This document shows positions 1 through 64,000 of a DNA stretch of 64,000 bases, in pieces (position 1 is the stretch's first letter; each line of letters opens with the position of its first letter). Below the pieces are notes generated by a model that saw nothing but the letters and a program-made list of their open reading frames with translations, had not been told where the DNA came from and ran no database searches. The DNA comes from a virus, in the IMG/VR virus record IMGVR_UViG_3300017527_000512, positions 62,001 to 126,000 of that record; one strand, written 5' to 3'. The translations under genes were made by a program, and so were the position numbers.

Positions 1-2
1 TG

Positions 3-311
3 GGTATGAGATTTTACAAAGATTTATTTGATGAATATGGCTTCAAATTTGCATTATGCGGGTATAATTGGGGAGAAGGAAAAGCAAATGAGTGGAAGAA
101 AGCCGGATCAATCCCTAAGACAAAAAGATTTTATTATCATAATTTTTTAAGGACTAAGGTTGAGATAGAGCAGGCTACAGGTAAGAAGTATCCTATTCCT
201 TATATAGATAGTAAAGATTATGCGTATATTGAGTCAAAGTATTTAAAAGAGAAAGTAGAGAAATTAAAGCAAAAGGTAAAAACAGCTACTTCTAAGGGAG
301 ATACTAATTAG
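3..311 (+). CDS. Lytic transglycosylase-like protein, C-terminal part (cut by window edge)
   Basis: The reading frame is open to the left edge, so only the C-terminal ~103 residues are seen. The segment FALCGYNWGEGKANEW resembles the late ALAAYNxGxG motif of soluble lytic transglycosylases, which cleave peptidoglycan glycan strands. In phages such domains usually form part of a tail or virion protein. The Lys-rich tail (EKVEKLKQKVK) may be a short coiled coil. An internal ATG at 6 is not evidence of a start. The identification rests on one motif and is tentative. The stop codon directly abuts the next ATG. Confidence 0.5.
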   Translation, partial: GMRFYKDLFDEYGFKFALCGYNWGEGKANEWKKAGSIPKTKRFYYHNFLRTKVEIEQATGKKYPIPYIDSKDYAYIESKYLKEKVEKLKQKVKTATSKGDTN

Positions 312-1094
312 ATGTCTGAAGTCAGGTGTTCTATCTGTAATGATAGAGGATATATTCCCTTCAAGGGAAAAATAAAGAATTGTTCGTGTTTTTCCAGAAA
401 TAGACTTATCAATTATTTTTCTCAGGTACAGGCCTTTTATTGTGCAATCAAACCTAAGAAATTTGAGTATGATGAAGACGTTCAGTTTTTATTTTCATCA
501 AAAGAGGAGTTTAAGTTTGTCTTGTATGATCTTTTAAGGAAAAGATTTCCCTGCAAGTACTTGTATCTTAACTTCGCAGCTTTTATGGATGTTGCTTTCA
601 GTAAGGACGGAGAGTCTCTTAGATCTATTTCAAGAGAGAATGATTTCTTAATTTTATCTTTAGATAGCGTAAATAAATCGGCATTGTCAAAGATGGGAAT
701 GTCTTTGCAAGATTTTATCTTTTATTCTAAGTCATTGAAGAAAAAGATTCTTATTTATTCTTCTCTAGACAGGAGATCCTTGTCAAGTATTATGGGTAAG
801 GAATTTGTAATCAATTTATTGTCTACTTTGGTAGTGGTAAGTAAATTTCCTAAATTAGACCCTACCGAAGAAGTGATTCACAAGAAAAGAAATAAATCGC
901 AATTAGATTTTATTTCGCAAGGTACTAGAGAGTCAAAAGACGCTCCTGATTCCTCAATAATGGATTTATTTCGGGACAAGAGAAGCTCTGAAAAGAAACA
1001 AAGTGATAGGGAAGTGAAGAATATGACTTCTTTAGAAGATTTAAATAGGATGATGGGTAAGGGTCGATCTAATCCATCTATGAGAGTATCTTGA
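312..1094 (+). CDS. Zn-finger protein next to DnaB, possible helicase-loader-like
   Basis: 260 residues. The N terminus has CSICNDRGYI then CSCF, a four-cysteine cluster in the style of the DnaI/IstB-type zinc region. The middle is a mixed alpha/beta stretch with hydrophobic strands (YLYLNF, DFLILSLD, KKILIYSS) that could be a degenerate ATPase fold, but I see no Walker A loop. The C terminus is polar and charged. It overlaps the DnaB gene by one base (TGATG), so the two are probably translationally coupled. Gene order suggests a helicase loader or primosome partner. That is inference, not a recognised match. Confidence 0.55.
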   Translation: MSEVRCSICNDRGYIPFKGKIKNCSCFSRNRLINYFSQVQAFYCAIKPKKFEYDEDVQFLFSSKEEFKFVLYDLLRKRFPCKYLYLNFAAFMDVAFSKDGESLRSISRENDFLILSLDSVNKSALSKMGMSLQDFIFYSKSLKKKILIYSSLDRRSLSSIMGKEFVINLLSTLVVVSKFPKLDPTEEVIHKKRNKSQLDFISQGTRESKDAPDSSIMDLFRDKRSSEKKQSDREVKNMTSLEDLNRMMGKGRSNPSMRVS

Positions 1095-2485
1095 TGTCTG
1101 ACTTTGATGCGGTTTCTTATGTTAAAACCCTTTTATCAGGTTTTCTTCATCCTGGGATAGCTTTAGATATAAGAGAAATGAACTATGTTTATTTCTTAGA
1201 ATCTGGAATAAAAATACTTGGTCTTGAGAATGTTTTAGAAGATGTTCAGAATAAATATTCCAGTGAGAATAGTATTCCTTCAGTACAGTATCTTTCTACT
1301 ACATATCCAATTCAAATATCTCTGTTTAATGATATTATAGCAGTAAATACTAATACCTTAGCCAATCATTCTGAATACAGAAATTTAGTAGATACTTACT
1401 ATAATTTTTATAGCAAGGAACATAAAGCTAGGGTCTATGAGAAAGCCTCAGAACTAGCTAAAGAGAATCCTGTTAATGCTGATCGTTTTCTACAAGATAA
1501 CATAGACGTCCGTCAAAGAACTGTACAAACTATTTCTGAGTTTGATGTTAAGAACACCTATGATGACACTTTTTCTAAAAATTGTATTTTCGCTCCTTAT
1601 ATTAGACCCTTAGACGATGCTATAGATAGATTTATAGCTCAAGGTTTATTAATAACTTTAGGTTTTACAAGTCATGGTAAGACTACCTTAGCAATGAACC
1701 TTGTTTATACCTCTGTTGTTTTCCAGAAAGCTAATCATGCAGTCCTTTCGCTGGAAATGACTAAAAGAGAATTATTATATCGTTTAATTCTTAGACACTC
1801 TCTTCATGAGAAGTTTGAGGAAGACTTTGTAGAATTAACTTTAAATGAGTTCTTATTCAATCGTATGAATGATGAGCAGAAATATTTTATTTTAGATATC
1901 GTATGGGAAGATTTTAAACAATATGATAATAAATTATTTATTTTAGATCATAGTGATTTTGATACGATAGATCCTTTTGAGGTAGAAAATCGTTTGATAC
2001 TTATTGACAAGAAATGTGGGAAGCTTCATGCTATAACTGTTGATTACATTCAATTATTTGCAAGATTGGAGCAAGATGTTCAGGGTACGAGAAAGAAGAC
2101 AAACACGGAGATTATTGCGGAGTGGTCGAGATGGTTTCAAAAGCTTACTAAGAGATTCGCTAATCACAGGGGATTATTCGTTAATCTCCTTACTCAGGTT
2201 AAAGATTCGGCATGGAAAGAGGCAGTCAAGAATAAAGGAAAATATTCAATGTCTTCTTCAGGAGAATCTGGAGAAGTAGAGAAGGCCGCGGATTATGTAT
2301 GTATCTGTTTTGTGGACGAGGAGCTAAAAGCAAATAAATCAATGCAGCTTCAATTACTTAAGAATAGACAGGGGTATACTGTAGAGGAACCCTTTACTAT
2401 TGCGTGGTATGGAGAGAAGTTTTATGCAGGTGATTTCGCTGCATCAACAGAGGAATTGAGTTTAGAAGATTTAGGTTTAATTTAG
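1094..2485 (+). CDS. dnaB: Replicative DNA helicase, DnaB family
   Basis: 463 residues. An N-terminal helical domain (~1-150) precedes a RecA-like motor. Walker A is GFTSHGKTT (~190). A LEMTKRELLYR block matches the conserved SLEM segment of DnaB helicases. The Walker B strand is AITVDYIQL, and a later TQVKDSAW sits in the usual sensor region. DnaB unwinds DNA 5'-3' at the replication fork as a hexamer. I place the start at the ATG overlapping the previous stop rather than an in-frame TTG one codon upstream. A strong terminator follows the gene. Confidence 0.92.
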   Translation: MSDFDAVSYVKTLLSGFLHPGIALDIREMNYVYFLESGIKILGLENVLEDVQNKYSSENSIPSVQYLSTTYPIQISLFNDIIAVNTNTLANHSEYRNLVDTYYNFYSKEHKARVYEKASELAKENPVNADRFLQDNIDVRQRTVQTISEFDVKNTYDDTFSKNCIFAPYIRPLDDAIDRFIAQGLLITLGFTSHGKTTLAMNLVYTSVVFQKANHAVLSLEMTKRELLYRLILRHSLHEKFEEDFVELTLNEFLFNRMNDEQKYFILDIVWEDFKQYDNKLFILDHSDFDTIDPFEVENRLILIDKKCGKLHAITVDYIQLFARLEQDVQGTRKKTNTEIIAEWSRWFQKLTKRFANHRGLFVNLLTQVKDSAWKEAVKNKGKYSMSSSGESGEVEKAADYVCICFVDEELKANKSMQLQLLKNRQGYTVEEPFTIAWYGEKFYAGDFAASTEELSLEDLGLI

Positions 2486-2519
2486 GACTGTTTAGTTGTA
2501 TAAATAGTTATATTTTACT

Positions 2520-2559
2520 CCGAGAGATATACCCTCCCAATTCGTATCTCTCGGTTTTT
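2520..2559 (+). terminator. Rho-independent terminator after dnaB
   Basis: A perfect 10-bp inverted repeat, CCGAGAGATA and TATCTCTCGG, is followed at once by TTTTT. It lies 34 bases past the helicase stop and just before a promoter-like GTTATAAT. Confidence 0.9.
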
Positions 2560-2563
2560 CTGT

Positions 2564-2571
2564 GTTATAAT
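2564..2571 (+). promoter_or_regulatory. GTTATAAT promoter-like motif upstream of ligA
   Basis: GTTATAAT lies between a terminator and the ligA ribosome site, 47 bases before the ATG. The same octamer recurs at other operon heads in this window (5176, 9610, 14201, 21606). It behaves like an extended -10 element; no clear -35 is visible. Confidence 0.6.
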
Positions 2572-2617
2572 TTCATAAATATATATATAATTCTATACTA
2601 CGATACAGGGGTTATTA

Positions 2618-4615
2618 ATGTCATATATCAAATCTGTAGAGAAACAGGTCATTAGAGCACGAGAAGCTTATTATAATACGGATAAGCCTATTATTTCAGA
2701 TAACAGCTACGATCAGTTAGAAGCTCTTCTTAGACGTATAGACCCAATGAATGCTCTTTTAAATGAGCAATCAGTAGGAACAGGGGGAAGTAAGCTTCGC
2801 CCTGAGAGAGGTTCTGTAATTCATTCTCAGAAGCTGTTGTCCGTAACTAAATTCTACTCCATTGAGGAGATCTTAGCGTGGATAAGTAGATTAGATATTC
2901 TTAAAAGAGAAGTATCCATATCATCTAAATTAGATGGTATGGCGGTAGTATTGAGTTATATAAAAGGAAATTTTAATCATGCCGTGACAAGAGGCGATGG
3001 TGTTGAGGGTCAGGATATAACAGATTCAGTTATTCATATGTCATCTATACCTAAGAAATTACCCGTACCTTACGACATAGAGATTCGAGGAGAAGCGGTT
3101 GTTTCATCTCAAGAATTCGTTAGATTGAATGGAATTCAAGAGGCTGCGGGAGAAAAACCATTTACACATCCTCGTAATGTAGCTGTTGGTGCAATTACGA
3201 CTAGAGACTGGGAGAAATCTACTCGAGTTAAGAATGTGGATTTTATAGCTTATGATGCTTTAGGTGACGGTACCAAAGGTACTTTTACAGATAATATAGA
3301 TCTTATTTCATCTTTAGGGTTTAATACTATTAAATGTTATACTGCAGATAAAGATTCTGAGATTACATCTATGATAGAGAAGGTAAGATCTTTTAACAAG
3401 GATTGGAACTATTCTACAGATGGTGTTGTTATCAGAATTAACGATAATGCAAGTTACTATAACTTAGGTAATAACGATAATAGTTACTACTGTCATTGTG
3501 CCTTAAAACCTGAGCAAGAGTTTGCAATTACGAGAATAGAGAAGATCGCTTTTGAAGTAAGCAGGAAGTCTGTTCTAACCCCGGTAGCATATTATACTCC
3601 TACATTTATTTCAGGGGCTATGTGCAGAGAGGCAAATATTGCGAGTATTCAAATGCTTCGCAAGATGGATCTTCATGTGGGAGATACAGTTTTAGTGGTT
3701 CGGAGAGGCCTAGTAATTCCTGTTATAGTCGCTAATTTATCCTCAAGAACGATCAATGATAATTTAGTCAAGGAAGGCGAGATAGATTTCAATGATTATC
3801 CTACATTCGAGAGATCTTCAGAGAAGGTGTATATTCCCTTATCGTGCCCTACTTGTGGATCACCTACTAGACTTATTAATGATGAAGTAAATCTTCTATG
3901 TACGAGAGAACCTGAATGTACGGGATCTACTGCAAGGCGTCTAGATTTCTTTTGTAAGGTTTTAGGAATAAAATATATGGGAGAGGAAATGGCTCGTAAG
4001 ATTCTAGCTGTTTATCCTGATCTTAAATTCTCTCATATTATTAAAATAGCTGAAATGTATCCTATAGAAGGTTTAACAGGGAATCTAGAACGAATCCAGA
4101 AACAGGCAGAAATAGCACACGCAGCATTAAAAGCTGATTGTTTAAGCAGACATCTTCTTTTTACGTCTATAGGCCCAGATAATATAGGGGAGAAAAGAGC
4201 ATTAAAATTATTCGAGGCTGTGTCAAAGCTTGATTCTAACTTAGAGAGCTTACAAGTATCAGATATCCTAGATCATGTAACAGGTACTGCAGAGAAGTCA
4301 GCGATTCAGATTAAGGAGTCTCTCGATGCTTCATTAGCGGAGTATTACGATTTATGCCTTGCATGGGATATTAGTCCTTATACTAAGATAGACGCTCCTG
4401 AAGAATCCAGAGGTACTTTTTGTGTAACAGGAACCTTATCTCAACCTCGTAAGGTTATTGTATCTATGCTTGAGGAAAAAGGATATTCCAACTCATCGGG
4501 CGTATCTAAGAATCTAGATTTCTTGGTATGTGGTGATAAAGCAGGAAGTAAGAGAGCTAAGGCAGAGAAGCTAGGAGTCCGTATCATTTCAGAGAAGGAT
4601 TTAGATTCTTTATAA
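2618..4615 (+). CDS. ligA: NAD-dependent DNA ligase LigA
   Basis: 665 residues, the usual full length. The domain order is complete: Ia domain (YYNTDKPIISDNSYDQL), adenylation domain with the nucleotidyl lysine in SSKLDGM (Lys ~104), IEIRGEAVV and THPRNVAVGA motifs, OB fold, four-Cys zinc finger (CPTC ... CTREPEC), helix-hairpin-helix region and C-terminal BRCT (GTFCVTGTL ... LVCGDKAGSK). It seals nicks using NAD+ at phage replication forks. It is headed by a terminator and promoter and has a good GGGG ribosome site. The phage also carries an ATP-dependent ligase at 15729. Confidence 0.97.
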   Translation: MSYIKSVEKQVIRAREAYYNTDKPIISDNSYDQLEALLRRIDPMNALLNEQSVGTGGSKLRPERGSVIHSQKLLSVTKFYSIEEILAWISRLDILKREVSISSKLDGMAVVLSYIKGNFNHAVTRGDGVEGQDITDSVIHMSSIPKKLPVPYDIEIRGEAVVSSQEFVRLNGIQEAAGEKPFTHPRNVAVGAITTRDWEKSTRVKNVDFIAYDALGDGTKGTFTDNIDLISSLGFNTIKCYTADKDSEITSMIEKVRSFNKDWNYSTDGVVIRINDNASYYNLGNNDNSYYCHCALKPEQEFAITRIEKIAFEVSRKSVLTPVAYYTPTFISGAMCREANIASIQMLRKMDLHVGDTVLVVRRGLVIPVIVANLSSRTINDNLVKEGEIDFNDYPTFERSSEKVYIPLSCPTCGSPTRLINDEVNLLCTREPECTGSTARRLDFFCKVLGIKYMGEEMARKILAVYPDLKFSHIIKIAEMYPIEGLTGNLERIQKQAEIAHAALKADCLSRHLLFTSIGPDNIGEKRALKLFEAVSKLDSNLESLQVSDILDHVTGTAEKSAIQIKESLDASLAEYYDLCLAWDISPYTKIDAPEESRGTFCVTGTLSQPRKVIVSMLEEKGYSNSSGVSKNLDFLVCGDKAGSKRAKAEKLGVRIISEKDLDSL

Positions 4616-4639
4616 CCTTTATATTTATAGGGGATATAA

Positions 4640-5095
4640 ATGAGATATTTAATAATTGTAGATGTGGATTATAACGAGCATCCAGATCATTCTTTTTCTT
4701 TTGTATCATCTGTTCTTGATTTAGTTCTTGTTTTTGATAGAGTTTTGATTATAGGCCAGGGAAATAGAATCTTATCTTCTATAGTATCGAAAGAAGTAAG
4801 AGAGAATGTTTTATATAAAGATACTAATTTAAAGCATATTCCGTATGAGAAATCTTCAGACGATACTCTAAATTATTTAGAGGATATGTCCGTTGATGAC
4901 GTATTTGTATGTGGATGTTTTTATGATCTAGCGGTAGCGGATATATCAGTTTCTGCATCTTCTTATTTTAATTCATATGTGATAGAGGATGTATCAAGGG
5001 AATATTTTGAGAAAGGATCTCCTGATTATTTAAGAGCAGTTAAAGATATGGCGAGAGCGGGAGTTAACTTTGTAAATAAAGTAGATACTTTATAA
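4640..5095 (+). CDS. Isochorismatase/nicotinamidase-fold protein lacking the catalytic Cys
   Basis: 151 residues. The N-terminal strand LIIVDVDYNEHPDHSF and the later block DVFVCGCFYDLAVADIS, followed by SYVIEDVSREYF, resemble the cysteine-hydrolase fold of isochorismatases and nicotinamidases. In active enzymes the last block reads about TDxCVxxT; here the position of the Cys appears to be Ala (YDLAV). If the match is right, the protein is a catalytically dead or repurposed relative. A nicotinamide phosphoribosyltransferase fragment lies at 56.7 kb, so an NAD-related role is conceivable but unproved. Confidence 0.5.
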   Translation: MRYLIIVDVDYNEHPDHSFSFVSSVLDLVLVFDRVLIIGQGNRILSSIVSKEVRENVLYKDTNLKHIPYEKSSDDTLNYLEDMSVDDVFVCGCFYDLAVADISVSASSYFNSYVIEDVSREYFEKGSPDYLRAVKDMARAGVNFVNKVDTL

Positions 5096-5098
5096 AAT

Positions 5099-5160
5099 AA
5101 CAGGGTACCCAAGAACTGACAGTAGGTGAAAAACCTATTGTCTTCTCTAACATATCAAAA
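5099..5160 (+). repeat. Leader repeat copy 1 (AACAGGGTACCC family)
   Basis: Begins AACAGGGTACCCAAGAACTG four bases after the previous stop and ends CAAAATA. The middle can pair AGTAGGT with ACCTATT. It is one of six copies in the window (5099, 19294, 24563, 42802, 56297, 63637). The core starts 135 bases before the next ATG, and a GTTATAAT box lies between them. Confidence 0.85.
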
Positions 5161-5175
5161 TACCTAATAAATAAT

Positions 5176-5183
5176 GTTATAAT
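5176..5183 (+). promoter_or_regulatory. GTTATAAT promoter-like motif
   Basis: GTTATAAT lies 51 bases before the next start codon and 77 bases after the start of the leader repeat. It has the same sequence and position relative to a start as the copies at 2564 and 21606. Confidence 0.55.
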
Positions 5184-5233
5184 TCCGGGTATTTATGGTA
5201 TATAAGAAGATAATACTATTATCAGGAGATTAA

Positions 5234-5431
5234 ATGTCAACGAAGAAAAACGTATTTGCTAATACTTCTAGCAAAAGAAGGGTGACAGTTCAATTAAGAG
5301 GATATGATCATGAAGGATTTTATGAAGGTTCTAAAGAAGATGCTCCTCGAACATATCAAGTAAAGAATGCGACAGAGGAAGAAGTTACGAAGTGTATTAC
5401 TGAAGCTTTAGAGAAACAGTTCGGAGCGTGA
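5234..5431 (+). CDS. Small basic protein, unknown
   Basis: 65 residues with a basic N-terminal half (STKKNVFANTSSKRRVTV) and an acidic C-terminal half. It has a strong ribosome site (CAGGAG, 7 bases upstream) and its own promoter-like motif and leader repeat. It begins an operon leading into the helicase, primase and polymerase genes. I see no recognisable domain. A DNA-associated role is possible from charge and neighbours only. Confidence 0.75.
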   Translation: MSTKKNVFANTSSKRRVTVQLRGYDHEGFYEGSKEDAPRTYQVKNATEEEVTKCITEALEKQFGA

Positions 5432-5489
5432 TTCTTGTAGAGGTAGATAATTAATTTTATCTACTTTCTTCGTAATTTTGGAGATTTAT

Positions 5490-6680
5490 GTGATAGAGTT
5501 ATCAGTAGCACAGCAGAATACATTATCTGAGATTTTAGCGTGGTGGAATAGAAAAGATAGAAAACAATGTTTTAAGTTAGCTGGCGTAGCAGGTTCAGGG
5601 AAATCGACAATTTTAGCAGAGATTCCTAAAGCAGTTACCACTACTAAAATAGCTTTTGTTGCTTTTACAGGAAGAGCAGCTAGTGTTCTCAAGTCTAAAA
5701 TAAAGAATTTCAAAGGTCATATAGGAACTATTCATAGCTTAATATATGAGCCCTTATATGATAAATCTAAGAGATTTTTAGGTTTTACCAAGAAGTCATC
5801 TTTAGAGGTGGATTATATTATTTGTGATGAAGGCAGTATGGTATCTTCTCAGATTTATGATGATCTGGTTTCATACGGCATTCCTATATTATTTTGTGGA
5901 GACCCTGTCCAACTTCCTCCAGTAGAAATAGATAGAAACGCTTTAGATAATTCTTACAGAGAGTTATCCAGAGCTTTGGAGAATTGCGATATCTTTCTTG
6001 ATGAAATCCACAGACAGGTTGCAGGAAATCCAATAATTAATATGTCTTCTCTAATAAGAGAAGGTATAATGGATTTTAATTATTTCAGGAATCACTTTAG
6101 GGATTGCCCTGAGATAGTATTTTCTCCTTTTGAGGATATCGCAGCTACTCAGGATTTCGATTTTATCAACTTTAATAATGATATAATTATAACTCATTCT
6201 AATCGTACAAGAACTTTTATAAATAATAATGTTAGATCCTTTTTAGGTTACAGCAAACTTCTTCATGAAGGGGAACGTTGCATATGCCTGGTTAATAATG
6301 CTAGTAAAGGCATTTATAATGGTAATATTGGTACTATAACTAAAATAAAAGATTCAAGCAATGCGCAAGTTACTGAACTTTGTGCGAACTTCTCTTATCC
6401 TTATCAAGGCCATGTCTTAACATCTTTTATAGGCCAGCCATATAAAGGGGGTCAACCTTTTGCAGTAGCAAGAGCTATGGGCAAGAAAATGAATAAGAGC
6501 ATTGATGTTTTTGACTATGGCTACGCTGTAACAACAGCAAAAGCCCAAGGCTCTCAGTGGAGAGATGTCCACGTAGCGGTTCCTTATTATTTGATGGAGT
6601 CTCCAGAGAAATATAACTATCAAAGATGGTTATATACGTCTGTTACGAGGGCAGTGGAGAGAGTTTTCTTGTATTATTAA
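5490..6680 (+). CDS. Dda/RecD-type superfamily 1 DNA helicase
   Basis: 396 residues. Walker A is GVAGSGKST (residues 32-40). Motif II is CDEGSM and motif III is FCGDPVQLPPV. The C-terminal UvrD-like motif is TTAKAQGSQW, and the last motif is YTSVTRAVERV. This arrangement matches Dda-like 5'-3' helicases that remodel forks and help start recombination-dependent replication. I choose GTG at 5490 because GGAG stands seven bases upstream; the in-frame TTG at 5478 lies before that site. It is followed after two bases by the primase-like gene. Confidence 0.9.
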   Translation: MIELSVAQQNTLSEILAWWNRKDRKQCFKLAGVAGSGKSTILAEIPKAVTTTKIAFVAFTGRAASVLKSKIKNFKGHIGTIHSLIYEPLYDKSKRFLGFTKKSSLEVDYIICDEGSMVSSQIYDDLVSYGIPILFCGDPVQLPPVEIDRNALDNSYRELSRALENCDIFLDEIHRQVAGNPIINMSSLIREGIMDFNYFRNHFRDCPEIVFSPFEDIAATQDFDFINFNNDIIITHSNRTRTFINNNVRSFLGYSKLLHEGERCICLVNNASKGIYNGNIGTITKIKDSSNAQVTELCANFSYPYQGHVLTSFIGQPYKGGQPFAVARAMGKKMNKSIDVFDYGYAVTTAKAQGSQWRDVHVAVPYYLMESPEKYNYQRWLYTSVTRAVERVFLYY

Positions 6681-6682
6681 TT

Positions 6683-7213
6683 ATGAATTTTGATTTAAAA
6701 GCATTTAAAGATTTTATTAATGATACGGTGTCTATTGGAGAAGTAGCTAATATTTTAGGGATAGTAGGTAAATCTCATCAAGGGGATTATAGATCTCAGA
6801 ACGTATTTTGTCCTATTCATGAGAATGTTAACACGCCTCATGCAAGATTAAATATTGAAGGTAATCATATTTACTGTTTTGTTGATAGTATTCAACTCAT
6901 GCCTTTCTATCTCTTAACCGAGGTAGGCGGCGTATCTATTCAAGAGCTACAGAAACATTACGGTAATGATTATAGCAATTATCTTTCAGTTAAGGAGAAA
7001 GATCCTGAGAAGATGTTAGATTATTCTCTAGTTCTAAAGATGAAGGAAGAGAACAAGAAAGTTCGTAGATTTATTAGTTCTATATTTCAGGCTATGTCAG
7101 AGGATTCTACCCTTCTCTCTTATAAGAAAGGGGATATTAAGTTCGGGGATATTGTTGAGTCCTTGGATACAGTTCTTTTGAATAGCCTACAGGGTTATTC
7201 ATTGTATAAATAA
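6683..7213 (+). CDS. Primase zinc-binding-domain protein (CHC2-like), no catalytic domain
   Basis: 176 residues. EVANILGIVGKSHQGDYRSQ followed by CPIHEN ... YCF resembles the N-terminal zinc domain of DnaG-type primases (CPFH ... YHCF). Only three metal ligands are obvious, since the second Cys of the final CxxC is replaced. No TOPRIM domain follows; the C-terminal half is helical and charged. It could recognise template for a host or separately encoded primase, or be a divergent primase. Its place between the Dda-like helicase and polymerase supports a replication role. A longer frame from 6626 lies inside the helicase and is not used. Confidence 0.65.
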   Translation: MNFDLKAFKDFINDTVSIGEVANILGIVGKSHQGDYRSQNVFCPIHENVNTPHARLNIEGNHIYCFVDSIQLMPFYLLTEVGGVSIQELQKHYGNDYSNYLSVKEKDPEKMLDYSLVLKMKEENKKVRRFISSIFQAMSEDSTLLSYKKGDIKFGDIVESLDTVLLNSLQGYSLYK

Positions 7214-7226
7214 TTAAGGAGATTTT

Positions 7227-9608
7227 ATGCCAGGTTACGAATCAGTAGGTCAGTCTAGGAACAAGATGGGTAATAAGACCTATGCTCCTGCAGAATTTGT
7301 TGGAAGAGCTTGGATGAACAATGCTTCTTTTAATATAGTAACATCTTTAGTTCAACTTGAATCAATATTAGATGAATTTTTATTAATGGATACGGAAGTA
7401 GTCGCCTTTGATACGGAGACAACGGGTCTCGATCATTTTACCGATGTTCAGGTAGGGTTTAGTTTTTGTTTTAAACCTTTTGAAGGATATTATGTACCTG
7501 TCAGACACCGATTTTATGAAGATAATGTAGATCCTAAAGAAGCTATGGCTCTTATCTCAGACAAGCTCAGAGGCTCTGGCAAAAGAATTGCATTCTTTAA
7601 TTTAGAATATGATATAGATATAATGTTGGGGGATAATTTTACTTATCTTAATCCAGAAGGAGATACACCTCTTAAGAACGAACTAAACCACGAATTAATT
7701 GAGGAAGTCCAGATACTAGCCTTTCTTCATGAACCAAATTTTAATAGGCCTTCTCTTAAAGGAACTTCCATATATTGCTTAGGCTTCGAGATGTTTTCAT
7801 ATGAGGAAACCGTTCTCGGCAAACCTGCGGATAAAATATCAAAGACGGATAGGAAGAAGTTACCTTCAATGGATTTAGTAGATCCTGAAGATTCTTATGT
7901 ATATGCATGTTCAGATGCTATAATAACTTATCAGCTATACCTAGCATTATCTGAGTTTGTAAATAATCTCGGTATGAAGAGATCCTACATGATTGTCAAG
8001 GAATCTATTTGTAGATTCCGTCAACTAACTCTTACAGCTATTCCTATGAATGTTCCATATCTAGCTAATATGAGAGAATACGTGTCAGAAGCTATCGAAC
8101 AAGCAAGAAACAACGTATTCGAAATGGCAGGAGGAACATTTACTATAAACTCGACTAGAGAACTAGCTCAAAGACTTTTAGAGGCCGGAGTACCTTTAGT
8201 GGAGAAAACAAAGACAGGTCAGTATTCCACAGCAGAGGGTGTTCTTTCTGCGTTTAAAGGCCAATATGACATTATAGATGAACTAATAGATTATCGTCAT
8301 TTATTGAAGCAGTCAGGGTTCCTTGATGCCTTAGAGAAGTATTGGACATTTGATACATCTAAAGAGAAACATGATCTTCTTGATATCCCTGTCTTGGGGC
8401 AGAAGCTAAAAGAAGATGGATTAAACCTAGAGCTAGGTCCTGCAGGATTTGTACTAATTCAATATAACAATCTATCTATTCCTACTTTACGATTGTCTTC
8501 GGGAGGTAAATCTACTATTGCATCTGGATGGAACCAGATAAATTATCAGCAAATGCCTAAATTTAAATTACGTCCAGCTAAACTAATATCTACTACAGCA
8601 GAGAAGAATATTATAGAGAAGCTTCCATTCATCGATGATGTAGTAGAGGGTCTATATGTTTGTGACCGGTGTGATGATGAAGGAAAGCTTGTCGATTGCT
8701 CTAAAATAGAGTCATGTGCTTTGAAAGGTAATTGCACTCACTTAGAAGAGGAAATAGAATTTCCAAAATTAAATACAATCAATTTCAGACGTATGTACTC
8801 CGCATATCCTAACCATATATTCATGAATGCTGATTATGCCGCTGAAGAGATTATGCTTGCCATTTATTATAGTGGTGAGAAGATTTGGTTAAAAGCCTTG
8901 GATGATAGCGTAGATTTACATAAAGTAACGGCCTCACGAGTATTCAATACTGAATACGATTCAGTAACGACAGATATGAGAAAGCTTGCGAAGACAGCTA
9001 CTTTCCTTTTATTGTATGGAGGAACTGCAGATGGTTTAGCAAGAAGTATGAACATCCCATTTCAACAAGCTGATCAGATAGTTAGAGGCTTCTTTGCAGG
9101 ACTTCCTGATTTAGATAGATGGATTGAGACTCAGAAAAGAGTTTTAAGAGAAACATCTTTTATCAAGAACCCTTTTGGGTATAAAAGACCTATGCACTGT
9201 TGGATTAATTCTGGTAACCCTCCCTTGATAAGGTATGCTGAGAGATCAGCAGTGAATACTTTCATTCAGTCTACCGCAGGTTTCGTTATGAGAATAGCTA
9301 TTTGTAGATTGTATCGAAAAATACGATTGATGGGTTTAGAGAAATTCATCATTCCAATAGGATCCGTTCATGATGAATTATCTATTTCAGTCCATAAATC
9401 AATTGTTCCTTATGCAGCAAAATTATTGACTTGGGCAATGACAGACTTCGATTTACCTAATTTACCTAATATATCGAAAGGAAGACGTCTTAAAGCAGAA
9501 CCAGCAATAGGCAATACTTGGGGACAGCTTGTTGATATTAGTGAAAATGTCTATAATGATGTGGACCTTGAGAGAGACTTATCCTACTTCTTAAATGAGG
9601 CTTCTTAA
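7227..9608 (+). CDS. Family A DNA polymerase with 3'-5' exonuclease
   Basis: 793 residues. Exonuclease motif I is VAFDTETTGLD (~60-70), with FFNLEYDIDIML and YVYACSDAIITYQLY as later exonuclease motifs. Polymerase motif A is NADYAAEEI (~535), motif B is RKLAKTATFLLLYGG (~590) and motif C is GSVHDELSI (~714). It has no 5' nuclease domain. An unusual insertion near residues 478-500 carries five cysteines (CDRC, then three more, ending CTH), just before motif A. It has an AAGGAG ribosome site and follows the primase-like gene by 13 bases. This is the likely replicative polymerase. Confidence 0.95.
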   Translation: MPGYESVGQSRNKMGNKTYAPAEFVGRAWMNNASFNIVTSLVQLESILDEFLLMDTEVVAFDTETTGLDHFTDVQVGFSFCFKPFEGYYVPVRHRFYEDNVDPKEAMALISDKLRGSGKRIAFFNLEYDIDIMLGDNFTYLNPEGDTPLKNELNHELIEEVQILAFLHEPNFNRPSLKGTSIYCLGFEMFSYEETVLGKPADKISKTDRKKLPSMDLVDPEDSYVYACSDAIITYQLYLALSEFVNNLGMKRSYMIVKESICRFRQLTLTAIPMNVPYLANMREYVSEAIEQARNNVFEMAGGTFTINSTRELAQRLLEAGVPLVEKTKTGQYSTAEGVLSAFKGQYDIIDELIDYRHLLKQSGFLDALEKYWTFDTSKEKHDLLDIPVLGQKLKEDGLNLELGPAGFVLIQYNNLSIPTLRLSSGGKSTIASGWNQINYQQMPKFKLRPAKLISTTAEKNIIEKLPFIDDVVEGLYVCDRCDDEGKLVDCSKIESCALKGNCTHLEEEIEFPKLNTINFRRMYSAYPNHIFMNADYAAEEIMLAIYYSGEKIWLKALDDSVDLHKVTASRVFNTEYDSVTTDMRKLAKTATFLLLYGGTADGLARSMNIPFQQADQIVRGFFAGLPDLDRWIETQKRVLRETSFIKNPFGYKRPMHCWINSGNPPLIRYAERSAVNTFIQSTAGFVMRIAICRLYRKIRLMGLEKFIIPIGSVHDELSISVHKSIVPYAAKLLTWAMTDFDLPNLPNISKGRRLKAEPAIGNTWGQLVDISENVYNDVDLERDLSYFLNEAS

Positions 9609-9609
9609 C

Positions 9610-9617
9610 GTTATAAT
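9610..9617 (+). promoter_or_regulatory. GTTATAAT promoter-like motif
   Basis: GTTATAAT begins one base past the polymerase stop codon, 61 bases before the amidoligase start. It matches the other copies exactly. Confidence 0.5.
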
Positions 9618-9670
9618 TGATCTTTTATATAAATATAAATATAAATATAGATATCTAGGAAAGTAACGCT

Positions 9671-11554
9671 ATGTTTAATCACTTTAACGAAGCTAGAATA
9701 GTATTATTTTACTCTAACTCTTCGAGAGTTTCTTCTAATTTACTTTTTCCTATGGCTCTTCCTAAGAATTCTTTTATCTTATCCGGCAATGGTTGTCTCT
9801 ATAAAGTCAGAGGCAATGCCATGGTATCAAAGAGAAATTGTTCTATTTTGTTTCTAGATTCCCTTAAAAAGGGTTTAGGTATTCATACTGACCTCTCTAG
9901 TATAAATTTCGTTGATTTTGACGGCTTCTTCAAAGCAGCTTTCATAGAAATAAAAACGTTTAAGAGATTGTTTAAGACCTCTATTGTAAAACAGAATAAA
10001 GCAGCCTTCTTTCATCCCTTAGATAATGATTTCTCCTCCCCTAAGCAGTTATTCAACAATTCTAAAGATTTTATGGAAGCACAGAAGTATCAAACCGAGA
10101 TATCTAAATTGTTGAGAGCCCACAAGTTCTTAAATTTTATTGTTAAGAATAAAAGCTTAGATGGGTATGCTTTTTCAGAGAAAGTTAAAGATATAACTTT
10201 TGGAGTAGAAGTAGAATTTCTTTTACATAATCTTAATTACGAGCAGTTCTTTTACAAGTTTAGGAATCTGTTCATATCAAACACTACTTATGAGGTTGAT
10301 GTCTACAAATCCTCACGTGATGAGCAATTGGTTTTATATAGAGTCTTTATTAATAGTATTGAAGACTCTGACAATAACATCTATTTTGACGTTTTCAAGG
10401 ATAACTCCATTAGTGGTTCAGGTTTATGTATAGAATTAGCTTTATCCCCAATCTCAAAAAATAGCTCTCAGAGATGTAAAGAGTTATATTCTAAGGTTTT
10501 CTTTATCCTAGAATTTTTAAAAGCAAAAGGATTCCTTACTACTAATTCTACGACAGGAACACATATTCATTTAGGTATGACTAGTTTAAAATCTAGAGAT
10601 ACTGTGGCTCCTTTATTAGCTCTATTTCCCCACATATATCTTCTTATAAAGAAGAGCTTTAAAGTTCTTTCAAGAAGAGAGAGATATTGTCAGGACATGT
10701 CTCTAGATATATTTAAAGCATTCTATTATCTTCCAGACATTACCGAAGGAGAATTTAAAGATCATTTCTATGAGGAGTATGAGTCCTCCGAATCTTCAAG
10801 ATCTCGTAGAAGTAGTAAGTTTCATTCTTCTAGATATTATGCCTTAAATTATCACTATACATTTTTAAAAGGTACTGCGGAATTCAGATTCTTTAATGGT
10901 TATGAATCTTTCTTAGATTTGTTACTGAAAGTAGAGTTCCTTCTTTATTTATGTGATTGGGCTGCTAATTTACGTGTATGCTCCTCTTATTGTTGGTCTA
11001 ATCTAGTAGAATCCTTTAATAAGATTAAAGAGCCTCGTATAGCGTCTAATTTCTTATATCACATTCTTGACTTAGATAAATTTAAGAAGATCTTTATTCG
11101 GAATGATGTTTCAGAAGGATTATTTAAAGACTACTTTGGGGAGAAATCTCTTAACATGAATTTCAAAGAGGAGATAGATATTTTTGATTTAAACGTTTTG
11201 GGAGAGTCTTTTATATTTATCCCTGGTCAAGGTAAATGTTTGTTATCTTTATTTAATCCTGAAGATTTAGATGAAGTTACTTTAAATACTATAAATTCGC
11301 TTTATGTAAGCGACGATGACTTCAGAGATTTTAAAAGTATGTATTTTCAATACACTAGCAGAAGATTTTATAAGGCTTATTTAAAATCTTTAAGATTTTT
11401 GATAAAGGATTATATAGGAACCGCCTCAGGTTCTAAGAAGGATTTTATCGAATATTCTACGATATTCGATAACCCTTTAAATAAGATTTCTGATGCTTTA
11501 CTAAAGGAAAAGGAGAATAGTAATAATGAGGATTACATAAACATTTTTAGCTAG
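9671..11554 (+). CDS. Amidoligase-fold (COOH-NH2 ligase) protein, long form
   Basis: 627 residues. ITFGVEVEF (~175), GTHIHLGM (~296) and TAEFRFFNGYES (~402) match the three signature blocks of the amidoligase_2 family (glutamine-synthetase-like COOH-NH2 ligases), which join amines to carboxylates with ATP. About 170 residues before the core and 200 after it are not recognisable. A second shorter family member is at 17122 and a class II glutamine amidotransferase is at 14256. Together they suggest an ammonia- or amine-dependent modification pathway on a peptide or metabolite. The substrate is unknown. Confidence 0.75.
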   Translation: MFNHFNEARIVLFYSNSSRVSSNLLFPMALPKNSFILSGNGCLYKVRGNAMVSKRNCSILFLDSLKKGLGIHTDLSSINFVDFDGFFKAAFIEIKTFKRLFKTSIVKQNKAAFFHPLDNDFSSPKQLFNNSKDFMEAQKYQTEISKLLRAHKFLNFIVKNKSLDGYAFSEKVKDITFGVEVEFLLHNLNYEQFFYKFRNLFISNTTYEVDVYKSSRDEQLVLYRVFINSIEDSDNNIYFDVFKDNSISGSGLCIELALSPISKNSSQRCKELYSKVFFILEFLKAKGFLTTNSTTGTHIHLGMTSLKSRDTVAPLLALFPHIYLLIKKSFKVLSRRERYCQDMSLDIFKAFYYLPDITEGEFKDHFYEEYESSESSRSRRSSKFHSSRYYALNYHYTFLKGTAEFRFFNGYESFLDLLLKVEFLLYLCDWAANLRVCSSYCWSNLVESFNKIKEPRIASNFLYHILDLDKFKKIFIRNDVSEGLFKDYFGEKSLNMNFKEEIDIFDLNVLGESFIFIPGQGKCLLSLFNPEDLDEVTLNTINSLYVSDDDFRDFKSMYFQYTSRRFYKAYLKSLRFLIKDYIGTASGSKKDFIEYSTIFDNPLNKISDALLKEKENSNNEDYINIFS

Positions 11555-11591
11555 TATGTATATAAAGTATATTCTTAGTTAATGAGGTGCT

Positions 11592-12125
11592 ATGTTATAC
11601 GAGTTAAATGTTATTCTTCCTTTGAGATTATCTTTCCTGGATTATCCAGAGAACAGTCATTCAGGTTCATTATACATAATGGGTTGTGACAACTTTTGTT
11701 TGGGTTGTCATAATCCAGAGTTTAGTGACCATGATTATTCCATCGGAACATCTAAATTGGATTTACATACTTTAGTATGTAAAATAGTATCAGGTTTAAG
11801 AGAATTAAATACTAAGAATTTAGTCCTCTTGGGAGGAGATCCTCTCTGTTTTCATAACATTCAAGAAGTAAAATCCCTTATTTTATTATTAAAAGATTAT
11901 GACATAGATATCTGTATATATACAGGAAAAGATATCTCTTTTGTTAAAGATAATGATGTCATTGGTTTTAAATATTTAAAATGTGGCGAATATGACAAGA
12001 ACTTGTCTCAAATGTCTAACAAAACGGATGATTTTTTTGCTTTATCTTCTAAGAACCAGAAACTCTATGATAAATATAGGAATCTTATATCTACAGAGGG
12101 CTATTATTATTACAACAGGATGTAA
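11592..12125 (+). CDS. nrdG: Anaerobic ribonucleotide reductase activase NrdG
   Basis: 177 residues. The radical-SAM cluster motif is CDNFCLGCHNPEF (Cys-x3-Cys-x2-Cys) preceded by SGSLYIMG, followed by LVLLGGDPL, the usual GGEP-type SAM-binding motif. NrdG uses a 4Fe-4S cluster and S-adenosylmethionine to make the glycyl radical on NrdD. The gene ends four bases before nrdD, as in many nrdD/nrdG loci. It supports growth of the phage in an anaerobic host. Confidence 0.88.
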   Translation: MLYELNVILPLRLSFLDYPENSHSGSLYIMGCDNFCLGCHNPEFSDHDYSIGTSKLDLHTLVCKIVSGLRELNTKNLVLLGGDPLCFHNIQEVKSLILLLKDYDIDICIYTGKDISFVKDNDVIGFKYLKCGEYDKNLSQMSNKTDDFFALSSKNQKLYDKYRNLISTEGYYYYNRM

Positions 12126-12129
12126 ATTT

Positions 12130-14199
12130 ATGTCATACTCAGCCAATTTTGAAGAGATAATCGAAGACGCTTCTATTATAGAAGAGGATCCAAGTCAATC
12201 AAGAACTACGAAGAATATTAAGAAATGTCTTAGAAGTATATTATCAAAGAAGTATTCATTTAAAACTCCTCAAGATCTATTAGGAGCTGTAAATGCTATT
12301 TTAAAGATTCATGGACTGCATGCTGATAATTTTGATTTTGTTAGAAATTTCCAAGAATCTATGAAAGCTACTTTGAGCGATATTAGTATTGATGATAATG
12401 CTAATAAAAACGAGAAGACTATTAGAGGTTTGGAACAAGAGATATTTGAATGTCTCAGAAAAGCCCTGGGATATGATATTCTTTATCAGACTATGAGAGA
12501 GATGTTTGGGAAGAAAGAAGCTCAGCGATTAGCAGGCAATATGTATGATTATTCGTTGGCTATTTCTGATAGCACTAAAATCCTTTATCCATATTGTTGG
12601 AGTTTTGACGCTTCAAAACTTGTTTTATTTGGAAGACCTTTTGGTCAGTTGAAATCAAAACCTCCTAAGAGAGTAGATTCCTATATTGCTTCATTAACAG
12701 AGACGGTTCATCAGCTTTCTAATCACTTAGCAGGCGCTATAGCAATAGGAACGTTTTTCTTAGATATAGCACACATAATGTATTACTTGGAAGGAATTGA
12801 ACTAACTCAATTGAAGAAAGATAGGCAGCTTAGAAAGAATATCGAAAATGAGTTTCAAACTTTTGTTCACTCTGTGAATCATCTCTCTCGTCAAGGAACA
12901 GAATCTCCTTTTACAAATTTATCTGTGTTTGATACTCCTAAACTTAGAGCCTTTATAGAAGAGATGGACTGGTACTTCGAAGGTGTTTGCAAAGAGACAG
13001 ATGATCAAGGAAATAAGATATGGGATGAGGAGCATATGTCCTACATTATATCATATATAAAAGAACTTCAGTATATTTATTTGGATTTCTTCGATAAAGG
13101 GGATCCTGAAAAGAATGGACTTCCTTATAGATTTCCAATTACAACTTTAAACATTTCTGTTTCAAAGAAGCAGGAAGAAGATAACATCACTTATGATGTG
13201 GACGACGGGAGATATTTAAATAAAATATGTAAGCTTGACATATTTAGATATAATATCTTTGCATCGGAGGGCAAGAAGATAGCGAGCTGTTGCAGATTAA
13301 TAAGTGATTCTGATATGATGGAACTAGCATCTCAGTCTAACTCTTTTGGAGCAGGATCTAGTGCTTCCTTAGGATCACATCGAGTAGTTACAATAAACTT
13401 AAACCGTCTTGCATTAGAAGCAAACTCTCTAGAAGATTACTATAGCAGGATGGATGCTCGGATAGAGGATGCAGCAAAAGTATTAAAGGCTCATAAGAAA
13501 GTAATAACTATCACTAATAACCACGGTCTTCAAATGTTTATGGAGATGGGATGGATCAATATGAATAGAATGTTTTCTACTTTTGGTATCATAGGTCTAG
13601 TAGAGTCTATTGAAACATTGAAGAGAAAATTTAAAATAAGAGACGCTCAGGAAGAGAAAATAGAGGTAGTGAAATATTTCAATCAGTGTGTTTTAAAAGT
13701 GTCTAACGTTTATGAGATTACAGGAAACATTGAACAAGTTCCAGCAGAAAGTATGGCAGCGAGACTCCCTGAGACAGATAAACTTTTATTTGGAGAGAAA
13801 GAAGTTCCTTACACTTTATATTCTAATCAATTCGTTCCTTTATGGGAAGAAGCGACTCTTTGGGACAGGCTGAGAGAAGATGGTAAATTCAACAGATTAA
13901 TAACAGGCGGGGGTATCGTTCATGCTCAAATTGGAGAAAAGACAACTGCTAAACAGTCTAAAGAAATAATTAAATTTGCTATCAAATGTGGATGTGAACA
14001 TTTTGCCTTAAACTCAGTTTATTCTGAATGTGTGGATGGTCATACTAACTTCGGTAATTTTGATATATGTCCTGAGTGTTCTAAAGTTATACTAACTCAG
14101 TATACAAGAGTAGTAGGATTCTTTACTCCAGTTAAGGATTGGAACAAGAAGAGACGTGAATGGGAGTTTCCTAAGAGAGCTTATGTAGAAGTTGAGTAG
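12130..14199 (+). CDS. nrdD: Anaerobic (class III) ribonucleoside-triphosphate reductase NrdD
   Basis: 689 residues starting MSYSANFEEI; a longer in-frame opening from 11983 lies inside nrdG and lacks support. SGLSVFDTP-like, ASCCRL and SLGSHRVVTINLNRLALEA match conserved NrdD blocks. The C-terminal zinc region (SECVDGH ... CPEC) precedes TRVVGFFTPV, where the glycine of RVxG is the expected glycyl-radical site. The zinc region seems to have one Cys replaced, possibly by His. The enzyme reduces ribonucleotides to deoxyribonucleotides without oxygen, feeding phage DNA synthesis. Confidence 0.9.
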   Translation: MSYSANFEEIIEDASIIEEDPSQSRTTKNIKKCLRSILSKKYSFKTPQDLLGAVNAILKIHGLHADNFDFVRNFQESMKATLSDISIDDNANKNEKTIRGLEQEIFECLRKALGYDILYQTMREMFGKKEAQRLAGNMYDYSLAISDSTKILYPYCWSFDASKLVLFGRPFGQLKSKPPKRVDSYIASLTETVHQLSNHLAGAIAIGTFFLDIAHIMYYLEGIELTQLKKDRQLRKNIENEFQTFVHSVNHLSRQGTESPFTNLSVFDTPKLRAFIEEMDWYFEGVCKETDDQGNKIWDEEHMSYIISYIKELQYIYLDFFDKGDPEKNGLPYRFPITTLNISVSKKQEEDNITYDVDDGRYLNKICKLDIFRYNIFASEGKKIASCCRLISDSDMMELASQSNSFGAGSSASLGSHRVVTINLNRLALEANSLEDYYSRMDARIEDAAKVLKAHKKVITITNNHGLQMFMEMGWINMNRMFSTFGIIGLVESIETLKRKFKIRDAQEEKIEVVKYFNQCVLKVSNVYEITGNIEQVPAESMAARLPETDKLLFGEKEVPYTLYSNQFVPLWEEATLWDRLREDGKFNRLITGGGIVHAQIGEKTTAKQSKEIIKFAIKCGCEHFALNSVYSECVDGHTNFGNFDICPECSKVILTQYTRVVGFFTPVKDWNKKRREWEFPKRAYVEVE

Positions 14200-14200
14200 T

Positions 14201-14208
14201 GTTATAAT
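14201..14208 (+). promoter_or_regulatory. GTTATAAT promoter-like motif
   Basis: GTTATAAT begins one base after the nrdD stop and 55 bases before the amidotransferase start. Confidence 0.55.
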
Positions 14209-14255
14209 TTTGCTATATTTAATATATATTTTATATTAGTTTAAAGGATGATTTT

Positions 14256-15725
14256 ATGTGTGGTATGGCAGGATTTCTACCTAGAGGCAGTGACTCGTCT
14301 TTTAAAGATTCTCGTAATTTTAAAGAATCTCTAAAAGAGATGTTAAAGTATCTTGAGATTCGAGGTACTCATGCCACCGGTCTTATATCTATATCAGATA
14401 ATGGATCTTTTTATACAGATAAATCTCCTGAGAAATCTTCTAATTATATTGACAATATTAATAATGATTTCGACTCAATAATAGAATCCTCTAAGGCTCT
14501 TATATATCATGTACGTCTAGCGACTGTAGGAGACCCGGAGGATAATATCAATAATCATCCATTTGCATCAGCAGATAATAGACTTCATTTAGTTCATAAT
14601 GGTACCTTAGCTCATACGTATAATGGATTTAAAGAACAGGATCGTCTCAAAGAGATGCAGGAATCTGAATGTGATTCTGAACTTCTTCTTAGATATATAG
14701 AACATCTTAGAAAGAAGAAGAATATTTCTGTTCAGAAAGCATTCGAATCAATGTTTTCTACCTTTATGGGAGCTATGGCCGTAATTTTATATGATTTTTA
14801 CGATAACAAGATTTTCTTTGTTAGAAACAAGAAACGTCCTTTATTCTTTATTTTTTATAAGAGCTTCATTTTGTATGCTTCTACTCAAGAGATCTTAGAA
14901 GTATTCGTTAATAGCTACTCTGAGTCCATGGAGAAAGACAATTTCTTCAGGGTAAACAAACATAAAGTTCTCACGTATGATCTAGAGAAGTTTTCCTTTA
15001 AGATGTCAAAACCCTTATTTCATAAATATGTCGTTGAAAATCCTTTCACAAGAAATATCTCAAGTTATTGCAATAATCAAACTACTCCTAACTTTATGAG
15101 CTATTCATTTAGTAACGACATAATTCCTGAGAAGGTCTCTTCTACTAAAGAGACACATGTTGTGGGAATGTCTTACTCGGTTGTAGAACGGTTGAAGTAT
15201 ATCAAAAGAACTAGAAAGACATTCTATAATTTTATAGAATCATCCTTGAGAGATGTACATTTTGTAGAATATTTAGAAGCCGCTTTACCTTGTAGTATCA
15301 GAGAGTTTATCCTCAACTACAATCTATTATTCATTTTAATAGCATATGATTTTATTTTTCATCAAAAATCTTTTGATTGGGATAAATCTAAGATAGAACA
15401 GGAATGCTCTCTTTATTATTTAATATTGAATATGTATTATGGTATGGATTTATCTTATGTAACATCTACAACGGATATCCCAGTATCAAAGCTTGGAGAT
15501 CTTAATAAGTTAATTTTGGCCGATGAGTCTTTCAAAGCGCATCTTATTAGTATAGGAGTTCCTATATTATATACTAATATGCTCTTAATTACTAAAGCTT
15601 ATGTAGATGAAATGGTAGGATTTAAATGGCCTTCGGGATTATATAAGAGATTGCTAAAATGCTGGGAAGGTATAGATTACCTCTCCCTAAAAGATAGTTA
15701 TAATAATTTAGAATTCAAAGGATAA
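14256..15725 (+). CDS. Class II glutamine amidotransferase (Ntn hydrolase) protein
   Basis: 489 residues. It begins MCGMAGF, with Cys2 as the expected N-terminal nucleophile after Met removal. RGTHATGL, YHVRLATVGD, NNHPFA and LVHNGTL are the standard glutaminase-domain blocks (residues 1-230). The C-terminal ~250 residues are not recognised and contain no synthetase or isomerase domain I know. It probably releases ammonia from glutamine. With two amidoligase-fold genes nearby (9671 and 17122), it may supply nitrogen to that pathway. It has a GTTATAAT promoter-like motif and AAAGGA ribosome site. Confidence 0.85.
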   Translation: MCGMAGFLPRGSDSSFKDSRNFKESLKEMLKYLEIRGTHATGLISISDNGSFYTDKSPEKSSNYIDNINNDFDSIIESSKALIYHVRLATVGDPEDNINNHPFASADNRLHLVHNGTLAHTYNGFKEQDRLKEMQESECDSELLLRYIEHLRKKKNISVQKAFESMFSTFMGAMAVILYDFYDNKIFFVRNKKRPLFFIFYKSFILYASTQEILEVFVNSYSESMEKDNFFRVNKHKVLTYDLEKFSFKMSKPLFHKYVVENPFTRNISSYCNNQTTPNFMSYSFSNDIIPEKVSSTKETHVVGMSYSVVERLKYIKRTRKTFYNFIESSLRDVHFVEYLEAALPCSIREFILNYNLLFILIAYDFIFHQKSFDWDKSKIEQECSLYYLILNMYYGMDLSYVTSTTDIPVSKLGDLNKLILADESFKAHLISIGVPILYTNMLLITKAYVDEMVGFKWPSGLYKRLLKCWEGIDYLSLKDSYNNLEFKG

Positions 15726-15728
15726 TAC

Positions 15729-17060
15729 ATGTCATTAATTAGAATGAATTTAACTCAGTTAAAGGCTGAGGCACATATGAGAAACCTGGAAGTATCTTCA
15801 TCATCCAAGGCAGGAGGGAAAAGAAGTGCTCCATGCATCAGGGATTACATAAAAGCTATTCAGGTAGATAATGGAAGAAATGAGCACCCGATTTACTCTA
15901 AACTTCCTGATTATACTTGTCCTATGTTAGCCAAACCTTCTTATGACCATAAAGAAGCAGAATTAAAAGAATTATTCGAGAATCCCGAGAATCCGTTTGA
16001 ATTTAAATTAAACGGAATCCGAGCAGCAATAGTTTTAAAAGACGGAATACTTCGAGTATTCTCTAGACATTTATCAGTAAAGAGTTACATGCCCGTAGAT
16101 TACACAAACAACCTTTTGGTATGTGAATATGAATTTCCTTCAGATATTTCTTTTGTTCTTGACTCAGAGTTGATGTCCAGGGAAAATTCTGTGAATACGG
16201 GTCAGGTAATCACACAATCAGTTTTAGAAACTACTAGATCTCTAATGAATATTGAGAGTGCAGTTCCTGTACAACTTCAGAAAGCGGATCTAGTTCATTT
16301 CGATTTTTATGTTTTTGACATAATGTACCTTAATGGAGAAGATACACGAGAGCATCCATACAAAGAGAGAATTGAGATTCTTCCTAAGATAATAGAAGTC
16401 CTACAAAAGAACATTCCAACGACAATAACGAGTTTCCTTCAACCGTTATACGCATTTGGTACTTACGAGGAGAAGATGGCTTTTTATAATAAGATTCTTG
16501 AGAAAGGCTTTGAGGGAATTATATGCAAAGATGCTAACTCGAAATACGTTTCAGATGAGTCTCGTCCAAAGTTAACTTGGGTTAAGAGGAAGAGAACTAT
16601 TACAGAATCTTTCAAATATTTTTATGGCGATGCTCCTGCATATGCAGGTGTTTCTGATTTAGACGCTTTTGTTATAGACGCTATGCCTGGGGACAAGGGA
16701 AAGAAACGGAGCAATTTAATTTCTACTTTAATCTTTGGGGTGTACCTAACAGATGACGATGGGAATCTTCTTAAGGATCCTTCAGGAGAGCCTGTAGTTC
16801 ATCGTATAGCAAGTGTCTCAGGATTCTCAGAAGAGATTAAAACTAATATTACTAACATTCATGAGGGATACCCTCGATTGAAGAAAGAATTTGAAGGGTC
16901 TGTTGCTTCTATAGATGGGGCATATATTTCATCAAGGTCTCGAACAATAACACATGCAGTGATCAGAGAATTTAAACCTGAGAAGAATTTCTTTGACTGT
17001 AAAATACCTCAGTCCTTAATTGAGAAGGCTTCCGAGTCAATTTCTGATGCAATGTTTTAA
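15729..17060 (+). CDS. ATP-dependent DNA ligase
   Basis: 443 residues. Motif I is FEFKLNGIRA (KxNGxR, nucleotidyl Lys ~95), then RVFSR, FDFYVFDIMYLNGED (motif III), EGIICKD (motif IV) and TWVKRKRT (motif V). The C-terminal half fits an OB domain. Residues 8-45 (LTQLKAEAHMRNLEVS and following) resemble a SAP/HeH-type DNA-binding helix pair. It seals DNA nicks with ATP. A phage encoding both this and an NAD-dependent ligase is uncommon. Three bases separate it from the amidotransferase stop. Confidence 0.88.
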   Translation: MSLIRMNLTQLKAEAHMRNLEVSSSSKAGGKRSAPCIRDYIKAIQVDNGRNEHPIYSKLPDYTCPMLAKPSYDHKEAELKELFENPENPFEFKLNGIRAAIVLKDGILRVFSRHLSVKSYMPVDYTNNLLVCEYEFPSDISFVLDSELMSRENSVNTGQVITQSVLETTRSLMNIESAVPVQLQKADLVHFDFYVFDIMYLNGEDTREHPYKERIEILPKIIEVLQKNIPTTITSFLQPLYAFGTYEEKMAFYNKILEKGFEGIICKDANSKYVSDESRPKLTWVKRKRTITESFKYFYGDAPAYAGVSDLDAFVIDAMPGDKGKKRSNLISTLIFGVYLTDDDGNLLKDPSGEPVVHRIASVSGFSEEIKTNITNIHEGYPRLKKEFEGSVASIDGAYISSRSRTITHAVIREFKPEKNFFDCKIPQSLIEKASESISDAMF

Positions 17061-17075
17061 TAAGTTGATCTTTAT

Positions 17076-17083
17076 GTTATAAA
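17076..17083 (+). promoter_or_regulatory. GTTATAAA promoter-like motif
   Basis: GTTATAAA, one base different from the family consensus, is 46 bases before the next start. Confidence 0.45.
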
Positions 17084-17121
17084 ATATAGACTAAAGTTAT
17101 ATTTTAGTATAGGATTTAATT

Positions 17122-18000
17122 ATGGAAATTGCATTTAACCTTAATAATAATGCTATGGAAGCTATATCATCTGTCAATTTTGGTATTGAGTTAGAAACAG
17201 TTTATAATGGGGAAGATCTTTTAGGATTTTCAAATCATATAAATTGGATAGTAGCGTCAGATCTTTCCATAAGATATGGCTCGATATACTCACATTCGGC
17301 AGAGATACAAACTCCAAAGCTGTCTCTTAACTTAGAAAACCTTAAAGATGTTTTCTCAGATATAAGAGAGATTAGGAGAAGAGGCGCCCGGGTTAATAAA
17401 ACATGTGGTATGCATGTTCATATTTCTTCTCCTTTATTTTATAAGGTAAATTTTATGTCCTCCTTTCTAAGTCTAATTAGAGAGAATCAAGAAGAGATGT
17501 TCAGAATATTTAAACCAACTTCAAGAAGATCCTTTAGATTCTGTAGAAGAGTACCTGATGTAGAGATTATCAATATGATCAGTTCTATTCAGGATGTGGC
17601 AGATGTCAATGGAAATATTGTGTATGAAGGGAATTTTTCTGGCCTGTCTAATAAATTTAATTTCATCAATTTTACGAATCTTGCAGGAACTAATAACCGT
17701 ACAAGAAATAGGAAGAATACTATAGAATTTCGTATATTTAATGGTTCGATGAATTGCGGTAAGGTATTAGCAAACCTCGAATTTATTTTCAATCTTATTT
17801 ACGTAGCCTCTAGAGAGGGATCATATCCGGACAGAAGTTGTGATTTAGTTTCTGATGATTTATTTTTAGATTATCCTTGGAGATACAATAAATATATAAA
17901 GTATCGTACTGTTGAGAATGTGTCTGATGTTGTAGATAATATGAATAGGGGAGAGGTAGAAGAGATGTCTCCAATCATCAGTCAGTCAGTTTCTTTTTAA
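17122..18000 (+). CDS. Amidoligase-fold protein, short form
   Basis: 292 residues. NFGIELETV (~19), CGMHVHIS (~94) and IEFRIFNGS (~201) are the amidoligase_2 signature blocks in the usual order. The length matches the bare family core, unlike the 627-residue relative at 9671. The enzyme class forms amide bonds between a carboxylate and an amine. Its substrate is unknown; the presence of two copies plus a glutamine amidotransferase points to one pathway. It lies directly upstream of the sigma-like gene with a 42-base gap. Confidence 0.78.
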   Translation: MEIAFNLNNNAMEAISSVNFGIELETVYNGEDLLGFSNHINWIVASDLSIRYGSIYSHSAEIQTPKLSLNLENLKDVFSDIREIRRRGARVNKTCGMHVHISSPLFYKVNFMSSFLSLIRENQEEMFRIFKPTSRRSFRFCRRVPDVEIINMISSIQDVADVNGNIVYEGNFSGLSNKFNFINFTNLAGTNNRTRNRKNTIEFRIFNGSMNCGKVLANLEFIFNLIYVASREGSYPDRSCDLVSDDLFLDYPWRYNKYIKYRTVENVSDVVDNMNRGEVEEMSPIISQSVSF

Positions 18001-18042
18001 TTAATTTAATTCTAATACCTAAATAATCTTGGAGGAAGGAGA

Positions 18043-18804
18043 ATGAAAGTACATTTTTCAATGAAAGAATTTCAAGCCAGAGGATCTTTTTATTTAGAAG
18101 AGTTTTTTATTTTAAAGTATTGCAAGAGAGATTATGCAAGCAAGTTATTTCATAAGTTTTTAATTAAATTTCACACTTTTCATACTGAGGAAGATTTAGA
18201 AGATTTAACTCAGAATTTCATGTCTACTATTTATTCTACAGTAGGGAGAGGAGGCGTTCCTAAAGATAACGTCTTTCATAAGTGGTGCCCTGGAGAATCT
18301 AAAGCTACTTTTGACAGTTACTTAAGTAGAATTATTCATAACCAGGCTGTTAATTTTGGGAAGAGAATGATCTCTGCATCAAAAGCAATTCAGAGTCATC
18401 AAGGCAAAACATATGATACTTTTGATGATTCTGTTGTTTTAGATGAATTAGTATTACTGAACTCTGTTAGAGAGATTGATGATAAAACGTCTAGAACTCT
18501 CTCATTAGAGAATCTTTATTTCATGCTTAAAGAAAGAATGGATGCTAAAGATATAGCTGTAAAATACAATATTTCTGTGGGATGCGTCCGTCAACAGAAG
18601 ACTCAGTTGAAGAAATTATTTAAGGATCTTTATCGAAGACCTTCAATTGAGGATAGGAAAGAAGTAGTTATAGATTCTACTGAAATAGTTATGCCTATAC
18701 GAACAGTGCCCTGTATGACTAAAGAAAGACTTATTAATTTCTGCGAGAATATTTCTTGTTTAGACTTATCTAACATAGATTTTCCTGTTTTCTGTACTAT
18801 ATGA
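18043..18804 (+). CDS. RNA polymerase sigma-factor-like protein
   Basis: 253 residues. DLTQNFMSTIYS and FDSYLSRIIHNQAVNFGKR resemble sigma-70 region 2. MDAKDIAVKYNISVGCVRQQKTQLKKLF is a helix-turn-helix like sigma region 4. The spacing and size fit a compact phage sigma factor. It probably directs host RNA polymerase to phage promoters; the repeated GTTATAAT motif is an obvious candidate target, but this is inference. It has a very strong ribosome site (GGAGGAAGGAG) and overlaps the next gene by four bases. Confidence 0.75.
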   Translation: MKVHFSMKEFQARGSFYLEEFFILKYCKRDYASKLFHKFLIKFHTFHTEEDLEDLTQNFMSTIYSTVGRGGVPKDNVFHKWCPGESKATFDSYLSRIIHNQAVNFGKRMISASKAIQSHQGKTYDTFDDSVVLDELVLLNSVREIDDKTSRTLSLENLYFMLKERMDAKDIAVKYNISVGCVRQQKTQLKKLFKDLYRRPSIEDRKEVVIDSTEIVMPIRTVPCMTKERLINFCENISCLDLSNIDFPVFCTI

Positions 18805-19259
18805 ACGTAATTTTCTTTGGAAGTTTCAGAAAGATTCGTCCGTTATTAAACAATGTAATAACTGTTTTATCAGATGCTTCTTCTGATGAATTTAGAGAAG
18901 TTGTATGGGACTATAAGAGAAGGAAGAATATTTCAATAGTATTTCATCTACCAATGACTGTATCTAGACAAAATCAAGTACTAAAGTTTACTGAAGAATT
19001 TAAAGGGGATGATATCGTATTATACTCTGCCCAATTTAGAGCAGATGTTATTGATACGATATTAACTCGTTTTTCGCTGAAGATAGATGAATCTTTAGTT
19101 ATCCGCCCAGAGTTAGTTATTAATGAATGGAAGAAGAAAATTAAGTTAGAGAGACTAACTCCTATATCTTATAGAGCTTTCCATAGAGGTCATGTTAGAA
19201 CGCGGGTAGGGCGTTTATATCTAAACGCTTTAAATAAATTATTAGTTCACTCTGACTAG
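18801..19259 (+). CDS. Unknown protein coupled to sigma-like gene
   Basis: 152 residues, starting within the ATGA overlap with the sigma-like gene, so it is probably translated with it. It begins with a strand (MNVIFFGSF) and ends in a very basic segment (ERLTPISYRAFHRGHVRTRVGRLY). I do not recognise the fold. A partner of the sigma factor or RNA polymerase is a reasonable guess from the coupling only. Confidence 0.7.
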   Translation: MNVIFFGSFRKIRPLLNNVITVLSDASSDEFREVVWDYKRRKNISIVFHLPMTVSRQNQVLKFTEEFKGDDIVLYSAQFRADVIDTILTRFSLKIDESLVIRPELVINEWKKKIKLERLTPISYRAFHRGHVRTRVGRLYLNALNKLLVHSD

Positions 19260-19293
19260 TAATCACGGATCAGTTTTTATTACTCAATAAATT

Positions 19294-19357
19294 AACAGGG
19301 TACCCAAGAACTCACAGTAGAACAAAATCCTACTATCTTCTCTAACATCTCAAAATA
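19294..19357 (+). repeat. Leader repeat copy 2 (AACAGGGTACCC family)
   Basis: Begins AACAGGGTACCCAAGAACTC and continues through a weak AGTAG/CTACT stem to CAAAATA. It is 125 bases before the next ATG. Confidence 0.85.
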
Positions 19358-19418
19358 ATATCAAAATAAAATCTAAATTTACTTCTTACATTTTTATATT
19401 GTATATAAGGATATGGGA

Positions 19419-19835
19419 ATGGAAGATGCAGTACTATTAGACAATTTGGAACCGTTCGGCGAAGACATTAGAATTCTTACAGAATTCTTTTCAGATGCTG
19501 GATCGATATTTTCAGATGAGCAGCCATCATCAAGGTTGCTACTGAATAGGAAGGGTTCTATTCTTCATGATTTAGACTTTGATATTTTAGTTGGAGCACA
19601 TGACAATGAGAGAGAATTAGTAAAGTATCTATCAGATTTATTCACTTCTTACGAATGCTCTAGTTTATTTCTAGTAGTATCAAACAAAGATTCCAAACCT
19701 CCATATCAATCAGCAAGTTTTATCGCCTTCAGCTTGGGACATGTCGTAAAATTTGAGATTTATGAGGATGGAGATGATTGGTTCATATCAGAACCTATCG
19801 CACTGGAAGATTTCTCCTTAATAGACCTGGCCTAG
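19419..19835 (+). CDS. Acidic protein, unknown
   Basis: 138 residues from ATG 19419, chosen because AAGGA is then about nine bases upstream; ATG at 19413 would sit almost on it. The protein is acidic and rich in Asp/Glu, with a central DFDILVGAHDNERELV segment and a final strand-rich part. No domain is recognised. It follows leader repeat copy 2. Confidence 0.7.
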   Translation: MEDAVLLDNLEPFGEDIRILTEFFSDAGSIFSDEQPSSRLLLNRKGSILHDLDFDILVGAHDNERELVKYLSDLFTSYECSSLFLVVSNKDSKPPYQSASFIAFSLGHVVKFEIYEDGDDWFISEPIALEDFSLIDLA

Positions 19836-19885
19836 TAGCTAGTGTTACGATTACAGTGTAAACATTGTTATATTTAGATGTGAAT

Positions 19886-19903
19886 TTACTATTTAAATAG
19901 TAA
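19886..19903. promoter_or_regulatory. 18-bp perfect palindrome, possible operator
   Basis: TTACTATTTAAATAGTAA reads the same on both strands. It lies in the gap between the 19419 gene and a tiny reading frame at 19948, next to a GTTATATT box at 19867. An AT-rich palindrome could arise by chance, so the operator call is weak. Confidence 0.3.
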
Positions 19904-19947
19904 GTGTTTAGTTAGATTAATAATAAATATTAATTTAGGAGTTGGTA

Positions 19948-20019
19948 ATGAAAACAAGAGAATTTAAATGTAGTGTGGATATTTTTGATAAGAAGAGTAA
20001 GAGTCTTGTGGCTAGTTGA
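19948..20019 (+). CDS. Very small reading frame (23 aa)
   Basis: Encodes MKTREFKCSVDIFDKKSK and five more residues, with an AGGAG site seven bases upstream. The good ribosome site is the only support. It could be a leader peptide or the start of a decayed gene. Confidence 0.3.
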   Translation: MKTREFKCSVDIFDKKSKSLVAS

Positions 20020-20088
20020 TTTCCTTTAGTGTTACAAATTTAAATTCATTTATATAAAATTAATAAGAGATTAAAAAGGATTATTTTA

Positions 20089-20217
20089 ATGTTAAGTTTG
20101 AGTAGATTATTTATATCTAATACCAAGTCACTTCAACTAGTGGTGAGCAATTCGTGTGCGGATCAAGATACGTTTATTTCGTATAATGAGGAGCATTGGG
20201 GGCTTTACCGGGAATAG
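20089..20217 (+). CDS. Small reading frame (42 aa) before terminator
   Basis: 42 residues starting MLSLSRLFIS, with AAAAAGGA upstream. It ends 32 bases before a strong terminator. The content is not informative and no domain is seen. The region 19836-20342 holds only this, the 19948 frame, a palindrome and the terminator. Confidence 0.35.
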   Translation: MLSLSRLFISNTKSLQLVVSNSCADQDTFISYNEEHWGLYRE

Positions 20218-20249
20218 CATTAATTTAAATATCGAATTAACTTGTTGTA

Positions 20250-20294
20250 CCCGGTTCCTGAGAGAAGAAATTCTTTTAGTGCCGGGTTTTTTGT
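20250..20294 (+). terminator. Rho-independent terminator before the tRNA array
   Basis: ACCCGG pairs with CCGGGT and is followed by TTTTT. An inner AGAAGAA/TTCTTTT stem extends it. It separates the upstream genes from the tRNAs beginning at 20343. Confidence 0.85.
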
Positions 20295-20342
20295 TTTATG
20301 GAGTTTAACATGGGGAAATAATATATAATTAGCTGAGTTAAG

Positions 20343-20417
20343 AACTCGTAGCTCAGCTGGTTTTAGAGCAGTATACTTTTAATATACGGGTCCTGGGTTC
20401 GAATCCCAGCGAGTTCA
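20343..20417 (+). tRNA. tRNA-Lys (UUU)
   Basis: Acceptor GAACTCG pairs with CGAGTTC. The anticodon stem is GTATA/TATAC with loop CTTTTAA, giving UUU. The T-arm is standard (TTCGAAT). No encoded CCA; the phage has its own CCA transferase. Confidence 0.93.
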
Positions 20418-20427
20418 ATTATTATAT

Positions 20428-20501
20428 GTCACCGTAGGCGAGTGGTTCAAGCCATCACGCTTTCATCGTGAGAGTCACGGGTTCGAATCCCGTCGGTGAT
20501 G
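20428..20501 (+). tRNA. tRNA-Glu (UUC)
   Basis: Acceptor GTCACCG/CGGTGAT, anticodon stem TCACG/CGTGA with loop CTTTCAT (UUC), T-stem ACGGG/CCCGT. Ten bases after tRNA-Lys. No encoded CCA. Confidence 0.92.
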
Positions 20502-20548
20502 ATGGGTTCTAATTTCTTTATATAATTTTAGATTGTAAAGGAGTTCGT

Positions 20549-21202
20549 ATGCCTAGACCAATAGAAGAAATTATAAAGAAGGAGGCAATTAGATTAAGAA
20601 CGGAAGAATATTTATCATTGCGAGAAATTCGTCAGATGTTAGGTATTTCTAAGTCTACTCTATCTGTACTGTTACGTGATTTTCCTCTTAAACCTGAGGA
20701 GGAGTTACTTAAGATTAAGGAGGCTAGAGAGATAGCGAGAGCTTCTTGTATTTTGAGAAATGCTAAGGTAGAGGCAGATTCTGTGAGGCAGCTTCAACCT
20801 ATTCCGGCGATGCAACCTTTTTATAAGGGGTTTATAGCTGAGTTTTATGTGAAATACAGACTTTTAAGAGAAGGGATTCATTTTCTTTCTCCGGAATACC
20901 CTTTGATTCACTGCGATCTTGTGGTTGCAGGCAAGTCTCATAAGCACTATAACGTAGAGATCAAATCGTGTACGAGAGGTTGCGATGTTAATGTAAATAG
21001 AACCGTTTATGTAAGAGGAAACAGCAGAGATTCTGTTAATTATAAAGATGTAAGTGGGATAGATTTATTTATTTTAGTCTCATTAGAGAATGAGAATATG
21101 TTTATCGTTCCTTATGGTATCTTGGCAGATAAAGCGCAGGTATGTTTATCTTCTAAAGGATCTTTATGGAAGTTCCGAGATCGTTTTGATCTTCTTGAGT
21201 GA
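20549..21202 (+). CDS. HTH plus PD-(D/E)XK-type nuclease, possible homing endonuclease
   Basis: 217 residues. The N-terminal helix-turn-helix is LSLREIRQMLGISKSTLSVLL (~25-45). The C-terminal half has GFIAEFYVKYRLL (conserved acidic residue), HCDLVVAG and YNVEIKSC, matching the E...D...ExK layout of PD-(D/E)XK nucleases. Its position inside a tRNA array is typical of free-standing homing or mobile nucleases, but a resolvase-like role is also possible. It has an AAAGGAG ribosome site and is followed by one base and then tRNA-Phe. Confidence 0.65.
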   Translation: MPRPIEEIIKKEAIRLRTEEYLSLREIRQMLGISKSTLSVLLRDFPLKPEEELLKIKEAREIARASCILRNAKVEADSVRQLQPIPAMQPFYKGFIAEFYVKYRLLREGIHFLSPEYPLIHCDLVVAGKSHKHYNVEIKSCTRGCDVNVNRTVYVRGNSRDSVNYKDVSGIDLFILVSLENENMFIVPYGILADKAQVCLSSKGSLWKFRDRFDLLE

Positions 21203-21274
21203 GGAGAGATAGCTGAGATGGATTAGCGCGACTCTGAAAAAGTCGAGAGGTTGGTTCGATTCCATCTTTCTCCA
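21203..21274 (+). tRNA. tRNA-Phe (GAA)
   Basis: Acceptor GGAGAGA/TTTCTCC, anticodon stem CGACT/AGTCG with loop CTGAAAA (GAA). It starts right after the nuclease stop codon. No encoded CCA. Confidence 0.92.
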
Positions 21275-21276
21275 AT

Positions 21277-21302
21277 AAGGAAGAGATATTAATTTCTTCC
21301 TT
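21277..21302 (+). other. Hairpin after tRNA-Phe
   Basis: AAGGAAGA pairs with TCTTCCTT around a ten-base loop. No T-run follows, so it is more likely an RNA-processing or stability element than a terminator. Confidence 0.45.
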
Positions 21303-21386
21303 GTGGTACTGTAGATTACGAGATCTTTAAACTCGATCTGGCTTTTGGATTTCCATTAGTTAGTTCTTTGACATCTTTAAACTTAA

Positions 21387-21456
21387 GTTCCGCCCTGTAC
21401 AATGTGGGAACAATAACGGAAGAGAAATGACTTTTCATTTTTACACCGTGGCGGAT
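21387..21456 (+). ncRNA. Structured RNA candidate with two exclusive pairings
   Basis: TTCCGCC at 21388 can pair with GGCGGA at 21450, enclosing ACGG/CCGT and an AAATGA/TCATTT hairpin: a long coaxial arm. The same 5' bases can instead form GTTCC (21387) with GGAAC (21407). The two states exclude each other, as in switch-like leaders. A small reading frame with a possible start at 21470 follows. I cannot assign it to a known class. Confidence 0.4.
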
Positions 21457-21469
21457 TTCCCTTTATGTT

Positions 21470-21586
21470 ATGGAATTAATTATTACTCCTGATAATAAAT
21501 CAGGATTATTTATGGATATGTTATATGAGAGCTGTAGAGAAGAAATTCTTATTAGGTATTGTAGAAGATATAGAAAAGCTATTTAA
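21470..21586 (+). CDS. Small reading frame (38 aa) downstream of structured RNA
   Basis: 38 residues, MELIITPDNKSGLFMDML then a basic tail. The GGCGGA arm of the preceding RNA structure lies 14 bases upstream and is the only ribosome-site-like sequence. Support is weak. Confidence 0.3.
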   Translation: MELIITPDNKSGLFMDMLYESCREEILIRYCRRYRKAI

Positions 21587-21605
21587 CTGATTTATTTTTA
21601 TAAAT

Positions 21606-21613
21606 GTTATAAT
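21606..21613 (+). promoter_or_regulatory. GTTATAAT promoter-like motif
   Basis: GTTATAAT, 53 bases before the next ATG, as at other operon heads. Confidence 0.55.
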
Positions 21614-21658
21614 TTCCAAATGAATAAATATATTTAATATTTTATTCAGGAGATTACT

Positions 21659-21976
21659 ATGTCTAGCAGATTACAGAACGTTCCTCGAGATCCGGAGTAC
21701 ATTTCGTATGCTAATTTCATAAAACACAATTCTACCTATAAGAGTGTAAGATACTTTGATCCTAAAGAGTTATTTACTATTATTAATTCAGAAAGGGATT
21801 TATTAATCGCGGCAGTAGGGATATACGAGACTCAGTCTTTATGTGCTGTAGCGAAAATTATTCAAGTATATATAGATGATATTGACATTCCATATGATGA
21901 AGTTTGTTTCTTAAAACAGTGTGCAGGGTCTATAATTCGTTTTATTTTGTATTGTGAGGGTTGTTATAGTATTTAA
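21659..21976 (+). CDS. Unknown protein (105 aa)
   Basis: 105 residues with a CAGGAG ribosome site and a promoter-like motif upstream. The C-terminal half is rather hydrophobic with three Cys (FLKQCAGS, LYCEGCYSI). There is no recognisable domain. It ends inside a 15-bp hairpin. Confidence 0.7.
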   Translation: MSSRLQNVPRDPEYISYANFIKHNSTYKSVRYFDPKELFTIINSERDLLIAAVGIYETQSLCAVAKIIQVYIDDIDIPYDEVCFLKQCAGSIIRFILYCEGCYSI

Positions 21977-22005
21977 TCTAAAAGGGAAATCCCTTTTAGA
22001 TTAAA
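21972..22005. terminator. Perfect 15-bp hairpin, possible terminator
   Basis: TTTAATCTAAAAGGG, loop AAAT, CCCTTTTAGATTAAA: perfect over 15 bp and overlapping the stop codon of the preceding gene. It lacks a long T-run on the + strand. It may act as a weak terminator or a 3' stabiliser. Confidence 0.5.
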
Positions 22006-22174
22006 AGAAAGTTACTTCATTTGTTAAGACATCTTATTATAAAAAGTTTGTTAAGGGCCTTTATCAGAATTTCAAGAGACAGAATTCACTACGATACTTA
22101 TTTCTATCTCGAAGTATAACATATCGTGGTGTAATAGTCATAAATTAAATATCTCTAAGTTAGTGAGATACTTA

Positions 22175-22384
22175 ATGGCTTTCTACGTAGATTATGATTT
22201 AATTTTTGATTTTAAATTATCATTTACTTTTGATAATTTAAAATCGATTAGAAGATCTTCAAAGAAATCAATTCTTGTTCCTGTAGGCTTAGTAGAATCA
22301 TTTGACAGCAAGACAGAGAAGCTTCCAAGAAGCTTCGTAATCAATCATTTGCTATATTCTTATATTGCGAAGAATTCAGATTAA
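22175..22384 (+). CDS. Small protein, unknown (69 aa)
   Basis: 69 residues from the ATG at 22175; GTG at 22163 is an alternative. The sequence has FYVDYDLIFDFKLSFTF and a basic middle (RRSSKKS). No domain is recognised. Five bases separate its stop from the next tRNA. Confidence 0.5.
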   Translation: MAFYVDYDLIFDFKLSFTFDNLKSIRRSSKKSILVPVGLVESFDSKTEKLPRSFVINHLLYSYIAKNSD

Positions 22385-22389
22385 TTTAT

Positions 22390-22463
22390 GCTCCGTTAGC
22401 CCAATTGGCAGAGGCGTCTGATTTAGGATCAGGAGGTTGAAGGTTCGACTCCTTCCCGGAGTA
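22390..22463 (+). tRNA. tRNA-Leu (UAG)
   Basis: Acceptor GCTCCGT/CCGGAGT with G-U at the first pair and a mismatch at the seventh. Anticodon stem TCTGA/TCAGG with loop TTTAGGA (UAG, reads CUA). The variable loop is only five bases, unlike the long arm of normal bacterial tRNA-Leu. Confidence 0.8.
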
Positions 22464-22470
22464 ATTTTAT

Positions 22471-22544
22471 GGACGCGTAGCCCAATTGGCAGAGGCAATA
22501 GACTTAAAATCTATACAGTTGGGGTTCGACTCCCCGGGCGTCTA
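22471..22544 (+). tRNA. tRNA-Leu (UAA)
   Basis: Acceptor GGACGCG/GGCGTCT, anticodon stem ATAGA/TCTAT with loop CTTAAAA (UAA). Its D-arm is nearly identical to the preceding tRNA (CCCAATTGGCAGAGGC), so the two are probably duplicates. It also has a short variable loop. Confidence 0.82.
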
Positions 22545-22578
22545 ATTCATTTATGTTTGATTAAGGATTTAATCAAAC

Positions 22579-22794
22579 ATGCTATTTATACTCCTTTGTG
22601 TTTTACTATTTATATTATATAATAGATAGCAATATCCTAGTTCATTATTATGGATCTTTGCATGTCTTTTAATAGGCTTAATTTTCATTATTTCTAATAT
22701 ATTAGGATTTCCTTGGATAAAACCTTTAGGAACTTTTATAACAGTTTTAGGACTAATAATTTTACTATGTAAAAAGGAATTATTCGATGACTAA
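22579..22794 (+). pseudogene. Small membrane protein gene with in-frame TAG
   Basis: Reads MLFILLCVLLFILYNR, then TAG at 22627, then continues in the same frame as a two-helix membrane protein (WIFACLLIGLIFIISNILGF ... TVLGLIILLCKKELFDD). The last codons overlap the next ATG by eight bases, as real neighbours do here. It is either a decayed gene, a sequencing error, or a case of stop readthrough. Confidence 0.55.
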
Positions 22795-23143
22795 TTTTAA
22801 AAAGATAAACAAAAGCTTAATCGGCCTTCTAAGATCTTTAGATGATTCTTATAAATCTTTATCCGATAAAGGAATTATGGAGGATGTCCACCGTAATTCT
22901 ATGAAGAAAGGAAATTCTAGAGAGCCTTATACTTCCTATGGAAAGATTAAATGCTCTAAGGGCCATTTAACAGCTCCCTTTTTCTTCGGTGATCGTTCAC
23001 TTTATCGAGATGTTATGATGGAGTGTGATACTTGTGGCGAAATAATAGGATTTACTCCTATTGAGGTGATTCACTTATCCGCAAACAGATTTGTAGCGAG
23101 TAATATATATATTAGAGACCTTAAGCGAATAAGAAGAGTATAA
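22787..23143 (+). CDS. Zinc-ribbon-like protein, unknown
   Basis: 118 residues. KCSKGHL and ECDTCGEI form a probable CxxGH/CxxC metal site in the C-terminal half. The N terminus is basic. AAAAAGGA lies upstream. No specific function can be assigned. Confidence 0.7.
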   Translation: MTNFKKINKSLIGLLRSLDDSYKSLSDKGIMEDVHRNSMKKGNSREPYTSYGKIKCSKGHLTAPFFFGDRSLYRDVMMECDTCGEIIGFTPIEVIHLSANRFVASNIYIRDLKRIRRV

Positions 23144-23174
23144 GTACAAGTTTATTTTAGAAAAGGAATTAATT

Positions 23175-23645
23175 ATGAAATATAAAACAATTAAAGATTT
23201 TAAAGACTTACCGGCTGGTTCTATCCTCCATGAAATTAAAGAGAATAAATTAACATTTAGATGCCTTCATAAAGAGAATCTAAATAACATTACAAGAATA
23301 ACTCTGCCGAAGGATATATGTGCGAATATATCTATAAACCCCTTGCTAGCAAAACAAAAGAAGTTAACTAATAAAAGAAGAGACAAAATAATCGAGTTAA
23401 GAGTGCTTCAGCAAGAAATATTTTATGGGATGAAGAATTGTCCAGAAGACCAATTACCTTCTTTCGCTAAGAAGCTTGAGCAGGTAGAATATGGTTTACA
23501 GAAACAATGGAAATTTCGTAAGAATAAGAATTTCCATTGTTGGTGGGATGTCCCTCGATGTACATGCCCTATGTGGGATAATAGAGATAGTTACGGAACA
23601 AAGTATCGGAATATTAGTTCAGATTGCCCTGTACACGGGCTTTAA
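23175..23645 (+). CDS. Unknown protein with C-terminal Cys/His cluster
   Basis: 156 residues. The N-terminal part is beta-like (KTIKDFKDLPAGSILHEI). The C terminus has CWWDVPRCTCPMW and DCPVHGL, a likely metal site. Such tails are common in small phage proteins of unknown function. AAAGGA ribosome site; followed by tRNA-Pro. Confidence 0.72.
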   Translation: MKYKTIKDFKDLPAGSILHEIKENKLTFRCLHKENLNNITRITLPKDICANISINPLLAKQKKLTNKRRDKIIELRVLQQEIFYGMKNCPEDQLPSFAKKLEQVEYGLQKQWKFRKNKNFHCWWDVPRCTCPMWDNRDSYGTKYRNISSDCPVHGL

Positions 23646-23656
23646 TTTATATATAA

Positions 23657-23730
23657 CAGGGTATGGCCTAATTGGCTAAGGTGTCTGCTTTGGGAGCAGA
23701 AGATTGAAGGTTCGAGTCCTTCTACCTTGA
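23657..23730 (+). tRNA. tRNA-Pro (UGG)
   Basis: Acceptor CAGGGTA/TACCTTG beginning with C as is usual for Pro, anticodon stem TCTGC/GCAGA with loop TTTGGGA (UGG). No encoded CCA. Confidence 0.93.
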
Positions 23731-23780
23731 AATGGTGTCACATCCCTGAGTTGTGAGCAGCGAATGGCATATTCGCATTT

Positions 23781-23852
23781 GCACTTGTATTCAAATGGTT
23801 AAGAAAGCAGTTTGCAAAACTGTCATTTCCGGTTCGAGTCCGGACGAGTGCT
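23781..23852 (+). tRNA. tRNA-Cys (GCA)
   Basis: Acceptor GCACTTG/CGAGTGC, anticodon stem GCAGT/ACTGT with loop TTGCAAA (GCA). No encoded CCA. Confidence 0.92.
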
Positions 23853-23875
23853 ATAATTATTTACAAGGAAAGGTT

Positions 23876-24205
23876 ATGGAATTTACCGTAGATTATTTTA
23901 TCGAGACTGAGAAAGCAATTAGAGAGATTCTTTTAAAAGAGGGTCTCTCAGAGCTTAGGGATAGATTACATCGTTCTATAGGCAGTATGGTATCATTTAT
24001 TACTTTATCAAATGTTTCAGGAGTCGAGTCTACTTATTCATATTTAAGATCGCTTCTGAAGGATCAAGGATATTCTAATTTAGTAGAAAGGTATTTTTAT
24101 AGTGACTTTTCAGGAACTCTTCCTATATCTGTAGAGAGCCCTGACTCTCAATCTTCTTCTGAGGATTGTGATTCATCTTGTGATTTCTGTACGGGTTGTG
24201 GATAA
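23876..24205 (+). CDS. Unknown protein with Cys-rich tail (109 aa)
   Basis: 109 residues from ATG 23876, supported by AAGGAAAGG upstream; an in-frame start farther left would run through tRNA-Cys and is rejected. The helical middle (YFIETEKAIREILLKEGLSELRDRL) is followed by a Ser/Asp linker and a final CDSSCDFCTGCG, a compact four-Cys tail that may bind metal. Function unknown. Confidence 0.7.
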   Translation: MEFTVDYFIETEKAIREILLKEGLSELRDRLHRSIGSMVSFITLSNVSGVESTYSYLRSLLKDQGYSNLVERYFYSDFSGTLPISVESPDSQSSSEDCDSSCDFCTGCG

Positions 24206-24214
24206 TTATATAAA

Positions 24215-24298
24215 GCCGAGGTCGCTTAGTGGTCGATAGCGCTGGATTTGTAACCCAGAGGTGTAATACTCACGTGAGTTCGAATCTCACTCTCGGCT
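24215..24298 (+). tRNA. tRNA-Thr (UGU), enlarged variable region
   Basis: Acceptor GCCGAGG/TCTCGGC, anticodon stem CTGGA/CCCAG with loop TTTGTAA (UGU), T-arm GTGAG/CTCAC. The variable region is about 15 bases, larger than normal for Thr, so identity by anticodon is less certain. Confidence 0.8.
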
Positions 24299-24347
24299 CA
24301 TTTTTTATCTAATTATCAATCATAGAATTTAATAGAGGAATATAATC

Positions 24348-24487
24348 ATGAAAACAAAAAACCATTTACCTCAAATAGAATGTCGATGGATGCGGAGGAA
24401 GATTTTAATAAAATAGTGAGGGGTGCTGATGAAGCGATTAGTAAAATTAAAATATTTATTTTAAAGAAGATAGATAATCTTTATTAA
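24348..24487 (+). pseudogene. Frameshifted small gene of the MK-x-PF family
   Basis: The ATG frame stops early (MKTKNHLPQIECRW...). Adding one A to the A6 run restores MKTKKPFTSNRMSMDAEEDF and a continuous 46-residue protein ending at 24487. The restored N terminus matches the genes at 24698, 24984 and 29851. Cause may be a deletion, a homopolymer sequencing error, or slippage on the A-run. Confidence 0.55.
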
Positions 24488-24562
24488 AGAAATGTCTTTT
24501 TGTAAAAGTTTCTTTTTGTTCAAAGGTATCAAATATTGTAGATCATTCTCATTTAGTAAATT

Positions 24563-24626
24563 AACAGGGTACCCAAGAACTCACAGTAGGAGAAATTCCT
24601 ACTATCTTCTCTAACATCTCAAAATA
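24563..24626 (+). repeat. Leader repeat copy 3 (AACAGGGTACCC family)
   Basis: The best-formed copy: AACAGGGTACCCAAGAACTC followed by AGTAGGA, a short loop and TCCTACT, a clear hairpin. It lies 135 bases before the next ATG, with a TTTTATAAT box between. Confidence 0.87.
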
Positions 24627-24697
24627 CATATAAAATAGCCATCTAAATCAATTATTTTATAATTATTTAGTAAATATCTTATTTAAACGAGTTTATT

Positions 24698-31176: not shown

Positions 31177-31653
31177 ATGTTTGGAAAAGATAAGTCAATA
31201 TTTCTAAATCTTCATCTACTTTTAAACAGGTGGACTACGCATTTTGAATATCCTATAGAGCTGAGAGAAAGAGAAGGGAAGTTGCTATGTTTAACCTCTT
31301 CTATGAGTTTCGTTTCTTCTGTTAAGGCAGACTTCGATAGTGATGGATTTTATTCAGAAGAATGCGTTTTTACAGTTATTTCTAAAAGTATCGAAATGCT
31401 GAGAGGACATTTTGAGTCATGTTTATGCTCTCCAAAAAGAACTTTAATTACTACTTCATCTTGGATGCCTCCAGAGAAGTTAGAATCTTCCGAGATTAAA
31501 GGAAGATTCCTATTATTTGAGTGTGACGAAGATCTTCAAAGGAAACCTAAACATCCTATTATGATAATAGTATATCGTATGATGGGATCTAATCATGTTT
31601 TAGCCGATACTGAATTCTCTGATGAGTGTGTTAATTATGAGCAATATCGCTAG
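31177..31653 (+). CDS. Unknown protein (158 aa)
   Basis: 158 residues between two tRNAs, with AAGG upstream. Mixed alpha/beta character with ELREREGKLLCLTSSMSF and KHPIMIIVYRMMGS. No recognised motif. Confidence 0.68.
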   Translation: MFGKDKSIFLNLHLLLNRWTTHFEYPIELREREGKLLCLTSSMSFVSSVKADFDSDGFYSEECVFTVISKSIEMLRGHFESCLCSPKRTLITTSSWMPPEKLESSEIKGRFLLFECDEDLQRKPKHPIMIIVYRMMGSNHVLADTEFSDECVNYEQYR

Positions 31654-31667
31654 ATATTAGTTTTAAT

Positions 31668-31737
31668 GGCCTGTGGTGTAATGGTTAGCACACGATGTTT
31701 TGGTCATCGCGGTTCTAGTTCGATTCTAGACAGGTCT
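31668..31737 (+). tRNA. tRNA-Gln (UUG)
   Basis: Acceptor GGCCTGT/ACAGGTC, anticodon stem CGATG/CATCG with loop TTTTGGT (UUG), T-stem TCTAG/CTAGA. No encoded CCA. Confidence 0.9.
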
Positions 31738-31790
31738 GCATTTAATGTTACATTCTTTTAATTCATTTTATATATTTAGAGGATTATATT

Positions 31791-32975
31791 ATGAAAATAT
31801 ACTTAGTTGGTGGAGCAGTACGCGACCGTTTATTAGGAAGAAATCCTAAAGATTTAGATTATGTTGTTGTAGGATCATCTCCTCAGGAGATGTTAGATAA
31901 AGGTTTTAAAGAGGTAGGATCGGATTTCCCTGTATTCCTTCATCCAGAGTCTGGTGACGAATATGCTTTAGCTCGTACAGAGATTAAAGAAGGAAAAGGT
32001 TATAAAGGCTTTAAATGTTCCTTTGGCCCTGAAGTAACTCTAGAAGAAGATTTGTCTCGGAGAGATCTTACTATCAATGCTATTGCTTATGATCCATCAG
32101 AGGATGTTTATATTGACCCTTTCAAAGGATGGGATGCTATTAAAAGAAAATCTCTTTGCCACGTTAGCAATGCATTCTCTGAAGACCCTTTGAGAGTACT
32201 TAGAATAGCGAGATTTGCATCGGAGTTAGACTTTAATATAGATACTTCTACTAGAATTTTTATGTCTAAAATGTCAGAGTCAGGTGAACTATCTAATTTA
32301 ACCGCGGAAAGAGTTTTTAAAGAGATGAACAAAGCCTTGGCATCTGCTCACCCTGCTCATTTCTTTAATGTTCTTCGATCTGTGGGAGCACTTGAGGTAG
32401 TATTCCCAGAGTTACATTCTTTAATATTAGTTCCAGAGGACCCTAAATTTCATGAGGAGAAAAATACTTACATTCATACAATGAATGTTTTATCTAAAGT
32501 AAATTCATCCTTCATTAAAGAAGCTAGATTTGCGGCACTTACTCATGATTTCGGTAAGGCTTTATCTCCGAAGGATCAACTTCCAGCACATCACGGTCAT
32601 GCAGAAGCAGGGATTTCTCTAGTAGAGAGGTTTTGTGACAGACTCCATGTTCCATCAAACTATAAGAAGATTGCGGTAGCTGCTGTTTCTCATCATATGA
32701 GAGGACATTTAATAGATTCCTTAACTCCTAAGAAGATATTAAAATTACTTAATAGTATCGATGCTTTCAGGAATCCAAAGTACCTTTATCAGTTTATAGA
32801 TATTCTTAATGCTGATAAGGGGTTTAAAGAAGCAGATTATGCTCTACTAGAGCGTTCTAGAGAAGCTGTAAATTCCTTATCCTTTGAGGATGAGGCAAGA
32901 GAACTAAAAGGATCAGCTCTAGTGAATAGAATTCATCAGAAGAAAATAGCTGCAATTAAATCATTAATCACTTAA
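31791..32975 (+). CDS. cca: CCA-adding tRNA nucleotidyltransferase
   Basis: 394 residues. The nucleotidyltransferase motif is LVGGAVRDRLLGRNPKDLDYVVVG (GGxVRD ... DxD), followed by RRDLTINAIAYD and DPLRVLRIARFAS. A C-terminal HD domain has AALTHDFGKAL and HHGHAEAG. It is a class II, E. coli-like Cca that adds CCA ends to tRNAs. This fits the context: none of the phage tRNAs here encodes CCA. AGAGGA ribosome site. Confidence 0.95.
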   Translation: MKIYLVGGAVRDRLLGRNPKDLDYVVVGSSPQEMLDKGFKEVGSDFPVFLHPESGDEYALARTEIKEGKGYKGFKCSFGPEVTLEEDLSRRDLTINAIAYDPSEDVYIDPFKGWDAIKRKSLCHVSNAFSEDPLRVLRIARFASELDFNIDTSTRIFMSKMSESGELSNLTAERVFKEMNKALASAHPAHFFNVLRSVGALEVVFPELHSLILVPEDPKFHEEKNTYIHTMNVLSKVNSSFIKEARFAALTHDFGKALSPKDQLPAHHGHAEAGISLVERFCDRLHVPSNYKKIAVAAVSHHMRGHLIDSLTPKKILKLLNSIDAFRNPKYLYQFIDILNADKGFKEADYALLERSREAVNSLSFEDEARELKGSALVNRIHQKKIAAIKSLIT

Positions 32976-32995
32976 GTTTAAAGATATTAAGTTGT

Positions 32996-33090
32996 GAAGT
33001 GATACTCAAGTCTGGTTAAGAGGTCCTAACTAATGGGTTAGAACAGGTAACAGGTAACAGGTGAGTGGTTTAGAATTCCTACTCACTTCA
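32996..33090 (+). tRNA. tRNA-like RNA with tandem repeat in the variable region
   Basis: Acceptor GAAGTGA/TCACTTC is perfect. CTAAC/GTTAG forms an anticodon-like stem with a six-base loop TAATGG. The region after it holds three copies of about AGGTAAC, and the T-arm is weak. It may be a decayed long-variable-arm tRNA (Ser or Leu type) or a tRNA mimic. It directly follows the CCA transferase gene. Confidence 0.5.
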
Positions 33091-33116
33091 AATCAGTCTT
33101 AAAAAGGATTATAATA

Positions 33117-33776
33117 ATGTTTATAAAAACAACGGATATAGAAGAATGCATAAAGAGAGTGGATATTGTAACTTCTCTGTCGAAAGAAGATAGGATATTT
33201 TGTCCTTCGGTAGAGAGGTATTTCTCGCATAAACATATTCAAGGATTTACTTTTAGGAAGAAGAAAAGATTATTTATATGCTTTATAGGGTCTAATCATC
33301 TTATAGATTGGTTCTATAACCTATGGTTTAAAGAAATCCCTTATGCGGATAAGGGCACTAACAAAGATATTAAAGTTCATAAGGGTTTTTACAAATCTTA
33401 TTTGTACATTAGAGAGAAGCTTCATAGTCTTGTCCAAGAAGACGAAGATATAGTTATCTTCGGTCACAGTTTCGGAGGCACTCAAGCAGTTTTCGGATCC
33501 TTGGATTTAAATTTCAATTTTCCAAGGAAGGATGTGGCTTGTGTTACGATGGGATGCCCTCGTGTCGGGAATGCCGCATTTGTTAAATCTTTCGAGAAAA
33601 TTGTTGAAAACGTTACGAGAGTGGTTAATGGCAGTGACCCTATACCAGCATTACCCTTTAAGATTTTAGGGTATCTTCATGGAGGAAAGCTTATTCAGTT
33701 AGGAAAGAGATGCTTACTTCCTCTTAGAATAAGTAAACATTTAGTGAAATCTTACTTAAAGGATTTCACAATATAA
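33117..33776 (+). CDS. Class 3 lipase-like alpha/beta hydrolase
   Basis: 219 residues. The nucleophile elbow is IVIFGHSFGGTQAVF (GHSFG), followed by CVTMGCPRVGN and VVNGSDPIPALP, the Asp-bearing block of class 3 lipases; a C-terminal HGG supplies a plausible His. An upstream HKGFYKSYLYIREKL fits the same family. The reaction is ester hydrolysis, substrate unknown. Such an enzyme is rare in phages; it might act on host membrane lipid during lysis or be a superinfection factor. No signal peptide is evident. Confidence 0.8.
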   Translation: MFIKTTDIEECIKRVDIVTSLSKEDRIFCPSVERYFSHKHIQGFTFRKKKRLFICFIGSNHLIDWFYNLWFKEIPYADKGTNKDIKVHKGFYKSYLYIREKLHSLVQEDEDIVIFGHSFGGTQAVFGSLDLNFNFPRKDVACVTMGCPRVGNAAFVKSFEKIVENVTRVVNGSDPIPALPFKILGYLHGGKLIQLGKRCLLPLRISKHLVKSYLKDFTI

Positions 33777-33802
33777 TAGTAGGAGCAGGTTAGGTCAGTT
33801 TG

Positions 33803-34378
33803 AACTTAAACGTTCTTGTTTTAAACAAAATTTATGTAATAAATTGAATTTATTTCTGTTAAAGAAGCATTCATTATGCTATGTAATGGCAGAGATACTA
33901 GATGATTACTAATGGATATTAGTAAAGACATGGCTTTTCATTGTGGACAGAATTATTATAAGTTAAAAGAATAGGTGTTATTGACGATGATTGATTTTCT
34001 AATTTTAGTTTAATGCTTGCTTCTCCTCGTGTGGTCAGGGTTCTTAATTATAGTAAAATATTAAAGAGAGATTTAACTTTAACAAGAAATATTTATTTGA
34101 GAGAAGATTTCATTTGTCAATATTGTGGGATTAATTTTAAATTTTCTAAAATTAACTTAGATCATATACTTACTAAATTCAGAGGAGGCAAGACACTTGG
34201 AAGAATTTGGTTTGTTCATGTTAAAATGAAAATATTATCGTAGATAATAGAACGCCTGAAAAAGATTAAATTACTTAGAGAACCTTTTAAACCGAAATGT
34301 GTACCTAATTTTCCTATCTCGTACAAGAGTAAAAATATATTATATGGAAACATTTTATTTCTGATTAATGAGGGGTAC
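33803..34378 (+). pseudogene. Decayed HNH homing endonuclease
   Basis: Pieces of an HNH endonuclease occur in different frames: NVLVLNKIYVIN and SVKEAFIMLCNGRDT near 33810-33900, then SPRVVRVLNYSKILKRDLTL ... FICQYCGINF ... INLDHILTKFRGGKT at 34019-34200, then NRTPEK and LLREPFKPKCVPNF after a further shift. The order matches the full family, so this is a frameshifted relic of a mobile nuclease. It explains the gene-poor stretch 33777-34448. Confidence 0.72.
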
Positions 34379-34448
34379 TGAGTTAGAGAGTAGTGTTATA
34401 TCTTACTATATCTATTTATATAGAGTAAGATATTTTAAGGAGTTTCTC

Positions 34449-34823
34449 ATGGCTTTTGTATCCAGATACAGAGAAGATGATGAGGGTCATTATAGAAGAG
34501 CGACGGTAGCTATTATTGCGTCTAAAGAAGATGATAAAGCTACTATAGAACGTTTGAATGATGTTATCAGTAAAGCATATTCTCTTAATTATATTAAGAA
34601 ATCTGGGTTTACTGTATTACGAGAATCATGTGATAAGGGGGATTTCATCCAGCAGAGAAGAAAAGAGTTCTTCTCTGCTATTAAAGAATTTAAAGAAGAA
34701 AAGGCTCCTTACAAATATTATACTGTTATTTCTTTATATAAGAAATCTAATCCTCTTGACAGATTTACTTATGAGTTATTTGATGAAAAGAGTGTAAATA
34801 ATAGATCAAGATGGCATAGATGA
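34449..34823 (+). CDS. Unknown basic protein (124 aa)
   Basis: 124 residues from ATG 34449, with AAGGAG upstream. Highly charged, with two ATV/YKYYTVISLYKK strands around helices. It overlaps the phosphoesterase gene by four bases, so the two are probably coupled. A GTTATATC box lies 60 bases upstream. Function unknown. Confidence 0.7.
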   Translation: MAFVSRYREDDEGHYRRATVAIIASKEDDKATIERLNDVISKAYSLNYIKKSGFTVLRESCDKGDFIQQRRKEFFSAIKEFKEEKAPYKYYTVISLYKKSNPLDRFTYELFDEKSVNNRSRWHR

Positions 34824-35515
34824 GAACTTTAATCATTCCTGATATTCATGAGGATTTAAAGAAGGTAATCCCTATTATAGAAGTAGAAACCTTTGATGAG
34901 GTTGTATTCCTAGGTGATTACTTCGATTCATCTAAGTCTTCTAGAAGATGTGTTCGTAGAATGGCTAAGTTTTTGAAGAAACATTTAGAGGAGCCTAAAT
35001 TTCATTTTATTTTAGGAAACCACGAATTCAATTACTTCAAAGAGAAGAGATGCGTTTTCTGTTCAGGATTTTCGGAGGCGAGCTCACACCTAATAAATAG
35101 TATTTTATCTAAAGATGATTGGAATCACTTTCTTCCATTTTATGAGACTCAGGGGTGGCTTTTATCCCATGCTGGATTTACCTCTAAACTGTTTGTGCAC
35201 CCGGTAAAAGGATGGCAAAGAGATGATGTATTCTCCTCTATTATGGAATGCTATTCTGAACCAAAAGGAGTTTCCCAACATAAAGCCTTTCAAGCGGGTT
35301 ATTCTCGCGGAGGATGTAATTTTTATGGTGGAATAACTTGGTGCGACTTTAAGTATGACTTTGAACCTATTGAGGACGTTAAGCAGATATTTGGGCATAC
35401 TAAAGGATTTAAGCCACGCCAATTCGAGGATACGGATAATTGGTGTATTGACACTTCATTAAAGTATTACACCCTTTTAATAGACGGGTGTATATCTTTT
35501 AAGAAGTTTAAATAG
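34820..35515 (+). CDS. Calcineurin-like metallophosphoesterase
   Basis: 231 residues. All family motifs are present: PDIHEDL (DxH), FLGDYFDS (GDxxD), ILGNHEFN (GNHE), LLSHAGF and FGHTKGF (GHT). It is a two-metal phosphoesterase; in phages such proteins act on phosphoproteins or nucleotides. Start within the ATGA overlap with the previous gene. Substrate unknown. Confidence 0.9.
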   Translation: MRTLIIPDIHEDLKKVIPIIEVETFDEVVFLGDYFDSSKSSRRCVRRMAKFLKKHLEEPKFHFILGNHEFNYFKEKRCVFCSGFSEASSHLINSILSKDDWNHFLPFYETQGWLLSHAGFTSKLFVHPVKGWQRDDVFSSIMECYSEPKGVSQHKAFQAGYSRGGCNFYGGITWCDFKYDFEPIEDVKQIFGHTKGFKPRQFEDTDNWCIDTSLKYYTLLIDGCISFKKFK

Positions 35516-35545
35516 GGTATATTTATATGTATACTACTTTTAAAT

Positions 35546-35553
35546 GTTATAAA
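35546..35553 (+). promoter_or_regulatory. GTTATAAA promoter-like motif
   Basis: GTTATAAA, 54 bases before the lipoprotein start. Confidence 0.45.
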
Positions 35554-35599
35554 TTTATTATATATAATATATAATAATATATTATTTAAGGAGTCTAAA

Positions 35600-36277
35600 A
35601 TGAAAATATTAATTTTATTTGCAGTGGTTTTTATATTACTTATAACTTCTTGTTCAGATTTACCTTTTGATCCAGCTACAATGGATGGACAGGAGTTACG
35701 AGAGGTTGTTGAATCGGAAGAGTTCACGATTTATACAAATCTAACGTATGAAGACATTCAGTCTCTTCTTACGAATCAGATGAATACCACTAATTATTGT
35801 ATTTTTACTAACTATATAGGAGGAGAAGTAACTACTTCTACTCAGACATTAATTTTTGATGAAAATCTACACATAGATCCGTCTCTTTGGTCTGAGGAGA
35901 TAGTAGATGGCACAAATTATCATTATTTCAATAATGACGAGTTGCTAGGACTTTCAGACTTTGAATATTCCTATGTCGTCTCCCAGCCACGTTTCTATAG
36001 AGGAACAAACATTATAGGGTGGATAAATGCTACTGACCTTATATCTCATGGAACAAATGTCCGTTTTACTGTTTGGACTATTACTAATGATATTATCCTC
36101 GATACTTATATAAACGGTACAAATAAGTACTTAGACCCTCCATTACGTTTAGAATTTTACATTTTTAAATTCTATCCAAAAGATATAGTTACAAATATCA
36201 TCTCAATCGAAACAAATGTTACTACTGTAACTAATGACGGTGTCATAACAAATTATTACGTAGTAACAAACAAATAA
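35600..36277 (+). CDS. Secreted lipoprotein rich in Asn/Thr
   Basis: 225 residues. MKILILFAVVFILLITSCSD is a signal peptide with lipobox ITSC, so the mature protein should start at Cys18 and be lipid-anchored. The rest is strand-rich and full of TN pairs (TNVTTVTNDGVITNYYVVTN), without a known domain. A moron-like role at the host surface, such as exclusion of other phages, is possible but unproved. Confidence 0.82.
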   Translation: MKILILFAVVFILLITSCSDLPFDPATMDGQELREVVESEEFTIYTNLTYEDIQSLLTNQMNTTNYCIFTNYIGGEVTTSTQTLIFDENLHIDPSLWSEEIVDGTNYHYFNNDELLGLSDFEYSYVVSQPRFYRGTNIIGWINATDLISHGTNVRFTVWTITNDIILDTYINGTNKYLDPPLRLEFYIFKFYPKDIVTNIISIETNVTTVTNDGVITNYYVVTNK

Positions 36278-36280
36278 GTA

Positions 36281-36324
36281 GGTAAAATCTATCTATGCAT
36301 CTATTTTTATAGATAGATTTTACC
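36281..36324 (+). promoter_or_regulatory. 16-bp perfect hairpin abutting the radical-SAM ribosome site
   Basis: GGTAAAATCTATCTAT pairs exactly with ATAGATAGATTTTACC around a 12-base loop containing a T5 run. The 3' arm ends one base before AAGGAG of the next gene, so it may terminate upstream transcripts or control access to that ribosome site. Confidence 0.6.
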
Positions 36325-36336
36325 AAGGAGTATTTA

Positions 36337-37365
36337 ATGTCAGAACCTATCCTAAAATTAAAAGAGTTGTTGTGGGAAGTTACTAATAGATGTAATAAGG
36401 CATGCTCTTATTGCGGAAGCAGGGACATTTTAAATCAAGATGACGCTTCTTTCTTGATACCTAAGATTGTTGAGAATATTAAGAAGTTTCCTCCTGAGAC
36501 TCTTACCTTAACAGGAGGCGAACCGGGATGTCTTTTGGAGAAAGACATCAAATTTATTATAAACGAACTTCAGGGTGTCACAAAGATAAATGTTATCACT
36601 AATGGCGAGATTTTTAGTTCTTTTGAACATGGTATTCTATCATCTATTAATCAGATTGGTATATCTATAAACACTTTTGAAGATATGGAATCCTTTTCAT
36701 CTCTTAGTGATAAAGCATCAAAATATTATGATTCAGTCACAATGATAACTAATTTCGGCACTCATAACATATGGGATTTCCAAATGCTTTGTAAATTCTT
36801 CGATGATTTTTTATCTAGCCCTTTTTGGCAAGTTCAATTAACTATGGGAGAGTATCAATTGAAGGAGCCTGCTATCAGATATCTGAGAAACACTTTAATT
36901 GATGGTTCCTTTAAAAAAAGAAGATCAGCTGTTCGTGAGTCATTAGGAGGCAAAGGATCTATAGTTTTAGCAGATAACCTTCAATACAGCCATACGTGTT
37001 CAGCAGGAACAAAAGGATGTGCAATAACTTATGACGGGCTAATCATCCCATGTCTTTCTTCAAGAAGCTGGAGTTCCGAGGATTTAGATGTTCAAGAACA
37101 GATTAAAGCAGAATCTCCTTGTGATTTACTGCAACTAACATGGCAGACTAAATTTTTAAAGAATCGATTTAAAGAATTCAAATGTTGTAGGGATTGTATA
37201 GATTATCCTTGTGACAAGGAATCTGTAGACTCTCTATATGACGAGTTAAAGGGGTATGCAAAATCTGAAGTAAATTCATCTGAACAGCCTAATACAGATG
37301 TGTTTGATCATAATGAATTTGCGCCTCTGATTAGTGTATATTCTGTTTTCCAGGGAGAAGATTGA
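36337..37365 (+). CDS. Radical-SAM protein with SPASM-like C terminus
   Basis: 342 residues. The cluster motif is VTNRCNKACSYCGS (CxxxCxxC, residues ~14-21), followed by TLTGGEPGC. Late Cys groups (HTCSAGTKGCAI ... LIIPCLS and CCRDCIDYPCD) look like SPASM-type auxiliary cluster ligands, as in maturases of peptides or sulfatases. The likely role is radical modification of a protein or peptide; no obvious precursor peptide lies beside it. AAGGAG ribosome site behind a strong hairpin. Confidence 0.82.
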   Translation: MSEPILKLKELLWEVTNRCNKACSYCGSRDILNQDDASFLIPKIVENIKKFPPETLTLTGGEPGCLLEKDIKFIINELQGVTKINVITNGEIFSSFEHGILSSINQIGISINTFEDMESFSSLSDKASKYYDSVTMITNFGTHNIWDFQMLCKFFDDFLSSPFWQVQLTMGEYQLKEPAIRYLRNTLIDGSFKKRRSAVRESLGGKGSIVLADNLQYSHTCSAGTKGCAITYDGLIIPCLSSRSWSSEDLDVQEQIKAESPCDLLQLTWQTKFLKNRFKEFKCCRDCIDYPCDKESVDSLYDELKGYAKSEVNSSEQPNTDVFDHNEFAPLISVYSVFQGED

Positions 37366-37404
37366 GTCTTATTTTTCTTCTATCATTAAAAGAGGCAGAA
37401 GCAT

Positions 37405-37575
37405 ATGAAAATGTACATAGTTGCATACAAACAGTGTAATTACAACAAATCTTTTGTTCAATAAGCTCTTACTCTGGCTAAGTTCGGTTTTGATTATTTT
37501 GCTATATTTAAGATAGAGAAGAATAAATATTGGTTTTTGTACTTGCGAAGATGTAGAATCTTAATGAGAAAGTGA
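37405..37575 (+). pseudogene. Small gene with in-frame TAA
   Basis: MKMYIVAYKQCNYNKSFVQ, then TAA at 37462, then ALTLAKFGFDYFAIFKIEKN and KYWFLYLRRCRILMRK in the same frame. The post-stop part has coding character. It is probably a decayed gene, or a sequence error. Confidence 0.45.
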
Positions 37576-37701
37576 ATGTAAAGATGGTTCATGTGTCGCA
37601 GCATTCGAATAACTGATTAGGGTAATCATATGATAGTTATATGTATTTATAGGCAGCAAAGGGATGTTACATCTTTAAGATTAATTTAATATCTTAAAAA
37701 G

Positions 37702-37738
37702 AGAAGAGAAAAGAGAAACATCATCTCTTTTCTCTTCT
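37702..37738 (+). terminator. Perfect 15-bp purine/pyrimidine hairpin
   Basis: AGAAGAGAAAAGAGA, loop AACATCA, TCTCTTTTCTCTTCT. The all-purine arm pairs exactly with an all-pyrimidine arm. No T-run follows directly, but it separates the radical-SAM region from the next tRNAs and may end transcription. Confidence 0.5.
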
Positions 37739-37834
37739 ATAGTTTAATGTTAGTATAAAGGCTTCTAACTCCTTTAATATCATTTCAATTCCGATTAAAA
37801 GTTGTTAACTTCTTAATAAGTTATTTAGTATTAG

Positions 37835-37909
37835 CGCGGGATACTATCAATTGGTAGATGGTCAGTCTCATAAGCTGTACGGTTGAAGGTTCGATTCCTT
37901 CTCCCGCTA
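37835..37909 (+). tRNA. tRNA-Met (CAU), initiator-like first pair
   Basis: Acceptor CGCGGGA/TCCCGCT has an unpaired C-U at position 1:72, a hallmark place for initiator tRNAs. The loop is CTCATAA (CAU). It lacks the three G-C pairs of a typical initiator anticodon stem, so elongator Met or Ile2 remain possible. Confidence 0.8.
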
Positions 37910-37956
37910 ATTATTTCCTAGTTGCTGCAACTAATTAATCGTTTATTAGATATAAT

Positions 37957-38029
37957 GCAGGTGTAGCTCAGTCGGAGAGCTCTAAATACTTCAATTTAGA
38001 GGTCGGAGGTTCAATTCCTCCCACCTGCG
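37957..38029 (+). tRNA. tRNA with eight-base anticodon loop
   Basis: Acceptor GCAGGTG/CACCTGC, D- and T-arms are good. The anticodon stem CTAAA/TTTAG closes the eight-base loop TACTTCAA. Depending on alignment, the anticodon could be UUC (Glu) or UCA (reads UGA). Eight-base loops are a feature of frameshift-suppressor tRNAs. Identity unresolved. Confidence 0.75.
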
Positions 38030-38071
38030 TATTTTTATAATTTATTGTTATGTATCATGAAGGAGTTTACT

Positions 38072-38779
38072 TTGAGATTCATAACAACGCTTTTAATTAC
38101 TTTAATTTTTCTTATTATATCTGTTTTTCCTAATGTAAATCTACAGCTAGATACTTCTGCTAATTTATCTAGAATAGATTCTAATGATATAGAATTAGAT
38201 GTACTAGCTTCTGGGAAGATTTCTTTTAAATCGAGGCTAGAGGGATCTATTTCATCTAAATGCATTTTAGATGTTGGGACAGATCTTCTTATAGATTTTA
38301 CTTTTATTTCAGACATGGGATATAATTTTAACAAGTTTTTCAAGGTATATCTTATTTCATCTTATGATTTTTTAGAAAAGAGAGAAATTCTTGGTAGAAT
38401 ATCTCTAGGAGCGGGATCAAAGCTATCATATATAAACACTTCAAACGTTATAACATCTGTTAGTTTAATCCCTTTTTATCACTATGAGAGATATGCAGAG
38501 AATGATTTCTTATCCTCGTTTAGATTGTCCTTTAGGCATAAAGTGAAAATAATTTCATATTTTCGGAATGCTAATATTACATGGACGATTTTCTATAAGC
38601 CAATTCCGTACGATTTTTCCTCTTTTATTATAGACTCAGATGTAAGTTTAATTTTTAAAATCCCTGATTTTATTGGATTTAAAGTTTCGTATTTATACTA
38701 TTATGATATAAATACGGGTATTGACTTTAAGAAGTCCGTGCATAAAGTATTTATAGGTTTATTTTTTAGGAATTATTGA
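38072..38779 (+). CDS. Outer-membrane beta-barrel-like protein (DUF481-like)
   Basis: About 235 residues. I prefer TTG 38072, seven bases after AAGGAG; ATG 38057 is an alternative. The start is a signal peptide (RFITTLLITLIFLIISVFP). The rest alternates polar and hydrophobic residues with many Tyr/Phe-ended strands (VSLIPFYHYERY, VSYLYYYDIN) and ends in an aromatic (LFFRNY), as outer-membrane barrels do. A phage-encoded barrel could alter the host surface. Implies a Gram-negative host. Confidence 0.6.
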   Translation: MRFITTLLITLIFLIISVFPNVNLQLDTSANLSRIDSNDIELDVLASGKISFKSRLEGSISSKCILDVGTDLLIDFTFISDMGYNFNKFFKVYLISSYDFLEKREILGRISLGAGSKLSYINTSNVITSVSLIPFYHYERYAENDFLSSFRLSFRHKVKIISYFRNANITWTIFYKPIPYDFSSFIIDSDVSLIFKIPDFIGFKVSYLYYYDINTGIDFKKSVHKVFIGLFFRNY

Positions 38780-38786
38780 GGTTATT

Positions 38787-38984
38787 ATGGCAAGTACTTT
38801 GAAAGAGGTCAAATCTCTTTTATCAAATATCGCTTCTTTATCTTTTCTTAATACAGATTTATCAGATCAAATATATGAATTTCTGGAGAGTGGTGACATG
38901 CTTTTTGACAATGATGAATATTTTTTAGATATATTATCTCAAGTAAATTCATCTATCCTGGATGAGATACATCAAAATAGATAA
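38787..38984 (+). CDS. Small acidic protein, unknown (65 aa)
   Basis: 65 residues, mostly helical and acidic (SNIASLSFLNTDLSDQIYEF ...). GAGG ribosome site, seven bases after the barrel gene. No domain recognised. Confidence 0.65.
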   Translation: MASTLKEVKSLLSNIASLSFLNTDLSDQIYEFLESGDMLFDNDEYFLDILSQVNSSILDEIHQNR

Positions 38985-39012
38985 TCTTTTATATATAAAA
39001 TAGGGGGTTATT

Positions 39013-39522
39013 ATGAAAAGATTTTTAAGATTTGTTATATTATTTATTACCGTGGGATGCTGTTATCTCTTATTAGAACTCTTCTTTAGGGCGCCTAGAG
39101 GAGATTTAGTAGGTATGATTATTCACAGACATCCAATTACTTTTTCTTCTTTTGTATCTTGGACATCTTTATGGATGATTCCTATAGGCGGCGTAGCAGG
39201 TATTTTTATAGGATATTTAAACGAATGGAAGTGGTCATCAAAGTTGCCAATAGCAGTTATGGCTATTCTAGCTGTGATATTTATTGATTCAATAGAACTT
39301 ATTACTGGCTTTATTCTAATAAAAGGTTTTAAAATGCCTTTTTGGGATTATTCAGAAGAATTACTGAATTTCAAAGGTCTCATATGTCTTAAGAATTCTA
39401 TCGCATATTACTTCATCTCCCCTTTTGCTATGTGGTTTGACGATTTAGTTAAGAAAGTTCTTAAAGACGTTAAGATGTACTCGATTCTAGATATTTATAA
39501 GAGAATGCTTACAGGAAAATAA
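39013..39522 (+). CDS. Integral membrane protein, unknown (169 aa)
   Basis: 169 residues with about four hydrophobic segments: RFVILFITVGCCYLLLELF, WMIPIGGVAGIFIGYL, PIAVMAILAVIFIDSIELI and a weaker one near YYFISPFAMWF. GGGGG ribosome site. It lies in the envelope/lysis region. Function unknown. Confidence 0.72.
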   Translation: MKRFLRFVILFITVGCCYLLLELFFRAPRGDLVGMIIHRHPITFSSFVSWTSLWMIPIGGVAGIFIGYLNEWKWSSKLPIAVMAILAVIFIDSIELITGFILIKGFKMPFWDYSEELLNFKGLICLKNSIAYYFISPFAMWFDDLVKKVLKDVKMYSILDIYKRMLTGK

Positions 39523-39526
39523 AATG

Positions 39527-39727
39527 ATGTCTGTAGCTAAGTTTAACGGTGCTGGGTACCCACAGATCGCTAATACAGATGGCGACGTATGCTCCTTTTG
39601 TTCTGGAAATGTTTCATTAACAGATTATCCAGAGGAACAGTTTTACTGGAGAGTTTTAATTAAGATGATTCTAATAGATGAACGTATTTGTTGGGACTGT
39701 ATTAGCATCATCTACTTAAAGAGTTGA
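39527..39727 (+). CDS. Small zinc-site protein (66 aa)
   Basis: 66 residues; CSFC and CWDC make a probable four-Cys metal site about 35 residues apart. The stop overlaps the next start region. Function unknown. Confidence 0.6.
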   Translation: MSVAKFNGAGYPQIANTDGDVCSFCSGNVSLTDYPEEQFYWRVLIKMILIDERICWDCISIIYLKS

Positions 39728-39729
39728 TT

Positions 39730-40092
39730 ATGTTGAAGATTAATGTTATGAATTTTTATAAGATTACAGGAATCTTCCTGGTATTAGGTACTATGGCAAT
39801 ATGTCAGTTTCATAGAGAAGCAGGAGCCTTTTTATCTATATCAGTACCAAAAGAAATGTGGACGATCATTACTAATATTATAACAAATACTTTTATTTCT
39901 GTTTCAGGTATAAAAGTAACGGCTAAGTCGGGATCTTTTGTTAGTCATGTTAAAGGAGGGGTTACTATTATTCTGATATTAATGGTTGGCCTTAGCGTGT
40001 ATTATTCATTAGAATTAGGAAGAGAATGGTGGGCGGCCTTAGGTACAGCTACAGCTTTTCTTTATGAGGGATCGGGATCATCAGAACAGTAA
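39730..40092 (+). CDS. Two-helix membrane protein, holin candidate
   Basis: About 120 residues with two hydrophobic segments (ITGIFLVLGTMAICQF and GVTIILILMVGLSVYYSL) and a short polar tail GSGSSEQ. Size and topology fit a small holin, and it lies just upstream of a clear endolysin. A second holin-like gene at 40882 is the stronger candidate. Confidence 0.6.
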   Translation: MLKINVMNFYKITGIFLVLGTMAICQFHREAGAFLSISVPKEMWTIITNIITNTFISVSGIKVTAKSGSFVSHVKGGVTIILILMVGLSVYYSLELGREWWAALGTATAFLYEGSGSSEQ

Positions 40093-40107
40093 GTTGTATA
40101 TATTTAT

Positions 40108-40872
40108 ATGGCTAAAAAGATTTATGTAGTTCCTAAAGGCGAAGAAGCGTTCTTCGTAAGTTTATTAAGGAAGAGATTAACCTATTCTATAGAGCCTATA
40201 GTCTTAGGTAATGTTTATTTACCTAGTGAGGGAGTTCTGGAAGGTTCTTCTTTTATGCAGTTTTTAACTCACGTTGTATCATTTAATCTAGATTGGAACG
40301 TGGTATGTTCTACACTTGTTGTATCTAATGACTTATTAGAGGAGCATGGATTCGAAACAGAGAAATATTTCGAGGATGATTATTATGCTAAAGTAGCTTC
40401 GCTTATGGGTACTAAAGTATCGGCTTTTGAATGTAAGAAGTTCACTCTTCAATTAAACTTTACCGGTTATGGCTTCATATATAATTATCTGTTTAAGAAG
40501 TCTGTAGGAGCTATTGACCCGATGAAGAGGGGAGGCAAGCAGCCAGAGATATATTCTTTCTTTGAATTAATTGCAACAGGGTCACTTAGAGTAATAATAG
40601 ATTATTATTTCAAACTTATTAAGAGGTATGGAATTAATGATGTCTCTGGAAGTATTTATAGATTCTATGAGAGATTAGTAGATTATACTACTGGGGAGAA
40701 TATTCAATTATCTAGATTTTACACAAATATTATAGAGAATTTCTTAAGAAGACATGATGAGAAAAGAATATTAAAAACAATAGCTTTATTAGCAGAAACT
40801 AATTTATCAAAGGAGTTAAGTTTTATTTATTCCTTCTATTATTTAGATAATGCATTAAAGATAAAGAAATAG
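40108..40872 (+). CDS. Unknown protein (254 aa)
   Basis: 254 residues, soluble and mainly helical in the C-terminal half (ELIATGSLRVIIDYYFKLIK ...). Only a weak ribosome site. It lies between two membrane genes of the lysis region. No motif recognised. Confidence 0.68.
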   Translation: MAKKIYVVPKGEEAFFVSLLRKRLTYSIEPIVLGNVYLPSEGVLEGSSFMQFLTHVVSFNLDWNVVCSTLVVSNDLLEEHGFETEKYFEDDYYAKVASLMGTKVSAFECKKFTLQLNFTGYGFIYNYLFKKSVGAIDPMKRGGKQPEIYSFFELIATGSLRVIIDYYFKLIKRYGINDVSGSIYRFYERLVDYTTGENIQLSRFYTNIIENFLRRHDEKRILKTIALLAETNLSKELSFIYSFYYLDNALKIKK

Positions 40873-40881
40873 GAGTTTCAA

Positions 40882-41289
40882 ATGGAAGATAAATTTAAAT
40901 CGCGGAAGTTCATTTTAATGATAGTATGGCAGTTATTTATAATCACTTCTTTTATTCTGATGTTTGCTTTAAAGAAGTATGTATCAGTTTTGGGGGATGT
41001 ATTGAACTATTCTGCTTTAGCTACTGCAGCTTACTTAGTTGCTCAAGGTATATCAGATGTTAAGAAAATAGAGCAGGAAAGAATGAAGTCGAGGAAGTTT
41101 TGGGTAACAATTTTACAAGTAGGTTACGCGGTTATTGGTTTTATTCTATACGTTTATTTGAATCAGTTTAAACAGGCTGATGTGGGTTTACTCAGAGCGG
41201 TTATATTAAACGCAGGAGCGGCTACAACTGCTTATATGGGTATTGCAGGCGTTAAAGCATTTGAACAGAAAGATAAAAGAAAACTCTAA
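40882..41289 (+). CDS. Holin-like membrane protein with internal duplication
   Basis: 135 residues built of two similar halves: FKSRKFILMIVWQL ... ALATAAYLVAQGISDV and MKSRKFWVTILQVG ... AATTAYMGIAGVKAF. Each half has two hydrophobic helices, giving four in total. This duplicated KSRKFW-type protein is common beside phage endolysins and is a plausible holin. TAGGAG ribosome site; the endolysin gene follows 52 bases later. Confidence 0.75.
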   Translation: MEDKFKSRKFILMIVWQLFIITSFILMFALKKYVSVLGDVLNYSALATAAYLVAQGISDVKKIEQERMKSRKFWVTILQVGYAVIGFILYVYLNQFKQADVGLLRAVILNAGAATTAYMGIAGVKAFEQKDKRKL

Positions 41290-41341
41290 TTCAAGTTCTA
41301 CTAATGTAGATGAAAAGGATTTAGTAAAAGGAGATTAATAG

Positions 41342-42049
41342 ATGTTAAATAATATAATAAAGGTTTTAATAGCTTTAATTAATTTTGTGAAGAAGAATAA
41401 ACCAGATCATCCTCTGAAGACGGTTTCAGAGGATGATCTGGTAGAGGATGATATTAAGGTAATTTCAACCGATGATGAGGGAGTTCCGGTAGATGAGGAA
41501 GAAATTATAGATGAGGGAGAGTTCGAAAAGCTTCCTTTAAGTTCTTTTTCATTTCGTGAGACTTCTACGAATGTCAACCATTCTTCTAGAAAAGGCGTTG
41601 TTCCTGAGATAGTAGTAGTACATTATACGGGTGGAGGCACAATGAATGGTAATGCCAAGTATCTGGAGAAAGTAGGGATATCTTCTCATTACTTCATTTC
41701 TCCAAAAGGCGAAATATTAAAGACAGTTGACGAGACCAGATCAGCTTGGACGTGTGGCAAGTCCTCCCATCCTAGTTTCCCTTATTTCACAAGAAGTTTA
41801 AATCGGATAGCTATTTCTATCGAGCTGGTAGGCCCTCCGTCTAGCTTAAATTTAACGAAATGGCCTAAGAGACAGATGGAGGCACTAACATCTTTATGTA
41901 GAGATATTAAAACACGTCATCCCGGGATTAAAATTACTGACCATAGTACTATATCACCTTCTCGTAAGGTAGATGTTCTTGCAGGCACCGGACCTAATAA
42001 ATTTCCGTGGGATGAGGTAGTGGCAGATTCAGAGTTAGAAGCATTATAA
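41342..42049 (+). CDS. N-acetylmuramoyl-L-alanine amidase endolysin
   Basis: 235 residues. The amidase_2/PGRP domain (~85-220) has VVHYTGGG with the first zinc His, SSHYFISPKGEI, IAISIELVG and a final DHSTISPSRKVDV carrying the other ligand region. It cuts the amide bond between muramic acid and the stem peptide. The first ~20 residues are hydrophobic (MLNNIIKVLIALINFV), then a very acidic linker follows; a signal-anchor type endolysin is possible. The linker DNA contains a perfect 18-bp inverted repeat (41401-41442). Confidence 0.88.
   Translation: MLNNIIKVLIALINFVKKNKPDHPLKTVSEDDLVEDDIKVISTDDEGVPVDEEEIIDEGEFEKLPLSSFSFRETSTNVNHSSRKGVVPEIVVVHYTGGGTMNGNAKYLEKVGISSHYFISPKGEILKTVDETRSAWTCGKSSHPSFPYFTRSLNRIAISIELVGPPSSLNLTKWPKRQMEALTSLCRDIKTRHPGIKITDHSTISPSRKVDVLAGTGPNKFPWDEVVADSELEAL
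41401..41442 (+). repeat. Perfect 18-bp inverted repeat inside the endolysin gene
   Basis: ACCAGATCATCCTCTGAA, loop GACGGT, then its exact complement ending at 41442. It begins 59 bases after the start codon and would form a very stable mRNA hairpin in coding sequence. Confidence 0.9.
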
Positions 42050-42060
42050 TAGGAGAGCTT

Positions 42061-42390
42061 ATGAAGAGTTTAAAGTTATTAATGTTATGGGCAGGTAAGA
42101 ATATGTATTGGTTGAAGTGGTTGATCTTAGCGGGTATAGGATTCTTAGGTCTAGGAAAGATTTCTAGAATGCTTCGTGGAGGTGTCCCTGAGGAAGATAA
42201 GAAAGATAGAGATGCTTATGTCGATGCCATATCTTCATCTAATAACGAGGTTGCAGAAAAGAATGAAAAAGTTAAAAAAGATTTGGATAAGGTTGAAGAA
42301 CTTAATAAGAAGATTAAGAGTATTAAAGAAGGTGTAGATAAGGCATCTGGGACTGACATTCAGAATGATTTAAATGGTTCGGGTCTATGA
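42061..42390 (+). CDS. Inner-membrane spanin-like protein
   Basis: 109 residues. One N-terminal hydrophobic helix (WLKWLILAGIGFLGLGKI), then a long charged coiled coil (EKNEKVKKDLDKVEELNKKIKSI). This topology and its place right after the endolysin and before a signal-bearing protein match an i-spanin. It overlaps the next gene by four bases (ATGA). Confidence 0.62.
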   Translation: MKSLKLLMLWAGKNMYWLKWLILAGIGFLGLGKISRMLRGGVPEEDKKDRDAYVDAISSSNNEVAEKNEKVKKDLDKVEELNKKIKSIKEGVDKASGTDIQNDLNGSGL

Positions 42391-42803
42391 GAGTATCTTT
42401 ATTTCTTTTGGCTCTTCTTTGTTCTCTATTAGGAGAGTCTTTTACTAATACTAAGTTCTTTCCTGAAGGATTTGATACTCTGTCAACGAAGTCTGCTGTT
42501 CATATTGTTCCTGATAGATCGATGAAGATTTTATACTCTAGCTGGAAGATGGAACTTCTTTACAAAGAGAAGATTGCTTCTTTAGAAGAGGCAATCTTCT
42601 CATTTTCAAATTTAACTAATTCTATGGCTATGTCGATATCTTTAGAACGGGATAGGGTCACTAGTTTAACTCATAAATTCGATGATCTACATGCTAAAGA
42701 TAGAAAGGGTTTTATTATCGGAGTTTCAGTAGGATCAGCAGGATCGATATTACTTATAATGGCAGCGAGTTATATCCTAAATTCTGTTAATGGTAGAAAT
42801 TAA
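42387..42803 (+). CDS. Secreted/anchored lysis-region protein, spanin partner candidate
   Basis: 138 residues. N-terminal signal (MRVSLFLLALLCSLLGESF), a coiled-coil-like middle (ASLEEAIFSFSNLTNSMAMS) and a C-terminal hydrophobic helix (FIIGVSVGSAGSILLIMAAS). The coupled start suggests work with the 42061 protein in disrupting the outer layers at lysis. There is no lipobox, so it is not a classic o-spanin. Its stop codon lies inside leader repeat copy 4. Confidence 0.6.
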   Translation: MRVSLFLLALLCSLLGESFTNTKFFPEGFDTLSTKSAVHIVPDRSMKILYSSWKMELLYKEKIASLEEAIFSFSNLTNSMAMSISLERDRVTSLTHKFDDLHAKDRKGFIIGVSVGSAGSILLIMAASYILNSVNGRN

Positions 42804-42838
42804 CAGGGTACCCAAGAACTCACAGTAGAACAAAATCC
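42802..42838 (+). repeat. Leader repeat copy 4 (AACAGGGTACCC family)
   Basis: AACAGGGTACCCAAGAACTC begins within the TAA stop of the previous gene. The hairpin half has diverged (CAAAATCCATATC), exactly as in copy 6. It is 133 bases before the next ATG, with a GTTATTCC box between. Confidence 0.82.
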
Positions 42839-42934
42839 ATATCATTTTTTCAATCCATTAAAAGACTCTTTAAATGAGTATGTTATTCCTTTTTTAATTT
42901 ATATATATAGTTATATGAATCATTTGGAGTTATT

Positions 42935-43564
42935 ATGCCTTTAAGTTCTATGGAAAAAGATATTGAATTTTTGTTTAAGAATTATTCAAAGGTTCTAGCG
43001 GGAGATTATTCTTACCCGGATAAAGTTTATTTTGACTTCCTTAATGTGATGGAGACTAGCAGATCAGTGGTATCTGATTTAAGTAACAGAGTATTTGAGT
43101 CATTTGATAGGATGATATCCTCTGATACACTATTTCATCTATTAAATAGATTTACTCAGATTATTTTCCAGAAACGGGATGATTGTCTTTATTTTTATGA
43201 TATGGAATTTAATGATAAACAGGATATTTTTAACATGTCTGCGGGACTCTTTTGCAGTACTTTTAATCTAGCTATTATTAATGTTGTTATAGATGATTCT
43301 ATGAAATCAAAAATGGATTTTATTGTTGATAATAAGAACGTCCTTGTATTGAAGATGCGTAAGTTTAGCGTAATATCATTATTTTCAGCACTATTTTTAT
43401 ATGTAGTATCCTCTTATCAAGGTTTTAGTGTTGCAGAGAGTCCAGAGAATGTCCAGGAAGCAAAGCTCCGAAATGTGGAGCTAAGTATCCTCGCGGGTAT
43501 GGTTAGTTTTCTATTTTTTAGACTTAAGAAATATTATAGTGAAGTTCAGAAGGAGAACGTATGA
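42935..43564 (+). CDS. Unknown protein with C-terminal membrane segments
   Basis: 209 residues. The first ~140 are soluble and helical; then FSVISLFSALFLYVVSSY and LSILAGMVSFLFFRL are hydrophobic. It overlaps the next gene by four bases (ATGA). GGAG ribosome site behind a leader repeat. Function unknown. Confidence 0.7.
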   Translation: MPLSSMEKDIEFLFKNYSKVLAGDYSYPDKVYFDFLNVMETSRSVVSDLSNRVFESFDRMISSDTLFHLLNRFTQIIFQKRDDCLYFYDMEFNDKQDIFNMSAGLFCSTFNLAIINVVIDDSMKSKMDFIVDNKNVLVLKMRKFSVISLFSALFLYVVSSYQGFSVAESPENVQEAKLRNVELSILAGMVSFLFFRLKKYYSEVQKENV

Positions 43565-44223
43565 ATTTTGGTTTAGTTTTTCTTCCCGGGGGATTAGATT
43601 CCGAGGGAAATCCTAGTGATAAGATTATGTGCAAGAATTTTATATCAGTACCTACTTTTACGGCTACTTTTACAACTTCTACTGGTCTTATCCTTTATTT
43701 TAATCATGGTACAAATTTGTACTTTGCTACTTCTATTGTAGAAGGAAGTAGAGTTACAGTACCTTTATTTGATTATCTTAACAGAGAAGTTTTAGATGAG
43801 ATTTATAATTTTCTAATTGATTTATTTAAGATCGAGATGGAGCTTGTTTTTGATGAAGTTAATCATCGTTACGAGATAACTGATATATCACCGGTAGAAG
43901 CTTCTTCTCATGAGCATAACGAGATAGGAGGTCAGTTTCAGCGAAGTTACCGTATGGTATTCTCTCAAGGACTGGGTGGTAGCAAATGGCTTAAGTTTGA
44001 TTTGATGTTGAAAGGGAATAGATCGTTTAGCTCTTTAAGAAAGGAAATAACATCTGAATTAGATAAAGCTTTAGGTGCTTTAAACATGTATGAAAAACCT
44101 CCATTTGATAATGTGGATCCTAAGCCATCAGATTCTAACCCCGCGGGAGACTCCTTTACAGGGGGAGACCGTGGTTATACCTTCGAAGGAGGTAATGGTA
44201 CAGGAACGACTACTGATGACTAA
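43561..44223 (+). CDS. Unknown protein with Gly/Asp-rich tail
   Basis: 220 residues. The N-terminal half is strand-rich (FTATFTTSTGLILYFNHGTN). The C-terminal 40 residues are disordered and rich in Gly, Asp and Thr (FTGGDRGYTFEGGNGTGTTT), a type of tail seen in single-strand DNA-binding and structural proteins. AAGGAG ribosome site. Function unknown. Confidence 0.7.
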   Translation: MNFGLVFLPGGLDSEGNPSDKIMCKNFISVPTFTATFTTSTGLILYFNHGTNLYFATSIVEGSRVTVPLFDYLNREVLDEIYNFLIDLFKIEMELVFDEVNHRYEITDISPVEASSHEHNEIGGQFQRSYRMVFSQGLGGSKWLKFDLMLKGNRSFSSLRKEITSELDKALGALNMYEKPPFDNVDPKPSDSNPAGDSFTGGDRGYTFEGGNGTGTTTDD

Positions 44224-45226
44224 TATTATTAATCATGAATATTCTTCTCTATCTCCTGCAGAATATTCTAATATTTATAATCATATAAGAGGTTTTTCTT
44301 CAAAGTCTTTGACTTTGTGCAATGATAGTCATCAGATATTTGAACACTTAAACGCTTCTTCAACTTATAATTTTTATAAAGAATTGAATAGTTATTTTAT
44401 TAAGGTTAGATATAACAGTATAGTTATATTGAATTATATTAAACTTTTTGAATCATCATTGTTTCCGCTTTTTTCAGTAGGAGAGGGCAATCTAACAATA
44501 TCCAAATCCTTTAATTTAAGTAAAAGTAATATAATAACTCTATGTACCATTTTATTTTCTAAGTACTTATCTTTTTACAAGGATTATCGAGATACTCTAT
44601 ACTTAATGAAGCTTAAAGATATTGTAAACACTTTATGTAATTCTATGTTCTTAACAGATGATATTATTCAGCAATTTGTAGAAACCTTTGATGAGGTTGA
44701 TACCGTTTTCGATACAGAAGAATGGATGAGTCTAAGAGATTTCTTCAATGGAAATATAGATTTAGAAGAGTATTATACTTTTAAATTGGGAAGTTTCGCT
44801 AATTTTCTTTCTTTCGTATACACTCAAACTTTAACTATTTATGATGATTTAAATAATTTTTCTAAACTTCTTTCGGAGTTTGATACGAGATCTAGTGCTT
44901 TCTTTACGGGATTTTTCAAAGAATTCTGTGGAGACAATTACAAAAGAATGCTGGATAATGAAGTAAACTTTTTTATTCTTATATCTAACGATTTTCTAAA
45001 GGAGGTATTGAGAGATACTGAGTTGTGTCAGGGAACTTCTTGTTTAGACCTTTTTAACAGTTTCTATTCCTTTGAAGTGTCGGTACAAAAACTAATTGGT
45101 TACGTGGAGGGTGATGTTGTATATATAAATCATTTAGATTATAAAGAGTTTATTAAACCTTTTAAGACGGAGACAGAGAATTTTCATAAGCGTTTATCTT
45201 CATTAAAAGGTATTCATTTTTCGTAA
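44216..45226 (+). CDS. Unknown helical protein (336 aa)
   Basis: 336 residues from ATG 44216, which overlaps the previous stop by eight bases; an earlier in-frame opening lies inside that gene. Mostly helical, Phe/Tyr/Leu-rich, with no recognised motif. Probably forms a unit with the two preceding coupled genes. Confidence 0.7.
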   Translation: MTNIINHEYSSLSPAEYSNIYNHIRGFSSKSLTLCNDSHQIFEHLNASSTYNFYKELNSYFIKVRYNSIVILNYIKLFESSLFPLFSVGEGNLTISKSFNLSKSNIITLCTILFSKYLSFYKDYRDTLYLMKLKDIVNTLCNSMFLTDDIIQQFVETFDEVDTVFDTEEWMSLRDFFNGNIDLEEYYTFKLGSFANFLSFVYTQTLTIYDDLNNFSKLLSEFDTRSSAFFTGFFKEFCGDNYKRMLDNEVNFFILISNDFLKEVLRDTELCQGTSCLDLFNSFYSFEVSVQKLIGYVEGDVVYINHLDYKEFIKPFKTETENFHKRLSSLKGIHFS

Positions 45227-45252
45227 TAATTTTTGAAGCATAAGGAGATTAC

Positions 45253-45657
45253 ATGGCTCAAGTAAAATTAACAAACAAACAAAAGAGTGTGGCTATTAAT
45301 ATAGAGGACTTTTTAAAGAAGCAGGGATTATCATTACATGTTGACAGCGGTGAAGGAGTAGTTCCTTTGTCAGATAGTTTAGCAGATGTTCTTAAGCTTG
45401 TAGAAGCATCTATCCTTGCACTTGCAGGATGTGCAGTCCAATCACCGCGTGGAACATTTCAAGTTCCAGGCAAGTTAGGTAAAGTAAAGACGGTTTATTA
45501 TCCTAAGACTCGGCGTAAGGTTTTAGGAGGAAAAGAAGTAGACATTCCAGAGAAGGTGAGATTTTCTTACTCGCAGAATAAACGAATGGGTGAATTATTA
45601 CTATCTGTTTTTAACAGTTTGTCTGAAGAGCAAAAGAAAGAGATTTCTAGTAAATAA
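45253..45657 (+). CDS. HU/IHF-like DNA-binding protein candidate
   Basis: 134 residues. The C-terminal half (RGTFQVPGKLGKVKTVYYPK ... KEVDIPEKVRFSYSQNKRMGELL) resembles the beta-arm and last helix of HU-family proteins (G-F-x-V ... P-x-T-G ... I-P ... V-x-F-x-P-G-K). The N-terminal half is helical. HU-like proteins bend and coat DNA. The match is by eye and could be accidental. AAGGAG ribosome site; 11 bases before the next gene. Confidence 0.5.
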   Translation: MAQVKLTNKQKSVAINIEDFLKKQGLSLHVDSGEGVVPLSDSLADVLKLVEASILALAGCAVQSPRGTFQVPGKLGKVKTVYYPKTRRKVLGGKEVDIPEKVRFSYSQNKRMGELLLSVFNSLSEEQKKEISSK

Positions 45658-45668
45658 AGGATTTTTAA

Positions 45669-46736
45669 ATGGAAAGCAATTTAACTTCATTATTTAAGAA
45701 AACAAACGAGATGCCGCCAGCACAGGCGCCAGCACAGGCGCCAGCACAGGCACCGCCAGCACAGGCACCGCCAGCACAGGCTGTTTCTACAACAGCACCG
45801 CCAGCACAGGCGCCAGCACAGGCTGTTTCTACAACAGCACCGCCAGCACAGGCGCCAGCACAGGCTGTTTCTACAACAGCACCGCCAGCGAGGGAGAGTC
45901 ATATATCTACAGGTATTCAGGTAAATAATCCTATTCAATCAGCTCCTTCAATGCAGTCCTCAGTGCCATCAAAACCAGCACCATCGGCTTCTAAAGGAAC
46001 TACTATGTCTTTTATGACGAAGATTAAAGATCCTTTACCTAAGTATTCTCCTATTAAAGGAAGATATGATTTAATTTCTTTAGTAAAGTATGATTTTATA
46101 GTTAAGAATACCGTTTTCTCTACTCATTTAAGGAAGAGTATTGAAGAATTAGGTGTTATTACAGAGCAGTATTATGGATCTTCAAAGCCTCGTTATGGTG
46201 TAGTAGTTCTAAGATATTCGGCTATTGATGATAGTTACCAGCCTCTGTCTGAGAGTTATGAATTAGAAGCTGTTATTGTAGGCCAGAATCAAGCAAAACA
46301 GTTACAGAATTTTGTTACTGGTTTTGACCCAGGTACAAAGAGTATGTATCCTCGTTATGTTGATGTAGTAACAACTCATGCAAATGGCATGTACCCTACT
46401 CCTTCTTTTGAACAGGTTTTAGTACAGCAAGATAATTCAGCTTATTGGTTGAATTTTAGTAATCGTGCTGAGATAGAACAGAAGATAGAAGAGAAATGGG
46501 CTCACTTATCAGATATGGTAGCTAAATCCTATTCTAAAGAACAGTTTTTAAATATGATGAAGAACTACGGAAGTAATGACCAGCAGTATGGTCAACAGTC
46601 GGGAGGGATGCCTAATTTTAATAATGCATCAAAAACTCCTGGTGGTCAGGGTAATGCCACAGCATTTCCTCAAGGAGGCAATCCTCCTCAAGGCGGTGGT
46701 TCTCCTTTTAACGCAGGTAACCCAAGTAATTTTTAA
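45669..46736 (+). CDS. SSB-like protein with Pro/Ala/Gln repeat region
   Basis: 355 residues. Residues ~15-75 are low-complexity APPAQAPAQAVSTT repeats. The core (~100-290) is globular (YDLISLVKYDFIVKNTVFST, YGVVVLRYSAIDDSYQPL). The C-terminal 60 residues are Gly/Gln/Asn-rich (NPPQGGGSPFNAGNPSNF), like single-stranded DNA-binding proteins. Neighbours are a RuvC-like nuclease and a RecA-like recombinase, which fits a recombination-linked SSB. The core is not recognised with certainty. Confidence 0.6.
   Translation: MESNLTSLFKKTNEMPPAQAPAQAPAQAPPAQAPPAQAVSTTAPPAQAPAQAVSTTAPPAQAPAQAVSTTAPPARESHISTGIQVNNPIQSAPSMQSSVPSKPAPSASKGTTMSFMTKIKDPLPKYSPIKGRYDLISLVKYDFIVKNTVFSTHLRKSIEELGVITEQYYGSSKPRYGVVVLRYSAIDDSYQPLSESYELEAVIVGQNQAKQLQNFVTGFDPGTKSMYPRYVDVVTTHANGMYPTPSFEQVLVQQDNSAYWLNFSNRAEIEQKIEEKWAHLSDMVAKSYSKEQFLNMMKNYGSNDQQYGQQSGGMPNFNNASKTPGGQGNATAFPQGGNPPQGGGSPFNAGNPSNF
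45712..45893 (+). repeat. GC-rich coding tandem repeat
   Basis: Built of CCGCCAGCACAGGC units within a ~42-base period that includes GCTGTTTCTACAACAGCA, present about three times with extra short units in front. It is far more GC-rich than the surrounding genome and encodes the Pro/Ala/Gln region. Confidence 0.92.
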
Positions 46737-46742
46737 TATAGA

Positions 46743-46772
46743 GCAGATGCAGAAATGATACTCTTCATCTGC
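46743..46772 (+). terminator. Hairpin after the SSB-like gene
   Basis: GCAGATG pairs with CATCTGC around a 16-base loop, just after the stop codon. No T-run; a weak or non-terminating structure. Confidence 0.35.
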
Positions 46773-46792
46773 CCATTTGTTATGGGGATTTT

Positions 46793-47485
46793 ATGATAGT
46801 AGTTGGTGTGGACCAGTCGAGGAGACATTCTGGAGTCTCAATTTTTCATTATAAAAATATAGAAGAATATAAAGTATATAGTTTTACCTCAAATACGGAT
46901 ACTAATGATTTTTCTAAAGTAAATGAAGTTTTATTTTGCTATAATAATTTTGTTTCTCAATTTGAGAGAGTAGTGAAGAGTTTTGGAATTTGGGAAGAGT
47001 TTCTTGCAGATGAAGAGAAATATCTAGGTATTGAGGCTCCCTTAGAGTCAGTAGCTTATGCAGGCAAGAAGTTTTCAAAGTATAGAGGTACTAATGTTAC
47101 TTCTAATAATACTTTGGCTCAGCTTTTTATTTTGATTTTAACCTTCTTTTTGAAGAAAGGTTTCAAGTGTTTGCAATTTCACCCAAATTATACTAGAGGA
47201 TTCTTCGGAGGCAATAGGAATACAGGCAAGAAAGCATCTTTAGACAAGGGAAAAGAGTGGAAAGAATTGTTAGGAGATAAATGGATTCCATATAATTCAC
47301 GATCTCCTATAAATAATCATGTTTCTGAGTCAATGCTGTTTGTTTATTTATCTGTGATGCTTGTGGATGTTAATCATTCATGTATTCCCAAAGATGATTT
47401 TTACTCATTATTGAAGTGGGCCAGAGCGTGGATGAATGCTGTTGATTCATGGTATATTAATTTCATTCCAGAAAATTTTAATTAG
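46793..47485 (+). CDS. RuvC-like Holliday junction resolvase
   Basis: 230 residues. The RNase H-like start is VVGVDQSRRHSGVSIF with a first Asp at residue 6-7; the second acidic block is LGIEAPLESVAY; the last is NNHVSESMLFVYL, where Glu may replace the usual Asp. The order matches phage RuvC-like nucleases that cut branched DNA before packaging. It lies between SSB-like and RecA-like genes. Confidence 0.65.
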   Translation: MIVVGVDQSRRHSGVSIFHYKNIEEYKVYSFTSNTDTNDFSKVNEVLFCYNNFVSQFERVVKSFGIWEEFLADEEKYLGIEAPLESVAYAGKKFSKYRGTNVTSNNTLAQLFILILTFFLKKGFKCLQFHPNYTRGFFGGNRNTGKKASLDKGKEWKELLGDKWIPYNSRSPINNHVSESMLFVYLSVMLVDVNHSCIPKDDFYSLLKWARAWMNAVDSWYINFIPENFN

Positions 47486-47493
47486 GATATTTT

Positions 47494-49116
47494 ATGTCAG
47501 AGTTAGGTAATTTAATGACCGCAATAAATAGTTCAGATCCTTCAAATGAAAAACCTAAAGAAGAAAAGAAAGAGGGAAATGCGAAAGCATTAAAAGAAGA
47601 ATTTACTTTAGATATTTCTAAAGTATTGGAAGAAGATAAGCTAAACACATCGAATAGTGATTCCGCACCTGTTAGCGATAATCCTATGTTGTCTATGAAA
47701 CCTGAGGTAGATCCAGAAGAAGAATCAGAGGATAGTATACCTCTAGGAGGTAGACAAGCAGCTCTTTATGAGAAAGCTGCAGAGAAAGCAAAGAAAGTAA
47801 AAGGAGACAATATGAAGAAAGAGAAGGATAAAGAAAGTTCCTTCCCTCTGACTTATAAAAAGGTTAATTCAGCTGCAGGCCTTAGAAAGGCTTCCCCTAT
47901 TATTAAGAAATTCAGTCATTATTCAACAGGATCTTTGGCTATCGACAGTGTAACTAAAGGCGGATGGCCTAGTCCACTAATTATTGAATTATCATCAGAC
48001 GAAGGTGTAGGAAAAACATCTTTACTTCTTGATGCAGCCAAGAGAATGACTTTAGTTTATGGCGAATATGTTTTAATTTTGGATTACGAGCGAGGTATTC
48101 AGTATGACTACCTCGAGCAGTTAGGAATCCCTTTTGCAGATCTATCATATACAGAAGAGGAAGAAGCAAAGATAAGAGAGACTAAAGAAGGTAAGGAAAG
48201 AGAGACTTTAAAAGAACTTATCTATAAAGACAAACTTGACTCTATTGTAGCTTCTAAGAAAGCAGTAGTTTTCATATTCTGGCCATCTTCATTTGAGGAA
48301 GGAGAAGACATTATTCATTTTCTTAATAAGATTTTAATTAAGCCTGTTAAGATGATAGCTATAGACTCCTATGCTTCAATGCTTCCAGCTGCTGATTTAG
48401 AATCAGCAGGTATGATGACGATGGGCTCTGTCGGATCTTATTTCTTAAAGAAGATGAATACTTTAAACTCTATATGGAACAGTTTTTGTTTAGTTATTAA
48501 TCACATTCGCGTAGACGTATCTCGCATGATGTGGGATAAGAGAAGACCTAGCTATCTTCCACCTCCAGAAAAGACTTACTCGGATGGAACAATGAAATAT
48601 TTAGCTCAGCTTAGAGTTAAATTGAAGAGAGGTGAGGTTATTACCGAGGATGTTTATATTCCTTCGATGAATACTTCAAAGAAGATTAAAGTTTGTCATG
48701 AAGCAATATTTAATCCAGAGAAACAGAAGATGTTTCCTCCAGTACCTTGTAGATTTTACATTTCGTATGGAAAAGGTATTGATAACCTTATGTCTATCTT
48801 AGACTTAGGTTTATACTCTGGAATTATTAAACAGGTAGGAGGAGCTTATCAGATTAATAGAGATTGGGCTCCTAAAGTCGAACGAAAGGTTCCAGGAAAA
48901 GGATTAACAGAAGTCCCTATGTCTCTAGTAGGCAAATCTGGATTTAAACAGTTTATGAGGGAGAATAAAACTGTTCTTACTTCCTTGGTAGGAGAGCTTA
49001 AAGAGAAAGGTCTGTTAGAATATACAGATGCTTTATTAGAAATTGATGAGAGATACGAGGCAGACACTGACACATTTAATGCTCCTACAGAACTGAATGT
49101 TGAAGATATCTTATAA
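47494..49116 (+). CDS. RecA/UvsX-like recombinase
   Basis: 540 residues, longer than RecA because of a ~135-residue charged N-terminal extension (KPKEEKKEGNAKALKEEF ...). The core has STGSLAIDSVTKGGWP, Walker A SSDEGVGKTSLLL (~167-178), YVLILDYERG and the Walker B strand MIAIDSYASML, then SFCLVINHIRVDV. It should form a filament on single-stranded DNA for strand exchange. Walker A differs from the common GPESSGKTT. Nine bases after the RuvC-like gene. Confidence 0.88.
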   Translation: MSELGNLMTAINSSDPSNEKPKEEKKEGNAKALKEEFTLDISKVLEEDKLNTSNSDSAPVSDNPMLSMKPEVDPEEESEDSIPLGGRQAALYEKAAEKAKKVKGDNMKKEKDKESSFPLTYKKVNSAAGLRKASPIIKKFSHYSTGSLAIDSVTKGGWPSPLIIELSSDEGVGKTSLLLDAAKRMTLVYGEYVLILDYERGIQYDYLEQLGIPFADLSYTEEEEAKIRETKEGKERETLKELIYKDKLDSIVASKKAVVFIFWPSSFEEGEDIIHFLNKILIKPVKMIAIDSYASMLPAADLESAGMMTMGSVGSYFLKKMNTLNSIWNSFCLVINHIRVDVSRMMWDKRRPSYLPPPEKTYSDGTMKYLAQLRVKLKRGEVITEDVYIPSMNTSKKIKVCHEAIFNPEKQKMFPPVPCRFYISYGKGIDNLMSILDLGLYSGIIKQVGGAYQINRDWAPKVERKVPGKGLTEVPMSLVGKSGFKQFMRENKTVLTSLVGELKEKGLLEYTDALLEIDERYEADTDTFNAPTELNVEDIL

Positions 49117-49125
49117 GGATTATTT

Positions 49126-49656
49126 ATGATAGTAAATGTGATAGGTAAGGGAGAGAGTAGTCATTTAGCTTTTGATAAAGAATTTCAAGATGAAGAGGTC
49201 TGGTGTATTAATTCAATAGCTTTTGACCCTCATATAGTACGTTATGATAAAATATTTTATTTCGATAGAATCTTCGAAACTTTACCAGATTTTAATTTTG
49301 TAGAGAAATCTAAGATCATTAACTTTTATAATTATCCTCTGCCAAGTATTCTAAAATCTGTTGAAGGAGCTTTAAAGTACTTTACTTCTTCTGTGTCATA
49401 TGTTATTGCCTATGCTGCGTGGATAGAGCCGGACAGAATTAATCTATACGGAGTTGATCTTCATAATCCAGATGAATACGCAGTATTTTTACCTTGTGTT
49501 ATGTATTGGATGGCGATTCTTCATATGTTAGAAATAGATGTTTACGTCCCGGAGAAATCTACTATGCTTAATAGCAGATTTTCTTTGTATGGTGATACTA
49601 CATGGAAATCCTCCGTTAGACCCGAAGCAGAGAATGGGTTAATTAAATTTAATTAA
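49126..49656 (+). CDS. Rossmann-like phage protein (DUF115-like)
   Basis: 176 residues. VNVIGKGESS at the start, DEEVWCINSIAFDP, SSVSYVIAYAAW, INLYGVDLHNPDEY and MLEIDVYVPEKSTM follow a pattern I know from many phage genomes, with a Rossmann-like fold related to DUF115-type proteins. Its reaction is not known. AAGGA ribosome site. Confidence 0.6.
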   Translation: MIVNVIGKGESSHLAFDKEFQDEEVWCINSIAFDPHIVRYDKIFYFDRIFETLPDFNFVEKSKIINFYNYPLPSILKSVEGALKYFTSSVSYVIAYAAWIEPDRINLYGVDLHNPDEYAVFLPCVMYWMAILHMLEIDVYVPEKSTMLNSRFSLYGDTTWKSSVRPEAENGLIKFN

Positions 49657-49667
49657 ATTTAATTAAT

Positions 49668-50519
49668 ATGGAAGTAGTCGAGACAAAGATCCTTGCTTCT
49701 GCTATCTATCAAAAGATACATACCTTCTTTAAAGAAGGCGAAGTATATATTAGATCATATCACCCTAAATTCCCTCTAGAATTTGTAGAAGGAAGAATAA
49801 AGGATGTGACAACTAGAGGTAAAGTTTTAATTCTCCATTTTCAAAGTGGTAAGCATCTTGTTATTTTCTTTAGTATGACAGGATGTATTTCAACAGAACC
49901 TATTTACCCTTTATTTTCACCTCACCATAAATTTGATATGGTGTTTAAATCTTCGAAAGAAGAGCTTTCTTTTCACTATTTCGATCCTAGAATGTTTTCG
50001 AAGATTTATTACGTTAGTGATTTAAATGATGTTCCTATGATTAAGAACATGGGATATGAAATCGTAGATTATGATATTTATCCTCCTTCTTATCGTGGTT
50101 TATTATTTAATGTTGAGTTCTTCTTAGTGTACTTAGATAGATTTAGATTTGGTCAAGGTAAATCAATTAAAGGATTACTGCATTCTCAGAGAGTTATAGC
50201 AGGTTTAGGAAATTATTTAATTAACGAGGTTCTATTTCAAGCAAGAATCCATCCGGAAACTCCTTTTAAGTCCTTGCATTTTAAACAATGGGATTACGTA
50301 TTCAGTGCTTTAAACAATATTCTGATTTTATCATTTAAGTACGGAGGAGTATCTGTAAGAGATTATTACCACTTAGACGGAGGCAAAGGTTCTTTTAGTG
50401 AAGAGTTTAAAGTGTATTCTAGAGCAGGTAAGAAATGTTTAAGATGCTCAACTGTAATAAGGAACATTAAAGTGGCAGGAAGGTCTAGTTATTTCTGTCC
50501 AGAGTGTCAACAATTTTAA
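49668..50519 (+). CDS. Fpg/MutM-like DNA glycosylase lacking the N-terminal Pro
   Basis: 283 residues. The C-terminal part is diagnostic: VIAGLGNYLINEVLFQARIHP (GNxYxxE-type), then a zinc finger CLRC ... CPEC. The N terminus reads MEVVETK, aligning with the PEVET part of the usual PELPEVET, so the catalytic Pro1 and Glu2 are missing. An in-frame stop lies five codons upstream, so no extension can supply them. Either the enzyme is inactive for base excision or it works differently. No clear ribosome site. Confidence 0.85.
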   Translation: MEVVETKILASAIYQKIHTFFKEGEVYIRSYHPKFPLEFVEGRIKDVTTRGKVLILHFQSGKHLVIFFSMTGCISTEPIYPLFSPHHKFDMVFKSSKEELSFHYFDPRMFSKIYYVSDLNDVPMIKNMGYEIVDYDIYPPSYRGLLFNVEFFLVYLDRFRFGQGKSIKGLLHSQRVIAGLGNYLINEVLFQARIHPETPFKSLHFKQWDYVFSALNNILILSFKYGGVSVRDYYHLDGGKGSFSEEFKVYSRAGKKCLRCSTVIRNIKVAGRSSYFCPECQQF

Positions 50520-50530
50520 ATGGGTTTATT

Positions 50531-50716
50531 ATGTTAAAAAGTTTATTAGTATTGGTCATTTTTATAGGAGTTTTAGTCGCGGAAGAACTGGACCCTTATA
50601 AGGGATTTTTCATTAAGAATTTTATCACTATTACAAATAGTGGTAGGGTTATCCATGCTATGGAAGTAAAAGATCTTAAGAGTGGTCATGTTTCAGTTGT
50701 TCTCCAGAAGATGTAG
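50531..50716 (+). CDS. Small secreted protein (61 aa)
   Basis: 61 residues from ATG 50531. MLKSLLVLVIFIGVLVAEEL is a signal peptide with a likely cleavage after VAE or VLVA. The mature part is short and strand-like. Function unknown. Confidence 0.6.
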   Translation: MLKSLLVLVIFIGVLVAEELDPYKGFFIKNFITITNSGRVIHAMEVKDLKSGHVSVVLQKM

Positions 50717-50740
50717 TCTATTAATAATAGACTAACCATT

Positions 50741-50845
50741 ATGTTTATTTATGCAGAAGGGAAGCACTTTCAGTCATGTAGGAGTGATTTAACTAATCAT
50801 GTGAATATGGAAGCATTAGTAATATATGATGGAGATACACAGTGA
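50741..50845 (+). CDS. Tiny reading frame (34 aa) before thyA
   Basis: MFIYAEGKHFQSCRSDLTNH and 14 more residues. No ribosome site. Weak support; it is the only feature in the 170-base gap. Confidence 0.25.
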   Translation: MFIYAEGKHFQSCRSDLTNHVNMEALVIYDGDTQ

Positions 50846-50887
50846 TAGACTGGATCACTTTTATTTTAATTTTTAGGATACATATAA

Positions 50888-51832
50888 ATGTCAGATTATA
50901 ATCAGCAGTACAGTAAAGTAATTTCAGATATACTAGAAAAGGGTATACGCAAGTCCAATCGCACAGGCGTTGACACGCTAGTACACAGAGGACCTGCAAC
51001 AATCACGGTTGACCTTAATGAGGGATTCCCGATGATAACTACTTGCAAGAAACCATTTAAGCTTATAGCAATAGAACTGGAAGGATTCCTTAAAGGAGTC
51101 ACGGATAAGCGTTGGTATCAAGAACGTAATTGTCATATTTGGGACGAATGGGCTTCGCCAATCCATAAAGAGACATTACTCCCTGTTGGAGAATCTTGGA
51201 ACGAATTTCAATCGAAGCTTCCAGACCTTGGTCCAATATATGGGTACCAATGGCTTCATTTCAATAAGCCTTATACTCCAATCCTTCCATCAGACCAAGT
51301 ACAAGCTCCAGTACGTGACGATCTTATATGGGACACTCCATCCCAAAGTAACCAACTTCCATTAATCTTCAAGAAGTTAAAGGAGAATCCACTCGACCGC
51401 AGAATGTTTTGTTCGGCATGGAGTCCAGAACAGATTGATATAATGGCTCTTCCACCATGTCACCTTTCATTTGGTTTAATGTATGATACATCCCAACTTC
51501 ATTTAACATGGACACAGCGGTCAGCAGATTGGGCTCTTGGCGTCCCATTTAACATGGCAAGCTACGCTTTATTACTATCAATCTTATGTAAATTATCTGG
51601 GTTATCTCCAGGTACAGTCACTGGAACATTCCTTGACGCACATATTTATGATAATCATATTGACGGCCTACGCGAGCAGTTATCAAGAGACCCGATGAAA
51701 TACTCTCTTCCTAAATTAACCTTTTCGAAATCCTACGGAAGTGATGACACGCCGTTCGATTTCCAATACGCTGATGCGGAGCTAACTAATTATGAATCCT
51801 TCCCAAAAATCTATTTTGACGTTGCTGTGTAA
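50888..51832 (+). CDS. thyA: Thymidylate synthase ThyA
   Basis: 314 residues. KSNRTGVDTL, FPMITTCKKPFK, CHIWDEWA, GPIYGYQWLHF, MALPPCHLSFG (catalytic Cys), LTWTQRSADWALGVPFNMASYALL and DAHIYDNHIDGL are all canonical. It converts dUMP to dTMP with methylene-tetrahydrofolate. Codon choice differs from most genes upstream, with more C-ending codons, so it may be a later arrival. TAGGA ribosome site. Confidence 0.97.
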   Translation: MSDYNQQYSKVISDILEKGIRKSNRTGVDTLVHRGPATITVDLNEGFPMITTCKKPFKLIAIELEGFLKGVTDKRWYQERNCHIWDEWASPIHKETLLPVGESWNEFQSKLPDLGPIYGYQWLHFNKPYTPILPSDQVQAPVRDDLIWDTPSQSNQLPLIFKKLKENPLDRRMFCSAWSPEQIDIMALPPCHLSFGLMYDTSQLHLTWTQRSADWALGVPFNMASYALLLSILCKLSGLSPGTVTGTFLDAHIYDNHIDGLREQLSRDPMKYSLPKLTFSKSYGSDDTPFDFQYADAELTNYESFPKIYFDVAV

Positions 51833-52067
51833 CAGCTTCACTGAACCTTCCTCTTTCATCCTTCGAGACGAGAGAGGTCGCCTCCGTGGTCAACGCTGGT
51901 ACCGAAGCTTGACTTCCGAACACCGAGTCTATCTTCGTTCAATGATGGAACACCTTTGTGGCTTATCATGGAGAAACTTATCTTCGATATTCTCCTTCCC
52001 TGAGCGTGTCTCAATCTTATATAGTAAATTAATTCAGCAGAATGTCATTTACTATGACAGGACCTAA
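51792..52067 (+). CDS. Unknown basic protein overlapping thyA end
   Basis: Up to 91 residues from ATG 51792, overlapping thyA by 41 bases; a shorter start after the thyA stop is equally possible. Basic, with RGRLRGQRWYRSLTSEHRVY. C-ending codons match thyA. No domain recognised. Confidence 0.5.
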   Translation: MNPSQKSILTLLCNSFTEPSSFILRDERGRLRGQRWYRSLTSEHRVYLRSMMEHLCGLSWRNLSSIFSFPERVSILYSKLIQQNVIYYDRT

Positions 52068-52143
52068 CGTAATATCATTATCTCAATAATGTTACATTTA
52101 ATACCCTACTTTTATATATTTATAAATAACCTAGGAAATAGTT

Positions 52144-52296
52144 ATGTCAAATAAAATTTGTTCGTGTGGAAAGAAGTCAAAATACTATCAGACAGAAACG
52201 AAAGAACTCTTCTGTAAGAAGTGTGCGAAGAAGTATCTCGTACACGCATCTGATATTAACATCGAATCAGTTAGCGAGCTTAATAAAAAGAAATAA
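52144..52296 (+). CDS. Small zinc-ribbon protein (50 aa)
   Basis: 50 residues. MSNKICSCGKKSKY and FCKKCAKKYL give a CxC/CxxC metal site. Lysine-rich. AGGAA lies upstream. It is similar in style to the partial gene at 63758. Confidence 0.65.
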   Translation: MSNKICSCGKKSKYYQTETKELFCKKCAKKYLVHASDINIESVSELNKKK

Positions 52297-52333
52297 GCAT
52301 ATCTTCTGTACTTTTAACTTAAAAGGATTATAA

Positions 52334-52738
52334 ATGATAAACAAAACCGAAAAGAGAGTAAATGATGCAGTATCAGAAACGGCTCCCTCCAACGAGGAGA
52401 TGGAATTATGCTATCTCAATAAAATAAAGGAACAGGAAACTGCCGTCATAAAGCAGGGCAGCGAGAATATCTTTGATCTCTCCTTAATCTTTGTAGGAGA
52501 TTTCATTGAAATATCTCATTCCGACGGATCAGCATACCGTGGGGTAATAGATCGCATCAGCAAGCAGCGCCTTGAAGCAGATGTCACCGACCCTTTCTCA
52601 GGAAAGAATGTAGAAATGACTGTCTCATCAAATACCGACAGAGTTATAACAGTTCTTGCAAGAGCTAAGTATCAACCGCCTACAGAGAAGTGTCCTGACA
52701 AGGAATTATCTGAAACCCTTCGCTCCGACAGTGATTAA
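52334..52738 (+). CDS. Unknown acidic protein with SH3-like middle (134 aa)
   Basis: 134 residues. The middle (FVGDFIEISHSDGSAYRGVI ... VEMTVSSNTDRVITV) looks like a small beta barrel. Both ends are polar and charged. AAAAGGA ribosome site. Function unknown. C-ending codons as in thyA. Confidence 0.7.
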   Translation: MINKTEKRVNDAVSETAPSNEEMELCYLNKIKEQETAVIKQGSENIFDLSLIFVGDFIEISHSDGSAYRGVIDRISKQRLEADVTDPFSGKNVEMTVSSNTDRVITVLARAKYQPPTEKCPDKELSETLRSDSD

Positions 52739-52770
52739 TTACTTTATTTTAAGAAGTTCCTATATTTGAA

Positions 52771-53102
52771 ATAAAATGTTCATGTGGGGCAGTATCAGTA
52801 CTAAAGACGGTGGATCATTCATCCATCCCACATAAATGCAATTGCAATAAAGAGGCTCCCTCTATCTCTAAGTCCACTAACCCTAAAAAGGTATGGATTC
52901 TATCAAACGAGGGTCCAGGAGCCATATCATCCCCGAGGACCTTCGAGTATTCTCATCTTTTGATGCTGCGTTCAACGCAGCATCAATTTTGGGCTTCTTC
53001 AGGTATTTTCCTGAAGAAGACTTCACGAATACAGTAGGCGAAGCAAGCATAAGCAGTAACTGGGCCTTCAAGGTTCGTGTCCTTTGCACAGAGCTTCATT
53101 AA
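52771..53102 (+). pseudogene. Broken or frameshifted zinc-site gene
   Basis: From about 52771 one frame reads KCSCGAVSVLKTVDHSSIPH and KCNCNKEAPS up to a CCTAAAAAGG tract at 52884. From there the -1 frame reads MDSIKRGSRSHIIPEDLRVF and FNAASILGFFRYFPEEDF to 53102 with good codon use. No ATG precedes the first part (an ATA stands there). A lost start plus an indel, or a frameshift on the A-run, would explain it. Confidence 0.4.
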
Positions 53103-53130
53103 TTGTTTTAATCTTAATCAGGAGTAATTT

Positions 53131-53259
53131 ATGTATTTATCGCAGAAACTTGGAATAATATCTTCATTATCAATAATGACTTTAATAGTTATTCTCATGT
53201 TTTCCCATACATCCTCAGGAATAATAATATTATTTAATTATTTTTTGTTTCAATATTAG
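53131..53259 (+). CDS. Small membrane peptide (42 aa)
   Basis: 42 residues with one or two hydrophobic helices (LSIMTLIVILMFSH and IIILFNYFLF). Good CAGGAG ribosome site. Followed by a hairpin. Confidence 0.6.
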   Translation: MYLSQKLGIISSLSIMTLIVILMFSHTSSGIIILFNYFLFQY

Positions 53260-53261
53260 TA

Positions 53262-53290
53262 CGAGATAAAAGATTTTATCTTTTATCTCG
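53262..53290. terminator. Hairpin, likely terminator
   Basis: CGAGATAAAAGAT, loop TTT, ATCTTTTATCTCG: 13 perfect pairs two bases after a stop codon. The 3' arm is T-rich but no T-run follows. Confidence 0.55.
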
Positions 53291-53337
53291 ATTAAAGGTC
53301 ATAGCATTCCTATCAAGAATCTTCAACGAAAGGTCTA

Positions 53338-53526
53338 ATGAAAGAAAGCAATAATAAAGCTGAAGTAAGGATAAAATTAATCTGTAAATTACGTATTCAT
53401 CATTTCAAGCAGTTAAATAGAGTAGAATTACCTTATGCAACGTGATTCAAATTTAAATGCGTTTATTGCGAATTAGAGAAAGAAAAGACAGTTCACGGGG
53501 GTTGGGGGATAGTATTAAATTACTGA
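53338..53526 (+). pseudogene. Small zinc-site gene with in-frame TGA
   Basis: MKESNNKAEVRIKLICKLRI ... VELPYAT, TGA at 53443, then FKFKCVYCELEKEKTVHGGW in the same frame. The CxxC lies after the stop. Decayed gene or readthrough. Confidence 0.45.
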
Positions 53527-53587
53527 ATGTTTTAAATTATTGTACACATATAATAATAAATTATATTTAACTTATTTGGAGAGTCTA

Positions 53588-53815
53588 ATGTCTAAATGTA
53601 TTAGAAAATGTATTGAATGTAGATTCAGAGAAGATTTCGACAGATGTACTGTAGGCACCTTCTAGGCAGAGACAAAAGGAACTCTTGTAATTTGCTACGA
53701 AGGCGAATTATGGGAACACTCTACATCTTTATCATACTGGAGAATATCCTTTATATATTTAAAATTAGCAATTGCCTCTTTTTGGCAAAGGAAAACAAAT
53801 GATAAACATACCTGA
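53588..53815 (+). pseudogene. Small Cys-rich gene with in-frame TAG
   Basis: MSKCIRKCIECRFREDFDRC TVGTF, TAG at 53663, then AETKGTLVICYEGELWEHST and a hydrophobic region to 53815. TTGGAG ribosome site. The part after the stop continues for 50 codons with no other stop. Confidence 0.48.
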
Positions 53816-54056
53816 ACAAGTAACTAATACTCCTTCATTACCTCAGCCATTCGTTAATCTCTCTAGAGAAATTAATATCAAAGATATTTCATTTGACTCT
53901 GAGAAAGAAATCATTACATTAACCTCAGAACAGGATTGTAAAGGTGATATTACTAATTTCAATATTCCGTCTAACAAATTAGATCTTATTTTAAAACATA
54001 TCCGTCTATTTTACGACAATAAAATTGCTCGTGAGATGTACGGTAGGAACCCTTAA
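53799..54056 (+). CDS. Unknown protein (85 aa)
   Basis: 85 residues from ATG 53799 (AAAGG upstream). Strand-rich, acidic middle (FDSEKEIITLTSEQDCKGDI), basic C terminus. One-base overlap (TAATG) with the lipoprotein gene. Function unknown. Confidence 0.68.
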   Translation: MINIPEQVTNTPSLPQPFVNLSREINIKDISFDSEKEIITLTSEQDCKGDITNFNIPSNKLDLILKHIRLFYDNKIAREMYGRNP

Positions 54057-54322
54057 TGGGATTCTTACTATTATTAATAGCAATATATCTCCTCTGTTCA
54101 TGTGCAGAACCTTCAAGAAGTCCTTGTGTAGAATCTACAGGAGAAGCCTTCTTCTCAGTTGTTCTAAAAGGCTCTATATTTGTTTATAGGGCTAATATCA
54201 ATGGAACGAATTACTTACTAAGCTTTCGTGGCGGAATAATAAAGGAAGAACGTAAAACGAGATTCATCCTCTTACCCAAGTTTAGTGATTCTCATTTTTC
54301 CTATCAGGTTTTAGAGGATTAA
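54056..54322 (+). CDS. Small lipoprotein (88 aa)
   Basis: MGFLLLLIAIYLLCSCAEPS is a signal peptide with lipobox LLCSC. The mature part is beta-rich (FFSVVLKGSIFVYRANINGT). One of several lipoproteins in a row. Confidence 0.72.
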   Translation: MGFLLLLIAIYLLCSCAEPSRSPCVESTGEAFFSVVLKGSIFVYRANINGTNYLLSFRGGIIKEERKTRFILLPKFSDSHFSYQVLED

Positions 54323-54345
54323 ATCCTCATCCAAGGGACTTTGAT

Positions 54346-54741
54346 ATGAGAATAAAACATTTATTGATTCTATTCCTTCTACTATCCTTATTAGGGTGTC
54401 AGAGAAAATACAAACTTGATATCCGTGACGCTGTCCATAATCTAGATTGCATGGTATATTCCCATTTTCTTGGCACCAAATCAGGTAAGGGATTTTACAA
54501 AGAGTCGATTTTCTATAGTTCAGGTCATATAAATTATTTCAGCAATTCTGTATCTCTTTCATATCCTACAAACGTAAAACACCTTTCATACCGTTATTAT
54601 GAAAATAATTACCAGCCTTTTGCAAACTTTGATTTAGATACCTTATACCAGCTCCAACAATATTTCAAAACAAACAAGGTTTATAATTATCATATAAGAG
54701 AAAGAGCAGTTGCTATATTAATAGAGCAGTTGCTATATTAA
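54346..54741 (+). CDS. Lipoprotein with repeat-altered C terminus
   Basis: 131 residues. MRIKHLLILFLLLSLLGCQR is a signal peptide with lipobox LLGC. The last residues (AVAILIEQLLY) come from a 20-base tandem repeat present three times. With one repeat unit the frame would continue as EQLISTQETDYEDR and stop near 54800. The current end is therefore probably secondary. Confidence 0.72.
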   Translation: MRIKHLLILFLLLSLLGCQRKYKLDIRDAVHNLDCMVYSHFLGTKSGKGFYKESIFYSSGHINYFSNSVSLSYPTNVKHLSYRYYENNYQPFANFDLDTLYQLQQYFKTNKVYNYHIRERAVAILIEQLLY

Positions 54742-54772
54742 TAGAGCAGTTGCTATATTAATAGAGCAGTTG
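54704..54772 (+). repeat. 20-bp tandem repeat, 3.45 copies
   Basis: GAGCAGTTGCTATATTAATA at 54704, 54724 and 54744, then GAGCAGTTG at 54764. The period is not a multiple of three, so copy number sets the reading frame at the end of the lipoprotein gene. Confidence 0.97.
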
Positions 54773-54794
54773 ATTTCAACTCAGGAGACAGATT

Positions 54795-55010
54795 ATGAAG
54801 ATAGATGATTCATTTTGGTTTGGTCTAGGCATCGCAGTTATGTGTTTAGGTATAGGAGGCTGTCAGGCATTATTTAACCACTCTACAGATCGGGTAGAAA
54901 TAGAGAAGCAGAAGACAGAGCAACTTCGTTTACGTTTAGAGACTGAGTACGTTAAGAATAAGCTTATGTCTAAAGAATACTCTAACTTTGTATATAAAGC
55001 AAAAGAATAA
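54795..55010 (+). CDS. Small membrane/lipoprotein with coiled coil (71 aa)
   Basis: 71 residues: a hydrophobic N-terminal helix ending in GGC (GLGIAVMCLGIGGCQALF), then a charged coiled coil (RVEIEKQKTEQLRLRLETEY). Either an anchored lipoprotein or a one-helix membrane protein; spanin-like in layout. AGGAG ribosome site. Confidence 0.65.
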   Translation: MKIDDSFWFGLGIAVMCLGIGGCQALFNHSTDRVEIEKQKTEQLRLRLETEYVKNKLMSKEYSNFVYKAKE

Positions 55011-55028
55011 TATATCTTAGGACGACTA

Positions 55029-55289
55029 ATGAGGTTATTTATCGCAACAATGTTATACAGTATATTCTATAGAATATACAATATATTCTTCTCCCCTTGT
55101 ATCGTAGTGGACAAGACATTAAAAGACGATTTACATTCTTTAAAATCTTTAAAGAAACATGAACTTATTCAATTAAGGGAATGTGGACATACTCATCATC
55201 AGTTACAATCAATATTAAAGAAAGTAAAAGATTTACATTCAAGTACTGATACTACTCAGTCCAACTCTCATATGAGGAGATACTCTTGA
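55029..55289 (+). CDS. Unknown protein with N-terminal hydrophobic segment (86 aa)
   Basis: 86 residues. Hydrophobic start (MRLFIATMLYSIFYRIYNIF), then Lys/Leu helices and a His-rich turn (ECGHTHHQ). It overlaps the next gene by four bases. Function unknown. Confidence 0.6.
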   Translation: MRLFIATMLYSIFYRIYNIFFSPCIVVDKTLKDDLHSLKSLKKHELIQLRECGHTHHQLQSILKKVKDLHSSTDTTQSNSHMRRYS

Positions 55290-55480
55290 CATCTTACGAT
55301 TCAGACGGATCTACCAGATTACTTATTTCAAACGTTTCCACTGATAGTTCATCCCTTCAACTAACATATCCTAGCACTCCAATTACTTTCACTCCTGACC
55401 TCGATCAGCAAGACGAGGATGATGATGATGAAGACAGTATTCATTCTCGTCCCTCTAGATGGAAGAGAAACCATTCATAG
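55286..55480 (+). CDS. Small Ser/Thr/Asp-rich protein, TTG start (64 aa)
   Basis: 64 residues from TTG 55286, with AGGAG seven bases upstream and a TTGA overlap with the previous gene. Low complexity, with DQQDEDDDDEDS then a basic end RPSRWKRNHS. Function unknown. Confidence 0.6.
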   Translation: MTSYDSDGSTRLLISNVSTDSSSLQLTYPSTPITFTPDLDQQDEDDDDEDSIHSRPSRWKRNHS

Positions 55481-55536
55481 TGAGAGAGGTAACAAAGTCC
55501 TTACCTAAGACACCTTCTAGAATTACAGGAGTTTAA

Positions 55537-55635
55537 CATGATGTCGCGATCTTTAAGAATCTGATTAACTATCTTATTCTTATTACTTGTTTGTGTCACT
55601 CTCATTCTAAATTGTATTAGAGGAATTCCCTTATG
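55537..55635 (+). pseudogene. Small membrane peptide with in-frame TGA
   Basis: MMSRSLRI, TGA, then LTILFLLLVCVTLILNCIRG, ending at the start of the next gene. One codon change would give a normal single-helix membrane peptide. Weakly supported. Confidence 0.35.
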
Positions 55636-56298
55636 AAATATCTTCTTATAGCTCTAACTTATCTCAGTATTTTCCTTTATCCAGAGAAGTTATTCTTAAT
55701 AACGGTGGATGATGTTCCAGCACCGGGATTTAATAATCTAATATCCTTTCTCCAGTCAAATAATTATTTTTCTATATTATTTGTCACAGAGAAGATATTA
55801 CCCTTATCAACGAATGACTTCAACATTTGTTTTGATTCTTATACAAATCACTTAATAGGAAATCATACAAAGTCACATAGCATATCAATGTTAAAATATT
55901 CTAACTGCCACGTTATCAAGCGGGACATGCTTTATATTCATAAATTCTTCAAATCCAATTACAATTACTCCATTTCTTTATTTAGAGCTCCTTATGGCTT
56001 CATGAATAATGGAGTACTTCAAGCAGTAATGTATATGGATTACGATATCTGCGTATGGAACCTAGAAATTCCAAAAGAGAATTCCCGTAAGGATTCTTCC
56101 TATCAATTATCCAAAGAAGAATTAGTCTCTTATTTTAATTATCATTTCCCTTATAGAAGAAATCTTTGTGTGTTATTAATTCATGTAAATACTTATATAT
56201 TATCTAATCTAGAAGTTATTTTTGAAGCGATTAATACAGTCGGTAGAGTAGCTACAAAGAAGGAGTATCTTCTTAGTAGAGGCCATGTTATAAAATAA
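55633..56298 (+). CDS. Polysaccharide deacetylase (NodB-like), secreted
   Basis: 221 residues. A short signal-like start (MKYLLIALTYLSIFLYPE) precedes FLITVDDVPAPG (catalytic Asp pair), LIGNHTKSHSIS (metal His motif HxxxH), LFRAPYGFMNN (motif 3) and CVLLIHVN (motif 5 His). It is a CE4-family enzyme that removes acetyl groups from sugars of peptidoglycan or surface glycans. In a phage it might alter host cell wall or receptor sugars. Its stop lies inside leader repeat copy 5. Confidence 0.8.
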   Translation: MKYLLIALTYLSIFLYPEKLFLITVDDVPAPGFNNLISFLQSNNYFSILFVTEKILPLSTNDFNICFDSYTNHLIGNHTKSHSISMLKYSNCHVIKRDMLYIHKFFKSNYNYSISLFRAPYGFMNNGVLQAVMYMDYDICVWNLEIPKENSRKDSSYQLSKEELVSYFNYHFPYRRNLCVLLIHVNTYILSNLEVIFEAINTVGRVATKKEYLLSRGHVIK

Positions 56299-56334
56299 CA
56301 GGGTACTGGAGAACTGACAGTAGGTCGGAACACT
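56297..56334 (+). repeat. Leader repeat copy 5 (diverged)
   Basis: AACAGGGTACTGGAGAACTG then ACAGTAGGT; the most diverged copy. It begins within the TAA of the deacetylase gene and lies 87 bases before the next ATG, with a GTTATTTC box between. Confidence 0.75.
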
Positions 56335-56383
56335 GTTTATGTTATTTCTTATATATAAAATCTATATAAAAGAGGTGCTTAAA

Positions 56384-56647
56384 ATGGGACTTGGATCTAA
56401 ATATATTATAGTCGATAATTCTTTTGCACTTTTATTAGATACTCAGTGCAATCATTGTGATGTTGTAAACCCTTCCAAAGTAACTGGGGCGGGATTTTGT
56501 AAGTTTCAGATAGGCATCGACTCTTCTTCAAAGAAGAGGAAATGTGATGTTACTGTCTTTGGTAGATCTTCTACTTTGAATATCGATTCTAAGGAATCGG
56601 ATATATTTTTTATAAAAACCTTATTGGTACAGGGAGATAATTCATGA
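56384..56647 (+). CDS. Unknown small protein with CxxC (87 aa)
   Basis: 87 residues from ATG 56384 (AGAGG upstream). LLDTQCNHCDVVN is a possible metal or redox site; the rest is strand-rich. It overlaps a tiny frame at 56644. Confidence 0.62.
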   Translation: MGLGSKYIIVDNSFALLLDTQCNHCDVVNPSKVTGAGFCKFQIGIDSSSKKRKCDVTVFGRSSTLNIDSKESDIFFIKTLLVQGDNS

Positions 56648-56730
56648 AGAAACATTTAAATATATATTGGTTCTTAGAATCCTTATCGGATTTTCACGTT
56701 GTATCAGGTTTATTATTAGTTGTTTACTAA
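56644..56730 (+). CDS. Tiny reading frame (28 aa)
   Basis: MKKHLNIYWFLESLSDFHVV and eight more residues. ATGA overlap with the previous gene. It may be the fused edge of a deletion that removed the first half of the next gene. Confidence 0.3.
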   Translation: MKKHLNIYWFLESLSDFHVVSGLLLVVY

Positions 56731-56733
56731 AAG

Positions 56734-57429
56734 ATTGAGTACAGAAAGATTATAACATCTTGGGGCAAAGACAATGAAACGGGTGCATATAAAAATATGA
56801 TAGACCAATTCGGAAATAAAGGCATATTCGCCTGTGTATCTGATAGCTATGATATTTATAATGCCGTAGAAAACCTATGGGGAGGTACTTTAAAGGAAAA
56901 GGTTGAAAATATGAATGCTATGTTAGTAGTCCGCCCTGATAGCGGCGATCCTATACAAGTTCCTATAGACTGTGTGATTGATTTAGAATCTAAGTTTGGC
57001 AGTACTTCTAATAAGAAAGGGTATAAAGTTCTTAATAATGTTAGAGTTATTCAAGGAGATGGCATCAATAAAGATGATATCGAAAATATCCTTAATAAAC
57101 TAACAAGGCTTGGGTTCTCCGCAGAGAACATGGCTTTCGGTATGGGAGGAGGTCTTCTACAAAAAGACTTCAACCGTGATACTAATAAGTTTGCGTTTAA
57201 ATGCTCTTGGGCAGAGATTGATGGCAGAGAAGTTGATATATTCAAAGACCCTGTTACCGACAAGGGCAAGATCTCTAAGAAAGGGAAATTATCTCTAGTA
57301 CCTGAAGGAGATTCTTTCAAAACGGTTAAAGGAAACGTTCCAGAAGATATTCTAGAGGTTGTTTACGATACAGGAGCTATCTTCAATGAGTCTACTCTTT
57401 CTCAGGTGAGAGAAAGAGCTGCAATTTAA
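56734..57429 (+). pseudogene. Nicotinamide phosphoribosyltransferase (NAMPT), C-terminal half only
   Basis: The reading frame from 56734 gives ITSWGKDNETGAYKNMIDQF, then GIFACVSDSYDIYNAVEN, LVVRPDSGDP, RVIQGDGIN and MAFGMGGGLLQ, all NAMPT signatures covering the phosphoribosyl-pyrophosphate-binding half. The usual enzyme is ~460-490 residues; here the first half is missing and the frame has a stop just upstream with no ATG before 56797. NAMPT makes NMN from nicotinamide in NAD salvage. This copy looks truncated and inactive. Confidence 0.82.
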
Positions 57430-57436
57430 TTTTAAC

Positions 57437-57463
57437 TCAGGGAAGGATAACTTTCTTCCCTGA
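57437..57463. terminator. Hairpin after NAMPT remnant
   Basis: TCAGGGAAG pairs with CTTCCCTGA around a nine-base loop, soon after the stop. No T-run. Confidence 0.45.
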
Positions 57464-57492
57464 TTGTATTAAAGTAATATTTAGGCATTAAA

Positions 57493-58506
57493 ATGTTAAT
57501 TAATATAATTTCGATTTATCTAAAATCTTTATTTAAATCTTCTATCACAAGGATACTAAAACCAACTTTGATATCTTTAGTATTATTAGCAGTATTGATA
57601 GGGATTAGCAGAGTTCTTCCTTTTATGGTTTCTTTATTAGAGGGCAAGGACTCCTGGTTTTGTATCAGGATAAACAATATGATACCTCTAGACAATATCC
57701 TTTCAGATCTTTTGAGAGGATCTTTAGTTTTAACCTCCTGGCTATTTAACGTTGTTTATGTATTTTTGGTATTTACCTTTACATCACTCCCTGCCTTCGC
57801 TTTTTATCATACTTTCTTCAAGAAGAGAGATAAAATCTTCATTTTTATTATATCTGAATTTATTATATGTTGGGCAATCTATTTCTTATTCGTAATAGGT
57901 GTTCTCGGTCTTGTAGTAGATAGATTAGCAGTAGCTTTATTATTCAATTTAATTTTCCGATTTTTATCCTATTCTCTATTTTTTGGTATTCCTCCTTTCT
58001 TTAAATCTGCTATGAAGTGGTTTCGAATTAAGAGAAGAAATAAGCCCATAGAAGGCGAATCTTTCTTAGAACAGGAGAAGACTTTTATTGATCCTATGAT
58101 GTCCATAAATGAGCAAAAGAAGTTCTATACTTATGACGATGAGTTCATGCGTATGGGAGCCGTGCCTGATGAAAACCAAAAGATCTCAGAAGCATTATTC
58201 TGGACTAAAGCAGGAAGACAGTTCTTAACTTCTTTTTACAGAGGAAAGAGTAAGTGTCATGTAGAATCATTAAATTGGCGATTGATAGATGACATTGTAA
58301 ATTACTTATTCTTCTTTGGAGTAAGATACGTGGTAGATACTCTAAGCCCTGATTTAAAGAAGAGACCTACAAATGATATTGCTAAATGGCAAAGCTCTGA
58401 TTGTATGGATGTTTTATACATGGAAGATCTATTAGAGAATACAGAGGCTTATTTATTAGATAAGAAGCTTCCGTATACTACTCTAGGTTTTGGAAGATCT
58501 TCTTAG
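57493..58506 (+). CDS. Multi-pass membrane protein with soluble C-terminal domain
   Basis: 337 residues. Four or five hydrophobic helices occupy 1-175 (LISLVLLAVLIGISRVLPFM, VVYVFLVFTFTSLPAFAFYH, FIFIISEFIICWAIYFLFVI ...). The remaining ~160 residues are soluble and charged. No transporter or enzyme motif is recognised. Confidence 0.72.
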   Translation: MLINIISIYLKSLFKSSITRILKPTLISLVLLAVLIGISRVLPFMVSLLEGKDSWFCIRINNMIPLDNILSDLLRGSLVLTSWLFNVVYVFLVFTFTSLPAFAFYHTFFKKRDKIFIFIISEFIICWAIYFLFVIGVLGLVVDRLAVALLFNLIFRFLSYSLFFGIPPFFKSAMKWFRIKRRNKPIEGESFLEQEKTFIDPMMSINEQKKFYTYDDEFMRMGAVPDENQKISEALFWTKAGRQFLTSFYRGKSKCHVESLNWRLIDDIVNYLFFFGVRYVVDTLSPDLKKRPTNDIAKWQSSDCMDVLYMEDLLENTEAYLLDKKLPYTTLGFGRSS

Positions 58507-58558
58507 AAGAGTCTAATGCTGATAAGTTATGAAAGGTACTTACATATAGGAAATATTT

Positions 58559-58708
58559 ATGGCAGAAGAAGACGTAGTAATCAACAGAGAACAGTTAGAT
58601 GAGATTCAGACGGAAGCAAGGAAATATAGAGCATTAGAAGTTCTTGGTGTAGACAATTGGATAGGTTACGATGATGCTATGGAATTAGCAAAAGTGGAGG
58701 ATATTTAA
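58559..58708 (+). CDS. Small acidic protein (49 aa)
   Basis: MAEEDVVINREQLDEIQTEA and on: a helical acidic peptide with AGGAA upstream and the next gene one base after its stop. Function unknown. Confidence 0.6.
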   Translation: MAEEDVVINREQLDEIQTEARKYRALEVLGVDNWIGYDDAMELAKVEDI

Positions 58709-58709
58709 C

Positions 58710-58949
58710 ATGTCAAGAGAGTCTGAAGTAATAACAACAACGAAGAAGCTCGATGCTTTTATAAACACTTTACTCGATCAGTATAATGGGATGTGGATAT
58801 CCTTCTTAAATAAGGATAAATACAGCATTCATAGTAATTATCAGGATGCCTATTCATACAGTATGAGCAGATTTCCTGACGAAGGGTTTGTAGTAAGAGA
58901 GGTAACTTTGGAGTCTCCAAAGCTTAGCTCAGCTATAAGGGAGTTGTGA
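58710..58949 (+). CDS. Unknown protein (79 aa)
   Basis: 79 residues, helical start then WISFLNKDKYSIHSNYQDAY. GTGGAGG ribosome site. One-base overlap (TGATG) with the next gene. Function unknown. Confidence 0.62.
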   Translation: MSRESEVITTTKKLDAFINTLLDQYNGMWISFLNKDKYSIHSNYQDAYSYSMSRFPDEGFVVREVTLESPKLSSAIREL

Positions 58950-59218
58950 TGAAGTTACTTTTAATATTGGTTCTACTTACGGGAATATCTTTATATCCTT
59001 CAAGATTAAGGTATAAGTCCTTTACTGATATGCAGCAGGCCCTTAACTTCATAGCAGATCACTACAAACTAGCTAATCAGCATTTAGGAGGAAACTCTTG
59101 GTGGTCTACTCATAGATTAGTGGTAGTCCCTAAGATGATTAAAACACATAGTATGAAGTTGGATCTTATAGATTTTAATATAGAAAATACTTATGTAGTA
59201 TACTGGAAGGAATTATAA
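58949..59218 (+). CDS. Small secreted protein (89 aa)
   Basis: 89 residues from ATG 58949. MKLLLILVLLTGISLYPSRL is a signal peptide. The mature part includes NFIADHYKLANQHLGGNSWW. The stop overlaps the next ATG by one base. Function unknown. Confidence 0.65.
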   Translation: MKLLLILVLLTGISLYPSRLRYKSFTDMQQALNFIADHYKLANQHLGGNSWWSTHRLVVVPKMIKTHSMKLDLIDFNIENTYVVYWKEL

Positions 59219-59748
59219 TGGTTCACTTAAATTATGATTACCCTGCAGCAACACCTTTTGATAAGGGGTTGGTAGAATTAGCGGGTAATTTAGCAGCATT
59301 TGCTCATACAGGACAAAAACGTTGGAACGGCTATGATTACTTCGAGTTTCATCCTTATATTATCTTTAATCGAATGAAGAATCTTATTGAATATGACTAT
59401 AAACATCTTTGCACGGCTTTACTTCATGATGTAGTTGAGGATTGCTCTGATAAGGTAGGGCACTCGAATATTGAGGAGAGTTTCCCGTCTGATATAGCGG
59501 ATGCAGTATTTGCTCTAACAAAGAAGAGAGGAGAATCTTATCTAGACTACATAAAGTGTGTCGGAAATAATACGATAGCTTTAGAAGTAAAGATCTTTGA
59601 TATAACCCACAATCTGGAATCATTTCATGATGACCCAGATAAATCAGAATCTCGAAAGAAACTGATTAAGGTAAAGGAAGATAAGTATCAGATTGCATTA
59701 CTTTATTTAGAGTCTATTAAGAAGAGAGGAGGCTGTTCATGCCAGTAG
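59218..59748 (+). CDS. HD-domain (p)ppGpp hydrolase-like protein
   Basis: 176 residues. FAHTGQKRWNG, FEFHPYIIF, LCTALLHDVVEDC (HD motif) and VKIFDITHNLES match the hydrolase domain of RelA/SpoT and the single-domain MESH1 group. No synthetase domain. It may remove alarmone made by the host under stress. It overlaps the CYTH gene by ten bases, so the two are likely coupled. Confidence 0.85.
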   Translation: MVHLNYDYPAATPFDKGLVELAGNLAAFAHTGQKRWNGYDYFEFHPYIIFNRMKNLIEYDYKHLCTALLHDVVEDCSDKVGHSNIEESFPSDIADAVFALTKKRGESYLDYIKCVGNNTIALEVKIFDITHNLESFHDDPDKSESRKKLIKVKEDKYQIALLYLESIKKRGGCSCQ

Positions 59749-60308
59749 AAATAGAGGAGAGATTCTTAATCCCCAAAGAGGAATTTAATTCCTCCAAAGA
59801 ACATATTGATCGTCATTCAGTGTCGATATTCATTCGTCAAGCATATTTAATTTCAGATCCGGAGTGTACTCTTCGAATTAGATCTTCTTTAACCACTGAA
59901 CCACACCCTCCTTCGAACATTTCATTTATTACGGTGAAAGGACGGAAAGAAGGAATTTCATGTCAAGAATTTGAGATGGAGGTCTCTAAAGAGATAAGTG
60001 AGTTTCTATTTTCATTTATAGGAAAGAACTCCTTAGTTAAAGTCCGTTACAAGTATAAAGCATCTGACGGCCATATATGGGAGATTGATGAATTCTTAAA
60101 TGATCAATTGAAAGACATTGTTATTGCAGAAATAGAATTAAAAGAGGGGAATGAAACCTTCGTTTATCCTCCGTTCTTATCCAGAGCATCCAAGATATCC
60201 TATGACCATTCTTTTTCTAACTCTGCCTTATCTAGAAGAATAAGAAAGAAGAATTTAGGAACGTTCATTAGATGGCTATGCAAGAATATCTTCGGTTTGT
60301 TGGGATAG
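59739..60308 (+). CDS. CYTH-domain triphosphatase-like protein
   Basis: 189 residues. EIEERFLI (ExExK-like start), CTLRIRSS, FITVKGRKEG, FEMEVSKE, VKVRYKYK, WEIDEFLNDQ and VIAEIELK follow the acidic/basic strand pattern of CYTH tunnel enzymes. These hydrolyse inorganic or organic triphosphates, or act as CyaB-type cyclases. Coupled to the HD gene, so both may act on nucleotide signals. Confidence 0.83.
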   Translation: MPVEIEERFLIPKEEFNSSKEHIDRHSVSIFIRQAYLISDPECTLRIRSSLTTEPHPPSNISFITVKGRKEGISCQEFEMEVSKEISEFLFSFIGKNSLVKVRYKYKASDGHIWEIDEFLNDQLKDIVIAEIELKEGNETFVYPPFLSRASKISYDHSFSNSALSRRIRKKNLGTFIRWLCKNIFGLLG

Positions 60309-60311
60309 TCT

Positions 60312-60695
60312 ATGACGAAGTTAGATAAGATAAAATACTTTAAATCCAGGGTGTCATATTATTTCTATGATTTTTTCAAATTATCTGATTATGAGCTTAC
60401 TATTACGGGTCAAGATAAATTTGATACGAGGGGCTCAGCATATTGGCATTCTTACGAAGAAGCATCCGCGATGTGTACTATCTGTTATTCTAATGGGTGG
60501 ATCAGTTCCGGGGAAGTTACTAAGTATGAAATAGATAAGATTGCTTTTCATGAGGTATGTGAATGTCTTTTACAAGAAATAAATAAGATTTCAAGAGAAA
60601 GATTTATTTCAGAAGTGGTTATAGAGCACTCTATTCACCAAATAATTCGTAGAATAGAAAATTCTGTGTACCCTCTTATTAAGGATAAAGTATGA
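60312..60695 (+). CDS. Putative zinc metallopeptidase-like protein
   Basis: 127 residues. KIAFHEVCECLLQEI contains HExxE and is followed by EVVIEHSIHQIIRRIE, a later Glu/His block, similar to small phage proteins annotated as metallopeptidases. The N-terminal part carries Trp/Tyr strands. Four-base overlap with the next gene. Confidence 0.6.
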   Translation: MTKLDKIKYFKSRVSYYFYDFFKLSDYELTITGQDKFDTRGSAYWHSYEEASAMCTICYSNGWISSGEVTKYEIDKIAFHEVCECLLQEINKISRERFISEVVIEHSIHQIIRRIENSVYPLIKDKV

Positions 60696-61027
60696 GTGCA
60701 TATACCCTTTTACGTATAGTAAGCACGGTAATGATTGTGCTTATTTTTCTAGGTGTTTTTTATTTTGCGTCGGTTAGGATAGGAAAAGAAATTCCTTCAC
60801 CGCTGTTAACTTATAAAACGTCAGAAGTAGGTATTAATTTATCAGATAATATTGTGATAGTAGAGTATCGACACTTTAAAGGCACTAATTTTATAAAGGA
60901 GACGTCTACACATTACAGTAATATAAATATTTTATGGCTAAACTCTTCCAGTATTTACTTCACTTCGGAGATCGCAGAACATCATATGTTTAAATGGGAA
61001 GATATTCATAGTAATGTAGATGATTAA
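60692..61027 (+). CDS. Single-pass membrane protein (111 aa)
   Basis: 111 residues; LRIVSTVMIVLIFLGVFYFA is a transmembrane or signal-anchor helix, then a strand-rich outer part. Coupled to the previous gene by ATGA overlap. Function unknown. Confidence 0.65.
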   Translation: MSAYTLLRIVSTVMIVLIFLGVFYFASVRIGKEIPSPLLTYKTSEVGINLSDNIVIVEYRHFKGTNFIKETSTHYSNINILWLNSSSIYFTSEIAEHHMFKWEDIHSNVDD

Positions 61028-61044
61028 GTATATTTGGAGTTTGC

Positions 61045-61212
61045 ATGTTTTTATTTCTTAGCATTATTTGTTTATGTTGTATTTTTGGTTTGTATCTTGT
61101 TAATCTTTCATTAAAAGATTGGAAAGGGAAGGTTTATCTTCTTTCTTCTCTTTATATTGCACTCTTCTTTACATCTGCTATATTTTTTATAAAGTTCTTG
61201 GGAAGTTTATGA
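61045..61212 (+). CDS. Two-helix membrane peptide (55 aa)
   Basis: MFLFLSIICLCCIFGLYLVN and VYLLSSLYIALFFTSAIFFI are two hydrophobic helices joined by a basic turn. TTGGAG ribosome site. ATGA overlap with the next gene. Confidence 0.68.
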   Translation: MFLFLSIICLCCIFGLYLVNLSLKDWKGKVYLLSSLYIALFFTSAIFFIKFLGSL

Positions 61213-61469
61213 CTAAGTTATTAGGATATGCCGACGGGGATTATCATTGTAAGTGTGATACGTGTGGTGCCGAATTCTCAGGAGATAAAAGAGCTTTTCT
61301 ATGTCTCCCGTGTGCGATAAAAGAAGCTGAAAATTCTGTATCGAGTCTAATGGCTGGACTTTTCAGTAAATGTAAAGATCGAAGCGAGGACTACTCCTGC
61401 ACTAAGGGATGTAAGTTCACTAAATGGTGTTATGCCAGTATTTCAATAATTCCGAGAGAAGGAGATTAA
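61209..61469 (+). CDS. Zinc-finger protein (86 aa)
   Basis: 86 residues from ATG 61209. HCKCDTCGAEFSGDKRAFLC LPC is a four-Cys zinc ribbon; further Cys occur near the end (CSCTKGC-like). It is coupled to the membrane peptide upstream and is two bases from the YopX-like gene. Confidence 0.65.
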   Translation: MTKLLGYADGDYHCKCDTCGAEFSGDKRAFLCLPCAIKEAENSVSSLMAGLFSKCKDRSEDYSCTKGCKFTKWCYASISIIPREGD

Positions 61470-61471
61470 TT

Positions 61472-61879
61472 ATGAGAGATATAAAATTTAAAGCGATTTC
61501 AATTATGTCTAGTAAGTGGGTTTACGGATTTTATTCTGCAGTAGTTGATTCAGAAGGCAGAGTAATTCATTATATTTCAGATGAGTCCCTGATATATGAG
61601 GTCATTGGTGATACCGTATCACAGTGGACTAGCTTTATCTCTAACAATAGAGAGCTTTATGATAATGATATAGTTAAGGTATCTCCTCAATACGGAAAAG
61701 GCCTAAAATTCAAGGATTATTACGGTATAGTTCTTTTTGATAAAGGTTCCTTCTTTATTAAAGCATTAGATGTCGATTATGGAAATTACCAGCTTTCAGA
61801 CGAAGGATATACTCTCATTTCTAGCAGGTTTGATGATGAAGGTAAAGATATTTACGAGGATAAGATATGGTTAGATTAG
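61472..61879 (+). CDS. YopX-family protein
   Basis: 135 residues. MRDIKFKAI, KWVYGFYSAV, VIGDTVSQWTSF and ELYDNDIVKVS match the YopX family of small phage proteins of unknown function. GAAGGAG ribosome site. It overlaps the next gene by 13 bases. Confidence 0.82.
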   Translation: MRDIKFKAISIMSSKWVYGFYSAVVDSEGRVIHYISDESLIYEVIGDTVSQWTSFISNNRELYDNDIVKVSPQYGKGLKFKDYYGIVLFDKGSFFIKALDVDYGNYQLSDEGYTLISSRFDDEGKDIYEDKIWLD

Positions 61880-62034
61880 TAGAGTTATTTTTTGATTTTT
61901 TATGTAAGGTAGGATTCCACGAATGGGATACTATAGCATTTCACATGATAGACCCTGCTTCTTATTACGTAAAAGAAAAATGTGTTAGATGTGAGAAGGA
62001 AAAAGAATCTGTGGTTCAAAATTATGACTTATGA
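61867..62034 (+). CDS. Small protein with CxxC (55 aa)
   Basis: MVRLVELFFDFLCKVGFHEW ... EKCVRCEKEKES. The CKxGFHxW ... CxRC layout recurs in small phage zinc proteins. Overlaps neighbours at both ends (13 and 4 bases). Confidence 0.55.
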   Translation: MVRLVELFFDFLCKVGFHEWDTIAFHMIDPASYYVKEKCVRCEKEKESVVQNYDL

Positions 62035-62366
62035 AACATTTATTTATACTCCTTTTCATCTCTTTCCTCTTTTGACCTTTCATTTGATTTTCTTGATTGT
62101 TTATTCTTAGACAAGGTCATTCTTTATACAAATTCCTTTGGTGGGGGGGGAACATTCATTACGAATTATTTTATGGGTGTAATAGTTTATGTTTTGCTTC
62201 AAAGACATACTCCACTAACTTTACGGATGTCAGTAATTACTTTGTCAAATGTAAATCAAATATTATAAACCATTTGGAGAAATATAGCTTATCTTTATTA
62301 CGTGAGGAAGGTTATAAAATCAAGAATTTCCCTATAATTATAAAAACAAATAAGAGGTATAAATGA
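62031..62366 (+). pseudogene. Secreted-protein gene with frameshifts and a G8 tract
   Basis: ATG 62031 gives a signal-like MKHLFILLFISF. The +1 frame then reads SFDLSFDFLDCLFLDKVILY TNSFGG up to GGTGGGGGGGG at 62142-62150. After the G-run the original frame resumes as NIHYELFYGCNSLCFASKTY to 62366. The G8 tract and an upstream pyrimidine run are natural slippage sites. It could be decayed, miscalled, or phase-variable. The stop overlaps the next ATG by four bases. Confidence 0.5.
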
Positions 62367-62851
62367 GAATAGTATTACGTAGAGCATGGTGTGTTAGTTG
62401 TAAAGATTTTAAGATATTCGAACCAACGGTAGGAAATGAGTCTCCATCTAAGTTAACTTGCTTAGACTGTAATGGAGAATATCAATCAACAGACCATTCA
62501 GAGATCCCCGAAGAGAAGTTATTAGAGCAGAGAGCTAGATATAGAGAAAAAGATGTGCAAGAATATGTTAAATTGATATTTATGGCATCTTCATTACATA
62601 ATCTACCTGAATCAGATATCTCATTAACAGAAGATGATGCAGGCCAAAAAGAGATCAATAGAAAAGAAAGAGCTAAGCAAGAAGAATTGAAGAAACAGTG
62701 GCAGACAGAAAGAGCTAAATTACGTGAAGAGTATGCTACAAAATTCCATTCTATTGGACGTAATGAAAAATGTGCGTGTGGCTCAGGCAATAAGTATAAG
62801 AGATGTTGTTACAAGAAATACGCAGACGCAAAACATAAATATCGATTTTAA
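62363..62851 (+). CDS. SEC-C motif protein with N-terminal zinc ribbon
   Basis: 162 residues. N-terminal CVSCKDF ... CLDCNG is a zinc ribbon. The C terminus, IGRNEKCACGSGNKYKRCC, is a clear SEC-C metal-binding motif, as at the end of SecA. The middle is a charged coiled coil. Possible adaptor to the host translocase or another partner; function unproved. AGAGG ribosome site. Confidence 0.82.
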   Translation: MRIVLRRAWCVSCKDFKIFEPTVGNESPSKLTCLDCNGEYQSTDHSEIPEEKLLEQRARYREKDVQEYVKLIFMASSLHNLPESDISLTEDDAGQKEINRKERAKQEELKKQWQTERAKLREEYATKFHSIGRNEKCACGSGNKYKRCCYKKYADAKHKYRF

Positions 62852-62855
62852 TTAG

Positions 62856-63344
62856 ATGTCTTTAATATTCCTAGATATAGATGGAGTACTTAACAGTACT
62901 TCTTTTTATAAATCTCGTCGCAAAGGCGAATATTCCCCTACAGATGATATAGACCCTAAAGCAGTTAACCTTTTAAACGAATTATGTAAAGAGGCGTCAG
63001 CAGAAATAGTGATATCCTCCACTTGGAGAAAGGGCCACACTTTAGATGAACTGAGGTACTTCTTCTCTTTTCATGGATTTACCGGAAATATTATATCGGT
63101 TACTCCTGTGGGAGGGGCTATAACTTGCAGAGGCGCGGAGATTAAATCATGGCTCTATAATTCTGCACCTACGTTCGATTACTCAAGAGACTATAATAAA
63201 TATGTCATCATTGATGACGACTCCGATTTCCTATTATATCAAGCATCTCATTTTATTCATGTAGATACCTATTATGGGATAACTCCAAATACTGTTTATA
63301 GGGCGTGCCGTATTTTATCAGGATTATATGAGACAATAGGATGA
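62856..63344 (+). CDS. HAD-superfamily phosphatase-like protein
   Basis: 162 residues. FLDIDGVLNST (motif I DxDGV), IVISSTWRKGHTL (motif II with SSTWR) and YVIIDDDSDF (motif IV) mark a small HAD enzyme of the type often seen in phages beside polynucleotide kinase-like proteins. Substrate unknown. Four bases after the SEC-C gene, with a weak ribosome site. Confidence 0.85.
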   Translation: MSLIFLDIDGVLNSTSFYKSRRKGEYSPTDDIDPKAVNLLNELCKEASAEIVISSTWRKGHTLDELRYFFSFHGFTGNIISVTPVGGAITCRGAEIKSWLYNSAPTFDYSRDYNKYVIIDDDSDFLLYQASHFIHVDTYYGITPNTVYRACRILSGLYETIG

Positions 63345-63381
63345 CATTATTTTTATATGGTTATAATTAAAGGAGTATAAT

Positions 63382-63621
63382 ATGGCATTCATACTTTATA
63401 CTGTTGATAGTGAGGGAAGAAAAGAGATTGATGAAGAAATACTGGAAACAGTTGAGGATCTTTTAGATCGTATCAATTATTACAACTCAGATTTTATGTT
63501 AGACGATCAACAACGACTTAACTTTGGTTTTGTTGATATTGGAGATTTAAATAAACTACCTGTATTATCCTTGCACCAAGATTTTATTACACGTGAGAAT
63601 ATAAAAAATTATATAAAATAA
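63382..63621 (+). CDS. Unknown acidic protein (79 aa)
   Basis: 79 residues, acidic (VDSEGRKEIDEEILETVEDL). Strong AAAGGAG ribosome site. Function unknown. Leader repeat copy 6 follows. Confidence 0.68.
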   Translation: MAFILYTVDSEGRKEIDEEILETVEDLLDRINYYNSDFMLDDQQRLNFGFVDIGDLNKLPVLSLHQDFITRENIKNYIK

Positions 63622-63636
63622 TATATCTGTTAAATT

Positions 63637-63698
63637 AACAGGGTACCCAAGAACTCACAGTAGAACAAAATCCATATCATTCCTCTAACCCATTAAAA
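63637..63698 (+). repeat. Leader repeat copy 6 (AACAGGGTACCC family)
   Basis: AACAGGGTACCCAAGAACTC through CAAAATCCATATC, closest to copy 4. It lies 121 bases before the next ATG, with GCTATAAC at 63704 as a promoter-like box. Confidence 0.85.
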
Positions 63699-63757
63699 TA
63701 TGCTATAACTAACGGTTAAATTTTATTTTTATTTAAATAATTTTTAAAGGAGATATT

Positions 63758-64000: not shown

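Follow-up and report, generated by a model that had tools for sequence, protein, structure and literature searches.

Gene content of the locus

The window analyzed here is a stretch of 64,000 nucleotides (record positions 62001-126000) from the 164.5-kb viral record IMGVR_UViG_3300017527_000512, which belongs to a large bacterial virus. Using Pfam and profile searches, we located three Amidoligase_2 proteins, one class II glutaminase and one gamma-glutamyl cyclotransferase (GGCT) in the record. The amidoligases AL-A and AL-B and the glutaminase are encoded in the window, and AL-C and the GGCT lie just outside it (Table 1). An initial annotation had described two amidoligases, one with large extra domains, flanking a class II glutaminase with an unassigned C-terminal region, among DNA-precursor and ligase genes. 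All of this holds: AL-A residues 1-170 and 480-627 form extensions on either side of the core, the unassigned part of the glutaminase comprises residues 255-489, and the neighbors encode NrdG, NrdD and an ATP-dependent DNA ligase. In the window, the genes of the set are co-directional, with gaps of 3-62 nt, amid DNA polymerase, NrdDG and the DNA ligase, which starts 3 nt past the glutaminase gene. The whole set is spread across ~72 kb: distances to the GGCT are 11 kb for AL-A and ~15.6 kb for the glutaminase, and 51 kb separate AL-C from AL-B. The record also encodes a LytR-CpsA-Psr wall enzyme.

Table 1. Amidoligases, glutaminase, GGCT and neighboring genes (window positions unless marked as record positions)
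Feature	Position	Strand	Support
AL-A, Amidoligase_2 protein, 627 aa	9671..11554	+	Pfam E 5.5e-16
NrdG-like radical SAM activase (neighbor, outside the amide set)	11592..12125	+	Fer4_12 E 5.1e-10; phrog_626 anaerobic RNR small subunit E 1e-15
NrdD anaerobic ribonucleotide reductase (neighbor)	12130..14199	+	NRDD E 4.3e-74
Class II (Ntn) glutaminase, 489 aa	14256..15725	+	GATase_6 E 1.1e-15
ATP-dependent DNA ligase (neighbor)	15729..17060	+	DNA_ligase_A_M E 3.2e-24
AL-B, Amidoligase_2 protein, 292 aa	17122..18000	+	Pfam E 2.9e-17
AL-C, third Amidoligase_2 protein	record 131549-132628		81.1 bits to PF12224
GGCT (gamma-glutamyl cyclotransferase)	record 60334-60690		E 6e-20

For the radical SAM activase, phrog_2076 gave a QueE-like hint, which was discarded in view of the far higher score of the NrdG family. 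A glutaminase beside an amidoligase is likewise encoded in G001, the viral record with the closest NrdD. Another candidate relative (L017), whose NrdD is 52% identical, was set aside: it belongs to a different phage lineage, its flanks are unrelated and its own NrdD contains an intein.

Active sites and predicted folds

PF12224 matches AL-A with 59.6 bits, AL-B with 63.8 bits and AL-C with 81.1 bits, all above the curated cut-off of 22 bits. Pfam scores this far above the cut-offs exclude a chance match for AL-A, AL-B and the glutaminase. The signature motifs read FGVEVE, GTHIHL and EFRFFN in AL-A, FGIELE, GMHVHI and EFRIFNG in AL-B, and FGVEFE, GLHIHI and EFRQAA in AL-C. In a 49-sequence alignment, AL-A residues E180, E182, H298, H300, R338, E404 and R406 are invariant, and the ExE, HxH, Arg and ExR residues conserved in Amidoligase_2 are present. 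We predict that the three proteins are very probably amide-forming, ATP-dependent ligases. Our trees indicate that they are not recent duplicates of each other. Single-sequence scans of viral contigs returned no close relatives of AL-A, AL-B, AL-C or the glutaminase, and sequence comparison of AL-A and AL-B with PDB chains gave nothing better than chance.

The Amidoligase_2 match spans residues 174-411 of AL-A, the one amidoligase of the three for which we modeled the fold. Its core (approximately residues 150-480) is predicted to adopt the glutamine synthetase/YbdK fold (model pTM 0.59), with a Z of about 11 to glutamine synthetases, 10.6 to GmaS and 10.2 to YbdK (VIA Z). PafA and McsB are found among weak Foldseek matches, ranking below glutamine synthetase and YbdK. 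The N- and C-terminal extensions gave no confident model and have no relatives among the collected loci.

In the glutaminase, GATase_6 matches residues 71-209, and C2, R87, T90, N115, G116 and D140 are retained, including the N-terminal cysteine. Residues 1-254 form a confident model, which Foldseek aligns with the glutaminase domain of GlmS (1xff, E 5.6e-14), consistent with a GlmS/PurF-type fold. The C-terminal half (residues 255-489) is modeled with pLDDT under 50 and has no relatives among the collected loci; no acceptor domain was recognized in it. It also lacks CxxC pairs, at least two of which occur in 63 of 72 relatives. The protein is a phage-type class II glutaminase, as found in the phiEco32/LUZ24-type cassette. 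An alignment search with this family recovered 74 loci from viral contigs and no match from genome contigs.

Two known arrangements of phage amidoligases

The phage amidoligase cassette was reportedly catalogued by Iyer et al. in 2009, who are said to have proposed a change of the envelope or wall for phiEco32. Its carriers include phiEco32, LUZ24, tf, CW02 and RIO-1/PSA-HP1, and phages with it infect Pseudomonas, Escherichia, Vibrio and other hosts. The gene set is already known from many phages, and the present genome is a divergent variant of it. 'Peptidoglycan modification cassette' is its published name (PMC5498523). In a directed evolution study of FJK, a LUZ24-like phage, both evolved phages acquired missense changes in amidoligase as well as glutaminase (PMC11450229). 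A literature search found no published experiment testing the function of the cassette or the envelope hypothesis.

Partners at the 74 viral loci with phage-type glutaminases include, as lower bounds, an ATP-grasp protein (69/74), an amidoligase (65/74), a COOH-NH2 ligase (55/74) and GGCT (35/74). Peptidase_C26 is present in 30 of 69 cassette loci, and two gamma-glutamyl-cleaving families thus recur with the cassette. We could not find several of these partners in our record. A search with PF08443, which detected 13 of 14 positive controls, returned no RimK-type ATP-grasp protein from the record, which may be incomplete; our own ATP-grasp profile, which detects 69 of the 74 cassette loci, likewise found none, and Peptidase_C26 was not found either. 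For the COOH-NH2 ligase, neither the PF14395 family search, for which no control responded, nor our own profile, which detects 55 of the 74 loci, had a match in the record. The GGCT of the cassette does have a counterpart here, though not a contiguous one. Reading the set as a plain canonical cassette was dropped because the searches for ATP-grasp, COOH-NH2 ligase and Peptidase_C26 came back empty and the amidoligases are split off in the tree.

A first amidoligase tree had very long branches, and a smaller sequence set gave a clear split with 100/99 support that places AL-A, AL-B and AL-C opposite the canonical cassette amidoligases, although their branches are long and their exact places unsure. 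In the branch that holds them, GGCT follows the amidoligase at 54 or more of 80 loci, and none of the 80 contains a glutaminase. This amidoligase-AIG2 (GGCT) pair is common in the IMG/VR loci L097-L176, occurs in Blautia phage NatCom_2932 and has been described in Clostridium clostridioforme prophages (PMC11318856). The amidoligase closest to AL-C comes from a Porphyromonas phage that lacks GGCT and glutaminase alike, indicating that some members work alone. At one locus (L086), an amidoligase that groups on the AL-A, AL-B and AL-C side of the split lies directly between two glutaminases.

Proposed function and comparison with known systems

The initial annotation had proposed that the genes form an amide-forming set. 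Co-occurrence elsewhere, the active-site residues present in the glutaminase and all three amidoligases, and the folds predicted for AL-A and the glutaminase speak for it, so neither of the two outcomes that the annotation had named as refuting was observed. The link between the three proteins is weaker than it had suggested, as these amidoligases are not of the kind that usually travels with this glutaminase. Our preferred reading, held at slightly less than an even chance, is that of a divergent, incomplete and dispersed phage amidoligase toolkit making gamma-glutamyl-type amides, with the host envelope as the likeliest target. Each amidoligase would activate a carboxylate with ATP, the gamma-carboxylate of a glutamyl group being the best candidate, and would then join it to an amine or ammonia, a reaction for which the fold has been modeled in AL-A. 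The glutaminase, whose catalytic residues and fold are recognizable, would split glutamine to release ammonia, and we lean slightly toward its feeding at least one of the three amidoligases. A physical or functional complex of AL-A, AL-B and the glutaminase is plausible. The GGCT, assigned by family and motifs, may cut or recycle gamma-glutamyl amides as 5-oxoproline. Since GGCT recurs in both arrangements and Peptidase_C26 in the cassettes, gamma-glutamyl chemistry is probable. An envelope target is a more tentative assignment: during infection, a precursor of the host envelope or a stem peptide of the peptidoglycan would be changed, altering the wall or blocking rival phages, as proposed for phiEco32.

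The same partners are by family enzymes of small gamma-glutamyl compounds, and the small-molecule ligases GmaS and YbdK are among the best fold matches of AL-A. The set, which includes no obvious envelope enzyme, could therefore make or consume a small gamma-glutamyl amine or peptide in nitrogen recycling, detoxification or counter-defense and leave the wall untouched. We regard this as possible but rather unlikely: a dedicated transporter or downstream pathway was not seen, and the envelope proposal, the one in the literature, would account for the presence in phages of very different hosts. Somewhat less likely still, and compatible with any of the targets, is that these are independent accessory genes lying near each other by chance, the glutaminase and amidoligases not acting together. 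Unrelated genes do separate the members of the set, AL-A, AL-B and AL-C did not arise by recent duplication and their branch elsewhere lacks the glutaminase (0 of 80 loci); yet the two families occur together at 65 of 74 other loci, glutaminases flank an amidoligase from the same half of the tree at L086, and the genome does encode a GGCT, the partner with which this branch is paired.

That the amidoligases ligate or amidate a host or phage protein in the manner of PafA, with the glutaminase acting separately, appears improbable. The long extra domains of AL-A could bind a macromolecule and PafA and McsB do appear among its matches, but they rank under glutamine synthetase and YbdK, no tag-like partner gene was noticed, and the GGCT linkage indicates gamma-glutamyl chemistry. 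We give marginally less credence to a new pathway, in which the three amidoligases, none of them redundant, all draw on one glutaminase that lost its metal-binding tail and produce a phage-specific compound or modification, possibly of nucleotide or protein, rather than a wall change. Modification of DNA or nucleotides, which the initial annotation had considered from the neighboring genes, is very unlikely. The close, co-directional packing amid DNA polymerase, NrdDG and DNA ligase would suit it, and canonical cassettes too adjoin primase and polymerase. This placement is general, however, as cassettes of unrelated phages lie beside the primase/helicase cluster in 61 of 69 loci and the DNA polymerase cluster in 58 of 69, and early expression explains it equally well. 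DNA of the cassette-bearing phage tf is moreover cut by RsaI, HpaI, EcoRV, SmaI and HaeIII (PMC3517423).

As this genome shows, glutaminase, amidoligase and GGCT can persist where ATP-grasp and COOH-NH2 ligases are missing. These three thus define a minimal set for testing, and the recurring gamma-glutamyl-cleaving partners make amidoligase function directly testable.

Among characterized ligases, AL-A shares the core fold and the ExE, HxH, ExR pattern with YbdK, GmaS and glutamine synthetase, but is only 8-14% identical to them and has extra terminal domains. Peptidoglycan amidation by MurT-GatD offers a functional analogy only: there, too, a ligase fed by a glutaminase amidates glutamate, but the folds are unrelated (GatD is a class I glutaminase and MurT a Mur ligase), and no Mur ligase was noticed here. 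With the cassette of phiEco32, LUZ24, tf, CW02 and RIO-1 the genome shares a class II glutaminase of the same family, Amidoligase_2, GGCT and adjoining replication genes. It differs in lacking the ATP-grasp and COOH-NH2 ligases, the middle protein and Peptidase_C26, in its three amidoligases of the other branch, in the dispersal of its genes and in a glutaminase devoid of the CxxC tail. With the amidoligase-GGCT pair it shares the side of the tree and a GGCT, but this GGCT is of the cassette (YtfP-like) type and distant from, rather than adjacent to, its nearest amidoligase, the PF12224 scores are 60-81 bits compared with 180-263 bits for the pair type, and the class II glutaminase is absent from all 80 loci of the pair branch. 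As judged from its sequences, the set is a hybrid of these two known arrangements, the cassette and the amidoligase-GGCT pair.

Amidoligases and glutaminase of the virus record

The virus record (164,540 bases, with the window at its bases 62001-126000) encodes three Amidoligase_2 (PF12224) proteins, here AL-A, AL-B and AL-C, and a gamma-glutamyl cyclotransferase (GGCT) with YGSL and DxxEGYP motifs, whose gene adjoins that of a MinD/ParA-like ATPase. The initial annotation correctly described two amidoligases with an intervening class II glutaminase among DNA-precursor and ligase genes, an observation beyond chance. NrdG, NrdD, the glutaminase and an ATP-dependent DNA ligase all lie between AL-A and AL-B, in a co-directional run with intergenic gaps of 3-62 nt. 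The phage encodes two DNA ligases, one NAD-dependent and one ATP-dependent. Elsewhere, we noted a Ro60/TROVE protein, which may be linked to RNA repair, a second radical SAM protein, and a protein with PAS-like, GGDEF and EAL-like segments seen by eye (RIGGDEFALF; FEALFRF), which suggest phage-borne cyclic-di-GMP signalling.

Features of the window and of the surrounding record (window coordinates unless marked)
Feature	Position	Length	Remarks
AL-A, Amidoligase_2	9671-11554	627 aa	Pfam match over residues 174-411, well above cut-off
Class II glutaminase	14256-15725	489 aa	between AL-A and AL-B
AL-B, Amidoligase_2	17122-18000	292 aa	Pfam match well above cut-off
AL-C, Amidoligase_2	record 131549-132628 (L009:6049-7128)	359 aa	5.5 kb past window end
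GGCT, cassette (YtfP-like) type	record 60334-60690 (L008:1334-1690)		1.3 kb ahead of window start
LytR-CpsA-Psr wall protein	record 146644-147630 (L010:1644-2630)		PF03816, E 1.1e-9
NAD-dependent DNA ligase	2618-4615
ATP-dependent DNA ligase	15729-17060
Ro60/TROVE protein	26118-27710		TROVE E 8.8e-38, vWA_Ro60 E 1.6e-59
Second radical SAM protein	36337-37365	342 aa	PF04055 E 4e-9
PAS-like/GGDEF/EAL-like protein	record 56562-59150

ExE, HxH and EFR motifs are common to the three amidoligases. Across 49 aligned phage amidoligases, the first of them AL-A, there is no variation at G178, E180, E182, H298, H300, R338, E404 and R406. The glutaminase keeps all of the catalytic residues C2, R87, T90, N115, G116 and D140. 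By alignments and motifs, the active-site residues of the proposed amide-forming pathway are present in all four enzymes. An AL-A model calculated from the 49-sequence alignment (mean pLDDT 61, pTM 0.59) has a moderately confident core. Foldseek returned weak matches for this model, the top ones mostly from one superfamily; the re-aligned core matches glutamine synthetases (GS; Z ~11), gamma-glutamylmethylamide synthetase (GmaS; Z 10.6) and YbdK (Z 10.2), over 240-260 residues at 4-5 Angstrom. Glutaminase residues 1-254 form a confidently modelled GlmS/PurF-type domain, and residues 255-489 have pLDDT <50. At least two CxxC pairs follow residue 220 in 63 of 72 phage-type glutaminases (>=380 aa), and none does in the record's enzyme. 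Among the collected loci, we found no relatives of this C-terminal half, noted earlier as unassigned, or of either AL-A extension.

Glutaminase cassettes and the GGCT-paired branch

Searching with aligned phage glutaminases located 74 viral loci. Profiles built in this analysis, searched up to 10 kb each side of the glutaminase, detected Amidoligase_2 in 65/74, ATP-grasp in 69/74, COOH-NH2 ligase in 55/74 and GGCT in 35/74, which are minimum counts, since truncation affects many loci and overlapping frames were filtered out. The Amidoligase_2 and COOH-NH2 ligase match sets have zero overlap. With an amidoligase in 65 of the 74 loci, the genes do co-occur elsewhere. Two further partners recur, Peptidase_C26 (gamma-glutamyl hydrolase-like; 30/69 non-redundant loci, L019-L092) and a ~200-aa "middle protein" with no Pfam match (39/69 non-redundant loci by BLAST, 58/74 by profile). 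The same gene set has been described for UFV-P2, tf, PSA-HP1, phiEco32 and LUZ24 (PMC3890496, PMC3517423, PMC5498523) and for OM43 phages (PMC10580990). The viral record whose NrdD most resembles this one (52%, L017/G001) has a glutaminase adjoining an amidoligase of cassette type; its NrdD is split by an apparent in-frame intein of ~430 residues (L017:7365-10736).

A 46-row maximum-likelihood tree places AL-A, AL-B and AL-C with gut-phage and mobile-element amidoligases, and a 100/99 branch parts their side from 19 of 20 cassette amidoligases. The sole exception comes from the cassette locus L086, where the amidoligase is directly flanked by two glutaminases. The three proteins are not recent duplicates. 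They fall outside the cassette branch, their exact positions being unsure because terminal branches are long; AL-C's closest neighbor is a Porphyromonas phage amidoligase. Pfam scores of the three (60-81 bits) are intermediate between those of cassette amidoligases (21-54) and GGCT-paired ones (up to 263), and among 50 related records no other has three above-cut-off matches. In the branch they join, GGCT lies within 1.5 kb downstream of the amidoligase in at least 54 of 80 loci, with a glutaminase near it in 0/80. Whole-record searches of nine such records, one of them a Blautia phage, found GGCT in 9/9 and a glutaminase in 0/9. At L093:1176-3747, in a record labelled phage, the amidoligase-GGCT pair has a VirB4-like ATPase fragment on one side and an NlpC/P60-like protein on the other, and the locus looks like a conjugative element.

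Proposed chemistry and target

Alongside the established enzyme families, active-site residues, modelled AL-A and glutaminase-domain folds and recurrent partners, we propose that the amidoligases would use ATP to activate a carboxylate and then join it to an amine or to ammonia, which the glutaminase may supply; GGCT would cut a gamma-glutamyl product. Two points favour gamma-glutamyl chemistry: GS, GmaS and YbdK, the relatives by fold, act on the gamma-carboxylate of glutamate, and two gamma-glutamyl-bond-cleaving families recur as partners.

For the phiEco32 set, a wall change that blocks superinfection has been guessed (as cited in PMC10580990 and PMC11318856), and we found no experiment in the literature testing this. 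Two observations hint at a wall change: under directed evolution, phage FJK acquired parallel missense changes in its amidoligase and glutaminase genes (PMC11450229), and our record encodes the LytR-CpsA-Psr protein. The latter family is unusual in phage and of possible relevance to the host envelope. A small-molecule product rather than a wall change is nearly as likely. The nucleotide target initially suggested by the neighboring DNA genes has little support: primase/helicase and polymerase genes are also neighbors of the canonical cassettes in unrelated phages, and the DNA of phage tf can be cleaved with five common enzymes (PMC3517423).

Comparison with known arrangements

The window's genome shares its glutaminase and GGCT type with the phiEco32/LUZ24 cassette, but its amidoligases lie off the cassette branch, and searches of the record found no ATP-grasp enzyme (13/14 controls positive in one search; an own-profile search was also negative), no COOH-NH2 ligase (profile searches), and neither Peptidase_C26 nor the middle protein. 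Its amidoligases are on the tree side of the amidoligase-GGCT (AIG2) arrangement, whereas the glutaminase present here is absent from the 80 loci there. The Pfam entry PF12224 notes two neighborhoods, the first containing a glutamine-amidotransferase-like protein and the second an AIG2 cyclotransferase. Both were recovered from raw sequence, and our addition is that they match two tree sides. The genome combines amidoligases from the AIG2-type arrangement with a glutaminase and GGCT type from the glutaminase-type one. What is new here is such a mixture of two amidoligase arrangements, each already known, from which part of the cassette is absent; since its parts are drawn from both, the set is predicted to work like either, as a full member of neither.
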